Shown here: piece by piece, positions 1-35,152 of the stretch | Layout: each line of letters begins with the position of its first letter | Position numbering within the stretch: position 1 is the first letter of the stretch | Source: a bacterium | GTDB taxonomy: Bacteria > UBP6 > UBA1177 | DNA length: 35,152 nt | Reading direction: 5' to 3' | Assembly: GCA_017961325.1 (NCBI GenBank) | Contig: JAGCXM010000012.1 | Coordinates: 1-35,152, forward strand | Notes under the pieces: generated by a model | The model's input: the letters and a program-made list of their open reading frames with translations, nothing else | The model's database searches: none | Told to the model about the DNA's origin: nothing | Made by a program: the position numbers and the translations under genes

Positions 1-140
1 AGTCGCCAGACTTGTAGGAGCATTGCTCATTGAAATGGATGAAGAATGGCTGACTGGTAAAAAATATGTGACTTTTACGAATTAGGAGAGCGTTGCTGAA
101 ATGGAGGCTCGGATTTTACAGAAAGAACTTGACTTAACCC
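1..140 (+). mobile_element. Right end of an IS256-family insertion sequence, inserted into hsdS
   Basis: This is the terminal part of an insertion sequence whose body lies beyond the left edge. It holds the last 27 codons of a transposase (2-85) and then about 55 bp of non-coding end sequence. I place the boundary near 140 because the hsdS product matches its family up to the residues TDF and then becomes unrelated. At that point the minus strand reads GGGTTAAGTCAAG, followed 8 bp later by TGTAAAATCC, which resembles an IS256-type terminal repeat. The other end and any target duplication are outside the window, so the exact boundary is inferred. Confidence 0.6.
2..85 (+). CDS. IS256-family (mutator-type) transposase, C-terminal fragment
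   Basis: An open frame runs from the left edge to TAG at 83-85. It encodes 27 residues with the string GALLIEMDEEWLTGKKYV. This matches the usual C-terminus of IS256/mutator-type DDE transposases, where a conserved E-E-W is followed by a basic R/K-R/K-Y. Transposases of this family move the element by a copy-out circle mechanism. Only the tail is visible and none of the catalytic DDE residues lie in the window. The stop codon region overlaps, on the opposite strand, the chimeric end of the disrupted hsdS frame (stop at 75-77). The identification rests on a short motif and needs the upstream sequence. Confidence 0.6.
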   Translation, partial: VARLVGALLIEMDEEWLTGKKYVTFTN

Positions 141-938
141 AAAATCTGTTCCTGTAATTAATATGTAATCACCAGAATCAAGATACTCCGTTGATTTTAA
201 TCCCTGCCAACCAATACGAGCTTTGATAGTACATTCTTTATTTATATTCTTCACATCCCAATCTTCGGGGATGAGACCGAGTTCGGTTTGTTTGTAGGCT
301 GGGGATTTGGTTTGCGGGCCAAAACCTGGGAGGCGTTTTTTGCCGGTGAGGAGATTTTGCATTGTGCCCTGTTTGATGTTCTTTTTCTTTTGAATAAGTT
401 TTTCTGTTGTGGAAATAAGCGCATCTACATCGGAAAGGGCTTTTGCAATTCGTTGTTGTTCGGCAAGAGGTGGAAGTTGAAAGGTGATAGTTGAAAGTTT
501 TTTTGCACTTATTTCGGCAAAGGTAGAACCGCTTGCCCTAGAAAGCATTTCATCTTTTATTAATGGAATAACATAATATAAAAATTCACTACAACAATTA
601 TTTTTTGCAATTAGCGATTGAAAACCTTGATTTGTGCTAGCCGGATTTTCTAATATCGCTGTTATGCCTATACTTGCACGAGTCGTCAATAAAACTGTTC
701 CTTTGGGTAACAACTTTGCGGAGCTTTCTTTCAATCCTCGTTCCGTAATTGTTCGCTCACTTTTAGAGACATATTTCTTTGAATCACTCAATTCTGCAGG
801 AGTAAACCATTGAATATCACCGTTCCAATATGCAGAATTCAACGTAGACGGAGTTCCACCGCCAACAATTGTTGCGACCTCACCTAGAGACTTCATTTCC
901 CAATCATCAGGAATCAATCCAATTTCTGTCTGCTTCAT
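75..938 (-). CDS. hsdS: Type I restriction-modification specificity subunit HsdS, 3' truncated by an IS
   Basis: HsdS sets the DNA target of a type I restriction-modification complex. The 287-residue product has a first target-recognition domain (about residues 1-160) opening with TEIGLIPDDWE. A conserved helical spacer follows (about 161-208, QQRIAKALSDVDALI then KKKNIKQGTMQNLLTG). A second domain then begins with the near-repeat TELGLIPEDWD at about 217. That second domain stops being recognisable after residue 266. The last 21 residues come from the IS end, giving a chimeric tail. A complete HsdS is about 400 residues, so roughly one third is lost. The ATG overlaps the stop of the upstream nuclease gene (ATGA), which suggests coupled translation. 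The protein might still work as a half-subunit dimer or may be dead. Confidence 0.85.
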   Translation of the reverse strand: MKQTEIGLIPDDWEMKSLGEVATIVGGGTPSTLNSAYWNGDIQWFTPAELSDSKKYVSKSERTITERGLKESSAKLLPKGTVLLTTRASIGITAILENPASTNQGFQSLIAKNNCCSEFLYYVIPLIKDEMLSRASGSTFAEISAKKLSTITFQLPPLAEQQRIAKALSDVDALISTTEKLIQKKKNIKQGTMQNLLTGKKRLPGFGPQTKSPAYKQTELGLIPEDWDVKNINKECTIKARIGWQGLKSTEYLDSGDYILITGTDFGLSQVLSVKSEPPFQQRSPNS

Positions 939-1963
939 TTTTCTTCCTTGTCGTTTTTATTGAGAACAGCCTCTACTTGTGCGAGCAAATCTTCTTTATT
1001 TGGAAGGTAAAGTATGTAACGTGATGCAAAAATATTGTTCGAAAGTCCGCCAAGTGCATATTCTGTTGCTATACTGTCTTTTTCTGTGCAAAGCACTATG
1101 CCTATCGGCGGATTATCGGTTTCATCGTTTACTTCGTTCTGGTAATAATTTAGATACATATTCAGTTGACCTGCGGCTTCTGGCGTTAGTTTTGTTCGTT
1201 TCAATTCTATAAGCACGTATGCTTTGAGAATTTTATTGTAGAAAACCATATCAACATAATAGTGTGTATTGTTGATCGTTACTCTTTGCTGACGACCTAC
1301 ATACATAAAGCCGCGCCCAAGTTCAAGAAAGAAATTTTCAAGCTGACGGAAAAGGGCATCTTCAATATCTTTCTCAAGGAAGGGCTTGTTTTCAGGAATT
1401 CCCAAAAATTCAAAAACATAAGGGTCTTTTACAATATCTTTCGGCTTCTGAATCTCTATACCGTTTCTTGCCAGAGCAAGCACCTTTTCTTTGTTTGCGT
1501 TTCCTTCTGACAGAAGAAGTCTCTGAAACAGAGAACTGTCAATCTGACGTTTCAGTTCTCTAAAAGACCAACCTGCATTTTCTGCTTCTTTTTCATAAAA
1601 AGCCCTTTCGTTATCATCGGTAATTGTCAATAATTCACAATAATGTGACCAGCTCAATTTAACAGACACTGTCTGTTGAATCTGATATTTCTGATAGAAC
1701 CGACGCATAAACTGCAAATTGGAGACAGAAAATCCTTTTCCTAAATTATTCCCAAGTATTTTTGAAAGCTCTTTTAGTGTCTGCCTGCCGTATTCTGCAC
1801 GGATATTATTGTCCTGCTCATATTGAACAATGAGTCTGCCGATATTCCAATATGCGGAAAGTAATTGATTATTGACTTCTTTAGCTATGTTTCCGCGTGA
1901 TTTTGTTAAAATGTCTGAAATGCGATTTATTAGGATTTCTTTTGTAATAATCGCTTTTTCCAT
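935..1963 (-). CDS. PDDEXK nuclease domain protein (DUF1016/YhcG type)
   Basis: The 342-residue protein has the two-part layout of the DUF1016/YhcG family. An N-terminal helical domain (about 1-165) contains LLSAYWNIGRLIV. A C-terminal PDDEXK nuclease fold follows, with likely catalytic residues D238 (YYVDMVFYN), E253 and K255 (VLIELK) and a downstream Q266. The family is common beside type I restriction modules and other defence genes; its exact biochemical role is not settled. It sits between hsdM and hsdS and overlaps the hsdS start by 4 bases. It has a strong ribosome-binding site (GGAGG, 7 bases before the ATG). A pair of hairpins separates it from hsdM. All expected active-site residues are present, so an active nuclease is likely. 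Confidence 0.85.
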   Translation of the reverse strand: MEKAIITKEILINRISDILTKSRGNIAKEVNNQLLSAYWNIGRLIVQYEQDNNIRAEYGRQTLKELSKILGNNLGKGFSVSNLQFMRRFYQKYQIQQTVSVKLSWSHYCELLTITDDNERAFYEKEAENAGWSFRELKRQIDSSLFQRLLLSEGNANKEKVLALARNGIEIQKPKDIVKDPYVFEFLGIPENKPFLEKDIEDALFRQLENFFLELGRGFMYVGRQQRVTINNTHYYVDMVFYNKILKAYVLIELKRTKLTPEAAGQLNMYLNYYQNEVNDETDNPPIGIVLCTEKDSIATEYALGGLSNNIFASRYILYLPNKEDLLAQVEAVLNKNDKEEK

Positions 1964-1976
1964 ATTTTACCTCCAC

Positions 1977-2072
1977 CTAAAATTTGAAACACAAAAGTCT
2001 GTGTTTCTTCTTAATGATTTCAAAAAGTTCAGACGCGTCTGAATTTTTTGATATAATTATTTCGTTTTCCAT
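1977..2072 (-). CDS. Possible 31-residue small ORF between hsdM and the PDDEXK gene
   Basis: A short frame opens with ATG at 2070-2072, preceded by GAGG nine bases upstream (inside the last codons of hsdM), and ends just before the next gene's ribosome-binding site. It encodes a Lys/Ile-rich peptide beginning MENEIIISKNSDASELFEII. The reading frame runs through two inverted repeats, so it could be a leader peptide, a small accessory protein or chance. I recognise no family. Confidence 0.2.
   Translation of the reverse strand: MENEIIISKNSDASELFEIIKKKHRLLCFKF
1986..2043. other. Two adjacent inverted repeats between hsdM and the PDDEXK nuclease gene
   Basis: The segment holds a perfect 16-bp palindrome, TTCAGACGCGTCTGAA (2028-2043). 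It has T-runs on both sides (TTTTTT in the plus direction, CTTTTTG in the minus direction). A second stem, GAAACACA/TGTGTTTC (1986-1993 and 2000-2007), has a 6-base loop. On the minus-strand transcript these would form two hairpins after the hsdM stop. They may be a weak or regulated terminator, or a processing site that lowers expression of the nuclease and hsdS relative to hsdM. The symmetric 16-mer could also be a protein-binding site. Confidence 0.55.
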
Positions 2073-2076
2073 AGAA

Positions 2077-4458
2077 TTATACCTCAAATCCCATTTCTCT
2101 AAGATGTCCGGCAACTTCTTTTTCTTCTTCTGCGAGTTTTTCGGTGAGTTCCGGCAGAGTGTTTTCATAACGCTCATACAGCTCGGTAATGCGTTTTGTC
2201 AGCCGGTTTGCCACGGTTACATAGAGATTCTGGATTCCGTCATCAATGTTTTTGTACCACTTGCGGTTGATGAGCAGATCCTTTATCTCCTCATCGGTAA
2301 AAGTTCCGTAGCGTTTGCGGCAGTTTTCATCAAGTTGCTTTTTTAAAGCCGCGATATTTTTGTTCTGAGACTTTATTGAAGCATTGTAAGTCTTGAGTTT
2401 CTTTAGGATTTCAGGTTCCTGCGAAAGTTCGTCATCTTCTGTGTTTTCTTCTATGAACTCTTCCAGTTCGCTTTCTGTCTGGCTGAGTTTTTCTTCAGCT
2501 TTTTCAATCTCAGTCTCTTCTGCTTCAAAAAAAGCATCAAGCACAGTCTGCTTCGGAATAAGCCTGCCTTCCCAGCCGATGATTTTCGGCTCTTTCTTCT
2601 TTTCTTTTGCCGGGTCTTTCTTCGCCTTTTTGCTTTCTTTCGGTTCTTCTTTGATGTCGTCTGTTACTTTTGCAAGGTCATATCCGCTTTCATCCTGGAT
2701 TATAAGAAGAATGTCATCGTTCATCGTCTCGTTCCAGTAGGCAAGAAGCACCTGATAGACATCGTATTTGTCAAGCAGTTCAAGACCGGCGAATTTTGTA
2801 ATAATTTCTTTCGAGAGTTTCTGGATAATTTCTTTGTTCAGGTCTGTGGGCTTCAAGCCGGTAAGAATAGGATCGGCGAAAGTTTTCCATTTTTCAAAAG
2901 CCTCTCTGACCTTTTTGTTATATTCAAGAAATCCTGAGTTTTCCGTGATTGTTTTGTGAACATCATCTTTGTTTATAATCAGCTTGTAAAAGCCTTTTGA
3001 ATACTCTCCGAAAATTTCGTCTTTAAGATTCGGAAACACATTCCAGAAGTGCGGAATATTGTCGATATCGTCTTTCGGAATTCCGCCGTAAAGATGCGCT
3101 TCAATACTCTGCAAATCTTCTTTTTCGCTTGAGTCTATATAGCGTGGAATATTCAGGTTGTAAGCGTTCTTTTCGATAATTTCAGCGAACGGGACAAAAC
3201 GGCTGAAACCGGGAACTTCCGTCATCGAGTTGAAAATTGTTACAATCTTGTAGATGTCCTGCTCGCGGAGACGGTTTTTGTCTCCGTCTTTTACAAAACC
3301 GTGACTTGCATCAATCATAAAAATGCCGCTGCGGTTTGCGGTGTTTTCTTTGTCGAGCACGATGATGCAGGCTGGGATTCCTGTGCCGTAGAAAAGGTTT
3401 GCAGGAAGTCCGATGATTCCCTTGATAAGATGGCGGTCGATTATGTTCTTGCGGATTGATTCTTCCGCATTCCCGCGGAACAAAACTCCGTGAGGAAGAA
3501 TTACAGCGGCTTTGCCGGTATTGTTTTTCATCGATTTGATTATGTGCAGAAGCCATGCGTAATCGCCGTTCTTTTCAGGAGGAAGCGCATCATAGCCGTC
3601 AAAACGTCCGAACTGTTTCAGACCGTCCATCCAGTTTTTCGTGCTGAAGGGAGGATTAGCCACAGTATAATCAAACTTTCTGAGTTTCGTATCGTCATTG
3701 TCTTCTTTGTACCACGGATCTGAGAAAGTATTGTCTGAATGAATTTCGCCTGAAGCCTTGTTGTGAAGAACAAGATTCATCTTTGCAAGACCTGCCGTGG
3801 AAATGTCTTTTTCCTGACCGTAAATTGCAAGCGGGAAGGGCGCCTCGTTTGCCGCACGGATCAAAAGCGAGCCTGAACCGCAGGCAGGATCATAGATTGT
3901 TGCGTTTTTATCCTTACAGTTTGAAATATCAATCACCTTGGCAAGAATGCGGCTTACTTCGGCAGGAGTATAGAACTGGCCTTTACTCTTGCCGCTGGCA
4001 GTCGCAAAGTTGCGCATAAGATATTCGTAGGCATCACCGATAAGATCGTCGTCTTCAGCCTTATTGTTTTTAAAATCAAGTTCAGGACGCATGAAAATCG
4101 AAATAAGACCCGTAAGTTTGTCCACCATTTCATCGCCTTTGCCGATTTTCGCTTCATCATTGAAGTGTGCATTATTTATAATGCCGGTAAGATTGTTTGC
4201 CTCCGCAAGTTTCGCAATCAGAACATCGATTTTTTCGCCGATATTTTTGTCGCCTTTGAGTTCAACAAGGTCTTCAAAGCTTGCACCTTCCGGAATTGCG
4301 ATTGCGCCGTAAGGATCATCTTTGTATTTGTCTGAAACATATTTTACAAACAAAAGAGTCAGAATGTAGTCTTTATACTGAGAGGCATCCATTCCGCCGC
4401 GAAGCTTGTCGCAGCTTGCCCAAAGCGAACTGTAAAGCTGAGATTTTTTTACCGCCAT
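2077..4458 (-). CDS. hsdM: Type I restriction-modification DNA methyltransferase subunit HsdM
   Basis: HsdM transfers a methyl group from S-adenosylmethionine to adenine N6 in the target set by HsdS. The 793-residue protein has an N-terminal helical domain (about 4-130, LYSSLWASCDKLRGG). QFYTP follows at 161-165, then the cofactor motif DPACGSG at 190-196 and the catalytic motif NPPF at 268-271. An unusually long C-terminal part (from about 480) includes a Lys/Glu-rich stretch and a coiled coil, ending near LREMGFEV. I chose the ATG at 4456-4458 because GGAGGAAAAG lies just before it; the frame is open 12 codons further up. A TATAAT-like -10 (4486-4491) lies about 30 bp upstream. The partner hsdR is not in the window and may lie beyond the IS element on the left. 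Confidence 0.93.
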   Translation of the reverse strand: MAVKKSQLYSSLWASCDKLRGGMDASQYKDYILTLLFVKYVSDKYKDDPYGAIAIPEGASFEDLVELKGDKNIGEKIDVLIAKLAEANNLTGIINNAHFNDEAKIGKGDEMVDKLTGLISIFMRPELDFKNNKAEDDDLIGDAYEYLMRNFATASGKSKGQFYTPAEVSRILAKVIDISNCKDKNATIYDPACGSGSLLIRAANEAPFPLAIYGQEKDISTAGLAKMNLVLHNKASGEIHSDNTFSDPWYKEDNDDTKLRKFDYTVANPPFSTKNWMDGLKQFGRFDGYDALPPEKNGDYAWLLHIIKSMKNNTGKAAVILPHGVLFRGNAEESIRKNIIDRHLIKGIIGLPANLFYGTGIPACIIVLDKENTANRSGIFMIDASHGFVKDGDKNRLREQDIYKIVTIFNSMTEVPGFSRFVPFAEIIEKNAYNLNIPRYIDSSEKEDLQSIEAHLYGGIPKDDIDNIPHFWNVFPNLKDEIFGEYSKGFYKLIINKDDVHKTITENSGFLEYNKKVREAFEKWKTFADPILTGLKPTDLNKEIIQKLSKEIITKFAGLELLDKYDVYQVLLAYWNETMNDDILLIIQDESGYDLAKVTDDIKEEPKESKKAKKDPAKEKKKEPKIIGWEGRLIPKQTVLDAFFEAEETEIEKAEEKLSQTESELEEFIEENTEDDELSQEPEILKKLKTYNASIKSQNKNIAALKKQLDENCRKRYGTFTDEEIKDLLINRKWYKNIDDGIQNLYVTVANRLTKRITELYERYENTLPELTEKLAEEEKEVAGHLREMGFEV

Positions 4459-4508
4459 TTCTTTTCCTCCGCCAAAATCCGCCGCATTATACACAAAAAT
4501 TCAAAAAA

Positions 4509-5357
4509 TTATCTTATTTTTTCCAATGAATACTGCTTTAAAAGTTCAAGCAGATATTCCCACCACATTTCGGAAGTGAACTGGTTCGAAAATGCCGACG
4601 GCATGAGAAAGCGGCGCATTTCAAAAAGGAAATCCCGCTGTCCGTTTTTTATTTCTTCGATCCGTTCCGCGTATTTTTTACGGAAGTCGTTTTCAGCAAT
4701 TTTTCTGTCGGCAAGTTTTTGCAGTAAAAGCTCTTTCCCGGGTGCGGTGTTTTTCTGCGAAAGCCAGTGGATATCCCACAGATCGCGGTTTTTAACGCGG
4801 TTGGGTCGGAGTGCGACTGCAATCAGTTTGTCGCAGAGAATTTCGTTCAGGCTTTCGGCGTGGAGCAGGATCCCGTCAGTTCCGGAATCTATCCCGTAAG
4901 TGTTGCGGACCATTGCTGCTCTGCGGTCGCGGCTCGGGATCATGCAGATATCGATATTGATTTTCTGAGACGGAAAATCGGGGCGTTCGGGGCGCGTGAT
5001 TACTTTGATTTTCCATGTTTCGGTGTCGCCTGTTTCCTTCGTCGGAGCGGTTACTGTGACCGGAAGAGCATATTTTTCGTTTATAGAGTGTTCGATCACG
5101 TTTCCGAGTTCGCTCATGTCCGATTTCGAAAAATCGAATCCGCCCGTAAAATCGAGATCTTCGCTAAGACGCGGCGAGCCGTAGCAGTCACGGAGGCATG
5201 TTCCGCCGATGAAAGTGATGTTTTTCAAAAATCCGGCGGAGTTCATGCAGCGGAGAATGTCCAGATGCAGAATCTCTTTTTCTATCGCTGTTCGAAGCAC
5301 TGGATATTCCGTATTCTGCGATATAATTTGCGAAACTAAATCATCAAAAACCGGCAT
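4509..5357 (-). CDS. abiEii: AbiEii-type nucleotidyltransferase toxin (type IV toxin-antitoxin)
   Basis: The 282-residue protein carries the nucleotidyltransferase signature GGTCLRDCYG (51-60) followed by RLSEDLDF (63-70), with D67 and D69 as likely metal ligands. This is the hallmark of the AbiEii/AbiGii family. Members are toxins of abortive-infection systems that modify RNA, tRNA in the best-studied relatives, with nucleotides. It lies 12 bp downstream of the AbiEi-type antitoxin gene, with AAAGGAG before its ATG, so the two form an operon. The gene ends 50 bp before the hsdM start, within the same minus-strand defence block. Length is normal for the family. Confidence 0.9.
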   Translation of the reverse strand: MPVFDDLVSQIISQNTEYPVLRTAIEKEILHLDILRCMNSAGFLKNITFIGGTCLRDCYGSPRLSEDLDFTGGFDFSKSDMSELGNVIEHSINEKYALPVTVTAPTKETGDTETWKIKVITRPERPDFPSQKINIDICMIPSRDRRAAMVRNTYGIDSGTDGILLHAESLNEILCDKLIAVALRPNRVKNRDLWDIHWLSQKNTAPGKELLLQKLADRKIAENDFRKKYAERIEEIKNGQRDFLFEMRRFLMPSAFSNQFTSEMWWEYLLELLKQYSLEKIR

Positions 5358-5369
5358 CTCTTTCTCCTT

Positions 5370-5906
5370 TTATATTTCTGATTGTTCAACTAAATCCACC
5401 AGGCGTTTGCAGTCTTTCATGTCCTGCAGCGCGAGTTTTTCGGATGCCCAGAGCATTCCTGTCTGCCTGTCGAGCCTCAGTTCGGGCATGATTTTACCAA
5501 AATTCTTCGAGGTGTGTATCAGTTCGACTGTGCCGAAGCGGCCGCAGCTGATTGTGCCGCTCCGTCCGGTAGTCATAACGGTGATCCAGCCCAGAAGCTG
5601 CTGCGAGATTCTGCCAGATTGCGAAAGGACTGTTTCAAGGCTCACATAGTTCATGCTGCTGGCACGGAGTTTTGCAGCGACTTTAAATAAGACGAGAGAG
5701 GGATCGTAATCCGTTTTTGTGTAGAGGTATATTCCTTTGCAGATACGCTCCAAAATGTTGCTTTTCACAGCTCTTGAAAGCAGCATGGTCAGATTTTCGA
5801 CAGTCATATCCGGAAAAATCGCAGAAAAATCCTGCTGCGAAAAGAGACAATGCTGGCTGTCGGCATTTTGTTCAAGTGTCTTTTCAAGTAACTTTATCGG
5901 CTGCAT
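5370..5906 (-). CDS. abiEi: AbiEi-family antitoxin/autorepressor
   Basis: The gene encodes about 178 residues and sits directly upstream of the AbiEii toxin gene. The N-terminal part (about 15-70) looks like the winged-helix DNA-binding domain of AbiEi antitoxins, including SRAVKSNILERICKGIY and a following YLYTKT strand. The remainder is the antitoxin domain. AbiEi proteins neutralise the AbiEii toxin and repress their own promoter by binding inverted repeats. A sigma70-like promoter (5938-5966) and a 6-3-6 inverted repeat (5920-5934) lie just upstream, which fits autoregulation. I prefer ATG 5904-5906, which has AGGA 10 bases upstream; a GTG three codons earlier is the alternative. Confidence 0.8.
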   Translation of the reverse strand: MQPIKLLEKTLEQNADSQHCLFSQQDFSAIFPDMTVENLTMLLSRAVKSNILERICKGIYLYTKTDYDPSLVLFKVAAKLRASSMNYVSLETVLSQSGRISQQLLGWITVMTTGRSGTISCGRFGTVELIHTSKNFGKIMPELRLDRQTGMLWASEKLALQDMKDCKRLVDLVEQSEI

Positions 5907-5919
5907 ATTCCACACATCC

Positions 5920-5934
5920 TAACAGTTTCTGTTA
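5920..5934 (-). promoter_or_regulatory. Putative AbiEi operator (inverted repeat)
   Basis: TAACAG and CTGTTA are separated by three bases, forming a perfect 6-bp inverted repeat. It lies between the -10 element and the antitoxin start, close to the expected transcription start. AbiEi-family antitoxins repress their own operons at inverted repeats; the assignment here is by position. Confidence 0.45.
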
Positions 5935-5937
5935 TGT

Positions 5938-5966
5938 TTTGTAGAGTAAAAGGGATAAAATGTCAA
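5938..5966 (-). promoter_or_regulatory. Sigma70-type promoter of the abiE operon
   Basis: On the minus strand TTGACA (5961-5966) is followed after exactly 17 bp by TACAAA (5938-5943). The -35 is a perfect consensus. It lies about 30 bp from the antitoxin start codon. Confidence 0.65.
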
Positions 5967-6012
5967 GTTTTATTTTTGAAAAAACTTCTTTTCCAGAGGG
6001 CGAATTTGCCCA

Positions 6013-6064
6013 CCCGAAAACGGATCATAAGAGTCCGCTACGACATATAGCGTCGTAGTGAAAA
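6013..6064 (+). repeat. 52-bp hairpin repeat, copy 1
   Basis: This matches 8276-8327 at about 45 of 52 positions by eye and is in the same orientation. It contains a 7-bp stem, CTACGAC/GTCGTAG (6038-6044 and 6052-6058), with a 7-base loop, followed by a T-rich stretch. The two copies bracket the orphan antitoxin, GIY-YIG-type and Fic genes. It could be the end of a small mobile cassette, a REP-like dispersed element or a terminator. Confidence 0.6.
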
Positions 6065-6144
6065 CTTTTTTGATTTTTTTGCTTTGACCAAGCTCGGTAG
6101 CCGCTTTTCTTTGATAAATATATGCGGTTCTTGAGCGTAATATG

Positions 6145-6172
6145 TTGACAAAACGCATATAACAAGCATAAT
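6145..6172 (+). promoter_or_regulatory. Promoter of the RelB/DinJ-type antitoxin gene
   Basis: TTGACA (6145-6150), then a 16-bp spacer, then CATAAT (6167-6172), ending 34 bp before the start codon. An 18-bp spacing to TAATAT is also possible. Confidence 0.6.
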
Positions 6173-6206
6173 ATTGCTGTTTTTTTACGTTTTGGAGGCA
6201 AACAAA

Positions 6207-6473
6207 ATGACCAGAGTAAGTACAAACATCAATTTGGACAGTGACTTGAAAAAGAGTGCACAGCTGCTTTTTGCAGATTTGGGAATGGATCTCACGACAG
6301 CCGTCACGATTTTCCTGAAGCAGGCTGTCAGAACGCAGAGTCTTCCTTTCCCTGTAACGAAAGTTCCCAATGAAGAAACTCTTGCCGCGCTAGGCGAATA
6401 TCAGGAGATGCTTCTTCATCCTGAAAAATACAAAAGATATTCCTCTTTCAAAAGCGCGCTTGACGAAAAGTGA
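6207..6473 (+). CDS. RelB/DinJ-family antitoxin, no toxin partner beside it
   Basis: The 88-residue protein begins MTRVSTNINLDSDLKKSAQ and continues LGMDLTTAVTIFLKQAV. This is the ribbon-helix-helix N-terminus typical of RelB/DinJ antitoxins, which dimerise, bind operator DNA and use the C-terminus to wrap a RelE/YafQ-type RNase toxin. Here the C-terminus ends KYKRYSSFKSALDEK. The ATG is set by TTTGGAGGC eight bases upstream. The usual toxin gene would overlap or follow directly. Instead there are about 100 bp with a terminator-like hairpin and then a gene on the opposite strand. It may be a relic, may act in trans on a toxin elsewhere, or may regulate its neighbours. Confidence 0.85.
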   Translation: MTRVSTNINLDSDLKKSAQLLFADLGMDLTTAVTIFLKQAVRTQSLPFPVTKVPNEETLAALGEYQEMLLHPEKYKRYSSFKSALDEK

Positions 6474-6514
6474 GAACAGGGAGTCATCCGGATCTGTTTT
6501 AGGTCATCTTACAG

Positions 6515-6541
6515 CATCAATAATTTTGATGACGTTTTTTT
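6515..6541 (+). terminator. Terminator-like hairpin after the antitoxin gene
   Basis: CATCAA (6515-6520), a 5-base loop and TTGATG (6526-6531) are followed by ACG and then seven T residues. It lies 41 bp after the antitoxin stop. The stem is short and AT-rich, so strength is uncertain. Confidence 0.45.
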
Positions 6542-6575
6542 GGATGGGATCAGGGATGATTAAATCTATTGTTCT

Positions 6576-7310
6576 TTAATTTTTATTTTTCGTTTTGGCT
6601 TTTGATCTTCCATCGCAATAACTTACTGGATATTGATTGTTTCTATATTCTTCGGGGATTCTTTTTTCAAAGAAGAAGTTACGTATTTCAGCAGGAGCAT
6701 CCTCACCATCGAAATATGCCCTGCCTCCGTCTTCAGTCCATTCTTTAACTTTATAAACCCCAACAACTATTCCATATTTAACAGCAAGAACAATAGGATA
6801 TTGTTTTGCCTTGTTTAAATTTATTTTCCAAGATTTTCTAACTGCTTCATAGACACTGCCTGCAAAGTCAATACTTGGCTGATTGATTTTTATGATCATA
6901 AATTTCTGATGATCAGGAGTGTTTGGATAATCCTCAAAAGATGGACGCTTAAAAGTTCTTTCTAACTCATCAGCCCAAATCATTCCTTTATCACTATCAT
7001 GTCCCCTTTGCTTATTGGTTAAAAGATTAAGGTCAATAAAAGCAGCCTCAACGTCTAATGCTGTATTTTCAGACATTCCCCAGCGTTGAATCATGTGGAT
7101 TACTTCCAATCCTGCGTCCTTGATTTCTTTTATCCTTTTTAGTTTTTCTGGATCTTCTTTTTTTAGTTCATTAATTTTTTTGTTGGTGTCTTCATCCTTC
7201 AATTTTGTGGAATGGCTCTTTTCTTTGCCAAACAGATCCATTGTACACAAAAAACTATTTTCAATATCTTTGTTAAAATTACTGCGCCATGGAATGTTTA
7301 TATTCCTCAA
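6576..7310 (-). CDS. LEM-3-like GIY-YIG family protein lacking the N-terminal nuclease core
   Basis: The 244-residue product matches the helical and C-terminal parts of the LEM-3/ANKLE1-like GIY-YIG family. It has KRIKEIKDAGLEVIHMIQRW, then TALDVEAAFIDL, then LTNKQRGHDSDKGM (about 60-110). A C-terminal domain of the same family follows, containing YEAVRKSWKINLNKAKQYPI and YGIVVGVYKVKEW. The usual start of the family, a Y-x-Y strand and a YIGKG motif holding the catalytic residues, is absent, and the N-terminus is an unrelated charged stretch. So the nuclease is probably inactive, or the gene is a 5'-truncated remnant. The frame begins with TTG at 7308-7310, overlapping the end of fic by 32 bp; the first ATG is at 7239-7241. 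Neither start has a good ribosome-binding site. Confidence 0.7.
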   Translation of the reverse strand: MRNINIPWRSNFNKDIENSFLCTMDLFGKEKSHSTKLKDEDTNKKINELKKEDPEKLKRIKEIKDAGLEVIHMIQRWGMSENTALDVEAAFIDLNLLTNKQRGHDSDKGMIWADELERTFKRPSFEDYPNTPDHQKFMIIKINQPSIDFAGSVYEAVRKSWKINLNKAKQYPIVLAVKYGIVVGVYKVKEWTEDGGRAYFDGEDAPAEIRNFFFEKRIPEEYRNNQYPVSYCDGRSKAKTKNKN

Positions 7311-8061
7311 TCTGACGTTGCAAGTTTTCTATGTGATGATTAAACATGAAATCAATGAATTTATTGGAATTTTCAGCTTCCTGACTTTCTGCAAGGCTCT
7401 GAATATACGCAGCGCGGCTTTCCTTTTTTACGATCGAAGGAATCAAGCCTGTCTCGTGCTGGATCATGTTCATGACAAGGCGCGACATTCTGCCGTTTCC
7501 GTCGGTCCACGGATGGATATTTACAAGGCGGTAATGAGCCTCGAAACTAAGTTCGTAGACTTTTTCGATATCGTTGGGATCTGTTTTTGTGCGCTCTTCA
7601 TTGAGCCAGTCGCAGAATTGTTGCAGTTTTTCAGGGATCTTCTGCCACGCAAGATAAGATTTCCCGCCTATGCCGGCACTCACATTCAGCAAGCGCAGTT
7701 CTCCTTTTGCGGAAGAGAAAGTTCCTCCGATCGTGTTGTAATCCGAGCCGGTGTTGCGCATTACAAGTGCGGAAAGGCTGCACAAAAGTTTCACTGTGAT
7801 TTTTTCGTGTTTTTCCGCAAAAACGAAAGCCTGTTCATAAGCTTTTTTCAAATCCAGATTCATAAGCTGTTCCGCCATCGGCTTGTTCGCACTGATCCCT
7901 TCGTCAAAAAGAAGACGGTTTTCGATTTCCGTGACAGTCGAGCCTTCGATCGCAGTAGAGTGGGTGATGATCGAATAGAGATAAAACTTGCCGTAATCAA
8001 GCTGCCGGCCGATGCCGAGTGAAAGATATTCATTTATTGTTTTTAGAAGTTCCGGTCTCAT
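7279..8061 (-). CDS. Fic-family protein with N-terminal inhibitory motif
   Basis: Fic proteins usually transfer AMP from ATP to hydroxyl side chains of target proteins. The 260-residue product carries the catalytic signature HPWTDGNGRMSR (183-194), with H183 as general base, D187 as metal ligand and R191/R194 for phosphate binding. The usual Phe after HP is Trp. STAIEG at 35-40 matches the class II inhibitory helix motif (S/T)xxxE(G/N), whose Glu blocks ATP binding, so E39 should keep the enzyme silent until it is released. The ATG at 8059-8061 has GGAGGGG upstream and a promoter at 8091-8118. The 3' end overlaps the next frame, the headless GIY-YIG-type gene, which suggests co-transcription. 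The target cannot be predicted. Confidence 0.9.
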   Translation of the reverse strand: MRPELLKTINEYLSLGIGRQLDYGKFYLYSIITHSTAIEGSTVTEIENRLLFDEGISANKPMAEQLMNLDLKKAYEQAFVFAEKHEKITVKLLCSLSALVMRNTGSDYNTIGGTFSSAKGELRLLNVSAGIGGKSYLAWQKIPEKLQQFCDWLNEERTKTDPNDIEKVYELSFEAHYRLVNIHPWTDGNGRMSRLVMNMIQHETGLIPSIVKKESRAAYIQSLAESQEAENSNKFIDFMFNHHIENLQRQIEEYKHSMAQ

Positions 8062-8090
8062 GTTCAGGCCCCTCCGTCAAAAACCATGGC

Positions 8091-8118
8091 ATTATATTAC
8101 ACAAAAAATTATTTCCAA
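8091..8118 (-). promoter_or_regulatory. Promoter of the fic gene
   Basis: On the minus strand TTGGAA (8113-8118), a 16-bp spacer and a perfect TATAAT (8091-8096). It lies about 30 bp before the start codon. Confidence 0.65.
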
Positions 8119-8443
8119 TAACTTTTATTTTAAAAATTCAGCTAAGTTGCGGAAAAAACTGAAAAAACAGGCTAAAAAGAGAAGGGAGATTTGTTCTTGA
8201 CGGTTTTTTATCCAAAATTGTCATGTAATCCTCCGATTTTCAGCATTTTTTTAAAACACGAGTGTTACTGCCCGGCCTGAAAACGGATTGTAAATGTCCG
8301 CTACGACATATAGCATAGTAGTGAAAATTATTTACCTTGCCTCGGCGTCCCTGAAATGGCCGCCCCTGAGGTAGGAAAGATGTCGCAGACAGAGGGGTGA
8401 AGCTGGCGGCAAAGCCGACTGAATGGTCTTATTTGCAGAAAAT
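8119..8443. other. Intergenic region between fic and the thioredoxin-CcdA gene
   Basis: No convincing gene is present. The first half is AT-rich and includes a small inverted repeat AACAC-GA-GTGTT. The middle holds the second copy of the 52-bp repeat (8276-8327). From about 8330 to 8430 the composition becomes clearly more GC-rich, with complementary stretches such as CCTCGGCG and CGCCCCTGAGG and a GGCAAAGCC block. This looks like a dispersed or structured element rather than coding sequence, and it marks the boundary between the island and the ordinary chromosome. Confidence 0.4.
8276..8327 (+). repeat. 52-bp hairpin repeat, copy 2
   Basis: Same orientation as 6013-6064, with about 7 mismatches in 52. 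The core CCGCTACGACATATAGC is identical in both. The stem is weaker here because the right arm reads ATAGTAG instead of GTCGTAG, so this copy may be the more decayed one. Confidence 0.6.
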
Positions 8444-9586
8444 TTAAGAAAAAACGAGAAGATCGGGCTTGATTATAAGGATAAGTCCGAGAGTGAGCAT
8501 GAGAAGTCCGCTTACAAGTTTGAGTTTTTTCGCGTGTTTTTCCTCAAATCTGTGCTTGCCCATCGTGACGACAAAAATCAGTACGATTATTGCTAGCGGA
8601 ACAACGTAATAAACATTGTAAAGTGCCATGAAGAGATATTTTTTGAGTGTTGAAACATTCTGAATTGAAAGAACTCTCGTGTAGATCGCCGGAAGGCCTA
8701 TCGTGCAGCCGAGTTCGATCAGATTTACGAAAAATGCGAGTGCTATGGTTCCGAGAATCGAAAGGAACATGTTTTTGTTGTTGATGACCTTTCTCATTTT
8801 CTCGAAAAGTTTCGGCTTTACCTTGTCGGGAATCATCAGACTGACGCCCTTCTTAAAGAAAAAGAACTCCTTCATATTGATAAGTCCCATGACGATCGCG
8901 ACGGCACCGAGAGCGATCGTGACATAAGTTGTCATTCCCATAAACGTGAATATGTTGAGCCACGCCGTCATGAAAAGGAAGTAGACAACGCCGGACGAAA
9001 TAACGAAAACCGTACCTATCATTATGACTTTCTTTCTGTTTTTCGCCGCGACAAGGAGTGTGAGAAGGAACATCAGAACCCACATCGCACACGGATTCAC
9101 GCCGTCGAGAAGGCCGATTATGAAGGTAAAGCTCGGAAGTTTGACGAGCTGCGCGTCGATTTTTCCCAAAACGGGAACGTCGATCACGTTTTCCTTGCAC
9201 TCCTGACACTGTTCGCCGCACGATTCGCCGTCAGCCTTGTTCATTTCAATCATTTCACGGATGAGCGCATCGTGGTGCCCCGACTGGAAACCGACGATGA
9301 ACTTTCCGTTGAAGATGAATGTCGGAACTCCGCCGCCCTGAATGCCGAGCTTCTGCGTCATTTGTCTGAAAAGCTTCATGTTTTCAGGAACCTGCAGAAC
9401 TTCGAGCTTTTTAAACGTTATATCGGGATACTCTTTTTCAATAGCTGCGATAAAAGGCTGCGCCTCGTGACAGTGAGGACACTTGTAGGAATAGAAAAAA
9501 TAAAAAACATTGTCCTTCACCGCTTCCTGAGCGGAAAGAGCGAACGAAAACAATGCTAAAAACAGCAGAAACAAAAATTTTTTCAT
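8444..9586 (-). CDS. Thioredoxin-like/CcdA (DsbD-like) membrane thiol-disulfide protein
   Basis: The 380-residue protein fuses a periplasmic thioredoxin-fold domain to a CcdA-type electron-transfer domain. A signal peptide (1-20, ending FALSAQ) is followed by the redox motif CPHC at 36-39 and the cis-Pro segment GVPTF at 87-91. A Cys-rich linker (C123, C127, C130) follows. Six or so membrane segments then run from about 152, with the conserved NPC (C166) and GC (C294) cysteines expected of CcdA/DsbD. Such proteins carry electrons from cytoplasmic thioredoxin across the membrane for disulfide reduction or cytochrome maturation; here donor and acceptor are in one chain. GGAGG before ATG 9584-9586 fixes the start. 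A promoter is at 9623-9650. No cytochrome c genes are adjacent. Confidence 0.85.
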   Translation of the reverse strand: MKKFLFLLFLALFSFALSAQEAVKDNVFYFFYSYKCPHCHEAQPFIAAIEKEYPDITFKKLEVLQVPENMKLFRQMTQKLGIQGGGVPTFIFNGKFIVGFQSGHHDALIREMIEMNKADGESCGEQCQECKENVIDVPVLGKIDAQLVKLPSFTFIIGLLDGVNPCAMWVLMFLLTLLVAAKNRKKVIMIGTVFVISSGVVYFLFMTAWLNIFTFMGMTTYVTIALGAVAIVMGLINMKEFFFFKKGVSLMIPDKVKPKLFEKMRKVINNKNMFLSILGTIALAFFVNLIELGCTIGLPAIYTRVLSIQNVSTLKKYLFMALYNVYYVVPLAIIVLIFVVTMGKHRFEEKHAKKLKLVSGLLMLTLGLILIIKPDLLVFS

Positions 9587-9622
9587 CAGAACCTCCGAAG
9601 TCGGGAACAAAAAAAGCCGCAA

Positions 9623-9650
9623 ATTATACTCAAAAACATTTTTTTAACAA
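9623..9650 (-). promoter_or_regulatory. Promoter of the thioredoxin-CcdA gene
   Basis: On the minus strand TTGTTA (9645-9650), a 16-bp spacer and TATAAT (9623-9628), about 37 bp before the start codon. Confidence 0.6.
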
Positions 9651-9702
9651 AAAAAGATTGATTTCTATTTCAAAAATTTGTGTCGAGAGAATTTTTATGC
9701 GG

Positions 9703-11094
9703 TTAGAATTCCGCGTTTTTCGGAGTTCTCGGGAAGGGGATGACGTCACGGATGTTCTGCATTCCGGTGATGTACATGATCATGCGCTCAAAGCCGAGAC
9801 CGTAACCTGCATGCGGGTTCGATCCGAATCTGCGGAGATCGAGATACCACCAGTAATCTTCTTTTTTAAGCCCGAGTTCCTGAATTCGTGCAAGAAGTCT
9901 GTCGTAACGTTCCTCTCTCTGGCTTCCGCCGATGATCTCACCGACACCCGGAACAAGGAGATCCATCGCTGCAACGGTCTTGTTGTCCTCGTTCATGCGC
10001 ATGTAGAAAGCCTTGATTTCTTTCGGATAATCGATGACGAAAACCGGTTTTTTGATGAGTTCTTCGGTGAGGTATCTTTCGTGTTCTGTCTGGAGATCGC
10101 AACCCCAGTCAACCGGATATTCGAACTGTTTGCCGGACTTTTTGAGAAGCTCTATCGCTTCGGTGTATGTGATTTTGCCGAAATCGGAATCTTTAATGAA
10201 ATTCAGCCTTTCGAGCAAAGTCTTGTCAACAAAATTATTGAAGAATTCCATCTCTTCCGGAGCTTTTTCAAGAACGAACCTGATAATGTATTTGACCATG
10301 TCCTCGGCAAGTTTCATATCGTCGTGGATGTCTGCAAAAGCTATTTCTGGCTCAATCATCCAGAATTCGCTTGCGTGACGCTGAGTGTAGGAGTTCTCGG
10401 CTCTGAAAGTGGGGCCGAAAGTGTAGACGTTTCTGAACGCAGCGCAGTAGTTTTCAACTGCAAGCTGGCCTGAAACTGTGAGGTTCGTCGCCTTTCCGAA
10501 GAAGTCTTCGCTGTAGTTTATGCTGCCGTCCTCTTTTTTCGGCAGGTTGTTGAGGTCAAGAGTCGTAACCTGAAACATTTCGCCTGCACCTTCGCAGTCA
10601 CTTCCCGTGATTATCGGGGTGTGGACGTAAACAAAGCCTCTTTCCTGAAAGAACGAATGAATTGCGAAAGCGACCAAGCTGCGAATTCTGAAAACAGCGT
10701 TGTAGATGTTCGCTCTCGGTCTGAGATGGGCGATTGTCCTCATATATTCAAGGGTGTGTCTCTTTTTCTGAAGAGGGAAATCCTCGTCGCTCGTGCCGAC
10801 GACTTCGACTTTTTCGGCTTTGATCTCGAAGGGCTGCTTGTCGCCTGCGCTTTCAACGACTTTGCCTTCAACTCTTACCGCGCTGCCCGTGCCGAGCTTC
10901 GTGATCTCTTTGTAATTCGGAAGATCCGATTCGAAAACTATCTGAATATTTTTGAAAAACGAGCCGTCGTTGAGTTCGATGAAGCCGAAAGCGTTGCTTG
11001 CGCGAATCGTTCTGACCCAGCCTGAAACCTCGACAACTTTGCACATAAATTTTTCAGTTTCTCTGAAAATTGACTTTACAAGAACCTTTTCCAT
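9703..11094 (-). CDS. asnS: Asparaginyl-tRNA synthetase
   Basis: AsnRS charges tRNA-Asn with asparagine in the cytoplasm. The 463-residue length matches bacterial AsnRS (about 466). An N-terminal OB-fold anticodon-binding domain (about 1-100, [21 protein letters not shown]) is followed by the class II catalytic core. That core has motif 2 at [21 protein letters not shown] (about 230-250) and motif 3 at [15 protein letters not shown] (about 430-444). The ending [11 protein letters not shown] is typical of AsnRS. ATG 11092-11094 is preferred because GGAG lies 6 bases upstream; another ATG is four codons earlier. Its promoter is part of a sequence duplicated upstream of the neighbouring lipoprotein gene. 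Confidence 0.96.
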
Positions 11095-11106
11095 GTTTTT
11101 CTCCAT

Positions 11107-11164
11107 AAAAAACTTTCAAAACGGGCGGTAATATAATCTCAAAACCGTGATTTTCAAGTAAATT
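11107..11164 (-). repeat. Duplicated promoter segment, copy upstream of asnS
   Basis: This 58-bp stretch matches 12145-12203 with about five mismatches and one indel, in direct orientation. It contains the whole asnS promoter. The two copies flank the Cys-rich lipoprotein gene. Confidence 0.75.
11130..11157 (-). promoter_or_regulatory. Promoter of asnS
   Basis: On the minus strand TTGAAA (11152-11157), a 16-bp spacer and TATATT (11130-11135), about 35 bp before the start. Confidence 0.65.
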
Positions 11165-11177
11165 ACATTTTGAAATA

Positions 11178-12077
11178 TTATTGAGGACAGGCCAGATCAA
11201 TCCTTTCGCGACATCTCCATATAGAGCCGTATTCTTCGTCTTCAAAGCACTTGCACCAATCAATCTCGTTGACTCCGTCAGCGCAGTTCCACTTCATTAT
11301 GTCGCCGATTTCCTGGCCATGGCAGCCGTAACAAGTCACTTCGTCTTCAACCCAGTCACCGTCTGAACAGTATGCAGCTCTGCATTCACTGGAAATCTTG
11401 TCGCCTTCGTTGTATTTTCTGCCTGAGCTGTCTTCACACGGCAGGAATCCTTCTATTTCCACAACACCGTCAATCAAGATTTGAAAATGAACAGTTATTG
11501 AAAAATCCTCAGATTTGAATGTAGCGGTATTTTCACCTGTGTCTATAGAAAAAGAAAGCCCTTTTTCCGCATTGTAGGAATAGATTTCAGCATAGGCAAG
11601 AGCCGAAACAGAAGAGGAAATGTATCCTTCATGCGGGTGAAAGGAGACTGTTTTAAATGTTTCGTTGTCAGTCGGGAAATAAAAATCCGGACACTCTGCA
11701 TAACAGTCGACATCGCCGTAAACATAATAAATATCGCAGCCTGTAATTTGGGAAAGAGTTATTGAATCAGGAATGAAATCGGGACACGGAACAGGTTCAT
11801 TTTTTTCTCTGCAGTCTTTTTTAAAAATTATTGTTGTTTTCGACAGCTTTGTCAAAAGGTCATTCGGATCAAAATGGCAAGTGTGGAAAGATTTTTTTGA
11901 TTCTCTGACGCAGTCGTCAAAAACAGAGCTTTCATTCCGTGTGAATGAAGTCGAGCCGTAAGATTTTTTACCATTGCATGAGCCGCCGCCGTATTCTTCC
12001 CCGTTTTCATTTGACGAACTGCCGCACGCAATCAGAAACGACATTAAAATCATGCTGATAAAAAGGAGCTTTTTCAT
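11178..12077 (-). CDS. Cys-rich lipoprotein of unknown function
   Basis: The 299-residue protein starts with a lipoprotein signal, MKKLLFISMILMSFLIAC, where C18 is the lipidation site. A Gly/Ser/Glu-rich linker (GSSSNENGEEYGGGS) follows. The mature part has many cysteines. The C-terminal third (about 225-299) holds the closely spaced series CRAAYCSDGDWVEDEVTCY, CHG, CADG, CKC, CRER and ACPQ, which suggests a small disulfide-rich domain. I recognise no family with certainty; similar Cys-rich lipoproteins are frequent in deltaproteobacterial-grade genomes. The start has AGAGGC upstream. The gene lies between asnS and the TPR gene and is bracketed by direct repeats that each carry a promoter, suggesting insertion or recombination here. 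Confidence 0.75.
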   Translation of the reverse strand: MKKLLFISMILMSFLIACGSSSNENGEEYGGGSCNGKKSYGSTSFTRNESSVFDDCVRESKKSFHTCHFDPNDLLTKLSKTTIIFKKDCREKNEPVPCPDFIPDSITLSQITGCDIYYVYGDVDCYAECPDFYFPTDNETFKTVSFHPHEGYISSSVSALAYAEIYSYNAEKGLSFSIDTGENTATFKSEDFSITVHFQILIDGVVEIEGFLPCEDSSGRKYNEGDKISSECRAAYCSDGDWVEDEVTCYGCHGQEIGDIMKWNCADGVNEIDWCKCFEDEEYGSIWRCRERIDLACPQ

Positions 12078-12144
12078 TTTCGCCTCTAAGATGTCACGCT
12101 GTATAAATCTTCTCGTATTCTTTCGCCGAATTTTTCCGGCTGAA

Positions 12145-12203
12145 AAAAAACTTTCAAAACAAGTAGTAATATAATCTTAAAACCGTGATTTTTCAAGTAA
12201 ATT
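12145..12203 (-). repeat. Duplicated promoter segment, copy upstream of the lipoprotein gene
   Basis: Direct repeat of 11107-11164, including the -35 and -10 elements and the shared flank AAAAAACTTTCAAAAC. The extra T between the two promoter boxes changes the spacer from 16 to 17 bp. Confidence 0.75.
12168..12196 (-). promoter_or_regulatory. Promoter of the Cys-rich lipoprotein gene
   Basis: TTGAAA (12191-12196), a 17-bp spacer and TATATT (12168-12173) on the minus strand. It leaves a leader of roughly 80 bases, longer than at asnS. Confidence 0.6.
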
Positions 12204-12247
12204 CTTAGACGTAGAGATGTCTCCCGAAACGTCTCGGACGTAATTTG

Positions 12248-13162
12248 CTAATCTAAATTTGACTCTTTCTGTTTTTCCATTTTCTTTTCGATGTTTTTCA
12301 CGCGGTCGCGGATCGTGGGAAAATAGCGGTTACGGCGGTTGTCACGCATCGACTGCTCATAGAAGTTCTTAGCTCTTTCGAGCTGGTTCATCTTTTCGTA
12401 GCAGACACCGAGCAGAAGTTCCGAACGGTCTTTCGGCAGATCCTTTTTGGTATAGATGAAAAGAAACCTTTCAAACGCGATCGCCGCCTTGTTGTAATCC
12501 TTCATCCTATAGTATGAAAGCGCGGTGAGATAAAAAAGATTCGCGATGTGGTCGCCTGTCGAGGATATGTCGAGACTCTCCTTGAACCTGTCGATCGCCG
12601 CTTCGTAGCTTTTGCGTTTGAAGAGCGTTTCACCTTCGTCATATTTTTTCAATGCCGCTTTCTGCTTGATCATGCTCGTTTCGTTGTCGATAATCGTTCT
12701 TTCAAGCCTGGAAAGAGCCGAAAGGTTGAACTCTCCGTAAAGCTTGAAGGCGTTGTCGGGATCGCCTTCCTTCAGCGCGAGATAGAGGTTGTAGGCCTTG
12801 ATATCGTTGTTTTCCATCGAAAAAATCTTGTCTTTGAGTTCGGCGACCTCTTTTTCAAGGTATTTGTTGTGTTCCTCGCGGATGCGGTTCTGATTCGCAT
12901 AGTTCGCTGCCTGCGATCTGAAATAGAAGAAAAATGCAAGAATGATGACGATTCCCAGAATCACGAAGGTGACGAAATACCGCGTCGCCTGATTCTGTTC
13001 CTTGGTGTTGACTTTCCGGTTGATCTCCTTTATCGCCGCGTCGAGACCGCCCTGATTGTTGATTATGTGCGTCATCAGACGGCGCATCTCCTTGATGTCG
13101 TCAAGACCTTGCGGCTTCTCCTGTTTTTCTGTTTTATTGTTGTTTTCCTTGTTTTCGACCAT
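12248..13162 (-). CDS. Membrane-anchored tetratricopeptide (TPR) repeat protein
   Basis: The 304-residue protein has a charged cytoplasmic N-terminus (1-60), one membrane segment (about 62-81, YFVTFVILGIVIILAFFFYF) and a coiled-coil stretch (about 90-120). TPR-like helical repeats run from about 165 to 285 (for example YDEGETLFKRKSYEAAIDRF, then YYRMKDYNKAAIAFERFLF, then LGVCYEKMNQLERAKNFYEQ). The layout resembles YbgF/BamD-like periplasmic scaffolds, but there is no cleavable signal and the Tol-Pal genes are absent. TPR domains bind partner proteins; the partner is unknown. The gene diverges from the LD-carboxypeptidase gene, and GAGG lies just before its ATG. Confidence 0.75.
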   Translation of the reverse strand: MVENKENNNKTEKQEKPQGLDDIKEMRRLMTHIINNQGGLDAAIKEINRKVNTKEQNQATRYFVTFVILGIVIILAFFFYFRSQAANYANQNRIREEHNKYLEKEVAELKDKIFSMENNDIKAYNLYLALKEGDPDNAFKLYGEFNLSALSRLERTIIDNETSMIKQKAALKKYDEGETLFKRKSYEAAIDRFKESLDISSTGDHIANLFYLTALSYYRMKDYNKAAIAFERFLFIYTKKDLPKDRSELLLGVCYEKMNQLERAKNFYEQSMRDNRRNRYFPTIRDRVKNIEKKMEKQKESNLD

Positions 13163-13281
13163 TTCAGCCTCACAAAAAACGCGGGAGTTTAATTTATTTG
13201 CGCGGAATTACAAAAAAAATGGGAAAAATAGAGATTTTTGCTATTCTTCTGACCGTATTTTTTGAACTTTTGGAGATTGAA

Positions 13282-14199
13282 ATGAGTAATTCCTATTTTG
13301 ATTTGAAACCGATAAGTTTCAGAGGCGAGGTTGCCGTAGTGGCACCATCATCGCCGTTTGACAAAACCGTTTTCAATGCCGGTATCACCGAGCTCAAGCT
13401 GAATAAGATCAAACCTGTAATCGACAAAAACGCCTTCTCGAAAGCAGGTTTCCTCGCGGGAAGCGACGAACTGCGGGCGGAATCGCTGATCAACGCATTC
13501 ACGAGTGAAAATATAGAAGCCGTATGGACTGCTCGCGGCGGTTACGGTGCCTTGAGACTGCTTGAAAAACTGCAGGAAAACATTGATAAAATCAAGGCGA
13601 ATCCGAAACTTTTCATCGGTTTCAGCGATGTCACCGCGATTCATTCGTGGCTTGTTGACAAGTGCGGTTTCGTTACGGTTCACGGGCCGAACATCACTAC
13701 TTTGAATTCGATAGACCGCTTTTCAAAAGCGCAGATATTCGAACTTCTGCAGGGAAAGGACAGAGCTTTCACGATCTTCAGCAAAAACATGAGGGCGCTC
13801 AATCCCGGAAAGGCGAAAGGCGTTGTCAAAGGCGGAAATCTCACGACGCTCGTTTCGATGATCGGAACTCCTTACGAACCCGATTTCAAGGATTCGATAC
13901 TTTTCATCGAAGAGGTGAACGAAGTGCCTTACCGCGTTGACAGACTCCTGACGCAAATGCGTCTCGCAGGCAAATTCAAAGGGATAAAGGCTCTTGTTTT
14001 CGGCGATTTCACATACCGCGAGTTCAGGCCGCCGGCTGAAAAGAGCGTAAATCCCTTTGCAATGCTTGAAACGACCGGTCTTGACAAGTCTGTTCCGGCT
14101 GTCTGCAATTTTCCGTCCGGTCACGGCCAGCAGAACATGGCTTTCCTGCTCGGTGCAGTTGCTGAGCTCGATACCGAGACAAAAACGCTTAAATATTGA
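13282..14199 (+). CDS. LD-carboxypeptidase (peptidase family S66, LdcA/MccF-like)
   Basis: S66 enzymes cleave the terminal D-Ala from L,D-linked tetrapeptides during murein recycling, or hydrolyse microcin C-type conjugates (MccF). The 305-residue product matches LdcA in length. It has the N-terminal strand VAVVAPSSPFD (18-27), ARGGYGA (84-90) and the nucleophile motif FIGFSDVTAIH with S115. An acidic pair follows at E210/E211 in LFIEEVNE, with the catalytic His at 281 in FPSGHGQQ, so the Ser-Glu-His triad is complete. ATG 13282-13284 is chosen because TTTTGGAG lies 7 bases upstream; the frame is open further upstream without a ribosome-binding site. It is followed at 16 bp by a small unknown gene and then a Wzi-like gene, probably as one operon. 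Confidence 0.92.
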   Translation: MSNSYFDLKPISFRGEVAVVAPSSPFDKTVFNAGITELKLNKIKPVIDKNAFSKAGFLAGSDELRAESLINAFTSENIEAVWTARGGYGALRLLEKLQENIDKIKANPKLFIGFSDVTAIHSWLVDKCGFVTVHGPNITTLNSIDRFSKAQIFELLQGKDRAFTIFSKNMRALNPGKAKGVVKGGNLTTLVSMIGTPYEPDFKDSILFIEEVNEVPYRVDRLLTQMRLAGKFKGIKALVFGDFTYREFRPPAEKSVNPFAMLETTGLDKSVPAVCNFPSGHGQQNMAFLLGAVAELDTETKTLKY

Positions 14200-14215
14200 T
14201 TTTATTGGTGTTTTT

Positions 14216-14527
14216 ATGGCTGAAAAACGAACTAAGGAAGAAATGATCTCTCTGGCTTACGATCTGCAGAACGCTATTACGGCATTTTGCGGTCACAGGC
14301 CTTTGCGTATAACCACGAACAAGGATTTCAAGCTTCTCCGCATCGTCTGGATGCGCGATTACGAGCGGAAGGAGTGGTATAACGGAGTCGGAATGAAAAT
14401 TCTGATTTCCGCTTTTTCCGACAAACACCATATCCCGGTACGCGAAATCACGGCCGAAGAGAGCAAAGAATCGGCAGTCTGGCTCACCAAGGCTGAAAAC
14501 GATCCCGCCAAAACAGGAAAAATGTAA
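14216..14527 (+). CDS. Small conserved-looking protein of unknown function
   Basis: The 103-residue soluble protein starts MAEKRTKEEMISLAYDLQNA. It has alternating hydrophobic strands (PLRITTNKDFKLLRIVWMRD, then GVGMKILISAFSD) and a charged C-terminus. I do not recognise a family. It is translated within the S66 peptidase operon: the start is 16 bp after the upstream stop, and its TAA overlaps the ATG of the following Wzi-like gene (TAATG), so translation of the two is likely coupled. There is no clear ribosome-binding site before its own ATG; the sequence there is T-rich. Confidence 0.65.
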   Translation: MAEKRTKEEMISLAYDLQNAITAFCGHRPLRITTNKDFKLLRIVWMRDYERKEWYNGVGMKILISAFSDKHHIPVREITAEESKESAVWLTKAENDPAKTGKM

Positions 14528-16140
14528 TGATTTTTCTGCTTATTTCTGTTTTCTTGCTGCTTACTTCCGATATTTTTGCCGATGAGTGCGACAATTCGTT
14601 TATCGTGCTTCCCAGAATTTATCAGAAAGAGGGGGATGAAAACAGGTGCAGATTCAATCCGCTGCTCCACATCAGCACTGATGACAGAACGGCAATCGAC
14701 TACTTCGAGATGCAGAACTCCGAACCGAAAGACTCTTTTTCGATCCTTCCGCGCGGTTTTTACGACACGAGAAACGATCTCAAGTCGTTTTATCCGGTTA
14801 TTCCGTTTGTAAACGGCGTAAAAAAGGAAGACCGCTGGAAAAATTCATGGCAGATTGTCTCGAAAGTGGGTGCAGGCTACTATTTTTCAAACAGGGACGG
14901 CAACTTCATTCCCGGTGCAGGCGGACGAAAATTCGACAAAGGCTCGACTATGATAACCAGTCAGAGCGGAAACGCCGTTTTTCTCGATTCGTGGGCGTTT
15001 TACTGGGAGCTTGAAGAAAAAAACACTTTTAAGTCAGGCGGTTCCATTGCTTCGACCGACGTTGATTTCAGACGTTTTTACGCAAAAATGAAAATGTGGA
15101 AACTGTCGATAATGGCAGGGAAAGACACGGTTCACCTCGGTCCGGGCGAATACGGAATGCTGATTTCTTCGAACGCCGATCCGTTCTTAATGGTGAAAGT
15201 TCAGAACGAACAGACTATTCATCTGGGCGGCGACTGGAATTTCATCTTCTTCAACGGCTGGCTGCGCGAAGAGCGTGAAATGTCGTCGAATCCGCAACTT
15301 CTGGCGATGCGTCTCACTTACAGACCACCTAAAATGTTCAGTTTTTTCGAACTCGGAATGACGCGCAGCATGATGTACGGCGGTAAAGGGAGACCGGGTT
15401 ACAATTTAACTGACTATCCTTATCTTATTGCCGGAGTTTCAGACAATGTTTCATACAGCAAATGGGATGCCGACAGTTACGCGGCGATTGATTTTACCTT
15501 CAACATTCCGATGTACAGGCTCAATCCGAAAATAAAGGTTTTCAAGTTCTATTTTCAGGAATCGGCTACCGACATCAAGGCGGCATGGCAGGTTGAGGAC
15601 AAACTGGAACTTATGCTTCCGTACCTGCTTTTTGAGTTTCTGGAAAGAGCTTACGTGACAGGCATATTCGCCGCAACCGATCATGACATTATGCGGCTTG
15701 AATATTCAAAAACTTCGCTTTCCCACTACCGGCATCACATGTATGCTCCGGAAGGTTTTTCCTACCACGGACTCTCTCTAGGACATCCTTTCGGCAGAAA
15801 CCATCAGGCGATCAGGTTCAATCACAGGCACTATTTCAGCAACGCCTTTTCTTTCAAGTGGGAGATCGGATACTATCAGCTTGACGGCATGACAAAACAG
15901 GACAAAAATATGAAAATCACTGCGATTTATCCGTTCTTTTCGCTTCGTGACGGAATCGTCAGGCGCGGTTACGGAACATTCTGGCTCGACTGGATTTTTT
16001 ACGGTCACTTGATCCGGGGTTATGTTTCAGTTGATGCCGGTCCCAAAACGGATGCGAATCCATCCCCCAATAAGGTTTCCGTGAAAGACGAACCTTCAGT
16101 CGATGTTCTGACGGGAATTTCCGTTATCTTGAAGTTTTAG
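14527..16140 (+). CDS. Wzi-family (capsule assembly-like) outer-membrane beta-barrel protein
   Basis: The 537-residue protein has a signal peptide (1-18, ending SDIFA). A long series of alternating aromatic/hydrophobic strands follows, ending in a C-terminal Phe (ISVILKF), as in outer-membrane barrels. The segment AGKDTVHLGPGEYGMLISSN (197-216) and the following DPFLMVKV match the signature of the Wzi capsule-assembly family, which binds exopolysaccharide at the cell surface. No polysaccharide export genes are nearby, so a capsule role is not proven; members are also annotated simply as outer-membrane porin-like proteins. Its start overlaps the stop of the upstream small gene, and its stop overlaps the convergent next gene by 4 bp. 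Confidence 0.75.
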   Translation: MIFLLISVFLLLTSDIFADECDNSFIVLPRIYQKEGDENRCRFNPLLHISTDDRTAIDYFEMQNSEPKDSFSILPRGFYDTRNDLKSFYPVIPFVNGVKKEDRWKNSWQIVSKVGAGYYFSNRDGNFIPGAGGRKFDKGSTMITSQSGNAVFLDSWAFYWELEEKNTFKSGGSIASTDVDFRRFYAKMKMWKLSIMAGKDTVHLGPGEYGMLISSNADPFLMVKVQNEQTIHLGGDWNFIFFNGWLREEREMSSNPQLLAMRLTYRPPKMFSFFELGMTRSMMYGGKGRPGYNLTDYPYLIAGVSDNVSYSKWDADSYAAIDFTFNIPMYRLNPKIKVFKFYFQESATDIKAAWQVEDKLELMLPYLLFEFLERAYVTGIFAATDHDIMRLEYSKTSLSHYRHHMYAPEGFSYHGLSLGHPFGRNHQAIRFNHRHYFSNAFSFKWEIGYYQLDGMTKQDKNMKITAIYPFFSLRDGIVRRGYGTFWLDWIFYGHLIRGYVSVDAGPKTDANPSPNKVSVKDEPSVDVLTGISVILKF

Positions 16141-18548
16141 TTTTTGTCAGCCGCTCTTTCAATCATGATTCCGGCAACAAAAGCGGCGCAATAGCAGACC
16201 AATCCGGTGAAAAAAGTCGCTGAAATCCCGTAAAAAATCGATACTGCAGTCGCACTTACGGAACTTACGACACTTGCCGCGCCGTTGATTCCCCAGAACC
16301 ATGGAGCATATCCGGAAACTTTCTCATTCAGGAGCGAAAGTCCCGTCGGGAAAGGCATTCCCATGAAAAATCCTGCGAGAGCCATCGTCGCAAAACTGTA
16401 AAGTATGCGCGGAGCAATCGACCACGAGCTGAAATGATGCAGAACGAACATATTTGCCGTGCCGACAACGGCGACAACCAGAATCAGCATCAAAAACAAT
16501 CCCTTCACCCCTACTCTTTCACGCAGTGACTTGCTGCAGAAGCTGCCTATTCCGCTGAAAAGAAGCATCGTGAAAAGAACGACCGTTATGCTGTAGGTAG
16601 GATGCCCAAGAAATACGGCGAACTTTTGAATCAAAGAGACTTCGATCAGCATGAAAGCGATTCCGAGCGCGGCGAAATAAAGTGAATATCTGTTGAAAAC
16701 CATTGAAGAAATATTCGTCTTAATCTTTGAAAAAATCGGAATTATGATGAGACATATTGAAAGAACGACGACTGTCGCGATAAGCCACAGAAGATTGTGA
16801 ATCGCCATCAGATTCGTCGAAAGTATTCCCTCGAATTCAACGTTCTCGCCTTTGAAAATCGACGAAGGTTTCAGCATATTGAAGAAAAACGGATTGTCGT
16901 CCGTCGGCGGAGTCAGATCCAGCGGATAGCCCGCCATAAAAGCCTCGCGTTTTCCAGGAGTTATGATTTCCTTAAAGGGTGAATCCTTCTCCTTCCCTGC
17001 TGCAACCAGAACTTCAAAACCGTATAAATCGGCTAAAGTCGTTGCTCTGTCCACGGTGTTTTTGTCAAAAGGGGTTTTTGAAACGATGATCGTTCCGGAA
17101 CCGAAGTGCGTTTCTATCGGCTGATCCGCCGGAATATAGTCCATTGCAACCAGAATTATGTGCTTCGCAGGATTCTTTATCCCAGATTCAAGCAGAGTTT
17201 GGTATGCAAGGTTGACAAGACGCAGGAGTTCGCCCGGTCTTTTCGGATAATACCAGCGGCTCATCGTTATTGCGCCTCTGTCCGAAAGCCTTGAAAAGAA
17301 AGTTTTCCATGCTTCAATCGTGTAAAGCGTATTTTCGGTGAGAACAAATGCACCCGAAGCCGTTGCAGCCCATGAATCGATGAGACTTGCCTGAATAATG
17401 TCGAATTTCATATCATTTTTTTCAAAGAAATTACGGGCTTCGTCCTCAATCAGATGAACATTCGGCAAAGCCGAAACGTTGTAAGTGTAGTTCGAATAAA
17501 CTTTTGTCAGAGCCTCTAAAATGCGGCCGTTGATCTCGATTCCCCAGATTTCGCGCTGGTTGAAATGAAGCGCAGAAAGAATGTCGCGGCCGCCGCCGAC
17601 ACCGATTATTCCGACCTTTGAATCCGGAAAAAGATAGTGAGCAAAATTGGTGATGTCGTATCTCAAATGAACGAGATCCCTTATCTGGAACTCTCTTTTT
17701 GTAATTACTGTCGCCGCCGCGGAATCGATTTTGAGATTTTTCTGCTCGATTTTGTATTCAGGATGCCTTTCAGCCATCATTTTTGTCGAAATTCCCCAGC
17801 CGAAACCGCTGTTGTTTTCAAACGGAGCTACCGTTATGCGCGAAAAAGGAGTCCATCTCTCCCATTCGATGTTGCGTTCGACGCTTGCTTCGAGAACGCC
17901 TTCATCGACTTTCGTCCATTCGATCTTGAAAAAGTGTCCGGCATGGTTGAAAAGCGAAAAAATCATTATGAAAATTGCGAAAACCATATCCGATTTTTTC
18001 CTTAAAAGAGCATAAGCCGAGAAAAATCCGGCACTTGCAATAAAAAATATAGCATCGACGGCATCCGTCACGGAAAGCAGACAGAAGAACGCAAGCGATC
18101 CTACTGCAGCTCCGGCGAGATCGGCCGCGTAAAGTCTGTTGGCCTGTTTTATGTATTTTGTCGCAAGAATGAGCGATACGGCGACCCCTTCGAAATAAAA
18201 AGGAACGGCCGAAACGGCATAAATCAAGGCTGTCGTAAAATATCCTATTCCGGTCTGACGCGGCACGAACGGAATTGAAAGGAGCGTCAGCAGCGAAATA
18301 ATGGTGGAAGCCGCAAAAAAACGGCTGTATTTTGCTATTACCGCCTCTATTTCGGCATCAGTTTTTGAAGCGAAATCGGCGACATAAACCTTCACGGCAC
18401 CGGTACTCATCCCGAGCATCGCAACTGAAATTGCCATAAAAGCATAATGATACCACATAGTTATACTAAAAATTCGAGTCAGGCTGTTTTCAAGAGCAAG
18501 TCCGGCAAGCGACAAAACGAAAATTGAAAAATAAATAGATTTTCTCAT
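16137..18548 (-). CDS. Large membrane protein with central spermidine-synthase-like domain (paralogue A)
   Basis: The 803-residue protein has three parts. An N-terminal membrane block of about six segments (1-205) opens with GLALENSLTRIFSI. A soluble Rossmann domain (about 206-585) resembles spermidine synthase, with VGIIGVGGGRDIL (312-324) as the cofactor loop and WGIEIN (335-340) as the acidic strand. A second membrane block (about 605-803) contains FMLIEVSLIQKF and GMPFPTGL. The segment TPPTDDNPFFFN before the last block is typical of this membrane-linked family. The reaction is unknown; the intact GVGGG loop suggests it binds a nucleoside cofactor such as decarboxylated or ordinary S-adenosylmethionine. 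A promoter lies at 18578-18605. The gene diverges from a HAD phosphatase gene. Confidence 0.8.
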   Translation of the reverse strand: MRKSIYFSIFVLSLAGLALENSLTRIFSITMWYHYAFMAISVAMLGMSTGAVKVYVADFASKTDAEIEAVIAKYSRFFAASTIISLLTLLSIPFVPRQTGIGYFTTALIYAVSAVPFYFEGVAVSLILATKYIKQANRLYAADLAGAAVGSLAFFCLLSVTDAVDAIFFIASAGFFSAYALLRKKSDMVFAIFIMIFSLFNHAGHFFKIEWTKVDEGVLEASVERNIEWERWTPFSRITVAPFENNSGFGWGISTKMMAERHPEYKIEQKNLKIDSAAATVITKREFQIRDLVHLRYDITNFAHYLFPDSKVGIIGVGGGRDILSALHFNQREIWGIEINGRILEALTKVYSNYTYNVSALPNVHLIEDEARNFFEKNDMKFDIIQASLIDSWAATASGAFVLTENTLYTIEAWKTFFSRLSDRGAITMSRWYYPKRPGELLRLVNLAYQTLLESGIKNPAKHIILVAMDYIPADQPIETHFGSGTIIVSKTPFDKNTVDRATTLADLYGFEVLVAAGKEKDSPFKEIITPGKREAFMAGYPLDLTPPTDDNPFFFNMLKPSSIFKGENVEFEGILSTNLMAIHNLLWLIATVVVLSICLIIIPIFSKIKTNISSMVFNRYSLYFAALGIAFMLIEVSLIQKFAVFLGHPTYSITVVLFTMLLFSGIGSFCSKSLRERVGVKGLFLMLILVVAVVGTANMFVLHHFSSWSIAPRILYSFATMALAGFFMGMPFPTGLSLLNEKVSGYAPWFWGINGAASVVSSVSATAVSIFYGISATFFTGLVCYCAAFVAGIMIERAADKN

Positions 18549-18577
18549 TTAAACCTCAAAAAAATCAAAATCTGCGA

Positions 18578-18605
18578 ATGATACAGAAATTGATGCCTTA
18601 GTCAA
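18578..18605 (-). promoter_or_regulatory. Promoter of spermidine-synthase-like paralogue A
   Basis: TTGACT (18600-18605), a 16-bp spacer and TATCAT (18578-18583) on the minus strand, about 30 bp from the start codon. Confidence 0.55.
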
Positions 18606-18685
18606 TTTAAAGTAACTGCTGAAATTTCTTCCAAACGATAAAAAAATATGATAATTACCGCTGTTTTTTGTCTGCGGAGGTTTTG

Positions 18686-19285
18686 ATGGAACAAAAAAAG
18701 TCGCTGGCTTTATTCGATTTTGACAAAACAATAACGAATACCGATTCCTTTTTGCCTTTCATGTTTTTTTCTTTCGGATATTTAAAAACTTTTTCCGTAA
18801 TGCTTCTTCTTACTTTCCATGCTTTGCTCACTATCGGCGGTTTCATGCCGAGAAAAAAATTCAAAGAACTGTTCTTCTCAAAAACAATAAAAGGCTGGAC
18901 GAAAGAAAAATTTGATTCGACTGCGCAGAGATTTTACGAACAGAAAGTAAAAAAATGGATAAGAAAACCGGCTGTTGACGAAATAAAAAAACACCTTGAA
19001 AACCACGCCGATGTTTCACTCGTATCGGCATCTCCCGAAGACTGGCTGAGACCTTTCACCGATGAATACGGAATCAATCTCATCGCTACCAGGCTTGAAA
19101 CGAAAGGCGGAATCTACACCGGAAAGATCGTCGGTAAAAACTGCCGCAAAGACGAAAAGGTGAGAAGGGTAAAGGAAATTTACAATCTTGAAGACTACAC
19201 CGATATTTACGCTTACGGTGACTCAGCGGGCGACTATGAAATGCTGAAGATAGCCAACCACCCTTATTTCAGATCTTTCGAGTAA
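18686..19285 (+). CDS. HAD-superfamily (subfamily IB) phosphatase
   Basis: The 199-residue protein carries the HAD motifs in order: DFDKT (11-15) with the nucleophile D11 and acid D13, SASPEDWL (motif II) and YGDSAGDYEML (motif III and IV acidic residues). The cap domain region is about 20-90. The length and motif II type match HAD-IB enzymes related to phosphoserine phosphatase and to 1-acylglycerol-phosphate-linked HAD proteins. Substrate is not predictable. The start at ATG 18686-18688 is fixed by GGAGG upstream. It is transcribed away from paralogue A and ends back to back with lepB, the two stop codons being directly adjacent. Confidence 0.88.
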   Translation: MEQKKSLALFDFDKTITNTDSFLPFMFFSFGYLKTFSVMLLLTFHALLTIGGFMPRKKFKELFFSKTIKGWTKEKFDSTAQRFYEQKVKKWIRKPAVDEIKKHLENHADVSLVSASPEDWLRPFTDEYGINLIATRLETKGGIYTGKIVGKNCRKDEKVRRVKEIYNLEDYTDIYAYGDSAGDYEMLKIANHPYFRSFE

Positions 19286-20287
19286 CTATTTGAAAACATG
19301 ACCGATTCTGGTCGGTCGGAACTCTTTTACATCGAAAATGGAATTGCCGAACTGAATTGAAAACCAGACGAAAAGCGGCTTTCCCTGGACATTCCCGCGC
19401 GGAACGAAACCCCAGAAGCGGCTGTCGAGACTGTCGTCACGGTTGTCACCCATAACGAAGTAATTTCTTTCTGGAACTTTGAAGGAACGGTTGCAGAAAG
19501 GGCATCTCGAATTTATCTGCTCTCTGATTTCATCGGTAAAGCTGTCGTTGTATATCACATTGTATTTATTAGCGTTTTCGTCAGTTTCGACATACTGCGT
19601 CGTCTCCTCGAGCCTGTTGCGCGACGAATGGTATGAAACTTTGCCTATTTTCTCGCGCCCAAGTTTTTCGCCGTTGACATAGACATCCTTTCCGTGAATG
19701 AAAATCGAATCTCCGGGAACGCCGATAACCCTTTTGACGAGAGCTTTCTTTTCCGGTCCGGGTTCTGTGAAAGTGATTATGTCGCCGCGTTCCGGGTCGG
19801 CGAATTCAACGAACTGACTTCCAGCAAACGGCATAGTAAGACCGTAATAAAACATCGAAACAAACAGGTTGTCTCCGATCTCGATCGTGTCGACCATGCT
19901 TCCCGTCGGAACACGGAACGAACCGATAACGAAAAATTTCAGAACGAGTGCGACGAGAACGACAAGCCACAACTCATCAAAAAGTTCTCCTGCCGTGCTC
20001 TGGCGGTATTTTTTGAAATAATGCTGAAGGTTGTATTCGGTCTCACCAAGAATTTTGCCGATATATTCAAGTGAAAGTTTTGTTTCACCGTCTTTTGCGA
20101 AAACACCGCCGCTTTCCTGTGATTTTTTCCTTTCTTCAAAGATTTCAGCAATTTTCTGAATATTTTCATTCAGCTTTCTTTCAATCGGATCGGGAAGAAC
20201 TTTCCGTTTTTTCTTTATCCATTCAAGCCTGTTGCCTTGAATAGCCAGTTTTTTAAGCATTTTTCTCAATTTTAATTTATTAAACAA
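19286..20287 (-). CDS. lepB: Signal peptidase I with a long N-terminal extension
   Basis: LepB removes signal peptides from exported proteins at the outer face of the inner membrane. Counting from the TTG at 20285-20287, the product is 333 residues. It has a charged helical N-terminal region (about 1-100), a membrane segment (LWLVVLVALVLKFFVIG, about 106-122), the catalytic Ser130 in VPTGSMVDTI and the general base Lys185 in ALVKRVIGVPGD. The late motif GDNRDDSLDSRFWG follows. TTG is preferred because GGAGG lies five bases before it. An ATG at 20299 and a TTG at 20341 are in frame but lack a ribosome-binding site. The 100-residue N-terminal extension and a CPFC pair before the GDNRD motif are unusual. 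Confidence 0.92.
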   Translation of the reverse strand: MFNKLKLRKMLKKLAIQGNRLEWIKKKRKVLPDPIERKLNENIQKIAEIFEERKKSQESGGVFAKDGETKLSLEYIGKILGETEYNLQHYFKKYRQSTAGELFDELWLVVLVALVLKFFVIGSFRVPTGSMVDTIEIGDNLFVSMFYYGLTMPFAGSQFVEFADPERGDIITFTEPGPEKKALVKRVIGVPGDSIFIHGKDVYVNGEKLGREKIGKVSYHSSRNRLEETTQYVETDENANKYNVIYNDSFTDEIREQINSRCPFCNRSFKVPERNYFVMGDNRDDSLDSRFWGFVPRGNVQGKPLFVWFSIQFGNSIFDVKEFRPTRIGHVFK

Positions 20288-20358
20288 GAATCCCTCCATT
20301 ACAAAACCGGCCAAAGATAGCCCAAAGCGTTTTAATTGCAAAATTTTATAACTGAAAA

Positions 20359-21957
20359 CTATTTTCTGAGGTTGTCTTTTTGATCTTTTCTTTTTGATTT
20401 CGGCTTGTCGCCGCGTAATTTTCTGTCGCGGTTTGAAAAATCATCGCCGTAACCGCCGCGTTTTCTGTCTTTGCGGTCTCTATGGTGAAAATCGTTTGAT
20501 TTGCGCGATCTGTGCTTTTCACCGTCGTTGTCATGACGGCGGTTCGTTCTGCCCTGTCCACGGTGAGTTTTTGAGAACTTGTCATCCTCTTTTTTGAGGA
20601 GCTGTCTTATCTTTTTTTCGGTGAATCCGATCTGGTCGGGTTCTTCAGTCTCGCTTTCCTCTTCTTCAAGAAGCATCGAAGCTAAGATCATCGCGAGAGA
20701 ACGCGGATCGAGCTCGCTTTCAAGCCCTTCGACGAATTCGATCCCCGCTTTGTTCGGCGTGTATTCGAGAACTTCGGCTGCGAGACGTTTGATACGCTCG
20801 CTTCTGATGTCACGAAGTGTCGGGATCACTTTCACTTCGATTGACGAGCCGACATTTTTCTCGATCCTGCGGATGTTTCTGAATTCCGACGGCGTGACTA
20901 AAGTTATTGCGATCCCTTTGTTTCCCGCTCTGCCGGTCCTTCCGACGCGGTGGATGTAGCTTTTCGCATTGAACGGGATGTGATAGTTGAAAACGTGGCT
21001 CACATCGGCGATATCAAGTCCTCTGGCTGCAACGTCAGTCGCCACCAGAATGTCGATCATCCCTTTGCGGAAAGCTGACATGACCTGATTTCTCTGCGAC
21101 TGGTCAAGGTCTCCGTGAAGCGCCTTCGCGTTGAAACCGCGAGCCACCAGAAATGTGCTTAGCTCGTCGACTTCCAGCTTTGTGCGGCAGAAAACTATCG
21201 CCTTTTCGGGGTTCTGCTCTTCGATAAGCCGCGTCAGAGCGGGCTTTTTCTCCTCTTCCTCAACGATGTAGTAGGACTGTTCGATATCGGTGTTCGTAGA
21301 TTCTTCGACTGTTTCAGCCTTGATGGAAACTGGATCGGTGAGGATGTTTTCGGCAAGTTTTCTTATCTCTTCGGGCATCGTCGCCGAGAAAAGAAGCGTC
21401 TGGCGCTTTTGGGGCATAAAGTCAAAAATCGCCATGATGTCTTCGTAAAAACCCATATCCAGCATTTCGTCGGCTTCATCGAGAACGACGGTTATCGGCT
21501 CGACTATCTCGATCTTACCCGATCGCAGCATGTCGAGAAGACGTCCGGGAGTTGCGGCTAAGACCTGAGTGCCGCTTTCAAGGAGTTTGAGCTGACGCGA
21601 ATAGGAGTGCCCGCCTAAAATCGAGCAGGTGCGGATTCCTGCAAATTTGCCAAGACGGTAAAGCTCGTCGCTTATCTGGGAGGCGAGCTCTCTGGTAGGT
21701 GAGATGACGATGAGTTCGATTCCGACATTGCGCAGCATGTTGTTCATCACCGGAAGACCGAAAGCGGCAGTTTTGCCGGTTCCCGTGTGAGACTGAGCGA
21801 TTACATCTTTGCCCTGCAGGATCAAAGGAATAGCCTCAGCCTGGATAGGACTAGGGATCTTGAAGCCTGCCTCAATTATTCCTTCCATAATGTCCTTTTT
21901 GAAGCCGAAAGCCTCGAAAGTGGTGTCTGTTGCCATTTCGGCGAATTTTTCAGTCAT
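20359..21957 (-). CDS. DEAD-box ATP-dependent RNA helicase (DeaD/CshA-like)
   Basis: The 532-residue protein unwinds RNA in ribosome assembly or decay. The Q motif is SPIQAEAIP (36-44). Walker A is SHTGTGKT (56-63), followed by PTRELA and TPGRLLD, then DEAD (160-163), SAT (191-193) and the second-lobe motif HRVGRTGRAG. After the helicase core and a DeaD-like middle region, the tail (from about 455) is very basic and rich in Arg, Asp, Lys and His, for example NRRHDNDGEKHRSRK. Such tails bind RNA and are typical of cold-response helicases. lepB follows 71 bp downstream, so the two may be co-transcribed. GAGGC precedes the ATG. Confidence 0.95.
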   Translation of the reverse strand: MTEKFAEMATDTTFEAFGFKKDIMEGIIEAGFKIPSPIQAEAIPLILQGKDVIAQSHTGTGKTAAFGLPVMNNMLRNVGIELIVISPTRELASQISDELYRLGKFAGIRTCSILGGHSYSRQLKLLESGTQVLAATPGRLLDMLRSGKIEIVEPITVVLDEADEMLDMGFYEDIMAIFDFMPQKRQTLLFSATMPEEIRKLAENILTDPVSIKAETVEESTNTDIEQSYYIVEEEEKKPALTRLIEEQNPEKAIVFCRTKLEVDELSTFLVARGFNAKALHGDLDQSQRNQVMSAFRKGMIDILVATDVAARGLDIADVSHVFNYHIPFNAKSYIHRVGRTGRAGNKGIAITLVTPSEFRNIRRIEKNVGSSIEVKVIPTLRDIRSERIKRLAAEVLEYTPNKAGIEFVEGLESELDPRSLAMILASMLLEEEESETEEPDQIGFTEKKIRQLLKKEDDKFSKTHRGQGRTNRRHDNDGEKHRSRKSNDFHHRDRKDRKRGGYGDDFSNRDRKLRGDKPKSKRKDQKDNLRK

Positions 21958-22043
21958 TTTGCCTCAAAATACAGCTTTATTGTTGATAAATTTTTAAAAT
22001 TATTGAAATTTTTCGGGATTAAGAAAAGGAAAAACAATTAAAC

Positions 22044-22640
22044 TTAGAATCTGTAAGCTGCTTCAGCCATGAAGTAATCCTGATGTCCGTGTGCAAAATG
22101 TGATTTTTTGCCTGCATTGCCGCCGAAACCAGCTTTGAGTGCCCAGTTGTTGTTGAAAGCAAGGCTTGCACCGATTCCCCAAGCGAAACTTGCTCTGAAT
22201 TTAGCTTCAGTCTCATCGCCAGCATCCCATGTAGCAACATTAAGACCAACACCCATGGAAAACCATGGTCCGACAGCGGTGAGAGGGCCTGCACCGTTCA
22301 TTTTTGTTGTGTCGAATTCATACATGAAGTTGCCCTGAACAGGAATCATGATCCAATGATGATCAAAACCTTCTTCTGTCGGAATCCACCACTGAGCTGC
22401 AAGGTCAAGACCTGCATACATTTTGCCGCTGCCGTCATGAGCTTTCGTTGTAGCTTTTTCCCAAACGTTCCAGTCAATGTCTGCACCGACTGTTACACCA
22501 AGCTGATTCCAGCTGTCACCGTCAACATCTGCACCGAGACCGAAAGTGATCTGTGTAATAGCAGGGGTCGGATCGCCGAATTTTGCAAAAAGACCGAATG
22601 TGCAGCAGAGAACAGCTGCAAGAACCAAAAATTTTTTCAT
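22044..22640 (-). CDS. Small outer-membrane beta-barrel-type protein of unknown function
   Basis: The 198-residue protein has a signal peptide (MKKFLVLAAVLCCTFGLFAK). The mature part is rich in Gly, aromatic and alternating residues (TFGLGADVDG, then VTVGADIDWN, then LKAGFGGNAG) and ends in an aromatic residue (AEAAYRF), as in small outer-membrane barrels. I cannot name a family. The start at ATG 22638-22640 is set by TTGGAGG. A good promoter lies 58 bp upstream (22698-22725), leaving an AT-rich leader. The gene stands alone between mcm and the helicase gene. Confidence 0.7.
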   Translation of the reverse strand: MKKFLVLAAVLCCTFGLFAKFGDPTPAITQITFGLGADVDGDSWNQLGVTVGADIDWNVWEKATTKAHDGSGKMYAGLDLAAQWWIPTEEGFDHHWIMIPVQGNFMYEFDTTKMNGAGPLTAVGPWFSMGVGLNVATWDAGDETEAKFRASFAWGIGASLAFNNNWALKAGFGGNAGKKSHFAHGHQDYFMAEAAYRF

Positions 22641-22697
22641 AATAATCCTCCAAAAATAAAATAACAATAATTGGTCAAACAACCTAAAAACCGCAGG

Positions 22698-22725
22698 ATG
22701 TTATTTATAAAAAACAGTTTGTCAA
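22698..22725 (-). promoter_or_regulatory. Promoter of the small outer-membrane protein gene
   Basis: A perfect TTGACA (22720-22725), a 16-bp spacer and TAACAT (22698-22703) on the minus strand. Confidence 0.55.
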
Positions 22726-22764
22726 GAAAGAAAAAAACTAAGAACGACAAATTTTTGAAATTTA

Positions 22765-24420
22765 TCAGAGAACTACCGATTCTTTGTGAACGCCGAAAAC
22801 TTCTTCAAGTGTTCCTGCGATCTCACCGAGCGTTGCATACTGTTTTACCGCGTCGAGAATCTTCGGCATAAGGTTGTCGCTCGTCTGGGCCGTCTGTTTG
22901 ATGATTGCAAGATGTCTTTTGACAGCGTCGTTGTCACGTGCTTCCTTGACAGCCTTGATCTTAGCGATCTGAGCAACCTGAATCGACGGATCGACTTTGA
23001 GAAGGTTTGCCGGAGCGGGTTCCTTGATCTGGAACTTGTTGACGCCGACTACGACCTGATCTCCGCTTTCGATTTCAAGCTGATAGTGGTATGCGCTGTC
23101 CTGAATCTCCTGCTGTACGAAACCTTTTTCGATTGCTTCGACCATTCCGCCGAGCTCGTCGATACGTGCGATGTATGCCTTCGCCTTCTCGTAAATGCTG
23201 TCTGTAAGAGCTTCGATGTAGTAGCTTCCTGCGAGCGGGTCGATCGTGTCTGCAACACCGCTTTCGTAAGCTACGATCTGCTGCGTTCTGAGTGCGATAC
23301 GAACGCTGTCTTCGGTCGGAAGTGCAAGCGCTTCGTCACGGCTGTTGGTGTGGAGCGACTGGGTTCCGCCGAGAACCGCCGCGAGAGTCTGCATTGCAAC
23401 ACGGACGATGTTGTTGTCGGGCTGCTGAGCGGTGAGCGTGCATCCTGCCGTCTGAGTGTGGAAACGGAGCATCTGCGATTTCGGGCTCTTTGCATTGAAG
23501 CGGAACTTCATGATCTCAGCCCAGAGCCTTCTTGCAGCACGGAATTTGGCGACTTCCTCGAGAAGGTTGTTGTGTGCATTAAAGAAGAACGAAAGTCTCG
23601 GAGCAAAGACGTCAACGTCAAGGCCGGCCTTGATTGCAGCTTCAACGTAAGCGATACCGTCTGCAAGCGTGAAAGCGACTTCCTGAACCGCGTTCGAACC
23701 TGCTTCACGGATGTGGTAACCCGAAATCGAAATGGTGTTCCACTTCGGAACGTTCTGTGCACAGAATTCGAAAATATCGGTGATGAGTCTCATCGAAGGT
23801 TTCGGCGGGAAGCGGTATGTGCCTCTCGCGATGTACTCCTTGAGAATGTCGTTCTGAATCGTTCCGTTGAGTTTGTCAGCCGAAAAACCCTGCTGCTCGG
23901 CAACGGCAATATACATCGAAAGAAGGACCGAAGCAGTTCCGTTGATCGTCATCGAAGTCGAAACTTCGCCCAGCGGAATGCCGCTGAAAAGAATTTCCAT
24001 ATCCTTGAGCGAGTCGATGGCAACGCCGACTTTGCCGACTTCGCCGTCACTCATCGGGTGATCCGAGTCGTAACCGATCTGCGTCGGAAGGTCGAAAGCG
24101 ACCGAAAGACCGGTCTGACCGTTGCCGAGAAGGTATTTGTAACGCTTGTTCGATTCTTCAGCCGTTCCGAAACCTGCGTACTGGCGCATCGTCCAGAATC
24201 TGCCGCGGTACATTGTCGGCTGGACGCCTCTGGTGAACGGATATTCGCCCGGCATGCCGCGCGTTTCCAAGTATTTCTCATCTTCTTCAGCAGGAATATA
24301 GAGAGGTTCTATTTCCTGGTTGAAAGATGTTTTGAAAAGTTTCTTTCTTTCGGGGAACTTTGCGACAGCTTTGCCGTAACTTCCCGCCTTCCAATTCCTG
24401 AACGTTTCTTTTACTGTCAT
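22765..24420 (-). CDS. Methylmalonyl-CoA mutase large (catalytic) subunit, no B12-binding domain
   Basis: This enzyme interconverts succinyl-CoA and methylmalonyl-CoA using adenosylcobalamin, in propionate formation or degradation. The 551-residue protein has only the TIM-barrel catalytic part. [20 protein letters not shown] and the following [14 protein letters not shown] lie near the start. [17 protein letters not shown] and TSMTINGTA follow in the middle, then [17 protein letters not shown] and [15 protein letters not shown]. The cobalamin domain (DxHxxG) is absent, so a separate small subunit must be encoded elsewhere; none is adjacent. ATG 24418-24420 has GGGAG 7 bases upstream. A promoter lies at 24461-24488 with a palindrome across its -10, suggesting repression by a dimeric regulator. 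Confidence 0.95.
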
Positions 24421-24450
24421 TTTTAACTCCCAAATTAAGTGAAAAAACTC

Positions 24451-24464
24451 GAATCGCGCGATTC
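24451..24464. promoter_or_regulatory. Palindromic operator candidate at the methylmalonyl-CoA mutase promoter
   Basis: GAATCGCGCGATTC is a perfect 14-bp palindrome. It overlaps the -10 element (24461-24466) and the predicted start point, the classic position of a repressor site. The regulator is unknown. Confidence 0.5.
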
Positions 24465-24488
24465 TATGCGAGTGGAAACAAAATGCAA
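24461..24488 (-). promoter_or_regulatory. Promoter of the methylmalonyl-CoA mutase gene
   Basis: TTGCAT (24483-24488), a 16-bp spacer and TAGAAT (24461-24466) on the minus strand, about 40 bp upstream of the start. Confidence 0.55.
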
Positions 24489-24524
24489 AGAAAATCGAGA
24501 AAATCTCTCTGCCGGACAAGTTTT

Positions 24525-24552
24525 TTGCGACATTCCGTAAAATAGATATAAT
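24525..24552 (+). promoter_or_regulatory. Promoter of spermidine-synthase-like paralogue B
   Basis: TTGCGA (24525-24530), a 16-bp spacer and a perfect TATAAT (24547-24552), about 35 bp before the start. It diverges from the methylmalonyl-CoA mutase promoter, with -35 boxes about 37 bp apart. Confidence 0.6.
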
Positions 24553-24587
24553 CGCCCGTTTTTGTTTTTAAAATTATGAGGTTTATG

Positions 24588-26996
24588 ATGGTTTTTTCCG
24601 CTGTTTTCATCATTTCGGCCATTATTTTCGCTCTGGAAATTCTTGAAATGAGGATTCTTTCGTTTTCAGCGTGGCATTATCTCACTTATATAGTTGTCAC
24701 CGTTGCGGTGCTCGGTTCCGCCGTTGCCGGAATCTTCATGTCAATGAAAAAGAATGTTGCAAATTATGAAAAAATCAGTTTTAAGTCATCGGTTTTATTC
24801 ACGATTTCTATTCCGTTTTCATTTTTTGCGCTATCAAGAATCCCGCTTGATTCGATGATGTCCAACAAATTCTACCTGATTGTCTTTGTTTCCGTCAATT
24901 CAGTCATACTGTTCATTCCGTCATTTCTTGCATCTCTTTCACTTGTCTCACTTTTTGAAAAGGCGGGCAAAAATGTAAACATAATATATTTCTTCTCGGT
25001 CGCCGGCTCCGTTGCCGGATGCCTTTCAGCCCTTCCCTTGATGGAATTCTTCGGTATGGCCGGCGCACTTTCACTAATCGTCTGCGGTGCCGCATTCTCT
25101 TCGCTCCTTCTTTCGGTTCCGCTTAAAGAAAGCAGGAAAAATATAGCCGTGTCAGTCATTTTACTGTTTTTCTCACTTTCCCTGCTTCCGATACAGAACC
25201 AGCTTTTTTCATTCAGGACGGCCGTTTCAAAGGTTCTTGGTTCCGTAACAAACGAACAGATCCGGCCGGAATATACGAAATGGGACAGGGCCGGAAGAAT
25301 CGACATTGCTGGCAATACCGGAAACCTCACCGTTCTCGATTTCTTCCCGGGAGCAAAAAGAGGAGTCGTTACGATTGACGGTGATGCTGCCTCATTCATC
25401 TACGATTTTTCCGATGATCCGGAGCAGATCGCCCTTTCGCTCTATTCTGCAGGCTACCTCGGGCTGCAGAATCCCGATGTCTTTGTCGCCGGACTTTCAA
25501 CGACTGACATCGCCGCGGCACTTTTCTGGCAGGCCGAATCCGTGACTTCGGTTGACGTCAACAAGGCGATGATAGAATTAATCATGCAGAAATATTCAAC
25601 TTTTAAGAACAACATTCTGAAAAACGGGAAAGTTTCCATCGTGCATGACGAAGTGCGGGCGTTTTTGGAAAAGAATCCGAAAAAATATGATTTGATCCAG
25701 CTTTCCGGAACGGACACTGCATCTGTCCTTTTGAACGGAATATACATAATGAGTGAAACCTATCTATACACGGAAGAGGCCTTCAAAAGTTATATCGAAC
25801 ATCTGAACGACAACGGAACGCTTGCCGTGACGCGGTGGATGTTCTGGCCTGCACGCGAAACCCTGAGAATCGCTTCGACTGCTGTTGCGGCGCTGAAAGA
25901 AGCGGGTATCGAGAATCCTGAAAACAACATCGTCATAGTCGGTAACGGAGTCCTGGCCTCAACGCTTGTCAAGAAGCGTCCTTTCACATGGACGGAACTC
26001 AACGATTTATTGGAAGTCACCAAAATGACTACTGATTTGAGAATAGTTTATGCACCGGGATTTTCGGCGGGCGAAAGCTACTACGATCCGATTTTCAAAA
26101 CGGCCAACTTTTCGACAACTTTAGGCACAGATTTCATAAACAACGGTTTCAGAACATTTTTTGATTCTGTAAGTCAGGGAAAAGAAAAGAGTTTCATCCG
26201 CAATTACGTTTACAACGTCAATCCGGCAAGCGACGACAAGCCTTTCTTTTTCAACTATTCTAAGTTCAGTGACAAAAGTTTTTTGAGAGAGATCAGAACT
26301 ATCGTTACCGATCCGAGTACCTTCCAGCTGATAATTCTGCTATCCACTTTCATCCTGCTTCTCTTTATGTCTCTTTCAATGCTGACGACACCGCTTTTTT
26401 TCATGCCGAAAGATGAAAAGAGGTATCTGCCTGAACTCCAGATCCTCTCTTTCGCCCTCGTCGGATTCGGTTTCATGTTCATCGAAATAACTTTGATTCA
26501 GGCTTTTACGCTGATTTTCGGAGATCCGGCAAGTTCAGCCGCGGCAGCAATCGCAGTTCTGCTTGTTTTTTCCGCCCTGGGCTCTCTTTTCAGTAAAAAA
26601 ATCCTCATTCTGCTCGGTGAAAAAATGATGTTCGGAGCTTTTATGGTTGCTTTGCCGCTTATTATTCTGGGTTACGCCGCTGTTCTTCCGTATTTTATGA
26701 ATTTTTGTATCGCATACGGATACGGCTTGAAAATGCTATTCACGGTACTCTTTATCGCACCGCTCGGCTTTTTGATCGGACTAGTCTTCCCGACTTCACT
26801 TATAATCGTCGGCGAAAAGAAAAATTCATTCGTGCCCCTTGCTTTTGGTGCAAACGGAGCGGCTTCGGTTCTGGCTACGGTTGTTTCCGTCATGCTTGCA
26901 ATGCTGTACGGTTTCAAATTCGTCTTCGTAACATCAGCTTTCTGCTACTTCTTCGCCCTTTCGGCAATGCTTTATTTCGTAAGAAAACAGGTTTGA
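24588..26996 (+). CDS. Large membrane protein with degenerate spermidine-synthase-like domain (paralogue B)
   Basis: This 802-residue protein shares the plan of the protein at 16137-18548. It has an N-terminal membrane block (FALEILEMRILSFSAWHYL at about 14-32), a central Rossmann domain and a C-terminal membrane block with FMFIEITLIQAF, GLVFPTSL and FGANGAASVLATVVS. NPASDDKPFFFN sits at the same point as TPPTDDNPFFFN in paralogue A. The cofactor loop, however, reads VFVAGLSTTDIAAAL (about 299-313) instead of GVGGG; the acidic strand SVDVNK remains. It may therefore bind a different ligand or have lost catalysis. The ATG at 24588 is preferred, with GAGG 6 bases upstream; ATGs at 24576 and 24585 are alternatives. 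Confidence 0.75.
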   Translation: MVFSAVFIISAIIFALEILEMRILSFSAWHYLTYIVVTVAVLGSAVAGIFMSMKKNVANYEKISFKSSVLFTISIPFSFFALSRIPLDSMMSNKFYLIVFVSVNSVILFIPSFLASLSLVSLFEKAGKNVNIIYFFSVAGSVAGCLSALPLMEFFGMAGALSLIVCGAAFSSLLLSVPLKESRKNIAVSVILLFFSLSLLPIQNQLFSFRTAVSKVLGSVTNEQIRPEYTKWDRAGRIDIAGNTGNLTVLDFFPGAKRGVVTIDGDAASFIYDFSDDPEQIALSLYSAGYLGLQNPDVFVAGLSTTDIAAALFWQAESVTSVDVNKAMIELIMQKYSTFKNNILKNGKVSIVHDEVRAFLEKNPKKYDLIQLSGTDTASVLLNGIYIMSETYLYTEEAFKSYIEHLNDNGTLAVTRWMFWPARETLRIASTAVAALKEAGIENPENNIVIVGNGVLASTLVKKRPFTWTELNDLLEVTKMTTDLRIVYAPGFSAGESYYDPIFKTANFSTTLGTDFINNGFRTFFDSVSQGKEKSFIRNYVYNVNPASDDKPFFFNYSKFSDKSFLREIRTIVTDPSTFQLIILLSTFILLLFMSLSMLTTPLFFMPKDEKRYLPELQILSFALVGFGFMFIEITLIQAFTLIFGDPASSAAAAIAVLLVFSALGSLFSKKILILLGEKMMFGAFMVALPLIILGYAAVLPYFMNFCIAYGYGLKMLFTVLFIAPLGFLIGLVFPTSLIIVGEKKNSFVPLAFGANGAASVLATVVSVMLAMLYGFKFVFVTSAFCYFFALSAMLYFVRKQV

Positions 26997-27029
26997 ACCG
27001 GCAGATAAAACCGCGTCTGACTTACCTTC

Positions 27030-27422
27030 CTATCCTGCGAACATATCCTTCAGGAATTCGGCGACTTTCATGTTTTTCGATTCGCCGAGCGTGTCGATTA
27101 TTCTGTAGAGTTCGTCTTTGTCAAACCAGATCCCGTGTTCTTTCGGGCATTTGTCGATGATTATTTCGCTTTCCGATGCAGGAACGCTTACCTTTTTCAT
27201 TGCCTTTCCGCAGATCGGGCAAGGGCGTTTCTTCTCTTTGCTTGAATTCGTAACATCTTGAAAGGATTTAAGAATTTCGGCAGATTTTTCGGAATCGCCC
27301 ATGAGATATTCAAGTTCTCCGGCATCGAGCCAGATGCCGCCGCACGAAAAACAGTAGTCGATCTCTATTCCGTGAAGCTCAAGAACGGCCATATCGCAGC
27401 CGCACACAGGACAAACAAGCAT
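27030..27422 (-). CDS. Two-domain TFIIB-type zinc-ribbon protein
   Basis: The 130-residue protein has two similar zinc-ribbon modules. The first is CPVCGCDM with FSCGGIWLDAGELEYL (C4, C7, C24, C27). The second is CPICGKAM with KCPKEHGIWFDKDELYRI. The conserved GIW(L/F)D..EL string after each ribbon marks the zf-TFIIB family, small proteins of unknown function common in bacteria. In the second module one of the expected cysteines is replaced by His in KEHG, which can still bind zinc. The gene begins 9 bp after the recG stop with GGAGG before its ATG, so it belongs to the greA-recG operon. Confidence 0.85.
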   Translation of the reverse strand: MLVCPVCGCDMAVLELHGIEIDYCFSCGGIWLDAGELEYLMGDSEKSAEILKSFQDVTNSSKEKKRPCPICGKAMKKVSVPASESEIIIDKCPKEHGIWFDKDELYRIIDTLGESKNMKVAEFLKDMFAG

Positions 27423-27431
27423 TTTTACCTC

Positions 27432-29555
27432 CTAACTCGCTCGAAATCTGTTGAAGCGTTCCGCAAAAAAGAGTTCGAAAACTCTGTTGCAGAATTTTAT
27501 ATATTCTTCCTCGCCTGATGCAAGGATATTTTTCGTGAAAATCCTCGCCTTTTCGACAAGTCCGCCGTGGCGTACTGCCAGAAGAAAATAGGCGTCATTC
27601 TTGAATCCGCTCTGCTCGAGCCCTGTCAAGGCTCCCGGACCTCGTGTTTTGAGATCGTATTCGGCGATCTTGAAGCCGTTTTCCGTTTTTGAGAGGAAAT
27701 CAAGGCGGTTGAAAGCCTTTTCGCCGATCCCGCTTCCTGCAATAAGTGCGCAGAAAGACTTCGCTTTTCCTCTCCCCACCCTGCCTCTGAGCTGGTGGAG
27801 CTGGGCGAGCCCGAACCTTTCTGCGTTTTCAATGACCATGAAAACTGCGTCGGGGACGTCAACGCCTACTTCGACAACGATCGTCGAAACAAGCAGATTT
27901 ATTTCGCCGTTTTTGAGTCTGTCGATGATTACGCGCTTTTCATCTCCTTTCATTCTGCCGTGCAGAAGCGCCGCTTTCTCTCCCAAAACCTGAGAAAACT
28001 CCTCGTAAACACCTTCAACGTGCTTCATTTCGGTCTTCATCTCCTCGTTTTCGCTCTCTTCGACAAGGGGGCAGACCCAGTATCCCTTCTTGTTCTGATT
28101 TTTTATAATTTCAGTAACGAAATCAAATACTTTAGCTCTGTTTTCAGCCGGAACGAGCCGCGTCGTGACCGGTATTCTCCCTGGCGGCATTTCATCAATT
28201 ACGCTTATTTCAGTCGAGCCGTAAACAGTAAGCGCCAGAGTCCTCGGAATGGGTGTTGCGCTGACGACGAGAACATCGGGATGAGTCGATTTCGACTGGA
28301 GTTTCATACGCTGCGAAACGCCGAAACGGTGCTGTTCGTCAATTATGATTAAACCTATATCCTCCATGAACTCCATGTTTTCGAAAAGGGCATGCGTACC
28401 GATCAGAAAATCAGCTTTTCTGGCGTTCTCAAGCCGCTCGGCTTTCTTCTTTTTGCCGGTGACTCCGCCTAAAAAAAGCTCTATTTTTATGTTTTCCGGA
28501 ACCATCCGGGAAACCGTTTTGTAGTGCTGAGCCGCCAGAATCTCGGTCGGAGCCATGATCACGCTTTTGTATCCGCTAGAGATGACATCGAGACTCGCAA
28601 GGATCATTACAGCCGTTTTTCCGCTGCCTACATCCCCCTGCAGGAGCCTGTTCATCGGATAAATTGAAGAAAGGTCGTTTCTGATTTCTCCAAGAACGCG
28701 CCTTTGTGCTTTAGTCAGTTCAAAAGCCATGTTTTTCTCGACACTTACGCTTAAATCCGACTCTGTTTCAATACGCCGTTTTTTGTCCGTACGCATAACG
28801 ATTGCCGAAAACTGAGAGCCGAACTGGAAGAAAAAAAGCTGGTCGAAGGCGATACGTTTGTGCCAGCGCGTCTTGAAGTCGTTCAGTTCACCGATATCAG
28901 CGCTCAGATGAGGAAAATGGAGGTTCATCAGCGATTCAACGAAATCGGGAAAGTTAAATTCCTTTTTCAGGCTTTCCGGCAACCACTCGCCGCGGTGCGA
29001 CGACAGAATGTCCACAAGACTTTTCGCCGTCCGCAGCATGAAAAGATGCGAAACGCCGGCGATGTTTTTGTAAACCGGAATGTAGCCGCTGAGAAGAGTC
29101 TTCCACTCTTCATCGAAGCGGAAAATCTCCGGATTCACGAGGTTTATCGCGTAAGATTTCGGACTCACCTCGCCTGAAACGAGAACTTCCTCGCCTTCGT
29201 TGTAGAGGTTGCAGTAAATCATTCCGAGTTTGCCGAAAAAAGTGAGCGTCACGAGCGAACCAGCCATATCGACTTTCAGATATGAAGGAATTTTGCCGTA
29301 ACCGCGCTTGACTGCCACGATTTTAGCCTTAAAAGTGGCAATACGGCCTCGTTCGAAATCGGAGAATTTTGTGACGAGAAAACGCGTTTCGTAACCTTCA
29401 GGCAGATTTCCGACCAAAAAATCGAAAACTTTTCCGCCCAAAGCCGCCGAAATTTTTTTAAGCTGCGTTTTTGAAAGAGCTGCCGCCGATTCAAGCGGCT
29501 GACTCAGAAAAGAAAATAATTTTGATATATCGGAATTTTCCGAAGGATTAAACAT
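27432..29555 (-). CDS. recG: ATP-dependent DNA helicase RecG
   Basis: RecG remodels stalled replication forks and Holliday junctions. The 707-residue product has the N-terminal wedge/OB-fold region (about 1-240, including FKAKIVAVKRGYGKIPSYLK). Helicase motifs follow: GDVGSGKT (307-314), APTEILA, DEQH (406-409), SATPIPRTLAL, LHGRMKGDEK and QLRGRVGRG. The RecG-specific ending DLKTRGPGALTGLEQSGF is present. ATG 29553-29555 lies inside the end of greA (8-bp overlap), which suggests translational coupling; no strong ribosome-binding site is visible. The N-terminus is slightly long for RecG. It lies between greA and a zinc-ribbon gene in one operon. Confidence 0.95.
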   Translation of the reverse strand: MFNPSENSDISKLFSFLSQPLESAAALSKTQLKKISAALGGKVFDFLVGNLPEGYETRFLVTKFSDFERGRIATFKAKIVAVKRGYGKIPSYLKVDMAGSLVTLTFFGKLGMIYCNLYNEGEEVLVSGEVSPKSYAINLVNPEIFRFDEEWKTLLSGYIPVYKNIAGVSHLFMLRTAKSLVDILSSHRGEWLPESLKKEFNFPDFVESLMNLHFPHLSADIGELNDFKTRWHKRIAFDQLFFFQFGSQFSAIVMRTDKKRRIETESDLSVSVEKNMAFELTKAQRRVLGEIRNDLSSIYPMNRLLQGDVGSGKTAVMILASLDVISSGYKSVIMAPTEILAAQHYKTVSRMVPENIKIELFLGGVTGKKKKAERLENARKADFLIGTHALFENMEFMEDIGLIIIDEQHRFGVSQRMKLQSKSTHPDVLVVSATPIPRTLALTVYGSTEISVIDEMPPGRIPVTTRLVPAENRAKVFDFVTEIIKNQNKKGYWVCPLVEESENEEMKTEMKHVEGVYEEFSQVLGEKAALLHGRMKGDEKRVIIDRLKNGEINLLVSTIVVEVGVDVPDAVFMVIENAERFGLAQLHQLRGRVGRGKAKSFCALIAGSGIGEKAFNRLDFLSKTENGFKIAEYDLKTRGPGALTGLEQSGFKNDAYFLLAVRHGGLVEKARIFTKNILASGEEEYIKFCNRVFELFFAERFNRFRAS

Positions 29556-30018
29556 ACTTGACTTCGAGGATTTCGTATTCCCGCGCACCGCCGGGAGTCT
29601 GAACGGTCACATCGTCACCGAGCATTTTGCCTATCAGAGCATGACCTTTCGGGCTCGCGATCGAAATTCTGCCGTGGTCAGGATCACTTTCGACCTCTCC
29701 GACAAGGGTATAGACGACTTCTTCGTCGGTATCGACGTCAAGGAGTTTTACCGTTGCACCGAAAAGGACTTTGTCTCCGCTGAGTTTTGCAACGTCAATG
29801 ACTTCGGCATTTGCGATAACGCCGTCAAGATATTCGATTTTTCCTTCAATAAAGCTCTGTTTTTCGCGTGCTGCATGATATTCCGCGTTTTCACTGAGAT
29901 CCCCGTGGCTTCTCGCTTCGGCAATTTTTGCGATTATTGCGGGACGCTCGACTTTTTTAAGGTGTCTGACCTCTTCAACTATTTTTTCGTAACCGCCTTT
30001 CGTGATTGGAACCGACAT
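29548..30018 (-). CDS. greA: Transcription elongation factor GreA
   Basis: GreA rescues backtracked RNA polymerase by stimulating transcript cleavage. The 156-residue protein has the N-terminal coiled coil with the acidic tip HGDLSENAEYHAAREKQ (D41 and E44 at the tip). The C-terminal FKBP-like domain has VGEVESDPDHGRISIASPKGHAL and LIGKMLGDDV. Length and motifs are standard. AGGAGG precedes the ATG at 30016-30018, and a TTGAAA-16-TATAAT promoter is at 30051-30078. recG starts within its last codons. Confidence 0.96.
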   Translation of the reverse strand: MSVPITKGGYEKIVEEVRHLKKVERPAIIAKIAEARSHGDLSENAEYHAAREKQSFIEGKIEYLDGVIANAEVIDVAKLSGDKVLFGATVKLLDVDTDEEVVYTLVGEVESDPDHGRISIASPKGHALIGKMLGDDVTVQTPGGAREYEILEVKYV

Positions 30019-30050
30019 AGTAAACCTCCTAAAAAACTAAAAAGCGCAGT

Positions 30051-30078
30051 ATTATAGCGACAAATTGATTTTTTTCAA
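30051..30078 (-). promoter_or_regulatory. Promoter of the greA-recG-zinc-ribbon operon
   Basis: TTGAAA (30073-30078), a 16-bp spacer and a perfect TATAAT (30051-30056) on the minus strand, about 33 bp from the greA start. Confidence 0.7.
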
Positions 30079-30111
30079 GTTTTTATTAAAATCTATAAAC
30101 TAAAAAATCGA

Positions 30112-30711
30112 TTACAAAAGCTGTGAAAATTTCTTTTCGATGTCACCGTAAATTTCGCCTATTTCCAGATTTCCGTCGAGACAAATCACTTTGAGCTTGT
30201 CTTCAAATTCCTTAATAACTTCGCGGTAGTTGCGGTCAATCTGCTGCAGAAGCTCCCTTTTCTCGTAGATCTCGGTAGAATTGCGGAATTTCGTCAGTCT
30301 TTCCACAGCCTTGTCGACTTTAACGTCGATAAAGACCAATACATCCGGCAGAGTCGCAAAACGGTTTATCCCCTTCACCCACTCGTAACTTACATTCAGT
30401 GACTGGTATGCGATCGAGCTGAAAAAATATCTGTCGGTTATTACCGTCTGTTTCTTTCTGAGCGCAGGCCAGATCTCTTCGCGGAGGTGGTTGATTCTGT
30501 CGGCGGCAAACGCAAGTGCGAGCATTTCATGGATAAGCGGTGTGTCGCCGTTCGTTTCACTCAGAAAATTCCGGACAATTTTACCTGTCGCAAGCGCTGT
30601 CGGCTCGGAAGTGAGGTAAACCGCATGTCCTTTAGATTCCAGATATCTTTTGAGTTCCCTGATGGTCGTGCTTTTTCCGCTTCCGTCAATTCCTTCGACT
30701 GCGATAAACAT
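30112..30711 (-). CDS. tmk: Thymidylate kinase
   Basis: Tmk phosphorylates dTMP to dTDP for DNA synthesis. The 199-residue protein has the P-loop GIDGSGKST (8-16) and LTSEPTALATG. The DRY motif lies in VITDRYFFSSIAYQ, then the LID region follows. Length and motifs are standard for bacterial Tmk. Its ATG overlaps the stop of the upstream lipoprotein gene (TAATG), so translation is coupled. It is the last gene of a four-gene minus-strand run that begins with the aminotransferase at the right edge. Confidence 0.95.
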   Translation of the reverse strand: MFIAVEGIDGSGKSTTIRELKRYLESKGHAVYLTSEPTALATGKIVRNFLSETNGDTPLIHEMLALAFAADRINHLREEIWPALRKKQTVITDRYFFSSIAYQSLNVSYEWVKGINRFATLPDVLVFIDVKVDKAVERLTKFRNSTEIYEKRELLQQIDRNYREVIKEFEDKLKVICLDGNLEIGEIYGDIEKKFSQLL

Positions 30712-31328
30712 TATTTTTCCTCCAGAGCATAAATTTTCAAATCGTCAAATTCGACATCGGAACGCCAGTTCGCGAAAGAGAGTTTCGAATAGCCGTCACT
30801 TACCCTGAGCGGCGTTTCGTCAAAATATTCCAAAAAGAGCTTGCTGTCCACAAACCACTTGATTTTATTGGATTTTCTCTCAACACGCACTCTGTAAGCC
30901 TTACCCTGTTCAAGGCCGGCGTTTCTCTTCTCGCTTCTATTTTTTTCGTGTTCGTCAAGTTTTGAAATTATCGAAACGCGGTTTTTCCAGCCGCCGAGAA
31001 TGAAAGTATAGCCGTCGCCGTGGTCATGAGGTTTACCGTCGCCCCAGAGGTTGAATTTGACATCGATATCTTTGCTCAAGCTCTTCATCGTCATTTCAAT
31101 CACGGCATTCTGCGGCAGATCGACAGATTTGAGAACCAGATTCTTGTTTTCAGCCCTTATGCTTCTGAGTTTTCCGTTTTCAATCTTCCAGTCGCCGCCG
31201 AGAACAGAGTAATTTTCACCGATTTCGGCACGGTTGAAGTTGTCCTCAAAAATTTTTGCCGGCGTTTTTTCAGAGCTGCAGGCACAAACCAAAATAAGCA
31301 GAAGTATTGAAATCATCCTGAAAAACAT
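30711..31328 (-). CDS. Lipoprotein with a concanavalin-like (LamG/DUF1080-type) beta-sandwich
   Basis: The 205-residue protein starts with a lipoprotein signal (MISILLLILVCAC), lipidated at C17 with V-C-A before it. The mature part begins IFEDNFNRAEIG and continues GGDWKIENGKLRS, WGDGKPHDHGDGYTFILGGW and KIKWFVDSKLFLEYFD. This pattern is typical of carbohydrate-binding-like jelly-roll domains related to LamG/DUF1080, which bind sugars or are structural. The ligand is unknown. AGGAG precedes the ATG. It starts 12 bp after the amidase stop, and its own stop overlaps the tmk start. Confidence 0.7.
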   Translation of the reverse strand: MFFRMISILLLILVCACSSEKTPAKIFEDNFNRAEIGENYSVLGGDWKIENGKLRSIRAENKNLVLKSVDLPQNAVIEMTMKSLSKDIDVKFNLWGDGKPHDHGDGYTFILGGWKNRVSIISKLDEHEKNRSEKRNAGLEQGKAYRVRVERKSNKIKWFVDSKLFLEYFDETPLRVSDGYSKLSFANWRSDVEFDDLKIYALEEK

Positions 31329-31340
31329 CGATTCTCCTCA

Positions 31341-34300
31341 CTAAAGCAGTGAAACCGAACAGCCGCCGCTGCCGCCGTTACCCGAATTTTCATCGTGATT
31401 TTCCGGATCAGTGTCATCTGAATCACCATGATCCGTATATTCAGAATCACTCACGTCGCAGGTGTCTCCCGAATTTTCCGGAGAAGTATCGCTTTCAGAA
31501 TCAGCCGTGTCGGTTGAATCGGATGTATCTGTTGAATCAACGGAATCTGCATTATCTTCATCAGCAGGTTCATTTCCAGAGTCTGCATCATCTTCGTCTG
31601 ACGTTTCGCCTGAATCACCGGAATCGCTGTCCGCATCCTCGTCGGGAGCTTCATCGTTTGAATCAGCCGTGTCGTCGTCGGAATCTTCATCAGGCGTTTC
31701 GATTCCGCTGTCAGCAGGATCGTCGTCAGTTTTTGGACTTATTCCGAATTCGTCGAGAACAAACTGTAACATATTAATTTTATTATCTTTTTTAAGAATG
31801 GTTTCGAACGGAAATCCCAAGACAAAAACTTTTTTAGTATCGGTTTTCGTTAGAATTCCGGCACCGAGCGTCATCGCCGAATCATAAAACAGAACGGTTC
31901 TTCCCGATCTTGCGTAAGGCGAAACAACATCGGCGTATTCTGCCTGATATATATAAGTTCCGTCATCAAAACCGCCTGATATTGTTGAAAAATCATCCGT
32001 TCCATAAAAAGTGTAGAGCTTCGATCCATCATTTACATAATTGACATTGAGTATCTCATTAAAAAACTGTTTGTCATCATCATCGCCCTTTTCCTGAAGA
32101 TCCCAGCCTATTTCCGCGCCGCTTGCGAAAAGAGCGCCGCCGTTACCGATATATTCAGTAATTTTTTCCTGCTCGTCACGGTTGAAAGTCTCGTCAGCAG
32201 TACTCTGTTCACCCGAAAACCAGACGATCATATCATATTTTGAAAGATCCATGCAGGCGACATTGGTTCTCTGCGTGAAATCAAGCGAATATCCGAGTTC
32301 AGAAAGAAGAGGGGCATAGTATTTCGCATAATCGAAAGTATTAATATATTCAAGTATATAGCGGTTATTATCGACATTGTTGAAGCGCGGCATGGCATTG
32401 TCTATCCTTTCAAAACCGTCAACAAGAAGAATCTGTGCGCCGTGTTTTGCAGGAACAGCAGCGGCAACTGCGCTCGGGAATGAAACTCCGCCTGCGTTAT
32501 AGGCGACGACCCTGAAATAAACCGGCTTGTCAAGCTCAAAATTCTTGGTAAACTGGAGCACGTTTCCGACATCAGTTCCGTCATTGAAAGCATTGCCGTC
32601 GGCAGAAGTCTGAACATAATAACCTGTAGCCGGATGACCTTTGTAATAATTCGGAGAATCACTTTCGGGAGCACTCCAGGAAAGCGTTACCGAACCGTTT
32701 TCATTGACTTTCGTCCTTAAATTCCCCGGAGCATCGGGCAGAAATACAGGCGTTGTACCGTCTTTCTCAGCGAAATACTGAACTATTCCCTGATACGCGG
32801 CGCGTGACGCGATATCGCGGTACTGCGGGTTTTTAAGTCTAGCCGAATCAGTAGTCGAAGTATGAAAGGCAAGTTCGACAATAATTGAAGGCATTTCATT
32901 GTTACAATTCGGATTTATCTCACCGTAGTCACCGCTTAGAAGTCCGCCTCCGAATTCCTTATAACTTGAATCGAACAAATTTTTGACCGAATGAAGAATT
33001 CTATTGTGGACAAAATCGGCAAGTTTTTCACTTCCGGCTGCCGGAGAATCACTGTAAGTCAAGGTTGAAAGTCCGTTTGTAGTCGTATCGGATTCACTAC
33101 CGGGAGCATTTGAATGAAACGCAATGTAAAGTGAATCATCGCTTGTCTCGTTTTCCCACGCAGCCCAACGGCTTCTGGTTCTGACATCGTCATCACGGTC
33201 ATTTGACGAGACATGATAAACCGATCCGCTTGTCGCCCCCATAAACTGAATATTGTGAACGGCAGCCTCTTCCCAACGCGGTTTACCGGAAGTCGAAGTG
33301 CCGCGCTTTATAAGCCCTGTTCCGCCGCCGAAACGGACAGCATCGGCAACGAGTATCCCGCTCGTGCCGCTAAGCGTGACAGAACCGTTTTCTCTTGACA
33401 AACCTTTGCGGAAATAGAATCTGCCGAGATCTATCCAAGTGTTTCCGTGGTGCTGCTGATTTACATTGACTTCAGTCAGACCGCCGGCGTGTCTGATGGT
33501 ATAAAGTGCAGAACCACTTCTGTCGTTTCCCCTTCTGTAACTAACATAAACATGATAATATCCGTCTTCGGGAATATTTGCAGTCCAGCGTGCCCAGGTA
33601 TCGGAAGAAGCTGTAGCTGAGCGGAATCTTCCATTTTTAAGAGGGTTCACATCAATTCCCATCGGATAAGTCGTCCGTCCGTAACCGCCGTAAGTATCAG
33701 TTGTGTCCTTCTCCCAGTTCCCGCTATCTTCATAAATTCCATCCTCTTCAGAGTAAGCCGTACCGTCTGCATCGTCAACTATCACCATATTTTCCTGACG
33801 GTCTCTTTCGCGCACTGAAAAAACCATTCCGCCGGCATTCTGAAGATAAGGGATCAGAAAGTAACTAACGATTTCAGCATTGGAATCGTCTTCACGCATT
33901 CCCTGAGTAATGCCGCGCTGAGTCACCCATCCGGAAGTATTTGTATTGTAGACCCAGCCGTGACCGGCACTGACAAAAAGCGTTTTGCCTGAAAGTGCAC
34001 CTGTGATATTACCATATTTTACCTGCGGAGAAAGTGATTTTTTTGCAGGCTTTAAGGCTCCGCCTTCATCTTCCTCCTTTTTGGGAACGGGCAGAAGCTT
34101 AGGCAGAAACTCTGACGCTTTTTTATATTCGCCAGACTCAGAGGTTCTCAAAAGAATGTGAAGGTACCTGAAATTTATATTCAATGAAACCAGCGAGTAA
34201 GTATAGAGTCTGCTCAACTCTTCAAGCTTGATGTCATCGAAATCAAGAAGATATTTCTCTGAAACAGTAATGAAAACAGTCACTTTCTTTGCTTCGCTTT

Positions 34301-34427
34301 CGAGTGTTATTCTGTCAACCGAAACGCCGCTTACCTCAAAATTTTTAAGCGGAATATCAAGATTGACTGCAGAAAGAAATGAAACGCAAAACAGAATAAA
34401 CATAAAAACCAAGAATTTCTGCCTCAT
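31341..34427 (-). CDS. Multidomain secreted N-acetylmuramoyl-L-alanine amidase with an acidic tail
   Basis: The 1028-residue protein has a signal peptide (1-20), an N-terminal domain (about 22-115) and an Amidase_3 domain that cuts the MurNAc-L-Ala bond of peptidoglycan. The zinc ligands appear as H156 (SAGHG), E185 (NAEIV) and H438 (AFHSN), with catalytic E518 (VELAFH). Between E185 and H438 sits an inserted beta domain (about 245-370) resembling the golvesin C-terminal domain (GYYHVYVSYRRG, WIDLGRFYF). A fibronectin type III domain (about 566-660) and a ThuA/flavodoxin-like domain (about 664-897) follow. The tail (901-1017) is Asp/Ser/Glu-rich and ends GGSGGCSVSLL. GGAGG precedes the ATG. 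It probably acts in the envelope or is surface-exposed; the tail could bind calcium or act as a stalk. Confidence 0.85.
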   Translation of the reverse strand: MRQKFLVFMFILFCVSFLSAVNLDIPLKNFEVSGVSVDRITLESEAKKVTVFITVSEKYLLDFDDIKLEELSRLYTYSLVSLNINFRYLHILLRTSESGEYKKASEFLPKLLPVPKKEEDEGGALKPAKKSLSPQVKYGNITGALSGKTLFVSAGHGWVYNTNTSGWVTQRGITQGMREDDSNAEIVSYFLIPYLQNAGGMVFSVRERDRQENMVIVDDADGTAYSEEDGIYEDSGNWEKDTTDTYGGYGRTTYPMGIDVNPLKNGRFRSATASSDTWARWTANIPEDGYYHVYVSYRRGNDRSGSALYTIRHAGGLTEVNVNQQHHGNTWIDLGRFYFRKGLSRENGSVTLSGTSGILVADAVRFGGGTGLIKRGTSTSGKPRWEEAAVHNIQFMGATSGSVYHVSSNDRDDDVRTRSRWAAWENETSDDSLYIAFHSNAPGSESDTTTNGLSTLTYSDSPAAGSEKLADFVHNRILHSVKNLFDSSYKEFGGGLLSGDYGEINPNCNNEMPSIIVELAFHTSTTDSARLKNPQYRDIASRAAYQGIVQYFAEKDGTTPVFLPDAPGNLRTKVNENGSVTLSWSAPESDSPNYYKGHPATGYYVQTSADGNAFNDGTDVGNVLQFTKNFELDKPVYFRVVAYNAGGVSFPSAVAAAVPAKHGAQILLVDGFERIDNAMPRFNNVDNNRYILEYINTFDYAKYYAPLLSELGYSLDFTQRTNVACMDLSKYDMIVWFSGEQSTADETFNRDEQEKITEYIGNGGALFASGAEIGWDLQEKGDDDDKQFFNEILNVNYVNDGSKLYTFYGTDDFSTISGGFDDGTYIYQAEYADVVSPYARSGRTVLFYDSAMTLGAGILTKTDTKKVFVLGFPFETILKKDNKINMLQFVLDEFGISPKTDDDPADSGIETPDEDSDDDTADSNDEAPDEDADSDSGDSGETSDEDDADSGNEPADEDNADSVDSTDTSDSTDTADSESDTSPENSGDTCDVSDSEYTDHGDSDDTDPENHDENSGNGGSGGCSVSLL
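31377..31727 (-). repeat. Low-complexity Asp/Ser/Glu-coding tract in the amidase gene
   Basis: Irregular short repeats encode about 117 residues dominated by D, S, E, T and P (for example SDDDTADSNDEAPDEDADSD). The repeats are degenerate rather than identical, so this is a compositionally biased stalk, but it could still slip during replication. Confidence 0.7.
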
Positions 34428-34439
34428 TGCTACCTCCGT

Positions 34440-35152
34440 CTAAATTACGAATTCTGAAATTTTCCGAGCCGCTTCGGCTATTTCCGAAGCCTCTTTTGCA
34501 ATACTTATCCTAACGAAATCTTTGCCTTTCTCACTGAAATGAATACCGGGAACGGTACCGACTTTCTTACTTTCATACAAATCCATCGCAAACTTGAAAC
34601 CGTCATCGAATTTCTGCGGAATTTTTGCCCAGACGAAGTATCCGCCGTCGATCCGCGGCATGATAAAACCGCTTTTCTGAAGCGCTGAATGCATGATATC
34701 AAACGACTCACGCACCTTTCCTCTCAAAAAAGCGAGGTAATCTTTACCGTAATCGTTCTTTTCCAGATATCCGGCAATAGCAGCCTGCAGAAGTGATGGA
34801 GCGCAAAGCCCGGTGTAGTCATGAATTTTTGCAATATTTTCAATATGTTGTGCATCTGCAACGATATAACCGACACGCCATCCGGTAATAGAAAGCATCT
34901 TTGAAAAAGCGGAAACTAGAAAAAGCGTACCGTCAACAAGTTCAAAAGGAAGATAGGGCTTTTCACCGAAATACAGATCACTGTAGACAGCGTCAAAAAC
35001 AAGGTTGGCAGCGTATTTTTTGCAGATTTCATAAAGCCTTGAAATTTCTTCTTTTTTCCAGATTTTTCCGAGCGGATTTCCGGGAGAGCAGAGCAAAACA
35101 AGGTTTACTTTTTCACTTTTCACGCGGTTTTCCATCGAATCAAAATCGAAAG
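34440..35152 (-). CDS. PLP-dependent class I/II aminotransferase, 5' end beyond the window
   Basis: The visible C-terminal 237 residues belong to a fold-type I aminotransferase. LLCSPGNPLGKIWKKEEI carries the NP-x-G motif. FDAVYSDLYF has the Asp that contacts the pyridoxal ring. SAFSKMLSITGWRVGYI holds the Schiff-base Lys with the usual SKxxxxxGWRxGY pattern. Near the end, VRISIA supplies the Arg that binds the substrate carboxylate. The frame is open to the right edge, so the N-terminal third is missing. Substrate cannot be told; aspartate/alanine-type transaminases are the nearest match. It is upstream of the amidase gene by 12 bp in the same run. Confidence 0.88.
   Translation of the reverse strand, partial: FDFDSMENRVKSEKVNLVLLCSPGNPLGKIWKKEEISRLYEICKKYAANLVFDAVYSDLYFGEKPYLPFELVDGTLFLVSAFSKMLSITGWRVGYIVADAQHIENIAKIHDYTGLCAPSLLQAAIAGYLEKNDYGKDYLAFLRGKVRESFDIMHSALQKSGFIMPRIDGGYFVWAKIPQKFDDGFKFAMDLYESKKVGTVPGIHFSEKGKDFVRISIAKEASEIAEAARKISEFVI

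Follow-up and report, generated by a model that had tools for sequence, protein, structure and literature searches.

In class II Fic proteins the inhibitory helix sits in the Fic protein itself, its motif (S/T)xxxE(G/N) lying N-terminal to the Fic core, and the catalytic motif is HPFx(D/E)GNGRxxR. Class I toxin-antitoxin pairs of the VbhT-VbhA type consist of a Fic gene and a small neighbour on the same strand, an antitoxin in which the inhibitory motif is located. SoFic and PDC-S04 are single Fic proteins with an anti-phage role; SoFic has a small partner, AS1, and the available text of PMC12249575 describes a small antitoxin encoded downstream of this class 2 Fic protein.

PD-T4-3, which is CMoRE, is a type IV restriction enzyme characterised in 2026. 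In the available part of that work an N-terminal GIYxY-YIG nuclease is followed by a C-terminal domain that binds 5hmC and 5ghmC, the DNA binding being described for E. coli CMoRE proteins, and no structural homologue of this sensor is reported in the same part (PMC12923530). The accessible text of a further study finds activity of PD-T4-3 in its native host, with no mention of truncation (PMC12409345). The literature searched on Fic with restriction genes or defence islands held no report of a fic and CMoRE pair or of Fic with exchanged restriction genes, and a census of McrBC and CoCoNuT systems makes no mention of Fic (PMC11090510).

Here we analyse a stretch of 35,152 nucleotides from a bacterium of the UBP6 lineage (assembly GCA_017961325.1, contig JAGCXM010000012.1; hereafter the window) in which a fic gene is followed by a CMoRE-like frame that has lost its front. 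The original prediction for this pair offered two readings: a deletion that left a pseudogene, or a C-terminal domain kept on its own as a partner of Fic, such as an antitoxin. Its description of the two genes was largely right and is confirmed in part, and its interpretation is partly supported. We consider it probable that the locus is a defence array holding an intact class II Fic and the remnant of a recent CMoRE deletion, the remnant most likely being a young pseudogene and not a partner of Fic.

Results

Fic and its headless neighbour

Both predicted frames are present, on the minus strand, and the second can be divided into three parts:

7279 to 8061, minus strand: fic, encoding a class II Fic/AMP-transferase-like protein of 260 aa, as judged by motifs and profile matches
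6576 to 7310, minus strand: open frame of a beheaded PD-T4-3/CMoRE protein, 244 aa from TTG 7310 or 221 aa from ATG 7241
7152 to 7310, minus strand: replaced front of that frame, residues 1-53, overlapping the end of fic and element P (described below), no homology to the CMoRE front
6993 to 7151, minus strand: rear half of the GIY-YIG domain, residues 54-106, with the catalytic-Glu helix DVEAAFID (E88), from the alignment
6606 to 6992, minus strand: C-terminal modification-sensing (5hmC/5ghmC) domain, residues 107-235, confidently modelled

Judged by its motifs, the fic product is a complete class II Fic protein, predicted to transfer AMP to a target. The inhibitory motif STAIEG is intact, as had been noted; it stands at residue 35, N-terminal to the Fic core, and fits (S/T)xxxE(G/N). 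The catalytic motif HPWTDGNGRMSR, at residue 183, fits HPFx(D/E)GNGRxxR except for a W in place of F. The protein matches the Pfam Fic profile (5.7e-16) and, in PADLOC, SoFic (1e-20) and the candidate family PDC-S04 (6.3e-19), with which it shares the class II domain and an N-terminal inhibitory motif of its own. In contrast to SoFic, whose profile has 361 positions, the window protein stops matching at 273/361, lacks the C-terminal domain that SoFic has behind the Fic core, and has no identified AS1-like small partner. The layout of the locus, with a small neighbour on the same strand, is that of the VbhT-VbhA type, but the inhibitory motif is within Fic and the headless protein, searched for [ST]xxxE[GN], has no such motif and so does not resemble a class I antitoxin partner. 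The window Fic would probably be an abortive-infection toxin of the SoFic/PDC-S04 kind, encoded by a single gene and inhibiting itself.

On profile evidence the open frame behind fic is a beheaded PD-T4-3/CMoRE gene. The PADLOC PD-T4-3 profile matches its product at 4.5e-35, the best stretch being residues 54-193, and Pfam LEM-3_GIY-YIG matches over profile positions 49-121 of 151 only; in a full-length sister protein the match to PD-T4-3 begins at profile position 2. The headless protein has in common with PD-T4-3/CMoRE the sequence and fold of the sensor and the rear nuclease half, in which E88 of DVEAAFID occupies the invariant column of the catalytic-Glu helix. In contrast to PD-T4-3/CMoRE, it is without the N-terminal GIYxY-YIG strands, the catalytic Arg, the start codon and the ribosome site. 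The kept rear part had been described as LEM-3-like helical and C-terminal domains, and it is indeed there; the family is rather PD-T4-3/CMoRE, and the C-terminal domain its 5hmC/5ghmC sensor. Similarly, the catalytic half was said to be lost, which is true of the front but not of the rear nuclease half with its Glu helix.

The Y-x-Y/YIGKG strands are missing, as predicted, from both the protein and the window: searched by tblastn with the front of a relative and with a front profile, the window gave no credible match to a Y-x-Y/YVGKG front, its best front-profile match (E 0.24) being located elsewhere. Insertion of fic into a CMoRE gene was also considered and rejected, since the missing front is not found elsewhere in the window. 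Clear DNA homology to the intact gene of G008, a member of the same genus, begins near 7156. The prediction that the N-terminus is unrelated held as well, in that the score of residues 1-53 against a relative's front was reached by 897 of 2000 DNA shuffles and 1047 of 2000 protein shuffles. Two likenesses to the CMoRE front, FNKDI/FNSEI and GKEK/GKGK, were rejected as no better than shuffles, and part of the tempting front-like stretch matches element P. The charged residues 24-53 lie at roughly the place of CMoRE's negatively charged active-site loop and are not alignable with it.

An AlphaFold2 model of the headless protein has block mean pLDDT values of 72-96 for residues 111-230, 42-63 for the remaining nuclease half and 40-52 for the new N-terminus. 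Compared with the PD-T4-3/CMoRE structures (PDB 9U75, 9U7U, 9U7Z, 9U8D), the modelled sensor superimposes on the crystals 9U7U and 9U75 with Z 14.5 and rmsd 2.0 (119-121 residues, the rmsd over 119), and when modelled alone reaches Z 14.1. By sequence and model, the domain kept by the headless protein is the CMoRE sensor, with predicted binding of 5hmC/5ghmC. Among the folds picked up by Foldseek, the best matches of the sensor model outside CMoRE are YTH domains (Z about 5-6, rmsd about 4, 91-102 residues). With Z below 8 and an identity of about 10%, the resemblance to EVE/YTH (PUA-like) readers is too weak alone for a fold assignment; it weakly suggests a PUA-like reader fold for the CMoRE sensor.

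Start sites and element P

The region between and around the two genes holds copies of a promoter-like element, P:

7236 to 7275, minus strand: element P before the headless frame, its TACAAT (7240-7245) overlapping ATG 7241
8086 to 8160, minus strand: element P before fic, the same element as at 7236-7275 by element comparison
4479 to 4520: further copy of element P

The element is AT-rich and was found 23 times in the window and the loci examined, 3 times in the window and 20 times in L047-L063. Fic and the headless frame have one copy each, and the 22 copies other than that of the headless frame precede open reading frames, many being defence genes of unrelated kinds; among these frames are fic, hsdM, AlbA_2-domain genes, McrB, GmrSD and an HNH-type gene identified by eye.

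The headless frame had been taken to start inside the 3' end of fic. TTG 7310 does lie there, as the start of the longest frame, but a start inside fic is unlikely because element P stands at 7236-7275 and because none of the three candidate starts (TTG 7310, ATG 7241 and TTG 7202) has GGAG or GAGG within 24 bases upstream; the headless frame probably begins elsewhere. Among nine comparison starts seven have GGAG or GAGG, the exceptions being the GTG listed as the AbiEi start and, in the G017 copy, the first ATG. ATG 7241 is the only in-frame ATG upstream of residue 73, and a transcript from P would not be able to use it since TACAAT overlaps that ATG. The internal ATG at residue 73 (7092-7094), with GGAAG upstream, could be the start of a product comprising the Glu helix and the sensor.

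Relatives and the age of the break

Across the 19 genomes of the family, other matches to the headless protein occur only in G008 and G017, and the window genome holds one match. G008 encodes a full CMoRE of 273 aa as the second gene behind a D1 element (see below), with no fic. The G017 copy (L003, 1462-1962; 166 aa) keeps YRLV of the first strand and then jumps to the sensor, which makes it a different deletion; the whole sensor is kept, and GGAG precedes its second ATG. A search of genome_contigs gave 147 relatives from outside the genus, of which the best 80 were analysed, a set that favours full-length genes because it is the best-scoring part. A profile finds the front in 79 of these best 80 of 147; the exception, L157, lies at a contig edge, and L086 and L143 in the same set are cut at the far end. 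With the headless protein as the only query, a protein search of genome_contigs gave no match.

Full-length genes without fic had been named as a finding that would refute the coupling, by showing a one-off deletion, and such genes exist: G008 has one, and 79 of the best 80 of 147 relatives keep the front. Within the flanks of the best 80 of 147 relatives (up to 4 kb on each side, less at contig ends) there is no open reading frame with a Fic motif. A search for other fic genes followed by headless LEM-3-like proteins, proposed as a check, found none in the 28 phylum genomes (the window's included) or among the best 80 of 147 relatives. In the Picosynechococcus plasmid pAQ7 (L066, 150-2088) a CMoRE gene is split by an IS4-family element, and the annotation lists the rear part as a hypothetical protein of its own; given this copy and the G017 truncation, the CMoRE gene appears to have been broken repeatedly.

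Of the sites that are conserved in 90% or more of the 78 full-length relatives, similar shares are kept by the headless copy (15/24 in the rear nuclease half, 19/22 in the sensor) and by the intact G008 gene (16/25 and 17/22). The headless copy alone has lost one such site in the rear nuclease half and none in the sensor. As the rear nuclease half is as well preserved as the sensor, the break would be recent rather than followed by retention of the sensor only, and a useless nuclease half kept equally well argues against the sensor having long served by itself. Within the sensor, the lineage-specific changes of the headless copy (20/19/21) and of the G017 copy (15/15/16) fall evenly on the three codon positions, and those of G008 (11/13/25) favour the third, the difference between the headless copy and G008 not being significant (Fisher p 0.12). 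In a codon model, neutral evolution of the headless branch as a whole is rejected (lnL -1126.8 with omega 1, -1119.4 with omega free), a result of limited use given the saturation of synonymous change. The headless branch is probably mostly older than the break, and the fairest reading is that most of it predates a break that would itself be young.

The surrounding array

Upstream of fic the order is D1, a 28-codon stub, P and then fic, and the two genes share the region with further defence genes:

8276 to 8333, minus strand: putative promoter-operator D1, degenerate copy with one palindrome arm changed
8138 to 8224, minus strand: 28-codon stub MTILDKK...PQLS, starting like the cassettes' usual first gene in sister species (MTILDEKMAKELLNNG...)
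6174 to 6473, plus strand: orphan RelB-family antitoxin
6013 to 6070, minus strand: putative promoter-operator D1, intact copy reading toward AbiEi
5370 to 5915, minus strand: AbiEi, neighbour in the same defence array
4509 to 5357, minus strand: AbiEii, neighbour in the same defence array

D1 is the palindrome CTACGAC-GCTATAT-GTCGTAG followed by TACAAT (-10-like), shortly upstream of defence-type genes. There are 30 copies; the window has 2, and the other 28 are spread over 10 loci (L055-L064), one of which belongs to the window's own genome. WYL-domain regulators are present in D1-bearing arrays. From its sequence and placement, D1 looks like a genus-wide defence promoter-operator. Reading the D1 repeats as an integron was rejected, the copies being upstream promoter-operators, and TIGR02249 had no match over the cut-off in the family genomes. 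The gene in sister cassettes whose start the stub resembles is a repeat-protein gene; in the window this start runs into the tail sequence normally found before P, and G010 has a similar stub and P before an McrB-like gene. Fic and the headless gene stand side by side among defence genes that are promoted separately and often replaced.

Other features lie nearby. The RelB-type antitoxin at 6174-6473 has no evident adjoining toxin gene, and RelB-like frames also occur in the arrays of G010 and G013. Near the contig end (75-4494), hsdM (identified by eye), a DUF1016/YhcG nuclease and a short hsdS stand in a row, the hsdS product having 287 aa and one specificity-domain match. A palindrome around TTCAGACG(C/T)GTCTGAA lies at 2012-2059, and a similar one is found behind the fic of G015 (L054), just past the fic stop.

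Fic in sister species

Eight sister species have fic (protein identity 67-76%). Its next gene is of restriction type in six of the eight, and of four unrelated kinds:

UzuA: G012, G013, G014
GmrSD: G016
McrB/PD-T4-1-like ATPase: G018
YhcG, then an McrB-like gene: G005

At these six junctions (L047, L048, L049, L050, L051 and L052) the restriction-type gene follows fic at 13-84 nt or with a 4-nt overlap. In G007 and G015 fic is followed by a contig end or an unreadable remnant, and a run of N lies within the fic of G005 and of G007. A leader after the fic stop, TTTGAGAGGGAG(A/G)AGAAAATG, is common to the UzuA and GmrSD versions (G012, G014, G016). The DNA identity of fic is 96.1-97.5% in five of these species, against 88.3-93.7% for alr (four genomes) and 92.1-97.1% for eno (five). 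The 19 genomes hold three UzuA genes, all behind fic. Where flanks are long enough the sister fic locus is mostly beside eno; the eno site of the window genome has no fic, and the window fic is located in a D1-type array instead. Sister arrays also contain CMoRE, McrBC and GmrSD genes with no fic, and among seven Bacteroidota plasmid relatives of Fic the six that are annotated show no consistent nuclease behind fic.

The original prediction spoke of a coupling of the two window genes. As a pair of fic and headless gene this does not recur in the 28 phylum genomes or the best 80 of 147 relatives, but the idea survives in the wider pattern of fic directly before a restriction-type gene. The sister pattern speaks against a purely accidental neighbourhood of fic, and Fic and these enzymes might work together.

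Discussion

The preferred reading is that of a defence-gene array in which genes stand behind copies of the shared promoter elements P and D1, and in which the nearness of fic and the headless gene would come from gene turnover and not from a working pair. Of the two interpretations first offered, the deletion and pseudogene is supported by the intact relatives without fic, the loss of the gene's own start and ribosome site, and the different truncation in G017. The headless product would not be able to cut DNA and, if translated at all, would be a dead 5hmC-binding protein; most likely the frame has no function. Consistent with that, a gene next to the pair has likewise shrunk to a stub (8138-8224), and the model of the remaining nuclease half is poor. 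Against a pseudogene count the frame, open over 244 codons, the rejection of neutrality on the whole branch, the internal ATG with GGAAG, the lack of significance of the codon-position difference, and the sensor, in which no residue conserved in at least 90% of relatives is lost solely here.

The alternative that survives best, though we judge it unlikely, is that fic and a swapped downstream gene form one modular defence unit in the genus, of which the window version has a broken second part. UzuA (three times), GmrSD, the McrB/PD-T4-1-like ATPase or YhcG right behind fic in six species, the leader common to UzuA and GmrSD, and the position of 3/3 UzuA genes behind fic all favour such a unit. 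However, the eno-side locus is a defence hotspot, so that any neighbour there tends to be a defence gene. Moreover, McrBC and GmrSD also occur without fic in other arrays, the window fic lies elsewhere in its D1-type array, and the six annotated Bacteroidota plasmid relatives have no consistent nuclease behind fic.

It is improbable that the headless protein functions without Fic as a dead 5hmC binder, for example by shielding or marking modified DNA. The open frame and conserved sensor would agree with such a role, as would the independently shortened G017 copy with its whole sensor and its GGAG before the second ATG. However, the shortened copies amount to two in the genus and one possible case (L157) in the best 80 of 147 relatives, their lineage-specific changes are flat over codon positions in both copies of the genus, and no such protein is reported in the literature searched.

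There is only a slight chance that the CMoRE sensor has been kept alone as a reader subunit for Fic, such that binding of 5hmC/5ghmC would release the self-inhibition of Fic and, in place of cutting, bring about abortive infection. In favour of this, the sensor retains its conserved residues and is modelled with good confidence, in 6/8 sister species a restriction-type gene comes directly after the same fic, stand-alone EVE readers of modified bases occur in toxin-antitoxin and restriction contexts in the available text of PMC7641849, and SoFic offers, in the accessible portion of its report, a class 2 Fic with a small downstream antitoxin (PMC12249575). Against this, no second pair of fic and headless gene was found in the 28 phylum genomes or the best 80 of 147 relatives, the non-functional nuclease half is equally well retained, the frame has no [ST]xxxE[GN], a separate P element and three starts without a ribosome site, and sister arrays also have CMoRE, McrBC and GmrSD where fic is absent. 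The antitoxin-partner interpretation found no positive evidence, given the missing antitoxin motif, the inhibitory helix that Fic has of its own, and the separate copies of P. An assembly error in this draft genome, which is in 48 contigs and has repeats nearby, is very improbable, since no other part of the window contains the missing front, the protein has a single match in the genome, and the P and D1 repeats do not bracket the lost part so as to collapse one gene copy.

Were the pair to work together after all, which we doubt strongly, a 5hmC/5ghmC sensor parted from its nuclease would serve as the trigger of a neighbouring self-inhibited Fic, an abortive-infection system reading modified phage DNA, and more broadly Fic would be the constant first gene of a unit with an exchanged DNA-sensing second part. 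Most likely the window pair reflects the ordinary decay of a defence gene. Even so, the window shows type IV restriction genes being broken and replaced in a promoter-sharing array, and the headless frame is a natural nuclease-free copy of the CMoRE sensor. More interesting than the window pair is the wider pattern in the sister species, where one Fic gene of the genus has different restriction-type genes behind it at a fixed junction, a candidate defence unit.
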